Assembly: GCF_016904885.1 (NCBI RefSeq)
Contig: NZ_JADWYI010000001.1
Location: 2,852,001 to 2,916,000, forward strand
Direction of reading: 5' to 3'
DNA: 64,000 nucleotides
From: Archangium primigenium
GTDB taxonomy: Bacteria > Myxococcota > Myxococcia > Myxococcales > Myxococcaceae
A program made the translations under genes and the position numbers. Below the pieces are notes generated by a model, which ran no database searches, was not told the DNA's origin, and was given only the letters and a program-made list of their open reading frames with translations. Below, piece after piece: positions 1-64,000 of this stretch (within the stretch, counting starts at the first letter, position 1; each line of letters opens with the position of its first letter).

Positions 1-1
1 T

Positions 2-11023
<11,022 letters not shown>

Positions 11024-11053
11024 TCGTCGCGAACCTGTCCACGCAGGTGGACC

Positions 11054-11090
11054 GCGGAGCGCGTGAGAAGGGGTTCCTCATGCGCTCCGC
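11054..11090 (+). terminator. Strong hairpin after the adhesin-OmpA gene
   Basis: A perfect 9-bp inverted repeat (11054-11062 with 11082-11090) continues inward with one wobble and four more pairs, giving about 14 paired bases around a short loop. It lies 31 bp after the stop codon. There is no clear T-run, so intrinsic termination is likely but not certain. Confidence 0.6.
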
Positions 11091-11306
11091 GATGCCCGTC
11101 ACGCGAGTCAAGAGGTGTGATGCACCCACCACGGCGCACGGCTGCTCTGGTGGGGCTCTCGCGTAAGTGCCTGTGACGACTTGGCGATGCGACGGGGCGC
11201 TACAGGTTCGTAGCTCAGAACTTGCCAAAGAACGCGACTTGCTGAAGATGGTGTCCGCAGTGGCGCGCGCGGACTGCGGATGGCCCGCGCCGAAAGAAGG
11301 AAACAC

Positions 11307-12518
11307 ATGGACCAGTTCGAGCAGAACAAGCAGGCCGCCAAGATTCGTGTCATCGGCGTCGGGGGCGCTGGGTGCAACGCCGTCAACACGATGATCATGG
11401 CGAAGCTTGAGCGTGTGGACTTCATCGCCGCCAACACCGATGTGCAGGCGCTCGCGGCGAGCAAGGCCCCCATGCGGCTGCAGCTCGGACAGACGTTGAC
11501 CAAGGGGCTGGGGGCGGGTGCCAACCCGGAGATGGGCCGCGAGGCGGCGCTCGAGTCGCGCGATCAGATCGCCTCGATCATCGAGGGCGCGGACATGGTG
11601 TTCGTCACCGCGGGGATGGGCGGTGGCACGGGCACGGGCGCGGCGCCCATCATCGCGGACATCGCCAAGAGCCTGGGCTGCCTGACGGTGGGCGTGGTCA
11701 CCAAGCCCTTCCTCTTCGAGGGCAACAAGCGCCGCAAGCAGGCCGAGCAGGGGCTCGTGGAGCTCAAGGCCGCGGTGGACACCCTCATCACCATCCCCAA
11801 CCAGCGCCTGCTCACGCTGAGCAACGCGCCCATGCCGCTGCTGGAGACGTTCAAGCGCGCCGACGAGGTGCTGCTCAACGCCGTGCAGGGCATCTCCGAC
11901 CTCATCCAGTACCACGGCTACATCAACGTGGACTTCGCGGACGTGAAGACCATCATGAGCGACAAGGGCCTGGCGCTCATGGGCACCGGCCAGTCCACGG
12001 GAGACAAGCGCGCGCTGAGCGCCATGCAGCAGGCCATCTCCAGCCCGCTGCTCGAGGACATCTCCATCGACGGCGCCACGGGCCTGCTCATCAACATCAC
12101 CGGCGGCCGCGACATGACCCTCCAGGAGGTCAACGAGGCGCTCACGCTGGTGCACGACGCGGCGGACCCGGACGCGGAGATCATCTTCGGCTCGCTCATC
12201 GACGACAACATCCAGGACGAGGTGAAGATCACCATCATCGCCACGGGCTTCGTCTCGCGCGATGCCAAGCGCCAGCCGGCGCCGGTGGTGCAGGTGCCCG
12301 TGGTCACGCGGCCCCCGTCCATCAGCCTGTCCAACGCGCGCGAGGAAGTGGCCAGCCTGGTGCCCGCCAAGGCCGGCGCGCGCACGGTGGCTCCCGCCGA
12401 GAGCCGCTCGCTGACCGGGCGCACCGCGGTGGTGCGGGACGCGGCGCTGCCGCTGGACGAGGATCAGTTCGACATCCCGACGTTCCTGCGCCGTCAGGGC
12501 CAGACCGAGATGCCGTGA
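11307..12518 (+). CDS. ftsZ: Cell division protein FtsZ
   Basis: A tubulin-like GTPase that polymerises into the division ring at midcell. The 403-residue protein has the GTP-binding GGAGCN loop near residue 19, the tubulin signature GGGTGTG at 105-111, the synergy loop near [11 protein letters not shown], and a C-terminal conserved peptide (FDIPTFLRR, 388-396) that in other bacteria binds FtsA/ZipA-type partners. A variable Pro/Ala linker lies before that tail. The ATG at 11307 is preceded by GAAGGAAA at the right spacing; an upstream in-frame ATG at 11280 lacks such a site. It is unusual that no other dcw-cluster gene (ftsA, ftsQ, mur genes) is adjacent: an OmpA-type gene lies upstream and an unrelated gene converges from downstream. 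It could be the only ftsZ or a second copy. Confidence 0.95.
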
Positions 12519-12519
12519 G

Positions 12520-12897
12520 TCAGCGCCCGGGGAGGCGGGCCACGCCCGCCACCCGCGCATGACGTCCAGAGAGCGCGTCACTCCGCGACAGCAGCGTGTC
12601 CAGCTCGCGGTAGAGCGCGTCCACCTGGGCGGGCAGCCGGGGCGCGGGGACCACGCCCTCGCCGGACAGCAGCTCCACGAGCCCGCTCGCGCGCTGCAAG
12701 AGTTGCTGGGCGCGCAGCAGGGCCCGGCCCGCGCGGGTGCCCTGCGGCGTGAAGAGCGTGCCTCCCTGGTAGAGTGCCTCCACCGCCGCGCGGTTGGTGC
12801 CATGGCGCTCGGCCACGCGCGTCCGGTACAGCTCCAGCCGCCGCTCGAGGCGCGCGCCCTGGAGATCCACCACTCGTCCTGTCATGGGAGGCTTCAC
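12520..12897 (-). CDS. Small conserved-looking protein of unknown function
   Basis: A 125-residue protein, Leu-, Ala- and Arg-rich and mostly helical by composition, with no motif I recognise. It has no signal peptide or membrane segment. Its stop codon lies 1 bp from the ftsZ stop in convergent orientation. The start is either GTG at 12897 or ATG at 12885 (MTGRVVDLQG); neither has a strong Shine-Dalgarno. It is divergent to the biotin carboxylase gene. It fills the only gap between ftsZ and the next operon and shows the same third-position G/C bias as its neighbours, which supports it being real. Confidence 0.55.
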   Translation of the reverse strand: MKPPMTGRVVDLQGARLERRLELYRTRVAERHGTNRAAVEALYQGGTLFTPQGTRAGRALLRAQQLLQRASGLVELLSGEGVVPAPRLPAQVDALYRELDTLLSRSDALSGRHARVAGVARLPGR

Positions 12898-12960
12898 GGC
12901 CCGGAACCTACGCCATTTCCCTACATGGTCGCAACTTCCCGGTCCGGGGACGTTGGCTCC

Positions 12961-12989
12961 TTGTCAGTGGGGGAGGGGGCGTCTAGGGT
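12961..12989 (+). promoter_or_regulatory. Possible promoter of the biotin carboxylase operon
   Basis: TTGTCA (12961-12966) and TAGGGT (12984-12989) are separated by 17 bp, with the -10 end about 31 bp before the start codon of the downstream gene. The -35 matches consensus at five of six positions; the -10 match is weak. Confidence 0.4.
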
Positions 12990-13020
12990 GGCCGACCGCC
13001 CCGAGCGAGGAGGCGCGGTC

Positions 13021-14370
13021 ATGTTCAAGAAGCTGCTCATCGCCAACCGGGGAGAGATCGCCCGCCGCATCCAGACGGTGGCCCGGGGCATGGGCCTGGC
13101 CACGGTGGCCGTGTACTCGGACGCGGACGCGGGGCTGCCCTTCGTGCGCGAGGCGGACGAGGCGGTGCGGCTCGGTCCGGCCCCGCCCCGGGACAGCTAC
13201 CTGAATGTCGCGGCGCTCCTGGAGGCGGCGCGGGCCACGGGGGCGGACGCGGTGCACCCGGGGTACGGCTTCGTGTCGGAGAGCGCCGGGTTCGCCCGGG
13301 TGTGCCAGGACGCGGGGCTCGTGTTCGTGGGGCCTCCCGCCGAGGCCATGGAGCGGATGAAGGACAAGAGCCGGGCGCGTCAGCTCGTGGCCGCCGCGGG
13401 CGTGCCCGTGGTGCCGGGCAGCGAGGGCCTGGTGCCGGACGTGGACGCCGCGCGCGAGGCCGCCGAGCGCATCGGCTATCCGGTGCTGTGCAAGGCGGCC
13501 GGGGGCGGGGGCGGTATCGGCATGGCCGTGGCCCAGACGCCCGCCGAGCTGGCGAAGGTCTTCCGCCAGTGCGCGGATCGGGCCCGGGCGGCCTTCGGGC
13601 GGGACGGCCTCTACCTGGAGCGCTACTTCCCGGCGCCGCGCCACATCGAGGTGCAGATCCTCGGAGACCACCACGGCCACCTCCTGCACGTGCTGGAGCG
13701 GGAGTGCTCCCTTCAGCGCCGGCATCAGAAGGTGGTGGAGGAGGCCCCCTCGCCCCTGTTCGCGGACGTGGGAGGGGAGGCGCTGGCGGAGCGGCTCTTC
13801 CCGGCGGCGCTCGCCGCGGCGCGGGCCTTCGGCTACGCCAACGCGGGCACGGTGGAGTTCCTCTGCGCGGACGGGGCGTTCTACTTCATCGAGATGAACG
13901 CGCGGCTGCAGGTGGAGCACCCGGTGACGGAGGCGACCACGGGGTTGGATCTCATCGCCTGGCAGCTGCGCATCGCCGCGGGCGAGCGGCTCACGGTGCG
14001 CCAGGAGGACGTGCGGCGGCGGGGCGTGGCGCTGGAGTTCCGCATCTACGCGGAGGATCCGGTGCGCTTCTTGCCCTCGCCGGGTCCGCTGCGCGTGTTC
14101 CAGGGCCCCACGGGCGAGGGCGTGCGCCTGGACGCGGGCTACGCGGAGGGAGACATCGTCACGCCTCACTACGATCCGATGATCGCCAAGCTCATCGTCT
14201 CGGGCGCCACGCGCGCGGAGGCCATCGCGCGGGCGATCCGGGCACTCGAGGACTTCCGGGTCGAGGGACTCAAGACGAACATCCCCCTGCACCTGCGCAT
14301 CCTGCGCGATCCGGTGTTCCAGGCGGGGACGTTGAACACGCGCTTCCTCGAGCAGCACGCGAGGCCGTGA
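13021..14370 (+). CDS. Biotin carboxylase subunit of an acyl-CoA carboxylase
   Basis: An ATP-dependent enzyme that carboxylates biotin on a carrier protein. The 449-residue length is typical of stand-alone AccC-type subunits. Visible features are the N-terminal MFKKLLIANRGEIA, the Gly-rich ATP-grasp loop GGGGGIG near residue 161, HxEVQ within the ATP-grasp core, and the catalytic EMNARLQVEHPVTE at 291-304. GAGGAGG sits about 10 bp before the ATG. It is followed by a separate biotin carrier gene and a crotonase, in an operon. No carboxyltransferase subunit is encoded nearby, so the acyl substrate (acetyl-, propionyl- or another CoA) cannot be assigned. Confidence 0.93.
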   Translation: MFKKLLIANRGEIARRIQTVARGMGLATVAVYSDADAGLPFVREADEAVRLGPAPPRDSYLNVAALLEAARATGADAVHPGYGFVSESAGFARVCQDAGLVFVGPPAEAMERMKDKSRARQLVAAAGVPVVPGSEGLVPDVDAAREAAERIGYPVLCKAAGGGGGIGMAVAQTPAELAKVFRQCADRARAAFGRDGLYLERYFPAPRHIEVQILGDHHGHLLHVLERECSLQRRHQKVVEEAPSPLFADVGGEALAERLFPAALAAARAFGYANAGTVEFLCADGAFYFIEMNARLQVEHPVTEATTGLDLIAWQLRIAAGERLTVRQEDVRRRGVALEFRIYAEDPVRFLPSPGPLRVFQGPTGEGVRLDAGYAEGDIVTPHYDPMIAKLIVSGATRAEAIARAIRALEDFRVEGLKTNIPLHLRILRDPVFQAGTLNTRFLEQHARP

Positions 14371-14405
14371 GCGCACAGGCGATACATCCAGGGAGGAGCA
14401 CAGCG

Positions 14406-14624
14406 ATGGCGGACGTGGCGGCGCACATCACCGGGACGGTGTGGAAGATTCTGGTCGAGGTGGGACAGCGGGTGGCCGCGGGCGACACGCTCGTCATCCT
14501 CGAGTCCATGAAGATGGAGATGCCGGTGGAGACGGAGGGGGCGGGGATCGTTCGGGAGCTGCGTTGCCAGGAATCCCAGTCGGTCAGCGAGGGGGACGTG
14601 CTGGTGGTCGTGGAGCCGGAATGA
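14406..14624 (+). CDS. Biotin carboxyl carrier (single biotinyl domain)
   Basis: A 72-residue protein consisting only of a biotinyl/lipoyl domain. The biotinylation motif ESMKMEMP places the acceptor Lys at residue 36. It should shuttle carboxybiotin between the upstream carboxylase and a carboxyltransferase not found in this window. The start has a GGAGGA ribosome-binding site. Its stop overlaps the start of the crotonase gene (ATGA), so the two are probably translationally coupled. It lacks the Pro-rich N-terminal half of classical AccB and resembles the detached carrier domains of propionyl- or methylcrotonyl-type carboxylases. Confidence 0.9.
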   Translation: MADVAAHITGTVWKILVEVGQRVAAGDTLVILESMKMEMPVETEGAGIVRELRCQESQSVSEGDVLVVVEPE

Positions 14625-15394
14625 CGGCGTCGGGTGCGTCGCTGGCGGTGGAGTGGGGCGAGGACGGGGTCCTGGTCCTCCGGTGGTCCAACCCCGCGCG
14701 GCGCAACGCCCTGGACGACGCCCTGGTGGCCCGGCTGGACGAGGCCCTAAGCGAGGCGCCGTCGCGGGCGCGGGCCGTGCTCCTGTCGGGCGAGGGGAGT
14801 GTCTTCTGTTCGGGCTACGACCTGCATGGGCTGGCGGCGCCCACCGCCGAGCGGCTGCCAGATGACGCGCTGATGGCGTGCCTGGAGCGGCTGGAGACCC
14901 TGCCCCTGCCCACGGTGGCCCTGGTGAATGGCGCGGCGTTTGGCGCGGGCTTCGACCTGGCGATGGCGTGTGACTTCCGCGTGGGGTTGGAGACGGCGCT
15001 CTTCTGCATGCCGCCAGCGCGGCTGGGCATCGTCTACGCGATGGCGGGCCTGTCGCGCGCGACGCGCCTGGTGGGCCTGTCGCGCGCGAAGATGCTCTTC
15101 CTGTCCGGGCGTCGGCTGGACGCGCGCGAGGCGCTGGCCTGGGGGCTGTTGGACGAGTGCTCGGCGGAGGCCGACCGTCGGGCGATGGAGCTGTGCCGGA
15201 CGCTCGCGCAGCAGGCCCCCCTGGCGGTGGCGGGCATGAAGGAGGGCTTCCACCTGCTCGCGCGTCCCGCCTTGTCCGAGGAGGCGTCGCGGCGGATGCG
15301 CGACACGCGGGCACGGGCCTTCGCGAGCGAGGATGCCCGCGAGGGCAAGGCGGCCTTCTTGGAGAAGCGTCCGCCCCGCTTCCACGGGCGCTGA
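14621..15394 (+). CDS. Enoyl-CoA hydratase/isomerase-family (crotonase) protein with altered catalytic residues
   Basis: A 257-residue crotonase-fold protein. The CoA/oxyanion-hole segments are visible (FCSGYDLHGLA and NGAAFGAGFDLAMACDF). The two Glu that act in canonical hydratases appear changed: the first position reads Asp (FDLAM) and the usual PE before the LG motif reads PA (MPPARLG). Hydratase activity is therefore doubtful; decarboxylase, thioesterase or isomerase chemistry is possible. The ATG overlaps the carrier gene stop, placing it in the biotin carboxylase operon. A role in the same acyl-CoA pathway is inferred from position. Confidence 0.85.
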   Translation: MTASGASLAVEWGEDGVLVLRWSNPARRNALDDALVARLDEALSEAPSRARAVLLSGEGSVFCSGYDLHGLAAPTAERLPDDALMACLERLETLPLPTVALVNGAAFGAGFDLAMACDFRVGLETALFCMPPARLGIVYAMAGLSRATRLVGLSRAKMLFLSGRRLDAREALAWGLLDECSAEADRRAMELCRTLAQQAPLAVAGMKEGFHLLARPALSEEASRRMRDTRARAFASEDAREGKAAFLEKRPPRFHGR

Positions 15395-15432
15395 GGCCCA
15401 GCGGGGGAGCGGCCTCGCTCCCCCGCCACGAC

Positions 15433-16026
15433 TCAGGTGTCGCCGAACAGCTCGCCCATGCGCAACTGCAGCGCGGAGGCGATCTTGTAGAGCGACGAGA
15501 TGGACGCCGAGGACTCGGCGCGCTCGATCTGCGACAGCAGCGACACGGACAGGCCGGTGCGGCGCGCGAGCTGCTTGAGGGTGAGGTCCTGCGTCTTGCG
15601 CGCGTCGCGGATGGTGCGGCCGATGGCGCGGTGCAGGTCCGCTTCGGGGTCCTGGGACAGGCCCTTCTTGGCGAGCGCGTTGCGCACGGCGCCTAGGAAC
15701 TGCTCCGGCTCCATGGGCTTCTTCACGTAGTCGCTGGCCTGGTTCTTCAACGAGGCCACGGCCGTGTCCACCGTGGGGTAGGCGGTGGCGACGATGACGG
15801 CGACGTCCGTGTCGTACTTGCGGATGTGCTCCAGCACCTCGGTGCCGGACATGACGGGCATCATCATGTCCAGGATGACGAGGTGGAAGTCGGCGCTGCG
15901 CAGGATCTCCACCGTCTTGGTGGGATCCGTCGTGGTCACGACGTCGTAGCCCTCCCGCATGAGGACGAGCTTGAGGTAGTCGCAGTTGTCCTGCTCGTCA
16001 TCGACTACCAGGATACGGATCTGCAC
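15433..16026 (-). CDS. Receiver-domain regulator with C-terminal XRE (Cro/CI-type) HTH
   Basis: A 197-residue regulator. Residues 1-120 form a receiver domain with acidic pair D9-D10, phosphoacceptor D53, T81 and the conserved Lys K103 before Pro. Residues 135-195 form a helix-turn-helix of the XRE family (LTLKQLARRTGLSVSLLSQIE). Receivers are usually joined to OmpR, NarL or NtrC outputs; an XRE output is uncommon. It starts at GTG with GGAGAAGG five bases upstream. No histidine kinase is adjacent. The FHA/TPR gene lies upstream on the same strand, 63 bp away, so cotranscription is possible. Confidence 0.9.
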   Translation of the reverse strand: MQIRILVVDDEQDNCDYLKLVLMREGYDVVTTTDPTKTVEILRSADFHLVILDMMMPVMSGTEVLEHIRKYDTDVAVIVATAYPTVDTAVASLKNQASDYVKKPMEPEQFLGAVRNALAKKGLSQDPEADLHRAIGRTIRDARKTQDLTLKQLARRTGLSVSLLSQIERAESSASISSLYKIASALQLRMGELFGDT

Positions 16027-16089
16027 GAACCTTCTCCTTGGGTGAAGGGGGCACGTCAGTGGCCCACTGAGTGCGGCGCGGCCCTGGGG

Positions 16090-17757
16090 CTACTTGCCAT
16101 CCCCCGTGGTTTTTTGACTCTTCTCGTACTCATCCACCAGCTTGCGGACCTGGACCGCCTTCGGATCGTTGGGCGCGAGCCTCAGGAACTCCTGGTAATA
16201 CTTGGCGCCCTCGGCGGGGCGATTGAGCCGGGCCACCACACTGCCCATCAACATGTAGCAGGGGGCGAAACCCGGATCGGTGGCGATGCACTTCTTGAGG
16301 GAGGCTTCCGCTTCCTTGTACTTCTTCTCGCGCAGCAACTGCGCGCCCTCGTTATAGGTCTTCTCGGCGACGTCCGCCGTGTTCGCGGCCGTGGGGGTCG
16401 CGGCGGTGGGCTTGGTGCCGGTGCTCGGCTTGAGCGCGGTGTCCACCTTCTGCTTGAGGTCGGCGTACTCGGTGGCGAAGGCGCGCGTGGTGGCCGAGGC
16501 GGCCAGGGCCTTCTGGGCCTCGGCGAACTTGCCCGCGCCGAACTCCCGCTGCGCCAGCGCCAGGTTCTTGGACGCGGTCTGCTCGGCGCGCGCCAGGGTG
16601 AGCAGCTCGCTGGCCGCGGTGGACGGCTGGCCCTTGGCGTCGAGCCCCTCGAGCGTGGCCACCGCGGCGTCGAAGTCGCGCGCGTCCATGGAGGCCTGGG
16701 CGCTCTTGAGGGTGTCCTCGAGCGAGGGCGCGGCCGGTGGCGTGTCCATCACGGGCGGGGTCGGGGGCGCGGGCGGGGTGTTGGTGGCCACGGGCGGCAC
16801 GGGGGCCGGCTCCTTGTTGCCGAACACGAACCAGGCGGCGCCGCCGAGCGCGCCGATGGCCACGACGCCCACCAGGCCCAGCACGAGTCCCTTGCGCGAG
16901 CCCTTGGCCGAGCCGTCATGCAGCAGGCCGTCGGTGCTCTTGCCCGGACCGACGAAGCGCAGCTTCACATGGCCCAGCTCCAGCAGGTCGCCGTGGTTCA
17001 GGGGCGCCTGGGCGTAGCTCTCGCCGTTGACGCTCAGGCCGTTGGCCGACTGCATGTCGAGCACGCGCCACTCGCCCGTGTCCTCGCGGACGATCTTGGC
17101 GTGCAGCCGCGACAGCGACCGGTGATCGATCGCGATGTCGTTGTCCTCGGTGCGGCCCACGCGCATCTCGGTGCTGATGCAGGCGAACTCCTGCCCCTTG
17201 AACTCGGGGCTCACCACCACCAGATGGGGCGCGTCTTCCGCGGGCACCTGCACGGCGCGGCGCGGCCGGTTGGCCTCCACCTGATCCAGCCGGATGACCG
17301 CGGTGGCGTGGCGGCGCTGGTCGGGCGTGGAGGGCGTGTCGCCTTCGTCATGGGCGTCGGGCGGGTCCTCGAGCTCGTCCTCGGACGTGCGCTCGCCGTC
17401 CTCGAGGGCGGCCTGGAGCGCCGCGCTGGGCACCCGGATGGTGGGCGCGATGGGCGGCTGGACCGCGGCCTCCTGCTGGAGTGCCAGGTCGTAGTCGCCA
17501 ATCTGGATGAGATCGCCGTCACCGACCTGGGCAGGTCCCTGGATGCGCTCGCCGTTGATGCGCACGCCGTTGTAGCTGCCCAGATCCTCCACGACCACGT
17601 GCCCGTTCTGGCGCAAGAGGCGGGCGTGGCGCCGAGACACGTTGCGCTCGGTCAGGCGGATGGTGTTTCCCTCCTGACGACCGATCGTGATCTCGTCGCG
17701 CATGAAGGGAACGACGGTCTTTCGCCCTTCGTCGTCTTCGATGATGAGCTTCAGCAC
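16090..17757 (-). CDS. Membrane protein with two FHA domains and C-terminal TPR repeats
   Basis: A 555-residue protein. FHA domain 1 (about residues 22-90) has GRQEGN, SRRHARL and GSYNGVRING; FHA domain 2 (about 197-265) has GRTEDNDI, SRLHAKI and SANGLSVNGE. A single transmembrane segment (about 291-312) follows, then an Ala/Pro-rich linker and TPR-like helices near 470-545. The FHA domains should bind phosphothreonine in the cytoplasm, with the TPR part outside the inner membrane, so it may link Ser/Thr kinase signalling to the envelope. GTG at 17757 was chosen because homologous FHA proteins begin at this VLKLIIED segment and AAGGGG lies about 10 bp upstream. An in-frame extension upstream has no support. 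Confidence 0.88.
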   Translation of the reverse strand: MLKLIIEDDEGRKTVVPFMRDEITIGRQEGNTIRLTERNVSRRHARLLRQNGHVVVEDLGSYNGVRINGERIQGPAQVGDGDLIQIGDYDLALQQEAAVQPPIAPTIRVPSAALQAALEDGERTSEDELEDPPDAHDEGDTPSTPDQRRHATAVIRLDQVEANRPRRAVQVPAEDAPHLVVVSPEFKGQEFACISTEMRVGRTEDNDIAIDHRSLSRLHAKIVREDTGEWRVLDMQSANGLSVNGESYAQAPLNHGDLLELGHVKLRFVGPGKSTDGLLHDGSAKGSRKGLVLGLVGVVAIGALGGAAWFVFGNKEPAPVPPVATNTPPAPPTPPVMDTPPAAPSLEDTLKSAQASMDARDFDAAVATLEGLDAKGQPSTAASELLTLARAEQTASKNLALAQREFGAGKFAEAQKALAASATTRAFATEYADLKQKVDTALKPSTGTKPTAATPTAANTADVAEKTYNEGAQLLREKKYKEAEASLKKCIATDPGFAPCYMLMGSVVARLNRPAEGAKYYQEFLRLAPNDPKAVQVRKLVDEYEKSQKTTGDGK

Positions 17758-17775
17758 GAGTAGAGTCCCCTTACA

Positions 17776-17805
17776 GCTATAGCAGAACGCCCCCAGGCAC
17801 CTCAA
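17776..17805 (-). promoter_or_regulatory. Possible promoter of the FHA/TPR gene
   Basis: On the minus strand TTGAGG (17805-17800) and TATAGC (17781-17776) are 18 bp apart. Transcription would begin near 17769, about 12 bases before the GTG start, giving a very short leader. Confidence 0.45.
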
Positions 17806-18025
17806 GAAGGGTATCTGCGCCAAACGACAGGGCTTTTAGCGTAGCAAGACCCTTGACAGGAGTGATGTCCATCCGACAGGTGGCCGAGGGGGGTCCGGCC
17901 GCCCGGCGCCCGTGCCCGGTGGCGGGCCGTGCGTCGGGTGGTGGTCGACCCTGGAGGGGGGCGGGGATATAAGGCCGCCACCCGGAGCCGGAGCCGGGGA
18001 CCCCGTGGACGGAGGCGACTTGCCC

Positions 18026-20314
18026 GTGGAGAGCAACGGAGTGCGGCAGGAGCCGCGGACCTTCACCGACGCCATTCTGGGCAGGGAGCTGGCGCGGGAG
18101 CCCTGGATGAAGCGGTGGTTGGGGCTGGAGCCCTCCCTGCGGGTCGCCCTGGCCACGGCCGCCTTCGCCGCGCTGCTCTTCGTGCCCTACCTGGGCGCGG
18201 TGGGGCTGTGGGACCCGTGGGAGACGCACTACGGCGAGGTGGGCCGGGAGATGGTGCAGCGCCGGGACTACGTGTTCCCTTATTGGGAGAACGCCTGGTT
18301 CTTCTCCAAGCCGCCGCTGACCATGTGGATGCAGGCGCTGGGCATGCAGGTGGTGGGCACGCTGCGCACCGAGGGCGCCCTGGGTCTTTATACGGAGTGG
18401 GGCATGCGGATGCCCTTCGCGCTCTTGAGCATCGCGGCCGTGGCGCTGCTGTCGCTCGCGGTGGCGCGGGTGGTGAGCGCGCGGGCGGGCCTGGCCACGG
18501 GCTTCGTGCTGGCCACCATGCCGCTCTACTTCCTGCTCACGCGCCAGACGGTGACGGACACGCCCTTCGTCACCACGCTCGTGTGCGCCATGGCCTGCGC
18601 GCTCGTGGGCCAGCTCGACGAGACGACGCGCCACCGCGCCGCGTGGTGGTACGCCTTCTATGTCTTCCTGGGGCTGTCCACCCTGGCCAAGGGCCTGCTC
18701 GGCGTGGGCCTGCCCGCCATCATCCTGATGCTCTACGCGCTCTTCGCGGTGGTGCCGTATGACGGCGCGAGCATCAACGCCCACCTGCGCTGGCTCTTGG
18801 AGCGGGGCGTGCGCGCCGAGGTGCGCGCGGGCACGCGGCCCATGCCGGTGGTGTGGGCGCAGCTCTACCGGATGCGGCTGGGCACGGGCATCCTCGTGTT
18901 CGCGGCGGTGGCGGTGCCCTGGTACCTGGTGCTCTGCCTCTTCGAGGGCGTGGACGACGAGGGCAAGCGCTTCTGGTACCGCTTCTTCATCCACGATCAC
19001 CTCAACCGGCTGAGCGCGGGGGTGCATACCACCACGCCGGGCGGCTCCTTCGTGTACTTCATCGAGCAGGGGGGCTTCGCCATCTTCCCCTGGGTGGCCC
19101 TGGTGCCGGGGGCCTTCGCCCTGGCCACGCGGCTGCGTCCGCGCTCCCCGGACAAGGCCGAGCACCTGGCGCTCATCGCCGTGTTGTGGGTGGCCTTCTC
19201 CTTCACGCTCCTGTCCTCCTCGGCCACCAAGTTCCACCACTACGTGTTCCCCGTGCTGCCGGGGCTCGCGGTGCTCATCGCCCTGTTCGTGGACCGGCTC
19301 TGGGAAGAGGGCATCGGCGCCCACGCCATGAGCCTGGTGCTGGGCCTGGTGCTGTTCCTGCTCGTGGGCCATGACCTGGCGGGCAACCCCAAGGCCTTCA
19401 CCGACCTCTTCGTCTACAACTACGACCGGCCCTACCCGCTGGAGCTCGTCACCAAGCCCATCGCCATGTTCTCCTCCCGGCCGCTGTGGGCGGGTGACGT
19501 GCTGGCGGCGGTGCTGCTCGCCGTGGGCCTCTACCTCGCGCTGGGCGTGTTTCCCCCGCGCGCGGGGGCCTCGCCCGTCTCGCGCGCCGTGGCGCTCGTG
19601 TGCCTGGGGCTGGGGGCGGCCTTCGTCGTGCCGCTCGCGGCGCCCGGCTCGGTGGCCGCCACGCCGGTGGCGGGCGGCGCGCTGGTGCTCGTGGGGGCGT
19701 GGCTCGCGTGGCAGGCCTGGCGCGCGGACGCGGAGTCGCGCACGGGGCTGTGGGCCTTCACGGGGCTCCTGTGGGTGGTGGGCCTGGGCTGCCTCGCGCG
19801 GGGCTGGCGAGGCACGCTGGCCAGCGACGCGCTGCTCAAGACCCTGTCCGAGCCGGTCAACGTGAAGATGATGCTCGGCTATGCCTTCTTCGTGGCCGGG
19901 GGCCTGGCCGTGGTGGCCGCGCTCCTGCGGATGCGGGTGCTGCTCTACGGCACGTTCTGGGCGCTCGCGGCGGGCTTCGCGCTCTGGTTCAGCTGGGGCC
20001 ACTGGGTGGACCTGTCCCACCATTGGACCCAGCGCGACCTGTTCTGGCGCTACTACGCCCAGCGCAAGCCGGGCGAGCCCATCACCGCCTACCTCATGAA
20101 CTGGCGCGGCGAGACGTTCTACTCGCGCAACACCGTGAAGCAGATCCGCGAGACGCCCAAGCTCAAGCCCTTCGTGGATCAGCCCGGCCGGGAGTGGGCG
20201 CTCGTGGAGCACAACCGGCTCAACGTGCTGCGCCAGACCGCGGGCGCCGACAAGACCGTCACGGTCATCGACCGCGACATCAACAACAAGTTCGTCCTGG
20301 TGACCATCGATTGA
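18026..20314 (+). CDS. ArnT/PMT-like membrane glycosyltransferase
   Basis: A 762-residue multi-pass membrane protein of the GT-C type. The first periplasmic loop has the acidic motif of the family (LWDPWETHYGE, then a conserved SKPPLTMW). More than ten hydrophobic segments alternate with short loops, and the C-terminal 100 residues are soluble. Family members move a sugar from a polyprenyl-phosphate donor to lipid A or protein on the periplasmic side. GTG at 18026 is preceded by GGAGG at good spacing; an in-frame ATG 38 codons earlier has no ribosome-binding site and would add a non-hydrophobic Gly/Pro-rich extension. It overlaps the ABC transporter gene by four bases (TTGA), so glycosylation and export may be linked. 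The acceptor is unknown. Confidence 0.88.
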   Translation: MESNGVRQEPRTFTDAILGRELAREPWMKRWLGLEPSLRVALATAAFAALLFVPYLGAVGLWDPWETHYGEVGREMVQRRDYVFPYWENAWFFSKPPLTMWMQALGMQVVGTLRTEGALGLYTEWGMRMPFALLSIAAVALLSLAVARVVSARAGLATGFVLATMPLYFLLTRQTVTDTPFVTTLVCAMACALVGQLDETTRHRAAWWYAFYVFLGLSTLAKGLLGVGLPAIILMLYALFAVVPYDGASINAHLRWLLERGVRAEVRAGTRPMPVVWAQLYRMRLGTGILVFAAVAVPWYLVLCLFEGVDDEGKRFWYRFFIHDHLNRLSAGVHTTTPGGSFVYFIEQGGFAIFPWVALVPGAFALATRLRPRSPDKAEHLALIAVLWVAFSFTLLSSSATKFHHYVFPVLPGLAVLIALFVDRLWEEGIGAHAMSLVLGLVLFLLVGHDLAGNPKAFTDLFVYNYDRPYPLELVTKPIAMFSSRPLWAGDVLAAVLLAVGLYLALGVFPPRAGASPVSRAVALVCLGLGAAFVVPLAAPGSVAATPVAGGALVLVGAWLAWQAWRADAESRTGLWAFTGLLWVVGLGCLARGWRGTLASDALLKTLSEPVNVKMMLGYAFFVAGGLAVVAALLRMRVLLYGTFWALAAGFALWFSWGHWVDLSHHWTQRDLFWRYYAQRKPGEPITAYLMNWRGETFYSRNTVKQIRETPKLKPFVDQPGREWALVEHNRLNVLRQTAGADKTVTVIDRDINNKFVLVTID

Positions 20315-21234
20315 GCGGCATCTCCGTGCAGGGCCTCGCCAAGCGCTTCGGTGCGCGCACGGCGGTGGAGGGTTTGACCTTCGACGTGCGTCCCGGCGAG
20401 GTGTTCGGCCTGCTCGGGCCCAACGGCGCCGGCAAGACGACCACCGTGCGCATGCTCACGGGGCTGCTGAAGCCCTCGGAGGGCGAGGCGCACGTGTGGG
20501 GCCACTCGGTGCGTACCCAGGGCGAGGCGCTGCGCCGCGCCGTGGGCCTGCTCACCGAGCAGCCCGGGCTCTACGAGCGGCTGAGCGCCCGGGACAACCT
20601 GCGCTTCTTCATGAAGCTGCACGAACTGGACGAGCGCCGTGTCTGGCCCCGGGCCCAGGCGTGGCTCGAGCGCTTCGGGCTCGGCGGCCGGGAGGACGAG
20701 CCCTGCGGGAGCTTCTCCAAGGGCATGCGGCAGAAGCTCGCCATCGTGCGCACGCTGGTGCACGAGCCCCAGGTGCTCTTCCTGGACGAGCCCACCAGCG
20801 GGTTGGATCCCGAGTCGGCGCGCACGGTGCGCGACGCGGTGGCGGAGCTGGCGGCCGAGGGCCGCACGCTCGTGCTGTGCTCGCACAACCTCGTGGAAGT
20901 GGAACGGCTGTGCACCCGGGTGGCGGTGGTGAAGGGCCGGCTCCTGGCGCTCGCCCCCCTCGAGGACTTGCGGCGCGCGGGCAGCGCGCTGGAGGTGAAG
21001 GTGGAGGGGGACGCGGAGCGGTTCGTTCCGGCCCTGGCCGCGCTGCCCTTCGCGCCGCCCTCGCTCGCCGAGGGGGGACGCCTGCGGGTGATGCTGACGG
21101 ACGAGGCCCAGACGCCCGACGTGGTGGCCTGTCTGGTGGGCGCCGGAGCCCGCGTGCGCAGCGCCGTGCCGGCCCTGCGCCCGCTCGAGGAAGTCTACCT
21201 GGAGCTCATCCGCGACGGAAAGGAGGCGCCATGA
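20311..21234 (+). CDS. ABC transporter ATP-binding protein
   Basis: A 307-residue ATPase with Walker A GPNGAGKTT, an ABC signature variant FSKGMRQK, Walker B VLFLDEPTSGLDP, and the switch His in LCSHNLVEVE. The C-terminal tail resembles the regulatory domain of the CcmA/NatA-type exporters. The start is TTG at 20311, overlapping the glycosyltransferase stop; GTG at 20326 is an alternative. Its last bases overlap the permease ATG (ATGA). It should power the permease encoded next. Confidence 0.93.
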   Translation: MSGISVQGLAKRFGARTAVEGLTFDVRPGEVFGLLGPNGAGKTTTVRMLTGLLKPSEGEAHVWGHSVRTQGEALRRAVGLLTEQPGLYERLSARDNLRFFMKLHELDERRVWPRAQAWLERFGLGGREDEPCGSFSKGMRQKLAIVRTLVHEPQVLFLDEPTSGLDPESARTVRDAVAELAAEGRTLVLCSHNLVEVERLCTRVAVVKGRLLALAPLEDLRRAGSALEVKVEGDAERFVPALAALPFAPPSLAEGGRLRVMLTDEAQTPDVVACLVGAGARVRSAVPALRPLEEVYLELIRDGKEAP

Positions 21235-22031
21235 GCTTCCATCCCCGGCGCGCGCTGGCGGTCTTCTGGAAGGACTTCCTGGACCTGCGCAAGAACCCCT
21301 CGCTCCTGCTCGCCATGGCGGCGCTGCCGCTGGTGCTGGTGGTGGTGCCCGTCATCGTCGTGTGGACGTACGTGCGCGACCCCTCCGACACCAACCTGCG
21401 GGTCATCGCCCTCTATTACGACCCGTCCCTGCCTCGGGACTTCAACGCGGGCCGCTTCCTCGTGGAGCGCACGTTGATGGACTGGTTCGGCATGTTCCTG
21501 GTGATGCCGGTGTTCGTGCCCATCCTCATCTCCTCGCAGAGCGTGGCGGGCGAGCGGGAGCGGCGCACCCTGGAGCCCCTGCTGGCCTCGCCGGTGACGT
21601 CCCTGGAGCTGGTGGTGGGCAAGAGCCTCGCCTCGCTGGTGCCCGCGGTGCTCATCTCCTGGGTGGCCTTCGTGCTCTTGTGCGTGGGCGTGGACGTGGT
21701 GGGCTGGCCCCTGGGTGACGGGCTGCTCATGCCCAACTCCCTGTGGCTCTTCGGCGTGCTCATCCTGGCGCCGCTCTTCGCCTTCTTCGGCAACGGCGTG
21801 GCCGTCATCATCTCCGCGCGCGTGGCCGAGGCTCGCACGGCGCAGCAGCTCGCCGCGCTCGTGGTCCTGCCGCTCGTGGGCCTGGTGGCGGGGCAGATCG
21901 CGGGCTTCCTGCGCGCGGGTCCCGCTTACTACGCGTCTCAGGGAATCGTGGTGCTGCTGCTGGACCTGGCGCTCTTGTGGGCGAGTGTCCGTCTGCTGGA
22001 TCGCGAGCGGCTCTTGAACCGGTGGGGTTGA
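21231..22031 (+). CDS. ABC-2 type transporter permease
   Basis: A 266-residue membrane protein with six predicted hydrophobic segments and the ABC-2 family motif GERERRTLEPLLASPV after the second one. A large loop follows the first membrane segment. A perfect AAAGGAGG precedes the ATG, which overlaps the ATPase stop. Together with the ATP-binding protein it forms a Nat-type exporter; the substrate is unknown, but the adjoining glycosyltransferase suggests an envelope component. Confidence 0.92.
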   Translation: MSFHPRRALAVFWKDFLDLRKNPSLLLAMAALPLVLVVVPVIVVWTYVRDPSDTNLRVIALYYDPSLPRDFNAGRFLVERTLMDWFGMFLVMPVFVPILISSQSVAGERERRTLEPLLASPVTSLELVVGKSLASLVPAVLISWVAFVLLCVGVDVVGWPLGDGLLMPNSLWLFGVLILAPLFAFFGNGVAVIISARVAEARTAQQLAALVVLPLVGLVAGQIAGFLRAGPAYYASQGIVVLLLDLALLWASVRLLDRERLLNRWG

Positions 22032-22057
22032 TCGCCCGTCAACGGGGGCTCGTCCGC

Positions 22058-22085
22058 TTGACTGGCCAAGAGCGCGTTTTATCTG
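22058..22085 (+). promoter_or_regulatory. Possible promoter of the SPFH gene
   Basis: TTGACT (22058-22063) and TATCTG (22080-22085) are 16 bp apart, about 135 bp before the SPFH start codon. The -35 is good and the -10 modest. Confidence 0.35.
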
Positions 22086-22219
22086 TCATGGTCGGGGAAC
22101 AGGCCGGGAGCGGAGCGATCGTCGGGAATGCAATGAGTCCCGGCGTTATTCGTTCAAGGTAGGTGGGCGGCGTGGGCTCCCGGTGGTCGACGCGGTCTCT
22201 TGGAGGCGACGAAAGCACG

Positions 22220-23296
22220 ATGGGATTCTTCGGTACGATCAAGAACGAGTCGCAGCGCAACTTCATCGCGCGCGCCGACGAGGCGAAGGGGGAGATTGTC
22301 TACAAGTATCCGGAGAAGAACATCCGGATGCTCACCCAGCTCACCGTCGATGCCGACGAGGTCGCCCTCTTCGTGAAGGACGGGAAGGTGGAGGGCAAGC
22401 TCGGGCCGGGCCGTCACCAGCTCGACAGCAAGAACATCCCCTTCCTGGGCCGCCTCATCGAGGGTTTCACGGGCGGAAACCTCTTCATCACCGAGGTCTT
22501 CTTCGTCTCGACGCGGGAGATCACCGGGCTGAAGTTCGGCGGCCCCATCGGCGACGTGCGCGACCCGGAGACGGGCCTGGGCATCGGCACCATGGTCTAC
22601 GGTGACTTCTCCATCCGCGTGACGGAGCCGGAGCAGCTCGTGGTGGGCCTGGTGGGCATGGGCCGCACGTCCAACGCGGACTTCGTGGGCTGGTTCAAGA
22701 ACCAGGTCCTCAAGGTGACGCGCGACCGCATCGCCGAGCTGCTGGTCAAGAAGCGCTGGCCGCTGCTGGACGTGACGAGCGGCGCGTACACCGAGGAGAT
22801 CGAGACCGAGGTCATCGCCGGCCTCAAGCCCCATGTGGACAGCTACGGCCTGACCGTGGTGCGCATGGGCAACTTCCACATCAGCATCAAGGAAGAGGAC
22901 GAGGCCACGCTCAAGAAGCTGTCCAAGGACGTGGCGTACTCGCGTCTGGCCGGCGGCTTCCAGCAGTACGCGCAGGGTCAGGCGATGCTGGGCGCGTCCG
23001 AGGGCATGGCCAAGGGCGGTGGCGGCTCGGATGGCGCGCTGCAGGGCATGGGCATGGGCATGGGGTTCGGCATGGCCCAGGCCTTCGCCAACAACCAGCA
23101 GCCGGGCCAGCACGGCGGCGGTGGTGGGCAGGCGGGTCAGTTCCAGCAGCCGCCCCCGCAGCCTCAGGCGGCGGCCCCGGCGGACACGCGCACCCCGGCG
23201 CAGCGCCTCAAGGAGATCAAGGAACTCAAGGACGCGGGTGTGCTCTCCGATGAGGAGTACACCGCCAAGCGCGCCGAGCTGATGAAGCTCCTGTAG
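22220..23296 (+). CDS. SPFH-domain protein with C-terminal SHOCT motif
   Basis: A 358-residue cytoplasmic protein. Residues 20-240 match the SPFH/prohibitin-like fold of the YdjI 'virion core protein-like' group (GRHQLDSKNIPF, TREITGLKFGGP). A Gly/Met/Gln-rich low-complexity linker follows (about 255-325). The last 33 residues form a SHOCT domain (LKEIKELKDAGVLSDEEYTAKRAELM). YdjI-type proteins in Bacillus connect with the Psp/LiaH-type membrane-stress machinery, so a membrane-organising scaffold is plausible. The ATG at 22220 was chosen because GGAGG lies 14 bp upstream and the family begins MGFF. A strong terminator follows, so the gene seems monocistronic. Confidence 0.9.
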   Translation: MGFFGTIKNESQRNFIARADEAKGEIVYKYPEKNIRMLTQLTVDADEVALFVKDGKVEGKLGPGRHQLDSKNIPFLGRLIEGFTGGNLFITEVFFVSTREITGLKFGGPIGDVRDPETGLGIGTMVYGDFSIRVTEPEQLVVGLVGMGRTSNADFVGWFKNQVLKVTRDRIAELLVKKRWPLLDVTSGAYTEEIETEVIAGLKPHVDSYGLTVVRMGNFHISIKEEDEATLKKLSKDVAYSRLAGGFQQYAQGQAMLGASEGMAKGGGGSDGALQGMGMGMGFGMAQAFANNQQPGQHGGGGGQAGQFQQPPPQPQAAAPADTRTPAQRLKEIKELKDAGVLSDEEYTAKRAELMKLL

Positions 23297-23325
23297 TCCC
23301 GCGCGTGCTCCGGCACGTGACGCCC

Positions 23326-23358
23326 AAGGCCTCCCTCCCCACGCGGGGTGGAGGCCTT
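23326..23358 (+). terminator. Hairpin terminator after the SPFH gene
   Basis: A perfect 9-bp inverted repeat (23326-23334 with 23350-23358) encloses a further GC-rich inner stem and is followed by TCGTCGTTTCC. It starts 30 bp after the stop codon. Confidence 0.7.
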
Positions 23359-23389
23359 CGTCGTTTCCGGGCCCCTGGTGCCGCGTCTT

Positions 23390-23425
23390 GGTGACTCCAG
23401 ACACCATGGGGTGCTCGGTGTCACC
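23390..23425. promoter_or_regulatory. Imperfect palindrome upstream of a sigma-54 promoter
   Basis: Two 16-base arms (23390-23405 and 23410-23425) match as inverted repeats at 12 of 16 positions around ATGG. The site lies about 90-125 bp upstream of the -24 element at 23513, the usual place for an enhancer bound by a sigma-54 activator. It could instead be a second terminator for the SPFH gene. Confidence 0.4.
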
Positions 23426-23512
23426 ACCCGGGGCCCGGGCAAGGGGTCCGAGGAAACGTGGGCCACCGAGCCAAGTGCTTGATTTTCCAGGGCATGAGGG
23501 AGGACGGCGGGT

Positions 23513-23529
23513 TGGCACGCGCCCTGCTT
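23513..23529 (+). promoter_or_regulatory. Sigma-54 promoter
   Basis: TGGCAC (23513-23518) and CTGC (23524-23527) have the invariant GG and GC exactly 10 bases apart, as in -24/-12 promoters. Transcription should start near 23539, about 65 bases before the downstream ATG. Confidence 0.65.
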
Positions 23530-23603
23530 TAGGTCCCAGCATGGCCGCGCGACACGGCGGCCCCTTCGACCTCGACCTCGCCGCTTCCGAAAGAAGACCC
23601 GCC

Positions 23604-24377
23604 ATGTCCATCAACTCCATCTCCCAGCGTCCCGTTGCGTTCTCCTCCGCCGCCAGCCAGATCCCGACGCCCGCCGCTCAGGCCACGCAGCCCGCCGCCC
23701 CGATGGGTCCGATGGGGATGGTGGACAACAAGATGGGGCGGCTCGCGCACGAGGCGCTGCCGAGAGATCAGTTCGACGTGGGCGGGCTGGACAGCCCGGG
23801 GGCGTCGTTCAAGAAGTTCGTGGGTCCGGGCCCCATGCAGCGGCCGGACGCCCTGCAGAACCTGAAGCTGCCGGTGGAGCTCAGCCCGCAGTCGGCGCAG
23901 AACCGGGTGCAGGACGTGGCCCGCGAGGCGCTGACCGGGAAGCTGGACGACCTGAGCAACAAGCTGAGCACGCGCGCCATGATCCAGTCGACGCACACGA
24001 TGTCGGTGAAGCCCGACCTCGGCCTGTCGGATCGCGTGACCCCCCGCCAGGTCGACAACGCCGCGCGCAACGTGCTCGCGGACGTGCGCCAGCAGCTCCA
24101 GGAGGGTGGGGTGGAGAACCTCGCCTGGGCCGACAAGGCGCTGGACAAGGTGGCCGACCTCACCGACTCGAACAGCAACGTGTCCCCGCAGAACGCCGTG
24201 AAGCAGCTCAAGCAGCTGGACAAGTCCCAGCCGGCCCTCGAGTCCTCCCCCGAGTCCGTGAAGCCCAGCCTGCGCGAGCTGCTGGACATCCGGACCTCGC
24301 CGCTGATGATCAAGCCGGACCCCGAGCTCCGGCCGTCGCAGGACCTGAAGAACTTCGCGAACGACCTGCCGTTCTAA
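23604..24377 (+). CDS. Unknown hydrophilic protein under a sigma-54 promoter
   Basis: A 257-residue protein without a recognisable domain, signal peptide or membrane segment. The first 45 residues are Ser-, Ala- and Pro-rich and probably disordered; the rest alternates helical charged stretches (VARE..TGKLDDLSNKLSTR and VNPRQ-like segments) with Pro-rich links. ATG at 23604 has GAAAGAAG upstream; an in-frame ATG at 23541 is also possible but has no site. A sigma-54 promoter and a palindrome upstream suggest expression on a specific signal, as for many myxobacterial developmental genes. Its stop codon overlaps that of the convergent peptidase gene. Confidence 0.75.
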   Translation: MSINSISQRPVAFSSAASQIPTPAAQATQPAAPMGPMGMVDNKMGRLAHEALPRDQFDVGGLDSPGASFKKFVGPGPMQRPDALQNLKLPVELSPQSAQNRVQDVAREALTGKLDDLSNKLSTRAMIQSTHTMSVKPDLGLSDRVTPRQVDNAARNVLADVRQQLQEGGVENLAWADKALDKVADLTDSNSNVSPQNAVKQLKQLDKSQPALESSPESVKPSLRELLDIRTSPLMIKPDPELRPSQDLKNFANDLPF

Positions 24378-26032
24378 GGAGCGGAAGCGGGCGGGGCGGG
24401 CTCCTCGTGGGAGCCCAGCTTCATGGGCACGCCCAGGGTGGTGCCCAGGCGCAAGAGCAGCACGTCCGGCACGATGCCCTCATCCCCGAGGCCGCGCGCC
24501 AGCTCGCGCGCCGAGAGCGCGTTGCCCTGGGCCCACAGGCCCTTGAGGAACGTGCCCGCCTCCAGGCTGTGCCACCACGCCGGTCCGAAGCGCGCCTTGA
24601 GCTGGCCCTGGAGCTGGCCGGCGAGGAACCACGCCCGGAAGTTGTCCGCGGACTGGAAGAAGTCCTCCTGGTCCACGAGGTAGCGCGCCACGTCGTCGGC
24701 CGAGGCCGGCATGCCGTCCACGCGCTCGAGCATCGCCTGGTACAGCGCGCGCGCGTCCGCGCCCGGCCGGTGCAGGGCGAGCGCGTAGAGCAGCCGGCCC
24801 GCCGCGCGACGGATGAGGAACAGCTTGTGCGCGCTCGCCGCCGCCAGGTAGTCGCTGCGCTCCTTGTCCTTGAGCCCCGCGTGCTCCTCCAGCCACACCG
24901 GGTCGTCCATCAGGTCCTCGAAGAGGGCCGCGTACGTCTCGGTGACGGTGGGGTTGCCCAGCTTGGCCAGCTCGAAGCGCGGCTCCTGGGTGAAGGCGTA
25001 GTGCAGCGCGTGGCCGAACTCGTGCAGCAGCCGCACCTGCTCCAGCGCGCCGCCCACCGGCTTGACCGACAGCCGCACGTCCTGGGGCACCCGGATGCCG
25101 AGCGCCAGCGGCCGCGGGTTCTTGCGCTTCACGTCCGCCCGGGCGTCGATGCGCACGTTCTTCATCTCCCCCAGGTCGATGCCCATGCCCGCCAGCGTGC
25201 CGTGCGCGCGCAGCAGGCCCTCGCCCTTGAGGAACAGCCCCTCCACCTCCCGTCCGCGGAACAGCCGGGGCAGGTCCGCCCGCGTCAGCTTCGCGTAGGC
25301 CTGCCCCAACTCGCGCTGGGACAGCCGCTCCATCACCACCTGGTAGGGCGCCTCCGTGGCCTGGAGCACCTCCTCGGCCAGGACGCCCAGCCGGCCCAGG
25401 TCCGCCTGGCGCAGCTCGCCCCCGAAGGCCTCGTAGGAGGCGTAGCCCAGCTCGCGCACCAGCGCCTCGGTGCGCTCCTCGCGCTTGCGGATGAGCGGGG
25501 TGAGCCGCTCCAGCGCGGGCGTGGCCGCCGTGTAGAGCGCCCGGCGCTTGAGCGCGCTGCGCTCGTTGGCCAGCAGCCGCTCCAGCTCGTGCCAGCGCAC
25601 GTCGTGGCCGTCCACCTGGAACGTGAGCGAGGCCTCCAGGTTGGCCAGCGCGTCGTTCACCTCGGCGAGCTGCTGGGAGAGGTACTCGCCGGCGAAGTGC
25701 GACTGCAGCGCGGTGAGGGCCCGCACCTGCCGGGGCTCGGCGTCGAGCTGGCGCAGGCGTTCAATCTTGCGGATGGCCTCCAGGGTGAAGAGCCCCTCGC
25801 GCCCCGTGTACGTGGCCGCCATGTCCCCCTGGGTGCCCTCCGTCCAGAAGTTCCAGACCAGCAGATCCTGCGCCTCGAGCAGGGCCTGGGCCTCGGTGGT
25901 GCTCCGGGCCACCTCCTCGGCGAGCCGCTGCGCCTCGGTGGGAGGGGGCGGGGCGGGGGGCTTCGGCGTGGCACACCCGCCGAGCAGACCGAGACCAATA
26001 CCGAGAACGAGTGCGGGAAGCCTTGGGCGCAT
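24374..26032 (-). CDS. M3-like zinc metallopeptidase lipoprotein
   Basis: A 552-residue protein. It starts with a lipoprotein signal (LGLLGGC, Cys near residue 21) and a Pro-rich linker, and the rest is largely helical. The zinc-binding motif HEFGHALH lies at 337-344, with a following acidic segment (ETYAALFEDL) that supplies the third ligand in thimet/oligoendopeptidase-type enzymes. It would be anchored in the envelope and cleave short peptides; family M3 is the best fit but the N-terminal half is divergent. No Shine-Dalgarno precedes the ATG. A -10-like TACATT lies nine bases upstream, suggesting a leaderless mRNA. It is divergent from epmA with only 30 bp between the start codons. Confidence 0.85.
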   Translation of the reverse strand: MRPRLPALVLGIGLGLLGGCATPKPPAPPPPTEAQRLAEEVARSTTEAQALLEAQDLLVWNFWTEGTQGDMAATYTGREGLFTLEAIRKIERLRQLDAEPRQVRALTALQSHFAGEYLSQQLAEVNDALANLEASLTFQVDGHDVRWHELERLLANERSALKRRALYTAATPALERLTPLIRKREERTEALVRELGYASYEAFGGELRQADLGRLGVLAEEVLQATEAPYQVVMERLSQRELGQAYAKLTRADLPRLFRGREVEGLFLKGEGLLRAHGTLAGMGIDLGEMKNVRIDARADVKRKNPRPLALGIRVPQDVRLSVKPVGGALEQVRLLHEFGHALHYAFTQEPRFELAKLGNPTVTETYAALFEDLMDDPVWLEEHAGLKDKERSDYLAAASAHKLFLIRRAAGRLLYALALHRPGADARALYQAMLERVDGMPASADDVARYLVDQEDFFQSADNFRAWFLAGQLQGQLKARFGPAWWHSLEAGTFLKGLWAQGNALSARELARGLGDEGIVPDVLLLRLGTTLGVPMKLGSHEEPAPPASAP

Positions 26033-26062
26033 GGGACGCGCAATGTAACGTCCGCGCCGCCC

Positions 26063-27055
26063 ATGCCCAATCCAGTCCAGTGGCGCGCGGCCACCGCCCG
26101 ACAGACGCTCTACTCGGCCCTGCGCCGCTTCTTCACCCAGCGTGACTACCTGGAGGTGGACACGCCCCTGCTCGTGCCGACCCCCGGCATGGAGCCCCAC
26201 ATCACGCCCTTCGAGGCGCCCTTCGTCCCCGAGACGAACGTGGGCCGGCGCCGGTCGCTCTACCTGCACACCAGCCCCGAGTACGCGATGAAGCGGCTGC
26301 TCGCGGACGGCGCGGGGCCCCTGTTCCAGATCTGCAAGGTCTTCCGCAACGGGGAGGTGTCGCCCACGCACAACCCCGAGTTCACGATGCTGGAGTTCTA
26401 CCGGCCCCACGCGGACTACCACGCCATCATGGCGGACCTGGAGGGCGCGCTGGCCGAGGCGGACCGGGCCGTGGGCGGCGACGGCTTCTTCTCCCGGACC
26501 CCCTACGAGCGCCTGTCCGTGCGCGACGCCGTGCTGCGCGCCACGGGGGTGGACCTGCGCGCCTGTCCGGACGGGCCCTCGCTCAAGCGGGCGGCGGAGG
26601 CGGCCGGGGTGCGCACCGGCGACGCCCTGCTCTTCGACGACGTCTTCTTCCACCTCTTCCTGCAGAAGGTGGAGCGGGGGCTGGGCCACGAGCGCCCCAC
26701 GTTCCTCACCGAGTACCCCGCCTCCATGGCGTCCCTGGCGCGGCTCAAGCCCGGAGAGCCCGCCGTGGCCGAGCGCACCGAGCTCTACGCCCGGGGCCTG
26801 GAGCTGGCCAATGGCTTCTCCGAGCTGACGGACGCGGTGGAGCAGCGCACCCGGCTGATGGAGGAGCAACAATTCCGCCGCGATGCGGGCCGGGCCGTCT
26901 ATCCACTGGACGAGCGCTTCCTCGACGCGGTAGGGCGAATGCCGCCCTCGGCGGGGATCGCCGTGGGGTTGGACCGGATCCTGATGTTGCTGCTGGGCGT
27001 GGAGTCCATCTCGGACGTGCTTCTCTTCCCGGCACACGAATTCGTAGGTGAGTGA
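26063..27055 (+). CDS. epmA: Elongation factor P-lysine ligase EpmA (GenX/PoxA)
   Basis: A 330-residue class II aminoacyl-tRNA-synthetase-like protein with only the catalytic domain and no anticodon-binding domain, as in EpmA. Motif 2 appears as FQICKVFRNGE ... FTMLEFYR and motif 3 as GIAVGLDRILMLLLG. The enzyme attaches a lysine to a conserved Lys of elongation factor P, helping ribosomes pass poly-proline stretches. Its length matches the family (about 325). No Shine-Dalgarno is visible before the ATG. The pyrophosphatase start follows its stop by one base, so both are probably in one transcript; pyrophosphatase would remove the PPi released by aminoacyl-adenylate formation. EpmB is not seen here. 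Confidence 0.9.
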   Translation: MPNPVQWRAATARQTLYSALRRFFTQRDYLEVDTPLLVPTPGMEPHITPFEAPFVPETNVGRRRSLYLHTSPEYAMKRLLADGAGPLFQICKVFRNGEVSPTHNPEFTMLEFYRPHADYHAIMADLEGALAEADRAVGGDGFFSRTPYERLSVRDAVLRATGVDLRACPDGPSLKRAAEAAGVRTGDALLFDDVFFHLFLQKVERGLGHERPTFLTEYPASMASLARLKPGEPAVAERTELYARGLELANGFSELTDAVEQRTRLMEEQQFRRDAGRAVYPLDERFLDAVGRMPPSAGIAVGLDRILMLLLGVESISDVLLFPAHEFVGE

Positions 27056-27056
27056 C

Positions 27057-27725
27057 ATGGCCCCCAAGAAGCCGCAGACCCACAACTTCCAGGCCCACCC
27101 GTGGCATGGCATCTCCCCGGGCGAGGAAGCCCCGGAGACCGTGACCACCTACGTGGAGATCGTCCCCACCGACACGGTGAAGTACGAGCTCGACAAGGAG
27201 GCGGGCATCCTGCGCCTGGACCGGCCCCAGCGCTTCTCCAGCCAGTGCCCCACGCTCTACGGCTTCGTGCCCCAGACGTACTGCGACGAGCTGGTGGCCA
27301 AGCGCTGCGCGGACCGCACCGGCATCAAGGACATCAAGGGCGATGGCGACCCGCTCGACATCTGCGTCTTGACGGAGAAGGTGATTCCCACGGGCGCGCT
27401 GCTGGTGCGCGCGGTGCCGGTGGGGGGCTTTCGCATGGTCGACGGCAACGAGGCCGACGACAAGATCATCGCCGTGCTGGAGTCGGACCTCGTCTACGGC
27501 GCCTTCCAGCACGTGGCGCAGCTGCCCACGGCGCTCGTGGAGCGGCTCAAGCACTACTTCCTGACCTACAAGCAGATCCCCAGCCAGGCCAAGCGCTCGG
27601 TGGAGATCGTCGAGATGTACGATCGCTCGGAGGCCCACGAGGTCATCGTGCGCAGCATGAAGGACTACCAGCGCGTGTACGGCCAGGGCTCGGCGAGCAA
27701 GCCCCGCGCGCGCGGCAAGCGCTGA
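27057..27725 (+). CDS. ppa: Inorganic pyrophosphatase (family I)
   Basis: A 222-residue soluble enzyme that hydrolyses PPi to phosphate with Mg2+. The family I signature GDGDPLDIC is intact, and KYELDKEAG and YGFVPQTYC match conserved active-site regions. It is longer than the common 170-180-residue bacterial enzyme, with an N-terminal extension and a basic C-terminal tail. ATG at 27057 has AGGTGA seven bases upstream; an in-frame GTG at 27048 overlaps the epmA end. Cotranscribed with epmA. Confidence 0.93.
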   Translation: MAPKKPQTHNFQAHPWHGISPGEEAPETVTTYVEIVPTDTVKYELDKEAGILRLDRPQRFSSQCPTLYGFVPQTYCDELVAKRCADRTGIKDIKGDGDPLDICVLTEKVIPTGALLVRAVPVGGFRMVDGNEADDKIIAVLESDLVYGAFQHVAQLPTALVERLKHYFLTYKQIPSQAKRSVEIVEMYDRSEAHEVIVRSMKDYQRVYGQGSASKPRARGKR

Positions 27726-27752
27726 GTCCCCTCTCTCCCAGGTGTCCGTGAC

Positions 27753-28547
27753 GTGTCCGCGCCGCTCGACTCCCGCCTGATCGCCAGCTTCGGCGTCGCC
27801 ATCGTCTTCGACGTGCTGATGCCCGTCCTGCTCGTGCTGGCGGCGCGGCGGCGCTGGGGCATCGCCTGGAAGACCGTGGGGGTGGGGGTCCTGACCTTCA
27901 CCTTCTCGCAATTGCTCACCCGCGTGCCCGCGGTGTGGGGGGTGCAATACCTGCTGCGCGACGCGCTCAAGGCCTCCGAGTCCCTGCGCCTGCTGTGGCT
28001 CGTGGTGCTGAGCCTGTCCGCGGGCCTGTTCGAGGAGACCGCGCGGCTCGTGGCCTTCAAGTACCCCTTGCGGGAGCTGCGGCGGTGGAAGGACGCCGTG
28101 GGCCTGGGCCTGGGGCACGGCGGCCTGGAGTCGGCCGTGCTCGTGGGGGGCCTGGCCGCGCTGGGGCTGGTCAACGTGGTGGTCCTCTCGCGGATGGATC
28201 CCTCGGCGATGTCGCTCCCCGCCGAGCAGCTCGAGCAGATCCGCGCCGCCCAGGCCCACGTGGCCGCGATGCGCTGGTGGGAGCCGCTGCTGGGCGCGTA
28301 CGAGCGCCTGGGCGCGGTGGTGATGCACGTGGGCTTCAGCGTGCTCGTGCTCCAGCGCTTCTCCCGAGGACACGTCGGTTGGTACTGGGGCGCCGTGGGC
28401 CTGCACGCGCTGTCCAACCTCGCCGCCGTGTGGGTGATGCAGTCCTGGGGCGCGGTGGCCGCCGAGGGCGTGATGACCGTCTTCGCCCTCGCGACCCTGG
28501 GACTCGCGCTGCGGCTGCGAGAGGGTCCCGCGTCCGGCGCCGCTTAG
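27753..28547 (+). CDS. YhfC-family intramembrane metalloprotease-like protein
   Basis: A 264-residue protein with about seven hydrophobic segments. The motifs of the YhfC/CPBP (Abi-like) group are present in order: FEETARLVAFK, GLGHGGLES, and a late HALSN. In related glutamic-type intramembrane proteases the Glu and His residues form the active site within the membrane. The start is GTG at 27753 with AGGTG about 11 bp upstream. It lies 27 bp after the pyrophosphatase gene and may share its transcript. Its stop codon overlaps that of the convergent TonB-like gene. The substrate is unknown. Confidence 0.8.
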   Translation: MSAPLDSRLIASFGVAIVFDVLMPVLLVLAARRRWGIAWKTVGVGVLTFTFSQLLTRVPAVWGVQYLLRDALKASESLRLLWLVVLSLSAGLFEETARLVAFKYPLRELRRWKDAVGLGLGHGGLESAVLVGGLAALGLVNVVVLSRMDPSAMSLPAEQLEQIRAAQAHVAAMRWWEPLLGAYERLGAVVMHVGFSVLVLQRFSRGHVGWYWGAVGLHALSNLAAVWVMQSWGAVAAEGVMTVFALATLGLALRLREGPASGAA

Positions 28548-29374
28548 CGCACCTCGAGCAGTCGCACGCGCTTGTAGAGGTGCTGCCCGGCGGGCAGCTG
28601 GAGCTGCGTGGGCGTCATCTCCGCGCTGAACTCGAGGCCCCCCTCGGGCGCGGGAGGGTGCTCGGCGACGGTGAGCTCCGCCTCCCACAGGCTCCGCACG
28701 AGGGCCCCCTCCTGACGAGGGGGGTCTGGGGCCAGGAGCCCCTGGCGCCTGGCGGCGTCGAGGAGGGCCTGCACCGCCACGACATCCAGGCGCGGATCAT
28801 GACTGGAGGCGACGACCCGCACGCTGAGCACCTGGCCCCGGGCATCCTGGAAGATGTGCATCCGGGTGTGCCGGGCGGTCCGGACCGCCTGCTTCGTCTC
28901 GCGGCGCAGGGCCTTCCTGTCTCGTGCGTCGGCCGCCGCCACGATGCGCCCCACCTCGTGCTGGGCGCCGACGCTCATCGCGAAGGCGCCCTCGAAGCCG
29001 ATGGCCGCCAGGTAGGGCTCGGGGTTCCAGTGCTGGAGCATCGACCGCCCCAGCGTGAAGAACGTGGGATGCAAGCCGCCGGAGGCATCCTCCAAATCGG
29101 GGGCCTTCGCGGCGTTGGACAGGGGCTTGGACAGCCGACGCGTGACCTTGGGGGCGGGGGCGCGAATCGGCTGGGTGCTCCCAGGCGGGGCCGACGGTGG
29201 CGCGGGGCGGAGGGGGATCTCGACCTCCACGAACTGGAGCTGGGTGGGATGCTGGAGCGGCTCCACGGGAGGGGGCTCGGGCTCGCTCCGGCTCCAGAGC
29301 CAGACGCCCAGACCCAGATGCATGCCCACGCTGAGCAGCAGCGCGCGGGGCAGGCGGTGGGAGGAGGGCGGCAT
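28544..29374 (-). CDS. TonB-like energy-transducer/periplasmic protein
   Basis: A 276-residue protein with one N-terminal membrane segment (about residues 10-27), a Pro-rich span (about 32-75) and a C-terminal domain whose DARGQVLSVRVVASS followed by ALLDAARRQG resembles the TonB C-terminal fold. The overall plan (membrane anchor, Pro-rich spacer, TonB-like tip) fits a TonB-family protein, but the C-terminal match is weak and ExbB/ExbD genes are absent nearby. The ATG at 29374 has no Shine-Dalgarno. A TonB-receptor fusion is encoded 4 kb away, although the two are not adjacent. Confidence 0.65.
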   Translation of the reverse strand: MPPSSHRLPRALLLSVGMHLGLGVWLWSRSEPEPPPVEPLQHPTQLQFVEVEIPLRPAPPSAPPGSTQPIRAPAPKVTRRLSKPLSNAAKAPDLEDASGGLHPTFFTLGRSMLQHWNPEPYLAAIGFEGAFAMSVGAQHEVGRIVAAADARDRKALRRETKQAVRTARHTRMHIFQDARGQVLSVRVVASSHDPRLDVVAVQALLDAARRQGLLAPDPPRQEGALVRSLWEAELTVAEHPPAPEGGLEFSAEMTPTQLQLPAGQHLYKRVRLLEVR

Positions 29375-29429
29375 CCGGGCGGAGATTCAACCACGACCCA
29401 GGAGCGGGCTGGATGCGCGAGAAAGAGTG

Positions 29430-29458
29430 TTGCTGACCCTTTCCCCGCCCGCTAGATT
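29430..29458 (+). promoter_or_regulatory. Probable promoter of the NAD salvage operon
   Basis: TTGCTG (29430-29435) and TAGATT (29453-29458) are separated by 17 bp. The predicted start near 29465 is just upstream of the AGGAGG ribosome-binding site at 29468-29473 and the ATG at 29480. A 7-bp inverted repeat (AGCGGGC near 29403, GCCCGCT near 29447) brackets the -35 region and could be an operator. Confidence 0.5.
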
Positions 29459-29479
29459 GCCGTCCCAGGAGGCACATCC

Positions 29480-30931
29480 ATGGGAAGTCCGCTGCTCGCG
29501 ACGGACGGCTACAAGTTCAGCATGGCCGAGGCCGGCTGGCCGTTGCGCCGGGAGACGTTCTACTACTCGCACCGCAAGGGAGGGCAGCAGGTGGTCCCCC
29601 TGGACATCGCGTCCTACGTGCGCGCGCTGCTGCCCACGCCCACCGAGGCGGACTACGCCTACCTGGCGCGCAACAGCTACGAGATGGGGGCGGGCTTCAA
29701 GGCGGCCATCCGCAAGCAGGAGCTGGTCATCCGGGCGCTGCCCAAGGGCGCGCGCTTCTACCCGCGCGAGCCGGTGTTCACGCTGACGGGCAGCTCGGCG
29801 CTGGTGTCGTGGCTGGAGCCGTTGCTGCTCCAGCTCAACTTCCGCATCCAGGTGGCCTCGGTGGCGCTCACGGATCGCGAGGCGCTGGCCCAGGCGCTCG
29901 CCGTGGTGTCGTGCGAGGAGGAGAAGCGCATCGCCCTGGAGACGCTGGACGCGGTGGGCGCGGCGCCCGTGCCCATCCGGGTGGACACGGAGGGCTATCA
30001 CGCGCGCGTGGTCGCGGTGGTGAAGGACCTGGTGGCGGCGGTGGGGGACGCGAGCCGCATCTTCGAGGTGGGCCTGCGCGCGGCCACGTGCCTGCAGCAG
30101 CATGAGATCGCCTTGCGCGCCTGTCACGAGGCGGGGGTGACCCGCACGAGCAACGTGCTCCTGGCCGAGAAGCTGGGGATGATTCCCGTGGGCACCATGG
30201 GCCACGAGCACGTGCAGCGCTACGGCCAGGACGAGGCGGCCTTCCGCGCCATCCGCGAGCGGCGGCCCGAGCGCTCCAGCTTCCTCCTGGACACCTACGA
30301 CACGCTGGCCTCGGGGCTGCCCACGGCCTTCCGCATCATCCACGAGGAGCCCAACGCGGGGGACTCCATCCGCTTCGACTCGGGCGACAAGAAGAAGCAG
30401 TACACGCTGGCGGTGTCGCGGGCGAAGCAGGAGGGCATCAAGCCGGTGCTCATCCTGGAGGACGGCCTGGACGCCCAGGCCACGCGCGAGTTCGAGGCCC
30501 TGCGCGCCGAGTTCGGCTGGGAGCCCTCGCAGCAGTTCTACGGCTACGGCGGCTTCATCGTGGCGCGCACCATGGCGAGCCCCTTCACGCGTGACCGCGT
30601 GGCGGCCGTCTACAAGCTGGCGTGCACGGGCCATGTGCCCACCATGAAGTTCGGCAACGAGCTGGCCGAGGGCAAGCAGAGCATCCCGGGCACGCCGGTG
30701 GTGTTCCGCCGGGTGAGTGGCACGGGGCCCATCGGCCTCGTGGGGCAGCACGGCGAGGCGCCGCCCGAGGGCTACGTGCTGCTCAGCGGCGCGGCCGCGG
30801 ACACCACGCCCGCGGAGAGCGAGCCCGCGCCGCGCATCGCGTACACGGCGGCCACCCAGGCCCTGGTGGACGAGCTGCGCGAGCGGCACTTCCCCCACAA
30901 GCCCGTCGCCGCCGCCCCCATCGCCAGCTGA
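29480..30931 (+). CDS. pncB: Nicotinate (or nicotinamide) phosphoribosyltransferase
   Basis: A 483-residue enzyme of the NAPRT/NAMPT family, joining nicotinate (or nicotinamide) with PRPP to give the mononucleotide for NAD salvage. N-terminal LATDGYKFSMAEA matches the family's opening motif. VGTMGHEHVQRYG carries the His region near the active site, and SIRFDSGD is the phosphate-binding segment. AGGAGG precedes the ATG. The next gene is nicotinamidase-like and the third an NrtR-type regulator, so nicotinate is the more likely substrate. Confidence 0.88.
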   Translation: MGSPLLATDGYKFSMAEAGWPLRRETFYYSHRKGGQQVVPLDIASYVRALLPTPTEADYAYLARNSYEMGAGFKAAIRKQELVIRALPKGARFYPREPVFTLTGSSALVSWLEPLLLQLNFRIQVASVALTDREALAQALAVVSCEEEKRIALETLDAVGAAPVPIRVDTEGYHARVVAVVKDLVAAVGDASRIFEVGLRAATCLQQHEIALRACHEAGVTRTSNVLLAEKLGMIPVGTMGHEHVQRYGQDEAAFRAIRERRPERSSFLLDTYDTLASGLPTAFRIIHEEPNAGDSIRFDSGDKKKQYTLAVSRAKQEGIKPVLILEDGLDAQATREFEALRAEFGWEPSQQFYGYGGFIVARTMASPFTRDRVAAVYKLACTGHVPTMKFGNELAEGKQSIPGTPVVFRRVSGTGPIGLVGQHGEAPPEGYVLLSGAAADTTPAESEPAPRIAYTAATQALVDELRERHFPHKPVAAAPIAS

Positions 30932-30951
30932 GTGTCCCCCCGGAGGTCGTC

Positions 30952-31923
30952 ATGTCGCTGCCCATCCCGTCGTTCTACAACGAGAAGCAGGTCAACACGT
31001 TGTACCTGGAGCGCTCCGCGCTGGTGACGGCGGAGGCCCGCAAGTACGCGGCCGAGCACAAGCTCCGGCCCGCGAGCGAGGACCGGTTGCGCATCGCCGC
31101 CTTCGGCATCGACGTGCAGGTGGGCTTCTGCCTTCCCGAGGGCGCGCTCTTCGTGCCCGGCGCGGTGGAGGACACCCGGCGCACGTTGACCTGGCTGTAC
31201 TCGAACCTGGAGAAGATCACCTCGCTCGTCTTCTCCCTGGACACGCACAACGCCTTCCAGATCTTCCACCCGGACTGGTGGCGGGACGCGCGCGGCAACC
31301 CGCCCGCGCCCATGACGGTCATCACCGCGGCGGAGGTCCGCTCGGGCCGCTGGCGCGCCACGCGTCAGCCGGAGAAGAGCCTCGCCTACTGCGAGAACCT
31401 GGAGTCCTCGGGCCGCTACGTGCTGACCATCTGGCCCTACCACTCGCTGCTCGGCAGCCTCGGCCACGCGCTGCTGCCCTCGGTCATGGAGGCGAGCCTC
31501 TTCCACGCCGTGGCGCGCGACACGCCCACGCGCTTCGATCTCAAGGGCGAGGAGCCCCTCACCGAGAGCTACTCCGTGCTGTCCCCCGAGGTGAAGGACC
31601 TCGCGGGGCAGAAGGTGGGCGAGTTCAACCAGAAGCTCTTCGACTACCTGCGCGCCTTCGATCGCGTCTACGTCTTCGGCCAGGCCAAGTCCCACTGCGT
31701 GCTGTCCACGCTGATGGACCTCAAGCAGGCCATCGAGGCGACGGACCGCTCCCTGATGAAGCGCATCTACATCCTCGAGGACGCGATGAGCCCCGTGCGG
31801 CCGCCCATGATTCATCCGCTGCCGCCAGCGCTGGACTTTCCTCGATTGGCCGACGCTGGCATCCAGGCGCTGCGCGAGGCGGGCATGCGGGTGGTACGGA
31901 CCACCGACCCGATCGACGCGTGA
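30952..31923 (+). CDS. Isochorismatase-family hydrolase, probable nicotinamidase
   Basis: A 323-residue cysteine hydrolase of the isochorismatase/PncA fold. Asp in FGIDVQVGFC and Cys in GQAKSHCVLSTL correspond to the catalytic Asp and Cys. DTHNAFQIFHP supplies the Asp/His metal ligands seen in nicotinamidases. It is longer than typical PncA (about 200), with an N-terminal extension and an inserted region. CGGAGG precedes the ATG 20 bp after pncB. Converting nicotinamide to nicotinate would feed the upstream phosphoribosyltransferase. Confidence 0.82.
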   Translation: MSLPIPSFYNEKQVNTLYLERSALVTAEARKYAAEHKLRPASEDRLRIAAFGIDVQVGFCLPEGALFVPGAVEDTRRTLTWLYSNLEKITSLVFSLDTHNAFQIFHPDWWRDARGNPPAPMTVITAAEVRSGRWRATRQPEKSLAYCENLESSGRYVLTIWPYHSLLGSLGHALLPSVMEASLFHAVARDTPTRFDLKGEEPLTESYSVLSPEVKDLAGQKVGEFNQKLFDYLRAFDRVYVFGQAKSHCVLSTLMDLKQAIEATDRSLMKRIYILEDAMSPVRPPMIHPLPPALDFPRLADAGIQALREAGMRVVRTTDPIDA

Positions 31924-32636
31924 GGGCTCCGGACGTCCTGCGAGCCCGCCAGAGCCTGGCGCCCCATGCGCGCCCGGCGGTGGCGGTGGACCTGGTCATC
32001 CTGACGCTGGTGGACGGCGCGCTGCACGTGCTGCTCATCCGCCGGGGCGAGGCGCCCTTCGAGGGGCACCTGGCGCTGCCGGGGGGCTTCCTGCGCGTGG
32101 GCGATGGGGTGGAGGACCAGGGCGAGGACCTGGACCTGGCGGCGGCGCGCGAGCTCCAGGAGGAGACGGGGCTCGCGCCCGGGGACGTGCTCCTGGAGCA
32201 GTTCGCCACCTTCGGGCGGCCGGGACGGGATCCGCGCATGCGGGTGCTGTCGGTGGCGTACTACGCGCTGGTGCGGCCGGAGCTCTGCCCGCGGGTGCGC
32301 GCGGGCGGCGACGCGGAGGAGACGTTCTGGGCGCCCGTGGCGGACCTGGTCGGCAGCACGCTCGCCTTCGACCATGGGCACATCCTCCAGGTGGCGCTCG
32401 CGCGCATGCGCGACAAGCTGGACACCTCCGCGCTGGCGTTCTCGCTCGTGCCCGAGCGCTTCACCATTCCGGAGCTGCGCACGGTCTTCTCCGCCGTGAA
32501 GGGCGAGGCGCAGGACCCGGGCAATTTCCGCCGCAAGGTGAAGCGGCTCGTCGAGGACGGGGTGCTGGAGCCCGCGCCGGGCGTGCGGCGCACGGCCTCC
32601 AAGCCCGCGGCGCTCTACCGCTTCCGCGCCTCCTGA
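31920..32636 (+). CDS. nrtR: NrtR-type NUDIX transcriptional regulator of NAD metabolism
   Basis: A 238-residue protein. Residues 15-150 form a NUDIX domain; the REXXEEXG part (ARELQEETGL) is intact but the loop before it is lengthened. Residues about 165-235 form a winged helix (FTIPELRTVFSAV ... FRRKVKRLVEDG) as in NrtR, which senses ADP-ribose and represses NAD genes. GTG at 31920 overlaps the upstream stop (GTGA), so it is translated together with the salvage enzymes it probably controls. Whether the NUDIX part still hydrolyses substrate cannot be told. No operator of the proteobacterial NrtR type was recognised upstream of pncB. Confidence 0.85.
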   Translation: MRAPDVLRARQSLAPHARPAVAVDLVILTLVDGALHVLLIRRGEAPFEGHLALPGGFLRVGDGVEDQGEDLDLAAARELQEETGLAPGDVLLEQFATFGRPGRDPRMRVLSVAYYALVRPELCPRVRAGGDAEETFWAPVADLVGSTLAFDHGHILQVALARMRDKLDTSALAFSLVPERFTIPELRTVFSAVKGEAQDPGNFRRKVKRLVEDGVLEPAPGVRRTASKPAALYRFRAS

Positions 32637-32640
32637 GCCC

Positions 32641-33426
32641 ATGCGCGGACGGACCTCCGAGGGGCGCCTCCAGGCGCTGGACGCCTACCTGCTCCACCAC
32701 GAGCGGCCCCTGCTCACGCGCCAGGACGGCGACTGGGCGCGGGCCGTGTTCGTGGACGTGGGCCTGGGCGAGCAGCCGTGGACCACGCTCGAGAGCGCGC
32801 GGGCCTTCCGGGAGGTGAACGCCGCGCTGCGCGTGGTGGGTGTGGAGGCGGACCCGGCCCGGGTGGCGTCCGCCCGCGTCCATGCCGACGCGCTCACCGA
32901 CTTCCGCGAGGGCGGCTTCACGCTGCCCCTGCGGCCGGACGAGACCGTCCGCCTCATCCGCGCCACCAACCTGCTGCGGGGCTACCGCGCCGAGGACGTG
33001 CCCGGCGTCCACCAAGTGCTGGGCGAGCGGCTGCTGGAGGGTGGCCTCTTGGTGGAGGGGAGCACGGACACGTCGGGCGCGGTGGGCGTGTCCCACCTGC
33101 TGCGGCGCACGGGGTCGGGGCTGGCGCGCGAGGCGCTGCTGTTCCACACGGACTTCAGCCGCGGCTTCGCCCCCGTGCTCTTCCGCGACTGGCTGCCCCG
33201 CGACTTTCGCCGCAGGGTGAAACCCGGCGAGCCCATCCATGACTTCTTCGTCTACTGGACAGAAGCGTGGAGCGCGGCGCGCGCTGGGGGGCACGTGTCT
33301 CCCCCGGAGGCCTTCCGTCACTCGCTCCAGGGGCTGTCCAGGCGCGTGGAGGGCCTGGTGCTGGAGCCGTGGCTGCTCGACCACGGCTACGCGCTCTGGC
33401 GGCCCACGGGCGGCGTGTTCGGTTAA
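32641..33426 (+). CDS. Probable SAM-dependent methyltransferase
   Basis: A 261-residue protein with a degenerate class I methyltransferase layout: FVDVGLGEQPWTT for the glycine-rich SAM loop, VVGVEADP for the acidic residue after strand 2, and VRLIRATNLLRGY further on. The first 20 residues are Arg-rich. It begins 4 bp after the nrtR stop and is probably in the same transcript, although nothing ties it to NAD metabolism. The target is unknown. Confidence 0.65.
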   Translation: MRGRTSEGRLQALDAYLLHHERPLLTRQDGDWARAVFVDVGLGEQPWTTLESARAFREVNAALRVVGVEADPARVASARVHADALTDFREGGFTLPLRPDETVRLIRATNLLRGYRAEDVPGVHQVLGERLLEGGLLVEGSTDTSGAVGVSHLLRRTGSGLAREALLFHTDFSRGFAPVLFRDWLPRDFRRRVKPGEPIHDFFVYWTEAWSAARAGGHVSPPEAFRHSLQGLSRRVEGLVLEPWLLDHGYALWRPTGGVFG

Positions 33427-33474
33427 GACTTCTTGTTCTTCGGGGGGTCCACTCGTGGCTTAAATGCGGTCACC

Positions 33475-36126
33475 GTGACCTTCCCCCGCTTCTCGCCCTG
33501 GTCGCTGCTCGTCGTCCTCCTGCTCGTCGCACCCCACGTCCGGGCCCAGGCCTACGAGGGCGCGCGCCGCGAGGAGGTGGACGCGGGCGTGCATACCCCC
33601 GTGTTGACCAAGCCGCCCGAGCTCGTGCGCACCGTGGAGGCCGTCTACCCCGCCGAGGCGGCTGCCGCCGGCCGGACGGCCTCGGTGCAGATGCTCATCA
33701 CCCTGGACGCGCAGGGCCGGGTGTCCGACGCCCAGGTCACCACCCCGGTGGGTGAGGGCTTCGACGAGGCGGCGCTCGCGGCGGTGAAGCAGTTCGAGTT
33801 CACCCCGGCCGAGGTGGATGGCGTACCGGCGCCCATCCAGCTCCAGTACGTCTACAACTTCGTGCTCCAGGCGCCCCCGCCGCCGCCGGAGGACGCGCCG
33901 CCGCCCGTGCCCCAGTCCACGCTCACCGGGCAATTGCTCGCGCGCGGCAGCCGCACGCGCGTGGAGGGCGCCACGGTGCGCTGTGGCGACGACCCCGAGG
34001 CCCCCGAGGCCACGAGCGACGCGGAGGGCCGCTTCACCCTGCGGGTGCCCTCGGGCGTCTGTGACGTGCGCGTGGTGGCGGGCGACTACCACCTCTTCGC
34101 CACGAAGGAGACCCTGGCCCCCTCGGAGACGACGGAGGTCATCTTCTACCTGATGCCCAAGGCGCCGGGCTTCGAGACGGTGGTGCGCGGGGCGCGCGAG
34201 AAGAAGGAGGTGGTGCGCCGCACCCTGGAGCGCCAGGAGTTGCAGAAGGTGCCGGGCAGCTTCGGTGACCCCATCCGCGTGCTGCAGAACCTGCCGGGCG
34301 TGGCCCGCTCGCCCTTCATCACCGGCCAGCTCATCGTGCGTGGCGCCGCGCCGGACCAGACGCTCACCTTCTTCGACGGGGTGGAGGTGCCGCTGCTCTA
34401 CCACCTGGGCGGTGGCCCGTCGGTGGTCAACGCCGAGTTCGTGGACCGCATCGACTTCTTCCCGGGCGGCTTCGGCTCGCGCTACGGCCGCGCGGTGGGC
34501 GGCATCGTGGACGTGGCCACGCGCAAGGGCGCCTCCGACACGCTGCACGGCTCGGTGAAGGTGGACCTGCTGGACTCGGGCTTCTTCCTGGAGGCCCCCA
34601 TCACGGACGGCATCTCCATCGCCGGTGCCGCGCGGCGCTCCTACGTGGACGTGCTCCTGCCGCTCGTGCTGCCGGAGGACCCCGAGGGCGGCACGCTGCT
34701 CGTGCTGCCGCGCTACTGGGACTACCAGGTGCGCATGGACTTCGGCGCCAAGCGCGGAGAGAAGGGGGCGGGCCACAGCTCCGGCTACGTGATGGCCTTC
34801 GGTTCGGACGACCTGCTGCGGGTGGTGGCCACCGGCGGCGGTCGCAACCGCGACGTCACCGTGGACGCGCGCACGCTCTTCCACCGCGTCAAGGGCGACT
34901 GGACGTGGCGCAAGGGCAACCTCACCTCCGTGGTCACGCCCTATTTCGGCTACGACCTGGGCAGCTTCGGCTTCGGCACGACGAAGCTCGACGCGAACGT
35001 CTGGTCGCTCGGCCTGCGCGAGGACCTGTCCTTGGAACTGCGGCCCTGGCTCGTCGCGCGCGCGGGCGCGGACCTCCGCTTCGAGCACCTGGTGGGGGAG
35101 GGCACCCTGCCGTCCGTGGGCGGCATCCAGTACCCGGCCTTCCCGGGCGCGGAGCCCCTGGCGGAGGTGCAGGCCATCAAGCGCGTGGCGAACACCTTCG
35201 ACAGCGCGCTCTTCGCGGAGGTGGACGTCAAGGCGGGGCCGGTGACGGTGACGCCGGGCCTGCGCGCCACGTACTCGCGCATCTACGGCCAGACGCGCTA
35301 CGCGTTGGATCCCCGCCTGTGGGCGCGCTGGGTGCTCACGGAGAAGATGGCGCTCAAGGGCAGCCTGGGCCTGTACAGCCAGCCGCCGGAGGCCTTCAAC
35401 CTGGAGCCCGCGCCGCTGGGCAACCCCCGGCTGTCCTACGAGCGCGCCTTCCAGTCGAGCCTGGGCGTGGAGCGGCAGATCACCGACGCCATCGGCCTGG
35501 ACGTCACCGGCTACTTCAACCGCCGGTATGACCTGGTGGTCAGCCCCGGGGACCGGGTGGTCAACGCGGACGGCTCCATCACGAGCTACCCGTACTCCAA
35601 CCGGGGCCTGGGCCGCGCGTACGGCATGGAGGTGATGTTGCGCCACGCCGTCACGCGCAACTTCTTCGGCTGGCTGGCCTATACGCTCAACCGCTCCGAG
35701 CAGCGGCGCGCGGGAGGAGATCCCTACCGGCTGACCACGTTCGACCAGACGCACATCCTCACCGCGGTGGGCAGCTACCGGCTGCCCTACGGCCTGGAGC
35801 TGGGCGCGCGCATGCGGTACGTGACGGGCCGACCCACCACGCCCTTGCAGCACACCTTCGACCGGTACGACGTGGACCGCAACCGCTTCTACGGCACCTA
35901 CGGGCCCACGGATTCGGCCCGCTTCAAGGCCTTCCACCAGCTGGATCTGCGGTTGGACAAGAACTGGCTGTTCGATCGCTGGACGCTCACCGCGTACATC
36001 GATGTGCAGAACGTCTACAACGCCTCCAACGTGGAGGCGACCTTCTACGACTACCGCTACCGGGAGCAGTTCGAGGTGCCTGGCATCCCGATCCTCCCGG
36101 TCGTCGGCGTCAAGGGGAGTTTCTGA
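33475..36126 (+). CDS. TonB C-terminal domain fused to a TonB-dependent receptor
   Basis: An 883-residue outer-membrane protein. After a signal peptide (cleavage near AHVRA-Q) comes a TonB C-terminal-like domain (about 40-125, with VDAGVHTP and SDAQVTTPVGEGFDEAALAAVKQFEF). A Pro-rich spacer and a carboxypeptidase-regulatory-like beta domain (about 145-215) follow. Then come a plug domain (about 240-345, VLQNLPGVARSPF, QLIVRGAAPDQT) and a beta barrel to the C-terminal Phe. The receptor should take up a ligand, but the TonB-like domain is on the receptor rather than on the inner-membrane transducer. GTG at 33475 was chosen; TTAAAT lies nine bases upstream and no Shine-Dalgarno is seen. A lipoprotein gene follows after two bases. 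Confidence 0.85.
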   Translation: MTFPRFSPWSLLVVLLLVAPHVRAQAYEGARREEVDAGVHTPVLTKPPELVRTVEAVYPAEAAAAGRTASVQMLITLDAQGRVSDAQVTTPVGEGFDEAALAAVKQFEFTPAEVDGVPAPIQLQYVYNFVLQAPPPPPEDAPPPVPQSTLTGQLLARGSRTRVEGATVRCGDDPEAPEATSDAEGRFTLRVPSGVCDVRVVAGDYHLFATKETLAPSETTEVIFYLMPKAPGFETVVRGAREKKEVVRRTLERQELQKVPGSFGDPIRVLQNLPGVARSPFITGQLIVRGAAPDQTLTFFDGVEVPLLYHLGGGPSVVNAEFVDRIDFFPGGFGSRYGRAVGGIVDVATRKGASDTLHGSVKVDLLDSGFFLEAPITDGISIAGAARRSYVDVLLPLVLPEDPEGGTLLVLPRYWDYQVRMDFGAKRGEKGAGHSSGYVMAFGSDDLLRVVATGGGRNRDVTVDARTLFHRVKGDWTWRKGNLTSVVTPYFGYDLGSFGFGTTKLDANVWSLGLREDLSLELRPWLVARAGADLRFEHLVGEGTLPSVGGIQYPAFPGAEPLAEVQAIKRVANTFDSALFAEVDVKAGPVTVTPGLRATYSRIYGQTRYALDPRLWARWVLTEKMALKGSLGLYSQPPEAFNLEPAPLGNPRLSYERAFQSSLGVERQITDAIGLDVTGYFNRRYDLVVSPGDRVVNADGSITSYPYSNRGLGRAYGMEVMLRHAVTRNFFGWLAYTLNRSEQRRAGGDPYRLTTFDQTHILTAVGSYRLPYGLELGARMRYVTGRPTTPLQHTFDRYDVDRNRFYGTYGPTDSARFKAFHQLDLRLDKNWLFDRWTLTAYIDVQNVYNASNVEATFYDYRYREQFEVPGIPILPVVGVKGSF

Positions 36127-36128
36127 TC

Positions 36129-37046
36129 ATGCGCCACCTGTCCGCCTGTCTGGGATTGCTCTTGTGCGCCGCGTGCGTGGGGTCGGAGGACAGACCCTCG
36201 AACGTGAAGGACTTGCGTGTGCTCGCGGTGCGGCTGGAGCCGCCGGAAGTCTTCGCCGACACGTGCTCCACGGACCCCGCCGCCTTGCTGCCCGCGCTGT
36301 CGCGTCCGCTGCGCTTCACCGCGCTCATTCCGGACCCCGCGGGGGAGGGCCGGGATTTGGACTACGTCCTGACCACCTGCGCCACCACCACCTCCGCGCT
36401 GTGCGAGGGCGAGCAGGTGGAGCTGGCGCGGGGCGTGACGCGGGGCGGAGAGCTGACGGTGGAGCTGTCGCCGGGGCCGGGCCTGGCCCGGTTCCAGGAC
36501 GGCTCCTTCGTGGCGCAGCGCGTGCTCGAGGAGGACGCCTACCGGGGCCTGGGGGGCATCTGGCTGCCCTTGCAGCTCGAGGTGTCGGGCGGGAGCGAGC
36601 GGGTCTACGCGCGCAAGCTGATGGTCTACAACTGCCCCCTGGTGCCGGGCATGGTGGTCAACGTCCAGCCGGAGCTGGGCAGCCTGGTGCTGGAGGGGGC
36701 GCCCTGGTTCGAGGGCGTGCCGCGCGAGCTGTCGGGGCCGGGCCCCTTCCGGGTGGATCCCGAGGACTTCTCCGCGCGCCAGGAGGACTACGTGGTGCCC
36801 TCGTTCGAGCTCAAGCCCGTGCAGCTGCGCGAGTCCTGGGAGCTGGCCTGGTTCAGCACCCTGGGCGGGTTCTCGCCCAACCAGACGGGCGGCGCGGACC
36901 TGGGCGGTGGCGAGGGCCGGCACCAGGTGGAGTGGAGCCCCCCGAGCGGTGTCTCCGGGCCCCAGGACGTCTTGTTCTGGGTCGTCGCGCGGGACGGACG
37001 CGGGGGCCAGACGTGGGTGACCCGCTCGGCGCGCTACACGCCCTGA
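36129..37046 (+). CDS. Lipoprotein encoded with the TonB receptor
   Basis: A 305-residue lipoprotein (signal peptide with LLCAAC, Cys at 16) rich in beta-type sequence and with several further Cys. No known domain is recognised. Its ATG lies 2 bp after the receptor stop, so the two are an operon, and it is likely a periplasmic or surface partner of that receptor, in the way SusD-type proteins partner SusC, although no similarity to SusD is visible. Confidence 0.8.
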   Translation: MRHLSACLGLLLCAACVGSEDRPSNVKDLRVLAVRLEPPEVFADTCSTDPAALLPALSRPLRFTALIPDPAGEGRDLDYVLTTCATTTSALCEGEQVELARGVTRGGELTVELSPGPGLARFQDGSFVAQRVLEEDAYRGLGGIWLPLQLEVSGGSERVYARKLMVYNCPLVPGMVVNVQPELGSLVLEGAPWFEGVPRELSGPGPFRVDPEDFSARQEDYVVPSFELKPVQLRESWELAWFSTLGGFSPNQTGGADLGGGEGRHQVEWSPPSGVSGPQDVLFWVVARDGRGGQTWVTRSARYTP

Positions 37047-37080
37047 GTTGACCGGGAATTCACAGTTCACCTCCCTGGGG

Positions 37081-37141
37081 GGTAATGGAGGGCTTTCCAG
37101 TCCAAGTTGTACTGTCCTTTTCGTCGCTACCCCTGGCGGCA
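37081..37141 (+). promoter_or_regulatory. Conserved upstream element of peptide gene 1
   Basis: This contains GGAGGG, 17 bases, then TACTGTC (37110-37116) and a C/G-rich tail with TTTTCG. TACTGTC lies exactly 52 bases before the start codon, as in the two paralogues downstream. The GGAGG...TGTC layout could be an ECF-type sigma promoter. Conservation is at the DNA level, because the third copy has an in-frame stop before its gene. Confidence 0.55.
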
Positions 37142-37161
37142 CGAAAGGACGGATTGAACCC

Positions 37162-37365
37162 ATGAAGAACGACATGAAGCAGGCCAAGCTCCGCCTCAAC
37201 AAGGAGACGGTGCGCAACCTGTCCGACGAGAGCCTGGGTCACGTCGCGGGCGGCAATGGAGATTCGGCGGGCGTCATCTGCGTCTTCTCCATCCTGCTCA
37301 TCTGTGGTGACTCCATCGTCTGCTCGGTGCTCGCCGGCTCCTGCAACAACGACAACGGCGGGTGA
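37162..37365 (+). CDS. Double-glycine precursor peptide 1 (lanthipeptide-like)
   Basis: A 67-residue peptide. The leader (1-31) has LRLNKETVRNLSDESL and ends in AGG at 29-31, like class I lanthipeptide/GG-leader precursors of Bacteroidetes and myxobacteria. The 36-residue core is hydrophobic, with four Cys (40, 48, 54, 61) and Ser at 35, 43, 51, 55 and 60. Every Cys has a Ser upstream within six residues (S-x4-C, S-x4-C, S-x2-C, S-x5-C), which suits lanthionine ring formation. Two near-identical genes follow. No LanB/C, C39-peptidase transporter or other maturation gene is in the window. Disulfide-stabilised bacteriocin or signal peptide is an alternative. Confidence 0.8.
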   Translation: MKNDMKQAKLRLNKETVRNLSDESLGHVAGGNGDSAGVICVFSILLICGDSIVCSVLAGSCNNDNGG

Positions 37366-37521
37366 GGCTTCCGCCCCCGTTCCCGTCACGCCTCCGCTCT
37401 CATCCACGCCACGGTCCGGCTCCGTCTGGGATTGTCCCAGGGAGACCGGACCGTGGTGCTTTTAGGCTTTGTCTGTCTGTCTGGAATGGCGATGGGCAGT
37501 GCACAATCGGCCACCCCGGGG

Positions 37522-37582
37522 GGTGATGGAGGGCACGCCAGTGAGAGTTGTACTGTCTTTTTCGCCGCCACTCCTGACGGCC
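37522..37582 (+). promoter_or_regulatory. Conserved upstream element of peptide gene 2
   Basis: The best-matching partner of the element before gene 1: GATGGAGGGC, CCAGT, GTTGTACTGTC and TTTTTCGCCGCCACTCCTGA in the same order. TACTGTC (37551-37557) is again 52 bases before the ATG. Confidence 0.55.
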
Positions 37583-37602
37583 AATCCAAGGACACTCCCC
37601 CC

Positions 37603-37806
37603 ATGAAGACCGACAAGGCGCAGAAGAAGCTCAGCCTCAACAAGGAGACCCTGCGCAACCTGTCCGACGAGAGCCTGGATCAGGTGGCCGGCGGTAACGG
37701 TGACTCCGCGGGCGTCATCTGCCTCTTCTCCATCCTCATCATCTGTGGTGACTCCATCGTCTGCTCGGTGCTCGCCGGCTCCTGCAACAACGAGAACGGC
37801 GGGTAG
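37603..37806 (+). CDS. Double-glycine precursor peptide 2 (lanthipeptide-like)
   Basis: A 67-residue paralogue of the upstream peptide. The leader differs slightly (MKTDKAQKKLSLNKETLRNL, then SDESLDQVAGG). The core keeps all four Cys and all five Ser, with only conservative changes (for example Leu for Val at 41, Ile for Leu at 46, Glu for Asp at 64). AAGGA lies about 12 bases before the ATG. Core conservation with leader drift suggests selection on the mature product. Confidence 0.8.
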   Translation: MKTDKAQKKLSLNKETLRNLSDESLDQVAGGNGDSAGVICLFSILIICGDSIVCSVLAGSCNNENGG

Positions 37807-38122
37807 TCCAGACGGTCATGACAGGGCCTGGAGGGCATCGCCCCGGGAGGTGATGTCCTCGGGCCACGACAAGACCCACGCTTCGCGTTTTTCGCGCCGC
37901 CGTGTCCACACCCCCTCCGGGCCCGAGCCCCGAGTGGATGGACACCGCGGCGCTTGTCGTTCCGGATCTCCGCACAATGACTTTCATGTCGGGAAGACAC
38001 CGCACGGGATACGTCAGGACAACACAGTCCACGGCCCTCGGGTGCGATGGATGGGGTGGATGGCCGTCCGTACTGTCTGTTTCGCCGCCACTCCCGACGG
38101 CCCGTAAGAACGGATGACGCCC
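37807..38122. other. 316-bp spacer between peptide genes 2 and 3
   Basis: No gene is seen. It contains a small hairpin (CGCG-TTTTT-CGCG, 37882-37894) and a 7-bp inverted repeat (37902-37908 with 37939-37945). Its last 81 bases hold the upstream element of gene 3. It is longer than the 237-bp spacer between genes 1 and 2. Confidence 0.5.
38042..38102 (+). promoter_or_regulatory. Conserved upstream element of peptide gene 3
   Basis: This keeps TACTGTC (38071-38077), TTTCGCCGCCACTCCCGACG and the 52-base distance to the ATG. The part upstream of TACTGTC is more diverged (GATGGATGG in place of GATGGAGGG). A TAA in frame before the gene shows this block is not coding. Confidence 0.5.
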
Positions 38123-38326
38123 ATGAAGACCGACAAGGCCCAGAAGAAGCTCAGCCTCAACAAGGAGACCCTGCGCAACCTGTCCGACGAGAGTCTGGAT
38201 CAGGTGGCCGGCGGCAATGGTGACTCGGCGGGTGTCATCTGCGTCTTCTCCGTGCTGCTCATCTGCGGCGACTCCATCATCTGCTCGGTGCTCGCCGGCT
38301 CCTGCAACAACGAGAACGGCAGCTAG
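38123..38326 (+). CDS. Double-glycine precursor peptide 3 (lanthipeptide-like)
   Basis: A third 67-residue paralogue. The leader is identical to peptide 2 through the AGG motif. The core differs from peptide 2 at only a few positions (VFSVLL for LFSILI, SIIC for SIVC, final Ser for Gly), and all Cys and Ser of the pattern are kept. A possible earlier start at 38114 would add three residues. It is convergent with the glycerate kinase gene, which ends the cluster. Confidence 0.8.
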   Translation: MKTDKAQKKLSLNKETLRNLSDESLDQVAGGNGDSAGVICVFSVLLICGDSIICSVLAGSCNNENGS

Positions 38327-38394
38327 TCCCCATCCCCGAGAACGTCTGTCCTTGAATTCGTCCCGGACACCGGCGGCCGTCTGGCTTCCGGTGT

Positions 38395-39492
38395 TCAGGC
38401 CCGTGTGGCCCAGTCCCGGCCCACCTGGCGCAGCGCCTCCGCGGGAGGCCGTCCTGCGGGCCCCCGGGTGGAGACCTCGAGCACCTCGTCGAACGGAGCG
38501 TCCCCGGTCCTCGCGTCGGGAGCCACCTGTCCGGCGAACAGCACCGTGCGCTTGCCCAGGGTGCGTGCCTCCCGGGCCAGGGCGCCGGGCCCCTTGCCCA
38601 GGGCGGTCTGCCGATCGAAGCGCCCCTCTCCGGTGAGCACGGCCTCCACGGCGGCGATCCGCTCCCGCAGCCGCAGGGTGCGCGCCACCAGCTCATAGCC
38701 CGACACGATCCGCCCGTGGGTGAGCGCCCGCAGGCCGTAGCCGAAGCCGCCCGCCGCGCCCGTGCCCTCCTCCTGGGCGAGCCTGGGGTCGAGGCAGTCG
38801 GCCAGGTGCGTCAAGGCCGCCTCCAACTCCTCCACGGCCGCCGCGTCCGCGCCCTTCTGGGGACCGAAGAGTCGGGCGGCGCCCTCGGGGCCGAGCAGGG
38901 GCGCGGTGACATCCGACGCCACCCACCACTCCACGTGCTCCAGCGCCGGGTGCCGGGCGCTCGCGTCCACCCGGGCGAGCCGCTGGAGCGCGGCGCCGCC
39001 GGGGGGCAGGGGGTGGCCGCGCGCATCCAGGAAGCGCCAGCCGAGCGCCGAGAGCGCGCCCGTCCCCCCGTCCGTGGTGGCGCTGCCGCCCAGGCCGAGG
39101 ATGAGCCGACGACACCCGCGTTCCAGGGCGTCGCGGAGGAGCTCGCCGGTGCCGTGGGTGGAGGTGCGCCGGGCATCCCGGGCCTCCGGGGCGAGCAGGG
39201 ACAGCCCCGAGGCGGCCGCCATCTCGATGACCGCCGTGTGTCCCCCGTCCAACAGCCCGTAGGTGGCGGAGACGGGCGCGCCGAGCGGCCCCGTGACGGT
39301 GCGCACCACCCGCTCGCCGCCCACCCCCGCGAGCAGCGCGTCCACCGTGCCCGGACCGCCATCCGCGAGCGGCGCCACGTCCAGCTCCACGCCGGGCGCG
39401 CCCTCCCGCAGGCCCTCGGCGAGCGCCTGGGCCGCCTGGGTGGCGGTGAGGGTGCCCTTGAACTCCTGGGGGGCCACGAGCCAGCGCGCCAT
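38395..39492 (-). CDS. Glycerate kinase (GarK/GlxK family)
   Basis: A 365-residue kinase phosphorylating glycerate. Family motifs are MARWLVAPQEFKGTLTA, APLADGGPGTVDALL, GLGGSATTDGGTGAL and VLTGEGRFDRQTALGKGP, with the length typical of the family. GGAGG lies four bases before the ATG. Gene order with YkgJ-like and RlmI genes on the same strand suggests a loose operon, with 8 bp between this start and the upstream gene's stop. Regulation was not visible. Confidence 0.93.
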   Translation of the reverse strand: MARWLVAPQEFKGTLTATQAAQALAEGLREGAPGVELDVAPLADGGPGTVDALLAGVGGERVVRTVTGPLGAPVSATYGLLDGGHTAVIEMAAASGLSLLAPEARDARRTSTHGTGELLRDALERGCRRLILGLGGSATTDGGTGALSALGWRFLDARGHPLPPGGAALQRLARVDASARHPALEHVEWWVASDVTAPLLGPEGAARLFGPQKGADAAAVEELEAALTHLADCLDPRLAQEEGTGAAGGFGYGLRALTHGRIVSGYELVARTLRLRERIAAVEAVLTGEGRFDRQTALGKGPGALAREARTLGKRTVLFAGQVAPDARTGDAPFDEVLEVSTRGPAGRPPAEALRQVGRDWATRA

Positions 39493-39500
39493 GCCGCCTC

Positions 39501-39980
39501 CTACTCGCGGGGGAGGGCCTCCGCATGCCAGTCCAACAACGGGCGGGGGGCCTTCAACGCGGGGCGCAGGCGCTCGGACAGGCGCTCGAGGCGCACGAGC
39601 AGGGCGTTCACCGTCTCCGCGGGCTGGCGGGCGGGGCCCTGGATGCGCTCGCAGAAGAAGGTCCGGCAGCCGAAGGGCCGGTCCGCGTACACCGAGCAGC
39701 GGCGGCCCGTGGCGTCCAGGTAGGGACAGGCCCCATCCGCGCGCGCGGGGGGCAGGGGGTGACGGCGGGCGAGCAGCAGCCACTCGGGCCACCACAGCCA
39801 GGGCTGGCGCCGGGTGACGGCGAGCTGGCAGCACTCGCCGCTGGCCGGGCAGGAGTAGGGGGCGTAGGCCGCGTCCGCGTGCTGGTAGACGGTGCGCAGC
39901 TCCTTGAGGACCCGCTCCTCGGCATGGGTGCCGCCCGGGCGCGCCGCCTCGTCCTCGTCTTCCCAGTCCGCGCCGCGCAT
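39501..39980 (-). CDS. YkgJ-family Cys-cluster protein
   Basis: A 159-residue protein with the family's conserved Cys pattern: CPASGECCQL, CPYLDATGRRCSVY, and RPFGCRTFFC. These clusters are thought to bind zinc or an iron-sulfur centre; the function of the family is not established. Stop and start codons are 2 bp from the rlmI stop upstream and 8 bp from the glycerate kinase start downstream. Confidence 0.85.
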   Translation of the reverse strand: MRGADWEDEDEAARPGGTHAEERVLKELRTVYQHADAAYAPYSCPASGECCQLAVTRRQPWLWWPEWLLLARRHPLPPARADGACPYLDATGRRCSVYADRPFGCRTFFCERIQGPARQPAETVNALLVRLERLSERLRPALKAPRPLLDWHAEALPRE

Positions 39981-39982
39981 CC

Positions 39983-41278
39983 CTAGAGCACCCGCAGCAC
40001 GAAGCACTTGAGGTAGCGCGTCTCGCGCAGGTTGAGCAGCACGGGGTGATCCTTGCCCGCGCCCCGCTTCTCGATGATCTGCACGCGCCGCTTGGCGTCC
40101 GTGGCCGCCGACACGAGCATGTCCTCGAAGCCCTGCTCGTCGATGTGGTACGTGCAGCTCGCGGTGATGAGGAAGCCGCCCGGCCGCAACAGCTGGATGG
40201 CGCGCAGGTTGAGCTCCTTGTAGCCGCGCAGCGCCCCGGGGATGGCGTCCTTGTTCTTGGCGAACGAGGGCGGGTCCAACACGATGGTGTCGAAGCGGTG
40301 GCCCTCGTCCAGCGTGTCGCGCAGGTAGTCGAAGGCGTTGGCCACCACCACGTCCACGTTGGAGAGCTTGTTGGCCGCCGCGTTGGCGCGCAGCTGGCCC
40401 GCGGCCTGCTCGGAGATCTCCACGGCGGTGACCTTCTGGGCCCGCGTGGCGAGCTGCAGCGCGAAGCCGCCCACGTACGAGAAGCAGTCCAGCGCCTCGC
40501 CGAAGGCGTACTGCGCGGCCATGACGTGGTTCTCGCGCTGGTCCAGGAACGCGCCCGTCTTCTGGCCCTCCATCAGGTCCGCGCGCACGCGCACGAGCCC
40601 CTCGTCGTACGGCACCGGGCCGGACAGCTCGCCGTACAGCACGCCCTTCTCCTGGGGCAGCCCCTCCAGCGCGCGCACGCCCACGTCCGAGCGGTTGACG
40701 ATGGCGCGCGGTTTGAACAGCTCCACCAGCAGCTCCACGATGAGCTGCTTGCGCTGCTCGGTGCCGGGGGTGAGGAACTGTACGCTCAGGCAGTCGCCGT
40801 AGCGGTCCACCACGAGTCCCGGCAAGAGGTCCGCCTCGCCGTGCACCAGCCGGTAGGTGGTCTCCCCGGGCAGGGCGCGCTGGCGCATGGCGTTGGCCTG
40901 GGCCAGGCGCTGGCGGAAGAAGTCCGTGTCCACCGGCACGTCGTCGTAGGACAGCCAGCGCAGGGAAATCTTCGACTGCTTCGAGTAGAAGGCCTTGCCG
41001 AGGAACCAGCCCCGGTTGTCCACCACGCGCACCACCTCGCCGCCCTCGAGCGCCGGGTCGCCGTTGAGGTCGGCGCGGTAGATCCACGGATGGCCGCCCT
41101 GCCAGCGCTCGACGCCGCGGCGCACGATGGACACCTGGGGCAGACCGTCCGGGGCGAGGTCCGGCGAGGTCCGGTCCGGCGCGGGCTTCTCCGGACGGTG
41201 CGAGGGACGCTTGAAGCCACCAGCGGGGGGGCCGGAACGGCGTTCGGGACGGGAACCAGGGGCAGGAGGCTTGGACAT
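39983..41278 (-). CDS. rlmI: 23S rRNA (cytosine) methyltransferase, RlmI-like
   Basis: A 431-residue class I methyltransferase. After a disordered Pro/Arg-rich N-terminal tail (1-45) comes a PUA-like domain (VRRGVERWQGGHPWIYRAD), a linker domain, and the Rossmann core with FSYVGGFALQ, VTAVEISEQA, LDPPSFAKNK and the ASCTYH segment. RlmI methylates C1962 of 23S rRNA; substrate identity here is inferred. The ATG lies 28 bp from the divergent gene at 41307, and the two appear to share a palindromic -10 sequence. Confidence 0.88.
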   Translation of the reverse strand: MSKPPAPGSRPERRSGPPAGGFKRPSHRPEKPAPDRTSPDLAPDGLPQVSIVRRGVERWQGGHPWIYRADLNGDPALEGGEVVRVVDNRGWFLGKAFYSKQSKISLRWLSYDDVPVDTDFFRQRLAQANAMRQRALPGETTYRLVHGEADLLPGLVVDRYGDCLSVQFLTPGTEQRKQLIVELLVELFKPRAIVNRSDVGVRALEGLPQEKGVLYGELSGPVPYDEGLVRVRADLMEGQKTGAFLDQRENHVMAAQYAFGEALDCFSYVGGFALQLATRAQKVTAVEISEQAAGQLRANAAANKLSNVDVVVANAFDYLRDTLDEGHRFDTIVLDPPSFAKNKDAIPGALRGYKELNLRAIQLLRPGGFLITASCTYHIDEQGFEDMLVSAATDAKRRVQIIEKRGAGKDHPVLLNLRETRYLKCFVLRVL

Positions 41279-41290
41279 AGCGTGGGGCGC

Positions 41291-41297
41291 GTATACT
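41291..41297. promoter_or_regulatory. Shared, symmetrical -10 element for divergent genes
   Basis: GTATACT contains the palindrome GTATAC. It reads TATACT (five of six to consensus) on the plus strand, nine bases before the GTG at 41307, and TATACG on the minus strand, twelve bases before the rlmI ATG. There is room for only one core promoter in the 28-bp gap. Confidence 0.55.
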
Positions 41298-41306
41298 CCA
41301 ACCGGC

Positions 41307-41825
41307 GTGAGATACGACCTGCTCCTTCAATCCTTGGTCCCCGGAACCCCCTTCGACAATGCCCGGGTGGAAGAACTCCTGATTGCCCGGGGGGCGAAGG
41401 CCCTGCCGAGCGGTGGGCTGCTCTGGCGGCTCAACCATGGCGAGGTGGAAGTCCACCCCCTGCGCGAGGGCGGGCAGTGGATCGCGACCGAGATCCGCGT
41501 GCCCCTGGTGGACCGGACCGAGCTCGTGCGGGAGGTGCTCGTCGAGGGCGCGGCGCTGTCGGAGCAGGCCCAGGTGCGCTTCTTCGATCCCCAGCTCGGC
41601 CGGGAGCTGACCCGGCGAGAGGACGAGGCCGTGGCCGACCAGTACAAGCGCACGGTGCGCTACGCGAGCGACACGCTCGGCATGGTGGACGCCATGCCGC
41701 TGCCCACCCCTCAGGAGAAGCAGGGCTTCGAGCCGACGACGCGCTTCTTCGTGGGCGTCATCGCCTTCTTCGTCGTGCTCTACCTGCTGGTCAACTGGAT
41801 GGGCTCCCAGCTCGAGGGCGGGTGA
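41307..41825 (+). CDS. Unknown tail-anchored membrane protein
   Basis: A 172-residue protein with a mixed alpha/beta soluble part and one C-terminal transmembrane segment (about residues 148-165, FFVGVIAFFVVLYLLVNW), so it is probably tail-anchored in the cytoplasmic membrane. No known domain is recognised. The GTG start has no Shine-Dalgarno but a close -10 box upstream. Divergent from rlmI. Confidence 0.7.
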   Translation: MRYDLLLQSLVPGTPFDNARVEELLIARGAKALPSGGLLWRLNHGEVEVHPLREGGQWIATEIRVPLVDRTELVREVLVEGAALSEQAQVRFFDPQLGRELTRREDEAVADQYKRTVRYASDTLGMVDAMPLPTPQEKQGFEPTTRFFVGVIAFFVVLYLLVNWMGSQLEGG

Positions 41826-41843
41826 CCCGGGCCCCCGCCGGGC

Positions 41844-42569
41844 TCAGTGGTAGGGCAGGGGCTGGTTCTCGCGCACGAGCAGCTTGAGCGTGTCCTGGCA
41901 GAAGCCCTTGAGGCGCTTGCAGTCCAGCGCGCGCGGCTCCTCCAGGCGCAGCGTGTCGTCGAACAGGAGCACGTCCTCGGCGTCGTGCAGCCGCAGGTGC
42001 ACGCGCTCCTCGTCGCTCCAGGAGACGTGGGCCTTGAGCAACAGGCGTTTGCCCTGACTCTCGAACGCCACGGGGATGCGCTCGGCCGGGGACAGGGTGT
42101 ACACGCCGGTGACGGCGGGGTGTTGCAGCAGCAATTGAACCGGGCGCTGGTGCTCCTCGGCGGCCTTGAGCATCAGGGTGTCCTGGCCGGTGATGCGCAG
42201 GGCCATGAAGTCCAGGGTGGGCGGGTGCTCCTGGGCGAAGGGCCGCAGCTCGAGCTGCTTGGCGCTGCCCGTCACCCGCGCGATGGCGCCCTGGGACGTG
42301 CGCACCGTGCCCGTGCAGCGCTCCGGCTGGGTGCAGTCGACGGTGAGTCGCCAGTCGGCGCCGGCATCGGGACAGCCCGCGGGCACCTTCAACTGGCCAT
42401 GAGCCCGGGGGGTGAGCACCAGACTCTCGGTCTTTCGCTCCCGGCAGACGTAGTCCACCTCCACGGAGAGGGCCACCACCGGGACGAGCGGCTCGGTGGG
42501 CGCCTTCACGGGGGCCGGGGTCTTGTCCGCGGCGAGCAACAGGACGAGCACGGAAAGGGCGGAGTGCAT
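41844..42569 (-). CDS. Secreted protein of unknown function
   Basis: A 241-residue protein with an N-terminal hydrophobic segment (LSVLVLLLAAD) compatible with a signal peptide, then a beta-rich body with six Cys likely forming disulfides outside the cytoplasm. No domain is recognised. It is convergent with the tail-anchored protein gene and begins 60 bp from the next minus-strand gene. Confidence 0.7.
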   Translation of the reverse strand: MHSALSVLVLLLAADKTPAPVKAPTEPLVPVVALSVEVDYVCRERKTESLVLTPRAHGQLKVPAGCPDAGADWRLTVDCTQPERCTGTVRTSQGAIARVTGSAKQLELRPFAQEHPPTLDFMALRITGQDTLMLKAAEEHQRPVQLLLQHPAVTGVYTLSPAERIPVAFESQGKRLLLKAHVSWSDEERVHLRLHDAEDVLLFDDTLRLEEPRALDCKRLKGFCQDTLKLLVRENQPLPYH

Positions 42570-42629
42570 GGCCGTGGATCTACCATGGGCCAGGCGTTCC
42601 GCCCTGTTCGTGGCGCGCCGACGGAGGGA

Positions 42630-42833
42630 CTACTTGTCGGTGGCGTCCTCGATCTTGTCGCCGGCGCTCTCCATCGCGTCCTTGGTGTTGTCCTTGGCCT
42701 CGTCGGCGGCGTCCTCGATCTTGTCGCCGGCGCGCTCGGCCTTGTCGGCGGCGTTCTCACGGGTGTTGCGGTGGCAGCCCGTGGCGCCAGCCAGCAGGGA
42801 ACCCAGCGTCACGGCCAGAAGTGCCTTCTTCAT
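42630..42833 (-). CDS. Small amphipathic repeat lipoprotein
   Basis: A 67-residue lipoprotein. The signal peptide ends LAGATGC (Cys near 20). The mature part is built of charged 11-residue-type repeats (DKAERAGDKIEDAADEAKD, then DAMESAGDKIEDATD), resembling late-embryogenesis-abundant or entericidin-like stress proteins. AAGGAG precedes the ATG at good spacing. A GC hairpin (42859-42876) sits in the probable leader, and a TAGATT -10-like box lies at 42897-42892. Confidence 0.8.
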   Translation of the reverse strand: MKKALLAVTLGSLLAGATGCHRNTRENAADKAERAGDKIEDAADEAKDNTKDAMESAGDKIEDATDK

Positions 42834-42858
42834 GGTGTTGTCTCCTTGCGAGAGTGCT

Positions 42859-42876
42859 CCCGGCGGGAACGCCGGG
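42859..42876 (-). promoter_or_regulatory. Leader hairpin before the small repeat lipoprotein
   Basis: A perfect 7-bp stem (CCCGGCG/CGCCGGG) with a four-base loop lies 26 bases upstream of the start codon, between the candidate -10 (42892-42897) and the ribosome-binding site. It may stabilise or control the short mRNA. Confidence 0.4.
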
Positions 42877-42969
42877 GTGCGACGGCGGCGCAATCTAGGG
42901 ATGCGCCGGGCGCTTGCACGGAGAAGTTGCTGGAGCGTGAAGGAGGCGACACATGCCGTCCGGACGGAC

Positions 42970-43185
42970 TCAGCGCTTCGTGCGCGAGCCGGTGGCGGTC
43001 GCGGCGCGGGTCGGTGGGGTCTTCTTCGCCCGGGCGGCGGCCTTGCGTCCCCGCTCTCCGGCGAGCTTGCGGCGCGCGAGCACGGCGCCCGCGTCGGTGG
43101 GTTGGGCGACGTCCTGCTCGCTCTGGGTGGAGATGTCCAGGGTGCCCGCGACGACACCCGATGCCTGCTCCGTGACCTTCGTCAT
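42970..43185 (-). CDS. Small protein with acidic N-terminus and basic histone-like tail
   Basis: A 71-residue protein. The first 30 residues are polar and acidic, and the last 38 are rich in Arg, Lys, Ala and Thr (RKLAGERGRKAAARAKK, then TPPTRAATATGSRTKR), like the tails of histone-H1-like or AT-hook-like bacterial proteins. A GGAGG seven bases before the ATG supports a real gene. It may bind nucleic acid; this is inferred from charge only. Confidence 0.6.
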   Translation of the reverse strand: MTKVTEQASGVVAGTLDISTQSEQDVAQPTDAGAVLARRKLAGERGRKAAARAKKTPPTRAATATGSRTKR

Positions 43186-43283
43186 GTACGACCTCCGTCC
43201 GGGTAAGGTAGGGACGATGCCGCGCGCGTGAAGCGCTCGCCCGGAGTGTTCAGGGGTGGACGCGCGGCGAGGAGGTGGCCTGC

Positions 43284-44204
43284 GTGGTGGCGGTCGAGTC
43301 GATGGGAGCCGCGGCGCGGTGGCGGTACGCGCTCAAGCCGGCGAGCTGGCCCAAGGTGTTCGTTCCCGCGGTGTTCGGGCAGGCGGTGGGCGCGCTCGTC
43401 GCGGGCCGACTGTCGGGCCCCGCGCTGCTGTGGGGCGTGCTGTGGACCGCCGCGGACATCGCCTTCATCGTGTGGCTCAATGACTGGGGCGACCGCGAGG
43501 TGGATGCCCTCAAGCGCCGCATGTTCCCCCGGGGCTGCTCGCCCAAGACGATCCCCGACGGCCTCTTGTCCGCGCGCGCGGTGCTCGGGGCGGGGCTGGG
43601 GGCGGGAGGGCTCGCGCTGGGGCTCGCGGCGGTGGGCGGCGCGGGGCTGGGGCGCCCGGCGTTGCTGCCGCTCGCGGCGCTGAGCCTGGGGATCTTCGTG
43701 GCCTACACCCTGCCGCCCCTGCGGCTCAACTACCGGGGCGGAGGCGAGCTGCTGGAGATGGTGGGCGTGGGCGGGGTGCTGCCCGCGCTGCACGTCTACG
43801 CGCAGTGTGGGGAGGGCGCGCCCGCGTTCTTCCTGCGGTGGCTGCCCGGGCTGTTGGCCCTGTCCCTGGCGAGCGCGCTCGCCAGTGGCCTGTCGGACGA
43901 GGAGAGCGATCGCGCCGGGGGCAAGCGCACCTTCACCACGGCGTGGGGCAACACGCGGGCGCGGCGGGTGACGGAGGGCCTGGTGGGGCTGGGCGCGCTG
44001 CTGTGGCTGGTGGCGGGCGGCGTGCTGGCCGTGCCGGTGGTGCTGTTCTTCGGCGGGCGCATGATGCGCCGGAGCGCGGGCGCGGTGACGAACGCGTTCG
44101 CCGAGCAGGGGGCGTACAAGCAGGAGCTGCACCGGGCCATCTGGTGGGGCACGGCGGCGCTGGCGGCGTCCCTGGTGCTCACGGGCGGGAGGACGCCATG
44201 GTGA
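43284..44204 (+). CDS. UbiA-family prenyltransferase (first copy)
   Basis: A 306-residue membrane protein with about eight hydrophobic segments and both Asp-rich motifs of the UbiA family: NDWGDREVDALKRRMFP and SDEESDRAGGKRTF. Family enzymes attach a polyprenyl chain to an aromatic or polar-head acceptor. GTG at 43284 is eight bases after GGAGG. It overlaps the next gene by seven bases. Because a second UbiA follows two genes later, the two may act in sequence on one product. Menaquinone, geranylgeranylglyceryl-type lipid or another prenylated compound are all possible. Confidence 0.88.
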   Translation: MVAVESMGAAARWRYALKPASWPKVFVPAVFGQAVGALVAGRLSGPALLWGVLWTAADIAFIVWLNDWGDREVDALKRRMFPRGCSPKTIPDGLLSARAVLGAGLGAGGLALGLAAVGGAGLGRPALLPLAALSLGIFVAYTLPPLRLNYRGGGELLEMVGVGGVLPALHVYAQCGEGAPAFFLRWLPGLLALSLASALASGLSDEESDRAGGKRTFTTAWGNTRARRVTEGLVGLGALLWLVAGGVLAVPVVLFFGGRMMRRSAGAVTNAFAEQGAYKQELHRAIWWGTAALAASLVLTGGRTPW

Positions 44205-44926
44205 ATCCCCACCTCCAGGACGCGCTCGAGGAGCTGGAGGGGCTGGGGCCCCGCCTGGGCGAGCGGGCCTCGTTGGACCCCTCGCGGGCGTGCGCGCCGC
44301 TGCCGGTGGAGCTGGCGGCGCGGGTGCTCGCCGGCAACACGCACGAGGCGCGGGGACGGGCCTTCCTCCGGGGCCTGCGGGACGTGGTGCTCGTGCTGAG
44401 CGAGGACTTCCCGGACAACATCTTCTGGGACCTGGACTACCTGGCGAGCCAGCTGTGGCGGGCGGGCGGGCCCCGGGAGATCGAGGACTTCACGCACCGG
44501 GTGGTGGGCCTGTTCCGGGGCTTCGGCAACAAGTCCGAGCTGCGCTTCCGCTATGCCCATGACTTCCTGTTCGGCTTCGACTGGGCGCGCTGGGTGGCGC
44601 GCGAGCCCCGGGAGCGCGCGGACATCGGGCCCTTCGATCCGCCCTTCTTCGACTACCTGGAGTCGCGGCGGGAGGAGCTGCTCGGGCTCATCGCGGAGAA
44701 CGACGCCAAGTACCATCCGCTGGAGGGCGAGGCGTTCCGCAACCCCTTCGTCTTCATGCGCGAGCCCCACGAGGAGGCGCTGCTGCACCAGACGCTCGCG
44801 CGGGAGGACTTCATCCCGGTGAAGGCCTGGCGCCTGGATGGGGAGCGCCGCTGGGAGCTGCCCTTCTCGGACCTGCGGACCGAGGCGGCCCGGAGGCTGG
44901 GCCTGCTGCGCGAGGCGAGCCCGTGA
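44198..44926 (+). CDS. Unknown protein between two UbiA genes
   Basis: A 242-residue soluble protein, with no signal peptide or membrane segment. It has notable aromatic and acidic stretches (VLSEDFPDNIFWDLDYLASQ, RYAHDFLFGFDWARWVA, GPFDPPFFDYLESR). I do not recognise a domain. It overlaps its neighbours at both ends (seven bases with the first UbiA gene, four with the second), so it is translated with them and probably works in the same pathway. Confidence 0.8.
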   Translation: MVNPHLQDALEELEGLGPRLGERASLDPSRACAPLPVELAARVLAGNTHEARGRAFLRGLRDVVLVLSEDFPDNIFWDLDYLASQLWRAGGPREIEDFTHRVVGLFRGFGNKSELRFRYAHDFLFGFDWARWVAREPRERADIGPFDPPFFDYLESRREELLGLIAENDAKYHPLEGEAFRNPFVFMREPHEEALLHQTLAREDFIPVKAWRLDGERRWELPFSDLRTEAARRLGLLREASP

Positions 44927-45810
44927 GGGCATGGCTCCAGGCGTCCCGGCTGCCCTCCCAGGCCTACCTCGCGCTGCCGCTATTGCTCGGCCAGGTCGTG
45001 GCGGCGCGGGAGCGCGGGGGGGGACTGGCCTGGGGCACGCTCGTGGCGGTGCAGCTCTTCGGCGTGTTCGACCAGCTCTACATCGTCTACGCCAACGACT
45101 GGGCGGACCAGGAGACGGACCGCCGCAACCGCACGGCCACGCTCTTCTCGGGAGGCTCGCGGGTGCTCGTCGAGGGGCGGCTGTCGTCCCGGGCGCTCGC
45201 GGTGGCCGCGGGGGTGTGCGCGGTGGGCGCGCTGGGCGTGTCCCTGGGCCTGGCGGTAGGGCTGCACCAGCCGGGGCTCGTGCTCCTGGCGCTCCTGGCC
45301 CTGCTGCTCCTGTGGGCCTACAGCTATCCGCCCCTGAAGCTGTCCTATCGCGGGGGCGGCGAGCTGTTGCAGATGCTGGGCGTGGCCGGGGTCCTGCCCG
45401 TGTACGGCTACCTGGCGCAGGGCGGCCCGCTCGCGGCGTTCCCCTGGGCGCTCACCGCGCTGCTGCTGCCCACGCATCTGGCGTGCGCCATCGCCACCGC
45501 GCTGCCCGACGAGCCCTCGGACCGGGAGAGCGGCAAGCACACCGTGCCCGTGCGCCTGGGCGGCGAGCGGGCCGCATGGCTCATCCTCGGGCTCAACGGC
45601 CTCACGTGGCTGCTGGCCCCGGGGGCCCTGAGCGCGTTGGGCCCGCGGATGAGTCTGGGCTGGCTCGTGCCGGTGGTGGCGGCGCTCACGGTGGTGGCCG
45701 TGCGGCCCGCGCCTCCGGGCTCGCGCCGCATCCTCGTGCGGGTGCTGGCCGCCGTGCTCGCCACGCTGGCCACGGTGGCCGAGGTGCTGCGCGTGCTCGT
45801 GTTCGCGTGA
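44923..45810 (+). CDS. UbiA-family prenyltransferase (second copy, MenA-like)
   Basis: A 295-residue membrane protein with about eight hydrophobic segments. Asp-rich motifs NDWADQETDRRN and LPDEPSDRESGKHT are intact, and SYPPLKLSYRGGGEL matches the MenA/UbiA loop also seen in the first copy. GTG at 44923 overlaps the previous stop. The two UbiA proteins share the YRGGGELL(E/Q)M region but differ elsewhere, so they are old paralogues rather than a recent duplicate. Confidence 0.9.
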   Translation: MRAWLQASRLPSQAYLALPLLLGQVVAARERGGGLAWGTLVAVQLFGVFDQLYIVYANDWADQETDRRNRTATLFSGGSRVLVEGRLSSRALAVAAGVCAVGALGVSLGLAVGLHQPGLVLLALLALLLLWAYSYPPLKLSYRGGGELLQMLGVAGVLPVYGYLAQGGPLAAFPWALTALLLPTHLACAIATALPDEPSDRESGKHTVPVRLGGERAAWLILGLNGLTWLLAPGALSALGPRMSLGWLVPVVAALTVVAVRPAPPGSRRILVRVLAAVLATLATVAEVLRVLVFA

Positions 45811-45842
45811 GCTGGCCCGCGCTGCGTTAGGCTCCCCGTCGC

Positions 45843-47579
45843 ATGTCGGTCTTCCTCGTCCTTCCCGATGGCCGCCGCCTTCCGCTGACGAAGCCCGTGG
45901 TGTCCGTGGGCTCGGATTCCGCCTGCGACGTCGTCCTCGAGGCGCCCGGGGTGAAGGCCAGTCACGCGCTGCTCTTTCGCGACGCGCGCGGCTGGTCCGT
46001 CTCTCCCGCGAGCAAGGGCTGTGAGGTGCGCGTGCGGGGCAAGCGCGTGGAGCTCGCCCCGCTCCGCCCGGGAGACGCCTTCTCCGTGGGCGCGATTCTC
46101 CTCTCCCTCGATGCCTCCGAGCAGGAGCCAGCGCCCGGCGAGGCCCCGTCCCCGGGCACCTCCCGCGGGCGGCTCGTCTCGGTCCTCGCGGGCTTCGCGT
46201 CCCGACTGCTCGTGCAACGCCCCGCCGTGGAGCTGCTGGAGACGGCCATGCGTGGGCTCGCGGAGGTGACGGGCGCGGACGTGGGCTTCCTCGTGTCGGT
46301 GGACGGCACGCGGCGCCAGGTGCTGTGCGCCACCGGGCCCGTGCCTCAGGCGGCGGTGGTGGACAGTCTGGTGGAGCGGGTGGTGGCCTCGGGCGCCCCC
46401 GTGCTGGTCACGGACGTGGCCTCGGACGCGGTGCTGGCCGGCGCGCCGAGTGTCGTGGCCCTGCGCCTCGCCTCCGCGCTGGTCGTGCCCCTGCGCGCGG
46501 AGCCCGCGCCGCTCGCGGTCGTGTACCTGGGACGGCGCGTGGGCCGTGCGCCCTTCTCCGCCGTGGAGCTGGAGGAGGCCCTGGCCCTCTCGTCGTTGGC
46601 GGCGATGCTGCTGGCCACCTCGCGAGAGCTGACGGAATTGCGCGCCCAGGTGGACAACCTCACGCAGCGCATCGAGGCCGCCACCTTCGAGGGCCTCATC
46701 GGCGAATCGCCGCCCATGCGCGCGCTCTACCGGCAGGTGGAGCGACTGGGGCCCACCTCGCTCAACGTGCTGCTCCAGGGCGAGACGGGCACGGGCAAGG
46801 AGGGCGTCGCGCGGGCGCTGCACCGGCGCAGTGGACGGCGCGGGCGGCTGGTGGCCATCAACTGCGCGGCCCTGCCCGAGTCCCTCATCGAGCGGGAGCT
46901 GTTCGGCCACGCGCGCGGGGCCTTCTCGGGCGCGGGCGCGGACCGGCCGGGGCTGGTGGAGGCGGCGGACGGGGGCACGCTCTTCCTCGACGAGATCGGG
47001 GACATGCCCTTCGCCCTCCAGTCGCGGCTGCTGCGGGTGGTGCAGGAGCGCGAGGTGACGCGGCTGGGAGAAAACCACCCGCGCAAGGTGGACATGCGCG
47101 TCGTCTCGGCCACGCACCAGCGGCTCGAGACCTTGGTGGAGCGGGGCGCCTTCCGGGCGGACCTCCTCTTCCGGCTGGAGGAGGTCCGCGTCGACGTGCC
47201 GCCCTTGCGCGAGCGGGGCGACGACGTGCTGCTCATCGCCCACCAGGTGCTGACCCAGGAGGGCCGACGCGCTCGGGGCCTTACCCAGAAGGCCACCGAG
47301 GCGCTGCGGGGCCACCCCTTCCCCGGCAACGTGCGGGAGCTGGTCTCGCGGGTGCGGCGCGCGGCGATCCTCGCCTCGGGGGAGCTGCTCGGACCGGAGG
47401 ACCTGGAGCTGGGCGGAGACGATGCGCCCCTCGTTCCGCTGGACGAGGCCCGCGACGCCTTCGTCCACCGCTACGTGCGCGAGGCCATCACCCGCAGTGG
47501 CGGGAGCAAGAAGGACGCGGCCCAGGCGTTGGGGATCGGCCTGCGCTCCCTGTTCCGCTACCTGGGCGAAGGGGACTGA
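45843..47579 (+). CDS. Sigma-54-dependent activator with FHA and GAF domains
   Basis: A 578-residue enhancer-binding protein. It has an N-terminal FHA domain (about 20-90), a GAF domain (about 110-265), a sigma-54 AAA+ domain with Walker A GETGTGKE, the sigma-54 contact loop as GAFSGA (Ser in place of the usual Thr), Walker B GGTLFLDEIGDM, and a C-terminal Fis-type helix-turn-helix (KKDAAQALGIGLRSLFRYL). FHA suggests control by a Ser/Thr kinase, several of which myxobacteria use with such activators. TAGGCT lies nine bases before the ATG, with no Shine-Dalgarno. Immediately downstream are a palindrome and a sigma-54 promoter for the next gene, its probable target. Confidence 0.92.
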   Translation: MSVFLVLPDGRRLPLTKPVVSVGSDSACDVVLEAPGVKASHALLFRDARGWSVSPASKGCEVRVRGKRVELAPLRPGDAFSVGAILLSLDASEQEPAPGEAPSPGTSRGRLVSVLAGFASRLLVQRPAVELLETAMRGLAEVTGADVGFLVSVDGTRRQVLCATGPVPQAAVVDSLVERVVASGAPVLVTDVASDAVLAGAPSVVALRLASALVVPLRAEPAPLAVVYLGRRVGRAPFSAVELEEALALSSLAAMLLATSRELTELRAQVDNLTQRIEAATFEGLIGESPPMRALYRQVERLGPTSLNVLLQGETGTGKEGVARALHRRSGRRGRLVAINCAALPESLIERELFGHARGAFSGAGADRPGLVEAADGGTLFLDEIGDMPFALQSRLLRVVQEREVTRLGENHPRKVDMRVVSATHQRLETLVERGAFRADLLFRLEEVRVDVPPLRERGDDVLLIAHQVLTQEGRRARGLTQKATEALRGHPFPGNVRELVSRVRRAAILASGELLGPEDLELGGDDAPLVPLDEARDAFVHRYVREAITRSGGSKKDAAQALGIGLRSLFRYLGEGD

Positions 47580-47608
47580 CACGCATGTCCCCTGGGGAGC
47601 CCCTCGCG

Positions 47609-47626
47609 CGTGCCAGTCCTGGCACG
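47609..47626. promoter_or_regulatory. Perfect palindrome, candidate enhancer site
   Basis: CGTGCCAG-TC-CTGGCACG is a perfect 8+2+8 inverted repeat. It lies 85-102 bases upstream of the sigma-54 -24 box and just after the activator gene, as expected for the activator's binding site. Confidence 0.6.
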
Positions 47627-47710
47627 TTCCTCCCGCGGCCATGAGCCCTCCCGGGACGCCCCGGCGCGCAACCCCGCGAAATGGTGGGCTTTCGTCGCTC
47701 CGAGGCCCCC

Positions 47711-47725
47711 TGGCACTCCCCTTGC
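47711..47725 (+). promoter_or_regulatory. Sigma-54 promoter of the Cys-rich lipoprotein gene
   Basis: TGGCAC-N5-TTGC (47711-47725) is a near-perfect -24/-12 element with GG and GC 10 bases apart. Transcription should start near 47737, about 50 bases before the ATG at 47787. Confidence 0.8.
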
Positions 47726-47786
47726 CCTAGGCGTGCCCAGCTGCGCCGGCAGGGGCCGATGCGCAGGACGCATGAGGGCAAAACAC

Positions 47787-48548
47787 ATGAAGCGGATGAT
47801 GATGGCGTTCCTCCTGGTGCTGACGGTGGGCTGTGGCAACAGCTCGGGCGGCGGAGACACCGACGGCAACAACGGCGGGGGCGGGGGAGGTGGCGGTGGT
47901 GGCACCACGCTGCCGCAGGGCCTGTGCAACGCCACCAACCGGTGTCCCGATGGCCAGTTCTGCTTCAACGGCATCTGCGCCCCGGGCTGCACCTCCAACA
48001 AGGACTGCGGTGACAGCATGTACTGCGACACCGAGGACATCGGGCCGCCGTACTACTGCAAGAACAAGACGGTGCCCACGTGCACCTCGGACAGCCAGTG
48101 CGCCGCGTCGCAGGTGTGCCTCAAGAACTTCTGCAGCCTCAAGCCTCCCGAGGCCAAGCCCGCGTGCGAGCCGGATCGGTCGGGCTCCGCGGAGGATGGC
48201 TGCAACACGTACGCCATCTGCGTCGACCCGAACGAGCAGAACGGCACGACGCAGGACGCCTACTGCGCCTCGTTCCCGCCGTGCCCGCAGAGCGGCGTGT
48301 GCCCGACGGGCATGTTCGGCGCCGTCTGCAACGACGGCTACCTCACCGGCAAGGGCCGCTTCTGCATGGAGGGCCTGTGCAAGGACAACTCGAACTGCCC
48401 CTCCAGCTGGAGCTGCGTGAAGCCCTACACCAACGCGGTCCTCGGCTTCTGCAGCTCCGGCGCTCCGGGCATGCCCTGCACGAGCAACGACCAGTGCGCC
48501 AGCAACAGCTGCGCGTCCTTCCCGGGCATGAGCGGCGTGTGCATGTAG
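47787..48548 (+). CDS. Cys-rich lipoprotein under sigma-54 control
   Basis: A 253-residue lipoprotein (LVLTVGC, Cys near 16) with a poly-Gly linker and then about 24 Cys in short repeats of the form C-x5-C-x6-C (for example CPDGQFCFNGICAPGC, CTSNKDCGDSMYC). Such disulfide-rich modules are common in myxobacterial surface proteins; function unknown. GAGGG lies eight bases before ATG 47787; an in-frame ATG at 47772 is an alternative. The sigma-54 promoter and the activator gene upstream indicate regulated expression. A perfect terminator follows. Confidence 0.85.
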   Translation: MKRMMMAFLLVLTVGCGNSSGGGDTDGNNGGGGGGGGGGTTLPQGLCNATNRCPDGQFCFNGICAPGCTSNKDCGDSMYCDTEDIGPPYYCKNKTVPTCTSDSQCAASQVCLKNFCSLKPPEAKPACEPDRSGSAEDGCNTYAICVDPNEQNGTTQDAYCASFPPCPQSGVCPTGMFGAVCNDGYLTGKGRFCMEGLCKDNSNCPSSWSCVKPYTNAVLGFCSSGAPGMPCTSNDQCASNSCASFPGMSGVCM

Positions 48549-48587
48549 CGCGCTCCTCGTTTCACTCCGCTTGAACCCGTGACCCGC

Positions 48588-48629
48588 GCGCGGAAGGACA
48601 GCGTCCCCCCCCCGGCTGTCCTTCCGCGC
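48588..48629 (+). terminator. Perfect 15-bp hairpin terminator
   Basis: Arms 48588-48602 and 48615-48629 are perfectly complementary over 15 bp around a 12-base C-rich loop, 39 bp after the lipoprotein stop. There is no T-run. Confidence 0.7.
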
Positions 48630-48656
48630 CTGCTCACATAGAGTCCTCCTGTCCCC

Positions 48657-49622
48657 ATGCGCCGACTCCTCTTCCTCGCCTCCGCACTCCTGGCCCTGGT
48701 GGTCGCCGGGTGCCCGCTCGTCATCCAGGTCCGCTGCGACGCGTCCTTCCTGTGCGACGACGGCGCGGCGTGCGTGGCGGGCGCGTGTGTCCCGGTGGAG
48801 TTCGCGCGGGTGGGGGCGGCCTGCACCTCCGACGCCGCGTGTGGCGCCGGGCTCACCTGTGGAACCGGCTTCCCGGGGGGCTACTGCCTCGCGCCGTGCG
48901 GCGCGGAAGTCACCTGCGCCTCGGGCTCGGTGTGTGTGGGGGAGCTGGGCCGGTGCATGCGGGCCTGTGGCGAGGCGTGTGACCGCCCGGGCTATGCGTG
49001 CGCACCCGTGCCGCGACCCGGGAGCGGTACCTGGGCCTGTGCCCCTTCCTCCAGCAGTGGAGGGGACGGGGGGACGGACGGTCCGTCGCCCTCGGAGGAC
49101 GCGGGCTGCGCGGGACAGGTGCCCCTGTACGAGCGCTGTGCCCGGGCCTGCGACTGCGCCACCCCCGGGGCGGACTGTGACGACGGCGCCTGTGCCCTCG
49201 CGTGTACCCGGGACGCGGAGTGTCCGGACGGCTCGCGCTGCGGCAAGTCGTGGCACCAGTGCGAGAAAGGGCCGCGGCTCGGTGAGGCGTGCCGCGAGGG
49301 CTTCGACTGCCAGCGCGACGCGAGCTGCAATGCCCAGCGCCGTTGCAAGCTGAGCTGCCTCTCGGACTCGGGCTGCCCGCTCGACTACCGTTGTGCCCCG
49401 GACTCGGTGTGCGTGAACGAGTGCACCGGCACGCCGCCGGAGACGGTGGGCCTCACGTGTGAATCCTCGTTGGACTGTGGCCGCTGCGGCTTCTGTGTGG
49501 CCTCCGGCGGCGTGAAGCGGTGCCACCAGCCCTGCCTGCTCGACCGGGACTGCCCCGGCGGCGCGGCGGGAGCGTGCGAGCAGGTGGGCTCGACGTCGCT
49601 CCGCGCCTGCCGCCTGCCCTGA
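48657..49622 (+). CDS. Cys-rich lipoprotein
   Basis: A 321-residue lipoprotein (LALVVAGC, Cys at 19) with more than 30 Cys in Dickkopf/EGF-like short repeats (CTSDAACGAGLTCGTG, CTRDAECPDGSRCGKS, CLSDSGCPLDYRC), related in style to the previous gene but not closely in sequence. A Ser/Gly/Asp-rich linker splits it near residue 135. It is probably exposed on the cell surface. TAGAGT lies 12 bases before the ATG, without a clear Shine-Dalgarno. The Ser/Thr kinase gene follows 45 bp later. Confidence 0.83.
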   Translation: MRRLLFLASALLALVVAGCPLVIQVRCDASFLCDDGAACVAGACVPVEFARVGAACTSDAACGAGLTCGTGFPGGYCLAPCGAEVTCASGSVCVGELGRCMRACGEACDRPGYACAPVPRPGSGTWACAPSSSSGGDGGTDGPSPSEDAGCAGQVPLYERCARACDCATPGADCDDGACALACTRDAECPDGSRCGKSWHQCEKGPRLGEACREGFDCQRDASCNAQRRCKLSCLSDSGCPLDYRCAPDSVCVNECTGTPPETVGLTCESSLDCGRCGFCVASGGVKRCHQPCLLDRDCPGGAAGACEQVGSTSLRACRLP

Positions 49623-49630
49623 GGCGGAGG

Positions 49631-49658
49631 TTGCTCCCGGGAGTCCGGGCCCTACAAT
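49631..49658 (+). promoter_or_regulatory. Promoter of the Ser/Thr kinase gene
   Basis: TTGCTC (49631-49636) and TACAAT (49653-49658, five of six to consensus) are 16 bp apart. Only nine bases separate the -10 from the ATG at 49668 and no Shine-Dalgarno is present, so the transcript is probably leaderless. Confidence 0.5.
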
Positions 49659-49667
49659 ACGCCCGCG

Positions 49668-51473
49668 ATGACGGGTGAACCGCTGGCCGGCCGCTACCAG
49701 TTGGAGCGGGAGTTGGGACACGGAGGCATGGCCACGGTCTTCCTGGCCACGGACCTCCACCTGTCGCGCCAGGTCGCGGTGAAGGTGATGCACCCGGGCG
49801 GGGACGGACGCCGCGCCGAGCGCTTCCGCCAGGAGGCCGCGCTGGTGGCCTCGCTCAAGCACCCCAACGTGCTGGAGATCCACGACTTCGGCCAGGACGC
49901 GGCGCGCGGTCCCTTCCTCGTGTGCGAGTGGGTCCAGGGCGAGGACCTGCGCGCGCTGGCGCGGCGGCTCGCGCCCGTGCCCCCCGAGGTGGCGGCGGTG
50001 CTCGGCTGGGAGCTGGCCCGGGCGCTCGGGGCGGCGCATGCGCGGGGCGTGGTGCACCGGGACGTGAAGCCGGAGAACGTCCTGGTGGCGCGGGGCGGGC
50101 CACTGAAGCTGGCGGACTTCGGCATCGCCGCGCTCGCCGACCAGGAGCGGCTGACGAGCACCGGCGCCATCACCGGCTCGCTGGCGTACATGGCGCCCGA
50201 GCGCATCGACACCGGCGCCTTCTCGCCGGCCTCGGACGTGTACGCGGTGGGCGTCCTCCTCTTCGAGCTGTGTGCTGGCACCACCCCCCATGGCGGCAAG
50301 GGCGCCGCGTACCTGGCCGCCTCGGTGATGACGAAGGACGCGCCGCTCCTGGCCTCGGTGGTGCCCGGCACGCCCGAGCCGTTGAATGCGCTGGTGGCGC
50401 GCTGTCTCGCGCGGGACCCTCGCGATCGGCCCGCGAGTGGGGAGGAGCTGGCCCGGCTGCTGGAGGACGCGGTGGGCCGGATGTCTGGTCCTCCCGCCGA
50501 GGAGGTCCGGGCCTTCTTCCAGGACCCGGAGGCGTACGCGGCGCGCTGGCGCGAGGCCCGGTTTCAACGGCTGCTGAGCGAGGGGGGCGCGCTGCTGGCG
50601 CGGGGGGAGGGGGCCCGGGCCGCGAAGCTCCTCAACGAGGCCCTGGTGCTCCGGCCGGAGTCGCCCGAGGTGATGTCGCTCCTGCGCGAGCGGCCGAAGG
50701 CCCGACGCCCGACGGCGCTCGGCGTGGGGGCGGCGGTGGCCGGCCTCGTCGCGGTCGTCGGCATGGTGGGGTGGGGCGCATCCGTGTGGCTCACTCCGCA
50801 GCGGTCGCTCCAGGCGCCGGAGGCGCGAGTCCTCGCGGCGCCGGTTCCCACCCGGGCTCAGGAGCCTCGGGAACCGAGCGAAGAACCCCGACCCGCCTCT
50901 CCGGAAGTCCTTCCCAGGGAAACGGCCAGCGCCGCACCGGAGGCCGTGGCACCCGTGCGCATGGCCGCGCCCACGCGGACGGGGGGCGCGAAGGGCGCGC
51001 GTGCGCCGACCGCTTCCACCACGGACGCACCCTTGTCCGCGGAACCCGTGAAGCCCGCGACCCTGCGGGTGGCGACACGCCCGTGGGCCGAGGTGTTCGT
51101 GGACGACCAGAGCCGGGGCTACACGCCCCGGGTGCGTGAGGTGAACCTGTCTCCGGGCACGCACCGGCTGCGTTTCGTCAACCCGTTGTGTGACACCTGG
51201 GAGGAGGTCATCCAGGTGGCCGCCGGGGAGAGCGTGTCGCGTGAGGTGAAGCTCCAGGTGCGCAAGGCCGAGCTGGCCATCGTCGCGCCCGTGGGAGCCC
51301 GCGTCTTCGTCGATGGAGTGGAGGAGGGGGTGGCGCCGCTGCCCGGTCCCGTGAATGTCGAGCACGGCGCGCACGTCGTCTCGGCCCGGGCGCCTGGCGG
51401 GGCCCTCCTTCAACGCGAGGTGGACGTCGTGGCTGGCCAGCGCATCGAGGTGGTGGTGGAGGCGGCGCCGTGA
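49668..51473 (+). CDS. Membrane Ser/Thr protein kinase with PEGA repeats
   Basis: A 601-residue eukaryote-like kinase. Residues 10-270 are the catalytic domain: G-loop GHGGMATV, Lys K39 (VAVKVM), HRDVKPEN at 130-137, DFG at 150-152 and the APE motif. A linker follows, then one transmembrane segment (about 350-377), a Pro/Ala-rich region, and two PEGA-type repeats (about 463-600, with WAEVFVDDQSRGYTP and GARVFVDGVEEGVAP) outside the membrane. It may sense an envelope signal and phosphorylate FHA-containing targets such as the two FHA proteins in this window. Its stop overlaps the start of the next gene. Confidence 0.93.
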   Translation: MTGEPLAGRYQLERELGHGGMATVFLATDLHLSRQVAVKVMHPGGDGRRAERFRQEAALVASLKHPNVLEIHDFGQDAARGPFLVCEWVQGEDLRALARRLAPVPPEVAAVLGWELARALGAAHARGVVHRDVKPENVLVARGGPLKLADFGIAALADQERLTSTGAITGSLAYMAPERIDTGAFSPASDVYAVGVLLFELCAGTTPHGGKGAAYLAASVMTKDAPLLASVVPGTPEPLNALVARCLARDPRDRPASGEELARLLEDAVGRMSGPPAEEVRAFFQDPEAYAARWREARFQRLLSEGGALLARGEGARAAKLLNEALVLRPESPEVMSLLRERPKARRPTALGVGAAVAGLVAVVGMVGWGASVWLTPQRSLQAPEARVLAAPVPTRAQEPREPSEEPRPASPEVLPRETASAAPEAVAPVRMAAPTRTGGAKGARAPTASTTDAPLSAEPVKPATLRVATRPWAEVFVDDQSRGYTPRVREVNLSPGTHRLRFVNPLCDTWEEVIQVAAGESVSREVKLQVRKAELAIVAPVGARVFVDGVEEGVAPLPGPVNVEHGAHVVSARAPGGALLQREVDVVAGQRIEVVVEAAP

Positions 51474-52195
51474 CGGGCCTCGTCCTGGCCCTGGTCCTAT
51501 CCCTCGCGTCTCCGCTGGAGCCCGCGCGCGCGGCGTACCAATCCGGCGAGCTGGCGCGGGCCCGTGCCGAACTGGAGGCGCTGCTCTACCCCCTGCAACT
51601 GCACGAGGCGCCACTGGAGGCCGAGGCCCATCTGCTGCTGGCCGCCACCTACCACGCGCAGGAGGACCCGACCCGCGCCGAGAACGAAGCGGTGCTGGGG
51701 CTGGGCGCCCGTCCCGACACGAAGCTGGATCCGCTGCTGTATCCGCCGGACTTCATCGCCTTCGTGGCGCGCGTGCGCACGGTTCACCGCGAGCGCATCG
51801 CCGCGCTGAACGCCCCTCGCCGCGCGCCCGTCCTCACGCCCTCCCTTGCCGCCACCTCCGAGCCCGCTCCGGCGGACCTGGCACTGCGGGGCACCGTCGG
51901 CCCCTCGCGAGGCTGGTACCTGGTGCCCTTTGGCGTGGGCCACTTCCAGCACGGCCAACGCACCCGGGGCACGGTGCTGGCGGTGACCCAGGGCGCGAGT
52001 CTGGCCGTGTCCGCGGCCTCGTTGGGCACGGCGCTGGCGCTGCGGGGCCCCGATGGGCGCTACAGCGCGGGGGACGCGGGCGTGGCCCGAGGGCTCAACG
52101 TCTCCTATCTCGTGGGGGCCTACGCCTTCGCCGCTCTCTACGCTTACGGGGTCCTCGACGGCCTCGTCCTTACCCCTCGTGCCCCTGCGCCCTGA
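51470..52195 (+). CDS. Secreted/membrane protein coupled to the kinase gene
   Basis: A 241-residue protein with a signal peptide (TGLVLALVLSLASPLEPARA). A TPR-like helical part (about 25-90) follows, then a Pro-rich linker and two C-terminal hydrophobic segments (about 155-185 and 212-230). GTG at 51470 overlaps the kinase stop (GTGA), so both are translated together and the protein is probably a periplasmic partner of the kinase. A truncated second copy of its C-terminal part lies at 56549-56754. Confidence 0.8.
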   Translation: MTGLVLALVLSLASPLEPARAAYQSGELARARAELEALLYPLQLHEAPLEAEAHLLLAATYHAQEDPTRAENEAVLGLGARPDTKLDPLLYPPDFIAFVARVRTVHRERIAALNAPRRAPVLTPSLAATSEPAPADLALRGTVGPSRGWYLVPFGVGHFQHGQRTRGTVLAVTQGASLAVSAASLGTALALRGPDGRYSAGDAGVARGLNVSYLVGAYAFAALYAYGVLDGLVLTPRAPAP

Positions 52196-52426
52196 ATGCG
52201 TGGAGCCTTGCCCTCGCGGAGCGGCTTGCCGCTGCGGGCCAGGTCGTGGCGAGCGATGGACCTGTACTCCATTTGCTCTGGTGGGTCTGCCGGAGCCGCC
52301 GACGATGGCTGCCCTCGTCGTGAGAGGGGGACGTCCTCCTCACAGCGGCTCAGTCCTGACTTGTTCAGCAGCCTGCTCGCTCGCTCCAATGAATAGCCTG
52401 ACCGGGTTCGCGGCGCGTGTCGGTTG

Positions 52427-52663
52427 CTACCGGGTCCTCAGTCGCTCCGTCAAAAGAGAGAGCCCACACACGACCAGATGACAAACACCTGGAAGGCTCG
52501 CGGCCGCGGTCGATGAGAACGCATTCCGAAAGAAGGCGGAACCAAGGGCAACCAGGAGCATCCATGCCCCCCAGGCGCCCAGAAACACCGGTAGCTTTTC
52601 AGGGGGACGGGAGGCCAACGCTCGAACTCCCAGAAGGGCCGTGTTCCCCGCGATTGCCCCCAC
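52427..52663 (-). CDS. Small membrane protein, possibly a remnant
   Basis: A 78-residue hydrophobic protein with two predicted membrane segments (GAIAGNTALLGVRAL and VFLGAWGAWMLLVALGSAFF) and a third near the C-terminus. GTG at 52663 has a GGAGGA eight bases upstream. The frame stays open back to the stop of the RibD-like gene, so it could be the end of an older longer gene. No family is recognised. The 231 bp between it and the kinase-linked gene show no gene that I can support. Confidence 0.4.
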   Translation of the reverse strand: MGAIAGNTALLGVRALASRPPEKLPVFLGAWGAWMLLVALGSAFFRNAFSSTAAASLPGVCHLVVCGLSLLTERLRTR

Positions 52664-52732
52664 CGCGAACAATCCTCCGGTCAGTACCCGGTCCGTAGGT
52701 TGAGTGTCGGGGACGGGACCCGGACTCTGTGC

Positions 52733-53305
52733 TCAAGCGAGTGCGGGGGTCAGCGCGCGCCGGTAGTGCATGGCGACCGCTCCGCAGCCGAGCGGCTTCG
52801 CCGAGACCAGCTCGAGCCGTCGTGTGCTTGGCAGCCCGCTCTGGTACAGGGTCGGGCCGTGGCCGGCGAGCCTGGGGTGGACGAGGAACTTGTACTCGTC
52901 GATCAGATCCAGTCGGTCCAGCTCGGTCGCGAGCTTGCCGCTCCCGAGGAGCACGCCGGACGGGGTCGCATCCTTGAGCTTCTGCACGGCCGTGCGGAGG
53001 TCGCCGACGAGGTGGTGGTTATGGGTCCACGGGAAGTCCTTTCGCGTCGACGACACCACGTACTTGGGCTTGTCCTCCAGCTTGAGCGCCCACTCGCGCA
53101 TCGCTGGCGGCGCCGACTCATTGCCCCGGGCGACCGCCGGCCAATAGCTCTCCATCATCTCGTAGGTGACGCGGCCCCACAGCATCGCCCCGCTCTCGTC
53201 CATGAGGCGGGTGAAGAAGGCGTGTGTCTCGTCGTCGGCGATTCCCTCCTGGTGGTCGACGCAGCCGTCCAGGGTGACGTTGATGCTGAAGGTCAAGAGT
53301 CCCAT
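52733..53305 (-). CDS. RibD C-terminal/dihydrofolate-reductase-like protein
   Basis: A 190-residue reductase-fold protein of the YyaP/YwjB type: GLLTFSINVTLDGCVDHQ at the N-terminus, MLWGRVTYEMMESYWP for the nucleotide-binding part, and LLGSGKLATELDRLDLIDEY near the end. Such proteins are NADPH-dependent reductases with uncertain substrates, often carried in accessory regions. The gene stands alone on the minus strand, upstream of the inverted-repeat element. Codon choice is less G/C-biased than in the core genes. Confidence 0.85.
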   Translation of the reverse strand: MGLLTFSINVTLDGCVDHQEGIADDETHAFFTRLMDESGAMLWGRVTYEMMESYWPAVARGNESAPPAMREWALKLEDKPKYVVSSTRKDFPWTHNHHLVGDLRTAVQKLKDATPSGVLLGSGKLATELDRLDLIDEYKFLVHPRLAGHGPTLYQSGLPSTRRLELVSAKPLGCGAVAMHYRRALTPALA

Positions 53306-53337
53306 GCGGCCAGTCTAAGCCCACAGCGGGCTGACTG

Positions 53338-53359
53338 GGCTCTCCCGCATTTCGTGTGC
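53338..53359 (-). repeat. 22-bp repeat, copy A (inverted)
   Basis: Read on the minus strand it begins GCACACGAAATG and ends GGGAGAGCC. It differs from copy C (56152) at one base and from copy B (53417) at three. A and C are inverted and bound a 2.8-kb block holding the esterase, SDR and MarR genes. Confidence 0.7.
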
Positions 53360-53416
53360 TCGATACACCTGCGGCGATCACCGCTCGTCGGAGCGGCAGG
53401 CGTCCCAGCTCACGGT

Positions 53417-53438
53417 GCACATGAAGCGCGGGAGAGCC
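53417..53438 (+). repeat. 22-bp repeat, copy B
   Basis: Same motif as copies A and C with only transition changes (GCACATGAAGCG...GGGAGAGCC). It can pair with copy A across 57 bases, with an inner CCGCTC-GTCG-GAGCGG hairpin, so the A-B unit may fold as a structured RNA or DNA element. Confidence 0.6.
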
Positions 53439-53469
53439 ACGAAACTGGGGCAGGCTCAAGCCCACTTTG

Positions 53470-54438
53470 CTACCTGCTTCGCAGGTGGCGGGCCACCCAT
53501 GCGTCACGTGTCGCAACTGCCGCCCGGGAGATCGCGGCGTCGGGAGCTACTGCGTAGAAGCCGTGGAAGCCTCCCGCCCAGACATGCAGTTCCGCCTGGA
53601 CGCCAGCCGCCCAGAGCGCGCTGGCATAGGCGACGTCCTCGTCACGGAATACCTCGGCCGACCCGGCTTCAATGAAGGCGGGCGGGAGACCAGCGAGGTC
53701 GATGGCACGCGCCGGCGCCGCGTAAACCGAGACGTCGTCGGTGTTGCGGCGGTCGCCGAGCAGTGCTGTCCAGCCCATCCGGTTGCTGACCCGGTCCCAA
53801 GGCGGCATGCCCTCATATTGCTCCGTAGAGGCCGTGCGATCGCGGTCGTCGAGCATGGGGCCGATCAAGACCTGGCCCGTCAGGCGGGGACCGTTACGGT
53901 CGCGGGCGAGCAGCGCGGTCCCCGCGGCCACTCCGCCACCGGCACTGGCTCCGACGATCATGATCCGGCCGGGGTCTATGGCTAGTTCCGCCGCCTGCCC
54001 TGCCATCCAGACGAGAGCGGCGTAGCAGTCCTCGACGAGATACGGGGCCGGAAACTCCGGCGCCAGCCGATGCTCCACCGTGACCATCACCGCGTCGTGC
54101 TCGACGATCCAGGGCAGCAGGCTGTGCAGGCCAGTCATCCGGTTGCCGGCGACCATCCCGCCCGGGTGAACGTTCAGGATGCCAGCTGTGGTGCCGCTGT
54201 GGTCGGCACGGGCAAGCACCGAGACTTCGATCGGAGCGCCCTCGAAGCCCTCGATCGTATGGTCCTTTCGCACGAGGCCATGAGCGGCGATCGTCTCGTC
54301 GGTGACATCCATCGGGCTGTCCCCGCGCATCATCGGGATCATCGCCTCGGTCATGCCGGACGGCAGTTGCTGGGCGAGGGCGGTATGCGCCAGCTCCAAC
54401 TCGGGGTCGATGGGCGGGCGCGAAACAGGTTTTGACAT
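53470..54438 (-). CDS. Alpha/beta hydrolase (HSL-type esterase)
   Basis: A 322-residue esterase of the hormone-sensitive-lipase family. Oxyanion-hole motif HPGGM (a variant of HGGG), nucleophile Ser in VGASAGGG, acid in the PAFIEAGSAEVFRDED region and His in GGFHGFY are in the expected order. It has no signal peptide, so it is cytoplasmic. GGAGCG precedes the ATG. It is divergent from the SDR gene across an AT-rich region that probably holds a common operator. It may hydrolyse a xenobiotic ester. Confidence 0.88.
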   Translation of the reverse strand: MSKPVSRPPIDPELELAHTALAQQLPSGMTEAMIPMMRGDSPMDVTDETIAAHGLVRKDHTIEGFEGAPIEVSVLARADHSGTTAGILNVHPGGMVAGNRMTGLHSLLPWIVEHDAVMVTVEHRLAPEFPAPYLVEDCYAALVWMAGQAAELAIDPGRIMIVGASAGGGVAAGTALLARDRNGPRLTGQVLIGPMLDDRDRTASTEQYEGMPPWDRVSNRMGWTALLGDRRNTDDVSVYAAPARAIDLAGLPPAFIEAGSAEVFRDEDVAYASALWAAGVQAELHVWAGGFHGFYAVAPDAAISRAAVATRDAWVARHLRSR

Positions 54439-54539
54439 GGCGGCGCTCCATTAGCGCATTGCGATGTGGGGTACGGGTGCCCCGGGGAGTGGATTTCCCG
54501 CTCCGTCTGGCGACGGGCAGGTACCGACAATAGGACCGC

Positions 54540-54596
54540 TTGCGATTCCATCAAGGACGATTATATCGTTCGCTATATTATCGCTAAATATTATAT
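54540..54596. promoter_or_regulatory. AT-rich divergent promoter/operator region
   Basis: In this GC-rich window the segment is strikingly AT-rich. On the plus strand TTGCGA (54540) and TATATC (54562) are 16 bp apart; on the minus strand a perfect TATAAT lies at 54595-54590. CGCTATATTA (54571-54580) is repeated as CGCTAAATATTA (54582-54593), and TATATCGT/TCGCTATA forms an imperfect palindrome. A repressor, plausibly the MarR protein encoded at 55616, could control both genes here. Confidence 0.5.
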
Positions 54597-54651
54597 GGTG
54601 CAATTCCTAGTGGCGTGAAATCGTTATACGGATGAACGAAGGAGGGTTTTC

Positions 54652-55515
54652 ATGGTGGACACAAACAAGCTGGTGGCGGTCGTCACGGGCGCCAGCAGAG
54701 GGATCGGCAAGGGCGTCGCCCTGGAACTCGGGCAGCGCGGGGCGACTGTCTACGTCGTCGGGCGCACGACGGCGGGCATGAGCCAGGTGTCGGCGGGCGG
54801 CAGGCCCGTGCCCGGATCGATCGACAAGGCGGCGGCCGAGGTCACCGCCGCTGGCGGCCACGGCATCGCGGTCGCCTGCGACATGTCCAAGGACGACGAC
54901 ATCCAGGCGCTATTTGAGCGGGTGAAGGCAGAAAGCGGCCACCTGAACATCCTGGTCAACAACGCCGCCTCGCTCCACGAGGACATGGGCAAACGCCCCT
55001 TCTGGGAGGCGCCGATCAAGCTCGCCGACATCATCGACGTCGGGCTGCGCTGTCACCAGGTCGCGACCTACTACGCTGCGCCCCTCTTGGTCGCAGGCGG
55101 ACGGGGCCTCGTCGTCAACATCTCTTTTTACAGCGACGCCAAGATCCACGATCCGGCCTACTACGCCGCAAAGGCCGGGCTCGACCAATTGGCCGCGTCC
55201 TGGTCCGAGGACTTCGTGCCCCGGAACGTCGCCGCGATCTCGCTCTGGCCCGGCTTCGTCAGGACCGAGCGCGGGGAGGAGATGCTCGGCGACAAAAAGG
55301 AGGTCTTCGAAGGGATGGGCATGGAAAGCCCGCGCTACGAAGGCCGGATCATCGGTGCTGTCTGGGACGATCCGGAGATGATGGCGCTGGCGGGCAAGAC
55401 GGTGATCGGGGCAGAACTCGGCGAGCGATATGGCGTGACGGACCTTCCCGGCTTCCATCCGAAGTCGCTGCGCGAGTTCTATGGACCGCCCCATCCCCGA
55501 TTCGACCTCGAATGA
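54652..55515 (+). CDS. Short-chain dehydrogenase/reductase
   Basis: A 287-residue classical SDR, nearest in style to the DHRS1-like group. Cofactor motif TGASRGIG at 12-19, LVNNAA, the active-site YYAAK and a following WPGFVRTE segment are present. The Ser that usually precedes the Tyr lies in NISFYSDAKIHDPAYYAAK. AGGAGG precedes the ATG. It lies in a three-gene unit with the divergent esterase and the downstream MarR gene, suggesting an inducible detoxification or carbonyl-reduction module. Confidence 0.9.
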   Translation: MVDTNKLVAVVTGASRGIGKGVALELGQRGATVYVVGRTTAGMSQVSAGGRPVPGSIDKAAAEVTAAGGHGIAVACDMSKDDDIQALFERVKAESGHLNILVNNAASLHEDMGKRPFWEAPIKLADIIDVGLRCHQVATYYAAPLLVAGGRGLVVNISFYSDAKIHDPAYYAAKAGLDQLAASWSEDFVPRNVAAISLWPGFVRTERGEEMLGDKKEVFEGMGMESPRYEGRIIGAVWDDPEMMALAGKTVIGAELGERYGVTDLPGFHPKSLREFYGPPHPRFDLE

Positions 55516-55524
55516 CGGGAACGG

Positions 55525-55560
55525 GCGCGTGTAGTTCGTTGCAGAACCACTTGCACGCGC
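55525..55560 (+). promoter_or_regulatory. Hairpin between the SDR and marR genes
   Basis: GCGCGTG (55525-55531) pairs with CACGCGC (55554-55560), with an inner GTTC/GAAC stem. It could reduce read-through into marR or be an operator. Confidence 0.35.
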
Positions 55561-55615
55561 ACAACGGGGCCAGCGCCAACGGACTCCGTAGGTGGCGGTC
55601 GACGAAGGAGGAGGT

Positions 55616-56047
55616 ATGAAAACCAAGCAGGACGGTGTGGGCGCCCAGCTCTCGTTCGCCCTCTACGGGGCAGCGAACCGGGTCGTGCGCCTTCACAAGC
55701 CGTTCCTCGACCCGCTGGGGCTGACCTTTCCGCAGTATCTCGTGATCCTTGAGCTGCTCAGCGGCTCTCCGCGGAGCGTGGGCGAGCTGTGCGAGCGGCT
55801 GGGGATGGAGACGGGTACCATGACGCCGATTTTGAAGAGGCTGCAAATCGCCGGCATGATAACCCGTACCCGAGACGTGAACGACGAACGTCGCGTGCTG
55901 ATCGACCTCACCGACGCGAGCCGTGCAATCGGGAACGAGGTCAGGGCCATCACCGGCAGAATCAGGGCCGCATGTCAGCTCACGGAGCAAGGTATCCAGG
56001 CTCTTCGTCGGACGTTGGATGCACTGGGGCACCCCGCCGCTGAATGA
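55616..56047 (+). CDS. MarR-family regulator (OhrR-like, lacking the sensor Cys)
   Basis: A 143-residue winged-helix repressor. FALY followed by FLDPLGLTFPQYLVILELL matches the start of OhrR, and the wing segment TRDVNDERRVLIDLT is typical. In OhrR the reactive Cys sits in LCFALY; here it is Ser13 (QLSFALY), so peroxide sensing by that Cys is not possible. It may bind a small aromatic or hydrophobic ligand. AAGGAGGAGG precedes the ATG. Probable regulator of the esterase/SDR promoters. Confidence 0.85.
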   Translation: MKTKQDGVGAQLSFALYGAANRVVRLHKPFLDPLGLTFPQYLVILELLSGSPRSVGELCERLGMETGTMTPILKRLQIAGMITRTRDVNDERRVLIDLTDASRAIGNEVRAITGRIRAACQLTEQGIQALRRTLDALGHPAAE

Positions 56048-56151
56048 GACACCGAGCGACCTGGGCTTGATCCGCTGACGTGGATCAGTCCCACTCCGTG
56101 AGGAAGGACGCCCGCCACCCCGACGAGCAGAGAACGCCACAAGCGCGTCGT

Positions 56152-56173
56152 GCACACAAAATGCGGGAGAGCC
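56152..56173 (+). repeat. 22-bp repeat, copy C
   Basis: Right-hand inverted partner of copy A (one mismatch in 22). It runs directly into the broken phosphatase fragment at 56183, as if the repeat marks the end of an inserted block. Confidence 0.7.
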
Positions 56174-56182
56174 AGGCGCGCG

Positions 56183-56380
56183 GGACAGCTCGTGCTCGGC
56201 TCGGATGGCCTCTGGAAATACGTGCGCTGGGAGCGGCTCGCCGAGGCCCTTCAGCACCCACCCCAGGAGGCGGCCCATCGCCTGGTGGAGTCGGTGCGCT
56301 ACCCGTCGGGGGCCCTCCCAGACGATGTCTCCGTGGTCGTCTGCCGCGTGGGAGCGGGCGAGCCGCAGGGACCGCCGTGA
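56183..56380 (+). pseudogene. 3' fragment of a PP2C-type Ser/Thr phosphatase
   Basis: The frame encodes QLVLGSDGLWKYV and LPDDVSVVVCRV, the last two conserved blocks of PP2C phosphatases, with about 65 codons before the stop. The N-terminal two thirds with the other metal-binding Asp residues are absent, and upstream sequence is the repeat copy C. Confidence 0.75.
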
Positions 56381-56386
56381 CCCTCG

Positions 56387-56548
56387 GGGCTCTGGGCCTG
56401 GCGCCGTGGAGCAGCCCGTTCACCAGCACGTCGAGCCCCAGCGGAAGCGCTGCAAGCCCTCTCCGGAGACGAGCTCGGCGCCGAGCTTCGCGAGGTGGGG
56501 ATGCACGGACGCATCGAGCGTCGCCCCCCTCTGACGGAGGCTGTCGAG
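56387..56548 (-). pseudogene. 3' fragment of the tetR gene (duplicate of 60962-61124)
   Basis: It matches the last 160 bases of the intact tetR gene with a small number of substitutions and a 1-bp deletion; the stop codon is changed. Same orientation as the intact gene 4.6 kb away, so the two form direct repeats. It abuts the next fragment without a gap. Confidence 0.85.
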
Positions 56549-56754
56549 GCGTGCGCACGGTTCACCGCGAGCGTATCGCCGCGCTGAACGCCCCGCGCCG
56601 CGCGCCCTCCCTCACGCCCTCTCTTGCCGTCACCCCCGAGCCCTCTCCGGCGGACCTCGTCTCCTACCTCGTGGGGGCCTACGCCTTCGCCGCCCTCTAC
56701 GCCTACGGGGTCCTCGACGGCCTCGTCCTCACTCCTCGCGCCCCCGCGCCCTAG
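56549..56754 (+). pseudogene. 3' fragment of the kinase-linked gene (duplicate of parts of 51771-52195)
   Basis: RTVHRERIAALNAPRRAP and LVGAYAFAALYAYGVLDG repeat the C-terminal part of the gene at 51470, with about 210 internal bases deleted. No start codon or signal peptide remains. Its stop overlaps that of the convergent Ig-repeat gene. Confidence 0.85.
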
Positions 56755-59700
56755 TTCACCTTCACGGTGACGGCCGTGGAGGTGGTGACGTTGCCCGCGG
56801 CGTCGTACGCCTTGGCCGTGAGGGTGTGGTTGCCCTTGGTCGCGGAGAGCAGGTTCCAGCTGTAACTGTAGGGCGCCGAGGTGTCCGTCCCCAGGACCTT
56901 GGTGCCGTCGTAGAACACCACCTGGGTGACGCCCACGTTGTCGCTCGCGCTCGCCTGGAGGGTGGCGCTCAGGAAGAGGGAGGCCCCGTTGGCCGGCGAG
57001 GTGATGGCCACGGTGGGCGCGCTGTTGTCCACCAAGACCGCGACGCCAGCGGAGACGGTGACGTTGCCCGCGGCGTCGTAGGCCCGCGTCGTCAGGGTCA
57101 CCGACCCGTTGACCGTGGCCGTCGTGTCCCAGCTCACCTCATACGGTGCGCTGGTGTCCGTTCCCAGCAATGTGGGGCCAGCGTAGAACTCGACCCGGTC
57201 CACGCCCTGGGCGTCGCTGGCGGTGGCGCTGAGCAGTACCGTGCCTCGGAGCCGGGCATTCTGCGCCGGAGCAGCCAGGGCGGTCGTGGGCGCGGTGTTG
57301 TCCACGGTCACCCCCACCGCGGCGGAGGTGCTCGTGTTGCCAGCACGGTCCACGGCCTTCACCGTGAGGGTCCGGGTTCCCTCCGTCCCGCCCGTCGTGT
57401 TCCAGCTCACCGCGTAGGGCGCCTGGGTGTCCGTGCCCACGAGCGACGTGCCGTCGTAGAACTCCACCCGCTCCACTCCCTGGTTGTCGCTGGCGTTGGC
57501 CGTGAGCTCGACCATGCCGCGCAGGAAGGCGCCCGGCGAGGGCGAGGTGAGCGCCGCGACCGGCGAGAGCCTGTCGGTCCGCACCACGACTCCGACCGAG
57601 CTCGAGACGTTGCCCAGGGCATCGGAGGCCTGGGCGCTGAGCGTGTGGGCACCGTCCGCCGCGGCGGCGCTGTTCCAGCTCGCCTCGTAGGGCGCGCTGG
57701 AGTCCGTGCGCAGCAGAATCCCATCGACATAGAAGGAGACGGAGGAGACCCCGGCGCCATCCGTGGCGGATGCCTGGAGGGACACCAGGCCATTCACCCA
57801 GGCCTCCGGGGCCGGGGAGGTGATGGCCACGGCCGGACCCGCGTTGTCGACCGTCACGCTCACCGTGGACGTGGCGGTGTTGCCGTAGACATCGGTCGCG
57901 CGGGCGCTCAGGGCATGCGCGCCATCCGCCACCGTCCGGGTGCTCCAGGAGAAGTGGTAGGGCGAGGAGGAAACGCTCCCGAGCAGGACCCCATCCACGA
58001 GGAACTCCACCCGGGACACCCCGGACCCATCGGAGGCACTCGCCGAGAGCGTCACGGTCCCGCCGAGCCTCGCCCCGCTCGCGGGGGCGGTGAGCGAGAC
58101 GGACGGGGGGTTGAGCTCGACCGTCACGTGCACCCGCACCGGCGCGGAGACGCCCACGTTGCCGGCGGCGTCGTAGGCCCGCGCGGTCAGGTCCGTCCAG
58201 GAGGGGCCGGTGATCTTCGTGTCACAGGTGCACGTGTAGGGCGCGGTGGCGTCGGAGCCAATCAGCCGGTCGCCGGAATAGAACTCGACGAGGGTGATGC
58301 CCTCCGGGTCCGTGGCCTCGGCGGCGAAGTCCACCACCCGCGTCAACCGCTCCCCGGGCGAGGGCGCGGTGAGGGTGACTCCCGGCACCGACAGGTCGTT
58401 GGAGGCCGTCACCGTCACCGGCGGCGAGGGGGTCGCGTTGCCCGCCAGATCGCGGGCCCGGGCCGTCAACACGCGGGCGCCGTTGGGGCCCTGGCGGCTG
58501 TTCCAGCTCACGCTGAACGGGGCCTGGGTGTCCGTGCCGATCAGCGTGTCTCCGTCATAGAAGTCCACGGCCGCCACGCCGAAGTTGTCGCTCGCCACGG
58601 CCGTCAGCGTGACGGTGCGGGTCACCGCCGCGCCCTCCGCCGGAGCGGTGAGCACGACGCCGTGCGGGGGCACGGTGTCCGCCTCCTGGCCCACCGCGAA
58701 GACCAGGTCGTCGCGATCCGTCCGGTTGCCCGTCTGGCACGTCCCGGGGCTGATGTCTCCGGTGGACAGGAAGCGCGCGCGCACCGCCTGCGAGGCGCCG
58801 GCGGGCAGGACATACTCCGCCGAGAGCGTCTGCGCGCCCTCGCCCGCGGGCTGGAGGGTGGTGAGGTGCGTCCACGCCCCTCCCGGTGCCGCCTCCGCCA
58901 TGTAATACAGGTCCAGCCTGTCGCCGGGGGCGTAGCCGCTCCACACATCCGCCACGATCCGCACGCGCTTGCCGACGGCCAGGAGGGTGCCGTCCTCCCG
59001 GATGACCCGGATCCGGTCCACCCGTCGGCGGCTCGAATCCACATCCCTGCCATCGACGCAGCCATCCAGCGTGTTGGGTGAGTTGCGCTCGGAGCCCCCG
59101 ATCTCGCGGAGCAGATCCCGGCTGTCACAGTTCGCCACCACGGCGTCGCACCGGGGGACCTTCAGCACCGGATCGTAGCGCACGCTGCCCGGGTTGTTCG
59201 TGATCACGGTGATGCGCGTGCTGTGGGTGGAGTTGCCCGATACGTCCAGGGCCTCGCTCAACAGCTCGTGGCTTCCGTTGGACAGCTCCGCCGAGTCCCA
59301 GGTGACGGAGTACGGCGGCGTCGTGTCGATGCCGGCCAGCACCCCCCTCGCGTAGAACGACACCTGCGCGATGCCCAGGTTGTCGCTCGCGGTCGCCTCG
59401 AGGGTGACGAGTCCCGTGAGGACCGCCCCGTCCATGTGCGAGGTGATCGTGGTGGTGGGGGCGACGTAGTCGTTGTTCACGAGCACGTTCACCGTGCTCG
59501 GGGGCGCGGCGTTGCCGCCCGCGTCGTGGGCCGTCACCTTGAGGACATGCGGCCCGTTGTTCACGCCGTTGGGCCCCGTCGGGGCCCCCACGCGCGAGTT
59601 CCAGCTCACGGTGTAGGGCGGCGTGGACGTGCTCCCGATGTAGACGTCATCCACGTAGAACGAGACGTACACCGTGCCCCGGTCATCGCTGGCCTGGGCC

Positions 59701-60731
59701 TGGAGCGAGACCGTTCCGCTCACGGTCGCGCCCGTCCCGGGCGTGACGAACGCCACCTGTGGCGCCACGAGATCATTGTCGACCAGGACGTGGACCGGGG
59801 CGGTGCTCGAGACGTTGCCCGCCTGGTCATACGCCCGTGCGGTGAGGGTGTGGGGCCCGTTGGACGCCGTCCGGGTCGCCCAGCTCAGGACAGAGGGGGC
59901 GCGGGTGGCGCTGCCCAGCAGGGTGGTGCCGTCATACAGCTCCACCCGGCTCACGCCGAAGTCGTCACCCGCCGTCACGTGGACGTTGACGGTGTTCACG
60001 AGCGTGGCGCCCTCCACGGGTGAGGTGAGGGCCACCGAGGGCGGCGTGGCGTCCGTCTCCTGGCCCACCGCGATGACGAGGTCATCATGGTCGTAGGCGG
60101 AGGTGCTGTAGGTGGGCTGGAGGCAGGGCACGGGCGGGGTGGCGCGGCCATTCGTGCGGGACACACCCCGGAGGGCGTGCCGCGTCCCGGCGGGTATCAG
60201 GTACCGGGACGTGAGGGTGAAGGTTCCCATCTCACTGGGCGGAAACACGGTGTCCACCCACGTCCAGGAGGGGTTGCCCGGGTCGGCCGCGACATAGAGA
60301 TCCAGGGCCTGGTTGGAGGCGGCCCCATTCGTCGTCACCGTGGCCTCGACCTGGACCTCCTTGCCCGCGGCGAACGCGGTGCCATCACTCCGCGAGACCA
60401 CGAGCCGATCCAGCGACGCGATGTAGCCCGCGGTCCCCGTCGTGCCATCCGCACAGGAGCCCCCCACGGTGTTGGGCTGATGGGGCTCGGGGCCGAAGGA
60501 ACCCCGTCCCACCAGCAGGCCCACCGAGTCACACCGGCTGCCCACGGTCGCGCACGCGGGCGCTGCCCACGTGGTGTCGAACGTCGCGGCGCCCTCTCCT
60601 GGCTCCAGGGCCTGTCGCCGGACCCCCGTGTCAGGCTCCCGGGCCTGTCCGGACAGCGGCTCCTCTCCGGGAGCGGGTTCACAGGCGGCGAGGACGAGTC
60701 CGGCCGCGAGCAGGGTCATCAAGGGTCGCAT
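56751..60731 (-). CDS. Ig-repeat lipoprotein
   Basis: A 1326-residue lipoprotein (LVLAAC, Cys near 16). A Cys-containing domain near residues 45-220 (CDSVGLLVGRG, PNTVGGSCADG, DDLVIAVGQE) is followed by three Ig-like repeats. A second copy of that domain comes next (CDSRDLL, SPNTLDGCVDG, DDLVFAVGQE), then seven more Ig-like repeats of about 90 residues with the GNV..S pattern and VSWNSR/WNT motifs. It is probably a long surface stalk. ATG at 60731 was chosen because GAGAGGAAG is just upstream; an ATG at 60773 lacks a site. The gene lies between 162-bp direct repeats of the tetR 3' end. Confidence 0.85.
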   Translation of the reverse strand: MRPLMTLLAAGLVLAACEPAPGEEPLSGQAREPDTGVRRQALEPGEGAATFDTTWAAPACATVGSRCDSVGLLVGRGSFGPEPHQPNTVGGSCADGTTGTAGYIASLDRLVVSRSDGTAFAAGKEVQVEATVTTNGAASNQALDLYVAADPGNPSWTWVDTVFPPSEMGTFTLTSRYLIPAGTRHALRGVSRTNGRATPPVPCLQPTYSTSAYDHDDLVIAVGQETDATPPSVALTSPVEGATLVNTVNVHVTAGDDFGVSRVELYDGTTLLGSATRAPSVLSWATRTASNGPHTLTARAYDQAGNVSSTAPVHVLVDNDLVAPQVAFVTPGTGATVSGTVSLQAQASDDRGTVYVSFYVDDVYIGSTSTPPYTVSWNSRVGAPTGPNGVNNGPHVLKVTAHDAGGNAAPPSTVNVLVNNDYVAPTTTITSHMDGAVLTGLVTLEATASDNLGIAQVSFYARGVLAGIDTTPPYSVTWDSAELSNGSHELLSEALDVSGNSTHSTRITVITNNPGSVRYDPVLKVPRCDAVVANCDSRDLLREIGGSERNSPNTLDGCVDGRDVDSSRRRVDRIRVIREDGTLLAVGKRVRIVADVWSGYAPGDRLDLYYMAEAAPGGAWTHLTTLQPAGEGAQTLSAEYVLPAGASQAVRARFLSTGDISPGTCQTGNRTDRDDLVFAVGQEADTVPPHGVVLTAPAEGAAVTRTVTLTAVASDNFGVAAVDFYDGDTLIGTDTQAPFSVSWNSRQGPNGARVLTARARDLAGNATPSPPVTVTASNDLSVPGVTLTAPSPGERLTRVVDFAAEATDPEGITLVEFYSGDRLIGSDATAPYTCTCDTKITGPSWTDLTARAYDAAGNVGVSAPVRVHVTVELNPPSVSLTAPASGARLGGTVTLSASASDGSGVSRVEFLVDGVLLGSVSSSPYHFSWSTRTVADGAHALSARATDVYGNTATSTVSVTVDNAGPAVAITSPAPEAWVNGLVSLQASATDGAGVSSVSFYVDGILLRTDSSAPYEASWNSAAAADGAHTLSAQASDALGNVSSSVGVVVRTDRLSPVAALTSPSPGAFLRGMVELTANASDNQGVERVEFYDGTSLVGTDTQAPYAVSWNTTGGTEGTRTLTVKAVDRAGNTSTSAAVGVTVDNTAPTTALAAPAQNARLRGTVLLSATASDAQGVDRVEFYAGPTLLGTDTSAPYEVSWDTTATVNGSVTLTTRAYDAAGNVTVSAGVAVLVDNSAPTVAITSPANGASLFLSATLQASASDNVGVTQVVFYDGTKVLGTDTSAPYSYSWNLLSATKGNHTLTAKAYDAAGNVTTSTAVTVKVN

Positions 60732-60791
60732 GGTCTTCCTCTCGGAAAGGACCCCCATCGTTTCCTGGAACATTGAATAATTCCAGTAATA

Positions 60792-60805
60792 TCGGATTAA
60801 TCCGA
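60792..60805. promoter_or_regulatory. Perfect 14-bp palindrome upstream of the Ig-repeat gene
   Basis: TCGGATTAATCCGA lies in an AT-rich patch 61 bp upstream of the Ig-repeat start codon. It is a plausible operator; the binding protein is unknown. Confidence 0.45.
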
Positions 60806-60961
60806 GTATGGGTGCGGAGGCGCCTGGTCCCCGACGTCGATGGCCTCGAGGGGGACCTCTTCACCGAGGACCTCCGAGTGATGTGCGGACCGCGCGGGCG
60901 TAACCGGTGGCGGCGCCAAGATTCAGAGGCGTGGTGGTGGGACGGCCCGCCTTGACCCCGT

Positions 60962-61124
60962 GGGCTCAGGGCCTGGCGCCGTGGAGCAGCCCGTTCACCA
61001 GCACGTCGAGCCCCCAGCGGAAGCGCTGCAAACCCTCTCCGGAGACGAGCTCGGCGCCGAGCTGCGCGAGGTGGGGATGCACGGACGCATCGAGCGTCGC
61101 CACCCTCTGGCGGAGGCTGTCGAG
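60962..61124. repeat. Direct repeat: 3' end of tetR (intact copy)
   Basis: This 163-bp segment recurs at 56387-56548 with few differences and one 1-bp indel. The pair brackets the Ig-repeat lipoprotein gene and the kinase-linked-gene fragment. Copy 2 retains the TGA stop; copy 1 does not. Confidence 0.85.
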
Positions 61125-61625
61125 ATCCGCGTCATTGTTGCGTCCGGCGTGCTCCACGGCGGTGGCGACCACGTAGGCGAGCACGATGTCGACCCCCCAC
61201 GCGGCGGCTCTCGCGTCCGCGCCGCCCGCGAGCAACAACCCAGCGATCGTGTCGAGGAGCCGGATCGAGTTCGGCTCCATGACGAGGTTCGTCATCGTCA
61301 TGCGCGCGATCTCGGGATAGCGCATCAGCACCGCGAGGAACGCCTCCGCCACGTGCGCGAGGTCCGCGCGCCAGTTCGGTCCGGGCTTCGGCGTGGGGAG
61401 TTCGGCCAGCAGCGCGTCGAGCAGCTGGGCGTGCAGGTCTTGCGTGTCACGCACGTAGACGTAGAGCGACGCCGGTCCCGTCTCGAGCACCTCGGCGATC
61501 CGGCGCATCGTCACCTTCCGCAGTCCGTCCTCCTTCAAGAGGGTGAGCGCGGCCTTCACCACCGCCTCGCGGCTCAACGGTGATTTCGCCGGGCGCTCCC
61601 GCCGGCTGATGGGTTTGCGTTGCAT
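60966..61625 (-). CDS. TetR-family regulator, tetracycline-repressor-like
   Basis: A 219-residue repressor. An N-terminal Arg/Lys-rich stretch precedes the HTH (REAVVKAALTLLKEDGLRKVTMRRIAEVLETG, then ASLYVYVRDTQDLHAQLLDALLAEL), and the C-terminal part resembles the TetR_C group. It is divergent from the TetX-like gene, and four 14-bp operator-like sites lie between or over the two starts, so it should repress both genes. TGTAAT lies nine bases before the ATG, with no Shine-Dalgarno. Its 3' end is duplicated at 56387-56548. Confidence 0.92.
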   Translation of the reverse strand: MQRKPISRRERPAKSPLSREAVVKAALTLLKEDGLRKVTMRRIAEVLETGPASLYVYVRDTQDLHAQLLDALLAELPTPKPGPNWRADLAHVAEAFLAVLMRYPEIARMTMTNLVMEPNSIRLLDTIAGLLLAGGADARAAAWGVDIVLAYVVATAVEHAGRNNDADLDSLRQRVATLDASVHPHLAQLGAELVSGEGLQRFRWGLDVLVNGLLHGARP

Positions 61626-61659
61626 GTGCCCGAAATTACACCTGTTTTCGGGAGCGGGT

Positions 61660-61736
61660 ATGAACATGTTCTTGACGAACTTGATCGTGACGAACGTGTT
61701 CGTTAGCTTGAAGTCATCATGAACGAACATGTTCGT
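61660..61736. promoter_or_regulatory. Four phased TetR operator-like sites
   Basis: 14-bp sites of the form ACGAACNNGTTCGT occur at 61660-61673 (ATGAACATGTTCTT), 61675-61688 (ACGAACTTGATCGT), 61690-61703 (ACGAACGTGTTCGT) and 61723-61736 (ACGAACATGTTCGT, a perfect palindrome overlapping codons 2-6 of the TetX-like gene). Centres are 15, 15 and 33 bp apart. They cover the predicted TTGATC/TAGCTT promoter of the monooxygenase gene and the upstream part of the tetR promoter. Confidence 0.7.
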
Positions 61737-62849
61737 ATCGCCATCGTCGGGGCCGGATTGAGTGGGCTCACGCTCGCGCGGGTGCTGCACGTGCACGGCA
61801 TCGCGTCCACGCTCTTCGAGCTTGAGGCCTCGCCCACGGCGCGGTCTCAGGGCGGTCAGCTCGACATCCATGAGGACACCGGCCAGGAGGCGCTGCGCGC
61901 GGCGGGGCTGCACGACGCGTTCCTGCGCCTCGTGCACACCGGTGCGCAGGCCACGCGGGTCCTGGACCGCGACGGCGTGCTGCTGCACGCGTCGGTCGAC
62001 GACGGCACCGGTGGCCGCCCGGAGGTCGATCGCGGTCAGCTCCGGCGGCTGCTCCTCGACTCTCTGCCCGAGGGCCTCATCCGCTGGGGCATGAAGCTCG
62101 TCGACGCGCGGGCACTCGGGGACGGACGGCACGCGCTGCGCTTCGCCGACGGTTCCACGGTGACCTGCGATCTGCTCGTGGGCGGTGACGGCGCGTGGTC
62201 GCGCATCCGGCCGCTCGTGTCCGACGTGAAGCCGGCGTACACGGGCATCAGCTTCGTCGAGTGCTACGTCCCCGACGCGGCGGTGAAGCAGCCGGAGTAC
62301 GCGAGAGTCGTCGGCGACGGCGCGCTCATGGCGCTGGCGCCCGACCAGGGCTTGCTCGGGCACAAGGAGAACAATGGGAGCCTGCACATCTACGCCGCCG
62401 TCCGCGCGCCGGAGTCCTGGTTGCCGAGCCTCGACTTCACCGACGTGCCCGCGGCCAGGCGGGCCCTGCTGGCGAAGTTCGAGGGCTGGGCGCCGGAGCT
62501 TCGCGCGCTCGTCGAGCACGCCGAGGGCGCGCTCGTGCCGCGACACCTCCACGCGCTGCCCGTCGGCCATCGGTGGGAGCCCACGCCCGGTGTCACGCTC
62601 CTGGGCGATGCCGCGCACCTCATGTCGCCCTTCGCCGGAGAAGGCGCGAACCTGGCGATGTTCGACGGCGCGGAGCTCGGCAAGGCGCTGGTGAAGCACG
62701 GGGGCGAGGTCGAGAGGGCAGTGCGGGAGTACGAAGCCGCGATGTTCCCGCGCAGTGCGAAGTCGGCCCAGGACTCAGCCGACGGGCTCGAGCTGTGCTT
62801 CGGCGCGCGGTCCCCCCATGCGGTGGTGGCGTTCTTCTCGGGCACGTGA
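61719..62849 (+). CDS. TetX-like FAD-dependent monooxygenase
   Basis: A 376-residue class A flavoprotein monooxygenase. FAD dinucleotide motif GAGLSG at 11-16, SQGGQLDIHEDTGQEAL resembling the TetX GGxLDLH segment, the DG motif region GGDGAWSRIR, and GDAAHLMSPFAGEGANLAMFD near residue 290 are all present. TetX-type enzymes inactivate tetracyclines; others hydroxylate aromatic compounds. The divergent TetR-family regulator with operators supports an inducible drug- or metabolite-responsive gene. TAGCTT nine bases before the ATG and no Shine-Dalgarno suggest a leaderless mRNA. Confidence 0.9.
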   Translation: MNEHVRIAIVGAGLSGLTLARVLHVHGIASTLFELEASPTARSQGGQLDIHEDTGQEALRAAGLHDAFLRLVHTGAQATRVLDRDGVLLHASVDDGTGGRPEVDRGQLRRLLLDSLPEGLIRWGMKLVDARALGDGRHALRFADGSTVTCDLLVGGDGAWSRIRPLVSDVKPAYTGISFVECYVPDAAVKQPEYARVVGDGALMALAPDQGLLGHKENNGSLHIYAAVRAPESWLPSLDFTDVPAARRALLAKFEGWAPELRALVEHAEGALVPRHLHALPVGHRWEPTPGVTLLGDAAHLMSPFAGEGANLAMFDGAELGKALVKHGGEVERAVREYEAAMFPRSAKSAQDSADGLELCFGARSPHAVVAFFSGT

Positions 62850-62906
62850 GCCTTCCGCAAGGGGCCTTTCGGCTTCTCGCCTGCTCAAGGCCTGGGACCA
62901 CTCGGC

Positions 62907-62932
62907 TTCTTTCCGGGAAGAACGCTTTTTCT
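62907..62932 (+). terminator. Terminator after the TetX-like gene
   Basis: TTCTTT-CCGG-GGAAGAA-like arms (62907-62922) form a short hairpin followed by CGCTTTTTCT. It lies 58 bp after the stop codon. Confidence 0.5.
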
Positions 62933-63013
62933 ACTCCTTGAACTCCCGGTTCTCCGCCTCATTGGACTCAAGCTCCATGCGGCGCTCCCGTGCGGGCCCC
63001 CGGGCTCGGCACG

Positions 63014-63044
63014 CTCCTTGGATTCTCCCCAGGAATCCAAGGAG
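63014..63044 (+). promoter_or_regulatory. Hairpin that covers the ribosome-binding site of the CotH gene
   Basis: A perfect 12-bp stem (63014-63025 with 63033-63044) and a seven-base loop. The 3' arm contains AAGGAG of the Shine-Dalgarno for the ATG at 63054, so the folded form should block translation. A role as a translational switch or RNA thermometer is possible. Confidence 0.6.
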
Positions 63045-63053
63045 GGACGTTCC

Positions 63054-64000
63054 ATGCAGGTCATCCCGTGGTCGGTGGTGGTGGTGTGTCTGTTCTGCGC
63101 CTGTACTCCAATGGAGCGCACCTCGAGCGAACCCGAGGCGCCTCCCCTCGCTCCAGGCGAGTCCCCGGCGCCGGAGCCGAGGGGGCCCGATGCCTCCGTC
63201 CCCGCCACGCCATCCGAGCCGACGCGGCCCGAGCAGGACACGCCCCCGCCACCCTGGACGCCTGCCTGGACTGGACCGCAGTCGCAGGTGGAGAACTTCG
63301 AGCTCTCCTTCGACGAGACCACGTGGAGGCTCGTCAACGACCCGAGCACCTCGGAGGACTATGCACCCGGCCGCTTCAAGGCGCGGGGGGTGGAGTACGC
63401 GGTGGGGATGCGCCTGCGCGGCGATCAGGCCTTCTTCCACCCGAAGAAGAGCTGGAAGGTGGAGTTGCCCGAGGGCCAGAAGCTCGATGGCGCCCGTCAC
63501 CTCAACTTCCTCGCCGAGTGGCTCGACGCGGGCCTGCTCACGGACGCCTTCTCCTACGAACTGATGCACGTGGCGGGCGCCCACGCACCGCGGGCGCGCT
63601 ACGTCACCCTCACGGTGAATGGCCGGTTCGAGGGGGTCTTCATGCTGGTGGAGCAGGTCGACAAGTCCTTCTTGAAGGCGCACGGCCTGCCCTCCGACTC
63701 GAGCATCTACCGGTGCGGCAGCAAGGACTGCGAGATGCGGCTCACCCCGAAGGCGCACTACCAGTCCCCCTGGGACAAGAAGACCCAGGAGGACCTGCCG
63801 TGGGATGACCTGAACACGTTCCTCTGGAAGATCTCCCGCACGCCCGAGCACGAGTTCGAGGCCTTCCTCCGCGAGCACCTCGATCTGGACGCGTACCTGC
63901 GCTACCTCGCCGTGGGCGCGTTGATCAGCATCAGCGGGATCGACGACTCGGGCAGCTACCTGGTGCGCGATCCGAAGCAGGGCCGGTGGCTCTACGTTCC
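63054..64000 (+). CDS. CotH-kinase-family lipoprotein (3' partial)
   Basis: At least 315 residues; the frame is open at the right edge. A lipoprotein signal (VVVVCLFCAC, Cys at 16) and a Pro/Glu-rich linker (18-75) are followed by a CotH-like domain. This has RLRGDQAFFHPKKSWKVEL, LNFLAEWLDAGLLTDAFSYEL, and FEGVFMLVEQVDKSFLKAHG. CotH proteins are atypical kinases that phosphorylate surface or spore-coat proteins; in bacteria they are often secreted. AAGGAGGG precedes the ATG but lies in a hairpin. The end of the gene is outside the window. Confidence 0.87.
   Translation, partial: MQVIPWSVVVVCLFCACTPMERTSSEPEAPPLAPGESPAPEPRGPDASVPATPSEPTRPEQDTPPPPWTPAWTGPQSQVENFELSFDETTWRLVNDPSTSEDYAPGRFKARGVEYAVGMRLRGDQAFFHPKKSWKVELPEGQKLDGARHLNFLAEWLDAGLLTDAFSYELMHVAGAHAPRARYVTLTVNGRFEGVFMLVEQVDKSFLKAHGLPSDSSIYRCGSKDCEMRLTPKAHYQSPWDKKTQEDLPWDDLNTFLWKISRTPEHEFEAFLREHLDLDAYLRYLAVGALISISGIDDSGSYLVRDPKQGRWLYV

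What the first reader, a model, noticed from the sequence alone, without database searches (positions are those of the whole stretch)
37081..38326. Three tandem orphan double-glycine peptides with a Ser-Cys alternation: candidate new lanthipeptide or bacteriocin family
Three 67-residue genes encode near-identical cores behind an L-x-L-x-K-E-T leader ending in AGG. Each of the four core Cys has a Ser 3-6 residues upstream (S35-C40, S43-C48, S51-C54, S55-C61), the spacing that lanthionine synthetases use. The core is strongly hydrophobic, has no Thr, and ends in a polar CNN(D/E)NG(G/S) tail. No synthetase, peptidase-transporter or immunity gene is in the window, so maturation enzymes must act in trans or the product is a different kind of peptide. 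Retained core and drifting leader suggest selection on the product.
Basis: partly seen in the sequence, partly recalled or inferred. Interest (0 to 1): 0.85.

Follow-up and report, generated by a model that had tools for sequence, protein, structure and literature searches.

The report
Unlinked precursors for a lanthipeptide cluster
Three small tandem genes in this myxobacterium-like genome encode near-identical peptides that are very probably turned into ring-bearing lanthipeptides by a standard enzyme cluster millions of bases away, so the product class is known but its core sequence appears new and its precursor genes are unusually scattered.

Summary
Three 67-codon genes lie at 37162-37365, 37603-37806 and 38123-38326 (+), each with an LxLxKET leader ending in GG and a conserved Ser/Cys-rich hydrophobic core. 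The leader scores above NCBI's curated cut-off for class I lanthipeptides. The genes are not orphans of the genome. Four more paralogues exist, and one sits in a complete class I cluster about 5.3 Mb along the contig: LanB dehydratase, LanC cyclase with its zinc ligands, and a C39 peptidase-transporter. In all seven paralogues the same four Ser/Thr and four Cys of the core are kept, while the fifth Ser (S60) varies, which supports four lanthionine rings. The cluster is orthologous in a congener whose core has diverged. In three congeners the two genes flanking the window trio abut, so the trio was gained here or lost there. Best reading: one LanBC/C39 cluster modifies and exports seven nearly identical precursors from four loci, prochlorosin-like in layout but class I and not diversified. 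LanBC clusters with C39 transporters were already predicted in Cystobacter fuscus. It is a new member of a known class; modification and activity are untested.

The parts
37162..37365 (+). precursor peptide gene 1 (67 aa; leader 1-31 ending AGG, core 32-67 NGDSAGVICVFSILLICGDSIVCSVLAGSCNNDNGG)
   Evidence: ORF; lant_leader_L1a 32.2 bits, cut-off 22; 84 and 82% aa identity to copies 2 and 3, 72% to the LanBC-cluster precursor
37603..37806 (+). precursor peptide gene 2 (67 aa)
   Evidence: ORF; lant_leader_L1a 40.0 bits; 84.9% DNA identity to the cluster precursor
38123..38326 (+). precursor peptide gene 3 (67 aa)
   Evidence: ORF; lant_leader_L1a 39.9 bits; 87.5% DNA identity to the cluster precursor
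37070..37161 (+). 5' region of gene 1, part of the repeated unit; contains a possible small dyad (function untested)
   Evidence: blastn block 37070-37363 aligned with 37511-37804; hairpin count inconclusive
37511..37602 (+). 5' region of gene 2, part of the repeated unit
   Evidence: blastn, alignment A2
38070..38122 (+). 5' region of gene 3, part of the repeated unit
   Evidence: blastn block 37550-37809 aligned with 38070-38329
36129..37046 (+). upstream neighbour: 305-aa protein after a TonB-receptor-like gene (not part of the peptide system; marks the site)
   Evidence: conserved in 8 relatives; in G032-G034 it abuts the downstream neighbour with no precursor genes between
38395..39492 (-). 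downstream neighbour: glycerate-kinase-like gene, named from general knowledge, not from a family search (marks the site)
   Evidence: 77-80% identical in G032-G034, abutting the 305-aa gene

Best explanation
The three genes are unlinked precursor genes (LanA) of a class I lanthipeptide system. Their products are dehydrated at Ser by the LanB at genome C1:8159.0-8162.3 kb and cyclised by the neighbouring LanC into four Ser-Cys lanthionine rings. The conserved LxLxKET leader, shared with the cluster's own precursor, would be the recognition element. The C39 peptidase domain of the cluster's ABC transporter then cuts after GG and exports a 36-residue hydrophobic peptide with a polar CNN(D/E)NG tail. 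Six of the seven precursors, at three loci, are copies set apart from the cluster. Shown: sequence relationships, cluster content, conserved ring residues. Inferred: modification in trans, ring topology, cleavage, export and any activity.
For: All three match lant_leader_L1a above cut-off. Seven paralogues occur in the genome, one at C1:8154293 in a cluster with a C39/ABC transporter (Peptidase_C39 99.6 bits, ABC_membrane 123, ABC_tran 121.1), LANC_like (124.5 bits) and Lant_dehydr_N plus Lant_dehydr_C (549 and 235.4 bits). LanC keeps the AHG, AWCYG and CHG motifs that align with NisC. LanB matches solved class I dehydratases including NisB. Four Ser/Thr and four Cys are kept in all seven cores while S60 varies as S/A/F, and the cluster's own core has exactly 4 Ser and 4 Cys. 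The G032 cluster is orthologous (transporter 84%, LanC 79%, LanB 76%, same flanking genes) with its own leader-matched precursor in it. The core is more constrained than the leader.
Against: No expression or mass data exist. The genome also holds a second LanB, three more LanC-like places and two other strong C39 peptidase places, so the assignment to this LanBC rests on the near-identical paralogue, not on a test. No dedicated immunity gene was recognised. G033 and G034 keep LanB and LanC without the transporter or a precursor at that site, so the enzymes may also serve other substrates.
Confidence: 0.85

Rival explanations
1. The peptides are modified by a different enzyme of the same genome, the stand-alone LanB at C1:3755.6 kb or one of the other LanC-domain loci (6050, 6180 or 8550 kb), and only resemble the LanBC-cluster precursor by descent.
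For: A second full-length LanB (Lant_dehydr_N 542.9 bits) and three further LanC-like places exist, two of them near other C39 peptidase places.
Against: The precursor-like ORF beside the 6180-kb LanC-like gene has a different leader spacing and an unrelated core (L022). No leader-like small ORF was found within the 16 kb around the stand-alone LanB. A paralogue with 79-90% identical DNA sits in the LanBC cluster.
Confidence: 0.07
2. The trio is an unmodified double-glycine bacteriocin or signal peptide set, exported by a C39 transporter, with disulfides instead of lanthionines.
For: GG leaders are shared by unmodified peptides. Four Cys could form two disulfides. Weak sub-cut-off matches to bacteriocin leader models exist.
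Against: The only leader model above cut-off is the class I lanthipeptide one. The cluster copy lies with LanB and LanC. Four Ser/Thr positions are as constant as the four Cys while S60 varies, which disulfides would not require.
Confidence: 0.04
3. The window copies are non-functional duplicates (silent or decaying).
For: The trio is absent from three congeners. The cluster's own precursor would be enough to make the product.
Against: All seven frames are intact. Pooled core pN/pS is 0.29 and every ring residue is retained. The 5' regions are copied with the genes.
Confidence: 0.07

Closest known systems
Class I LanBC clusters with a C39 LanT and a GG precursor in Cystobacter fuscus DSM 2262 and Corallococcus coralloides DSM 2259 (PMC3951391); salivaricin is named there as the earlier example
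   Same: Double-glycine precursor, LanB, LanC and a C39 transporter; also myxobacteria
   Different: The C. fuscus precursor described there has eight Cys; here the core has four Cys and four paired Ser/Thr. The passages read mention no remote copies of the precursor
NCBIfam NF038153 lant_leader_L1a (class I lanthipeptide leader)
   Same: All three leaders match above the curated cut-off
   Different: The model covers the leader only; the core has no family match
Prochlorosins / synechococsins (class II, ProcM/SyncM)
   Same: Precursor genes scattered over the genome, some as single genes away from the synthetase (PMC10783134)
   Different: LanM enzyme and Nif11 leader there, with many precursors per enzyme (79 for SyncM); here class I enzymes and seven near-identical cores
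Nisin-type class I lantibiotics (NisB/NisC)
   Same: LanB and LanC homologous to NisB and NisC
   Different: Leader ends in GG; C39 export peptidase; no immunity genes identified

Membership tests
Class I lanthipeptide | LanB with N-terminal and C-terminal (elimination) dehydratase domains, encoded with a matching precursor | tested here: met
   Lant_dehydr_N and Lant_dehydr_C over cut-off, about 4.6 kb from a paralogous precursor
Class I lanthipeptide | Separate zinc-dependent LanC cyclase | tested here: met
   LANC_like 124.5 bits; AHG, AWCYG and CHG motifs align with NisC; zinc binding itself not testable here
Class I lanthipeptide | Precursor with class I leader and Ser/Thr plus Cys in the core | tested here: met
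   lant_leader_L1a over cut-off; four Ser/Thr and four Cys kept in all seven
Class I lanthipeptide | Lanthionine rings in the product | not testable with these tools
   needs mass spectrometry; predicted -4 H2O masses
Class I lanthipeptide | Window precursors are substrates of this LanBC in trans | not testable with these tools
   inferred from leader and core identity with the cluster precursor
GG-leader peptides matured by C39 ABC transporters | GG cleavage site and a C39 peptidase-transporter | tested here: met
   GG invariant; Peptidase_C39 99.6 bits in the cluster transporter
Prochlorosin-like system | Class II LanM with Nif11-type leader and many diverse cores | tested here: not met
   class I leader model, LanB/LanC beside the paralogue, cores near-identical; only the scattered layout is shared

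The most novel reading that the evidence does not exclude
A class I LanBC cluster that serves a dispersed set of seven nearly identical, non-diversified precursors: either dosage amplification of one product by scattering its precursor gene, or a set of closely related peptides acting as a mixture, possibly expressed at different times.
Probability: 0.45. Interest if true: 0.6.

Novelty: new member of a known kind. Interest (0 to 1): 0.45.

Why it matters
Cluster-based mining would list this system with one precursor and could miss six of its seven. If the LanBC acts in trans on precursors megabases away, class I lanthipeptide inventories of large myxobacterial genomes are undercounts, and the near-identical cores are a ready natural variant set for testing what the enzymes tolerate and why the gene was multiplied.

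Tried and rejected
A scan of named genomes with the precursor profile found no relative; a second with LanB gave only more distant clusters with other cores. The shared dyad upstream of the precursors was tested as a hairpin: 83.7% of cells paired (14 of 500 shuffles as high), but the covariation score was reached by 65 of 500 shuffles, and the plain pattern CCGYC-N6-GACGG is not clearly enriched in the window (6 found, 2.7 expected), so it is left unproven. The empty-site test for the other two remote loci failed: no clear orthologue of the neighbours used was found in congeners. The gene tree of the paralogues is unresolved, so the order and direction of duplication are not claimed. A literature search for class I lanthipeptides with remote precursors found none, but covers open-access papers only.

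Full report
Observation. They form a tandem repeat whose homologous unit includes the region upstream of the start codon. Each encodes 67 residues: a leader of 31 residues ending in GG and a core of 36. Random shuffles of the core rarely (0.9%) give every Cys its own Ser 3-6 residues upstream.

What it is. NCBIfam's class I lanthipeptide leader model lant_leader_L1a matches all three above its cut-off; Pfam matches nothing. The window lies at C1:2852001-2916000 of a 9.49-Mb genome, which holds four further paralogues: two at 1338 kb, one at 1732 kb and one at 8154 kb. The copy at 8154 kb stands in a compact cluster (locus L023): precursor (6293-6487, +), a C39 peptidase/ABC transporter (6662-8911, -), a small protein without family match (within 8930-9676, -), LanC (9779-11023, +) and LanB (11039-14329, +). 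That is about 5.3 Mb from the window along the contig, or about 4.2 Mb the other way if the chromosome is circular. LanC keeps the residues that align with the zinc-site motifs of NisC (their role is established knowledge of NisC). LanB has both dehydratase domains and resembles solved class I dehydratases including NisB. A second LanB and three other LanC-like places exist elsewhere in the genome, none in the window.

Ring residues. Across all seven cores, position 35 is Ser or Thr, positions 43, 51 and 55 are Ser and positions 40, 48, 54 and 61 are Cys, while S60 becomes Ala or Phe in some. The cluster's own core has exactly four Ser and four Cys. The pairing itself is inferred.

Relatives. 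Of 96 genomes of the family and 195 of the phylum, only this genome has the core at high similarity. Its congener G032 has an orthologous cluster in the same chromosomal context (transporter 84%, LanC 79%, LanB 76% identity) with a diverged precursor (...VAGG-DGNGSLLLLCSLIAVCGDSALLGNCSFVCGGGK). G033 and G034 keep LanB and LanC there but not the transporter or a recognisable precursor. G006 has a relative of the core beside its LanB with the GG site missing. At the window site the two flanking genes abut in G032, G033 and G034 (aligned ends 14-42 bp apart) with nothing between them, so the trio was either gained here or lost there; presence of the core only in this genome makes gain likelier (inference).

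Selection. Pooled over all pairs, pN/pS is 0.29 in the core and 0.58 in the leader. The counts are small and the pairs are not independent.

Mechanism. The most likely mechanism is class I maturation in trans: leader recognition, glutamyl-tRNA-dependent dehydration of Ser by LanB, Cys addition by LanC, then GG cleavage and export by the C39 transporter. Supported by sequence: leader family, enzymes, conserved ring residues. Inferred: recognition of the remote copies, ring topology, export and biological activity, for which there is no evidence here. The mature peptide would be very hydrophobic with a polar Asn/Gly tail.

Comparison with known systems. LanBC clusters with C39 transporters and GG precursors were predicted in Cystobacter fuscus DSM 2262 and Corallococcus coralloides (PMC3951391). 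Scattered precursor genes are described for prochlorosins (PMC10783134), which are class II and far more numerous per enzyme. The present system combines a class I cluster with scattered, near-identical precursors. I found no description of that combination, but the search covered open-access papers only. It is therefore filed as a new member of a known kind with an unusual gene layout.

Organism. No name is attached to the genome. The relatives look myxobacterial, and the genus is probably Cystobacter or a close one; this is my inference from genome sizes and gene content, not a tool result.

Noticed in passing
G000:C1:3755577-3758783 (L026:7565-10777): A second full-length LanB stands alone downstream of what look like cell-shape genes, with no LanC and no leader-like precursor within the 16 kb read; its substrate is unknown.
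   Followed up: partly
L155:8750-9793, L156:8837-9781, L154:12249-13193: In congeners the lanBC region is flanked by a predicted secreted protein with FNGLAFNGLAFNGL repeats and a Cys-rich C-terminus.
   Followed up: no
L031, L032, L038, L039, L040 (G032-G034): A very similar leader (ETIRNLSDExLxQVAGG) precedes quite different cores (Arg/Asp-rich, or Gly-Arg repeats), some a few kb from another LanB, suggesting leader reuse across several peptide types in this genus.
   Followed up: partly
L157:7126 (G006): A relative of the core lies beside LanB but its leader has lost the GG cleavage site (RNKAGDGDS...), so it may be decaying or cut elsewhere.
   Followed up: partly
L023:8930-9676 (-): A small protein without family match, with a hydrophobic stretch, lies between the C39 transporter and LanC and is conserved with the transporter (67% in G032; both missing in G033/G034); perhaps an export partner or an immunity protein.
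   Followed up: partly
window 37565-37580 and 38085-38100, and equivalents upstream of the other precursors: A short dyad like CCGYC-N6-GACGG sits a few tens of nt before the start codon of most copies; a shared operator or 5' hairpin is possible but not shown.
   Followed up: partly
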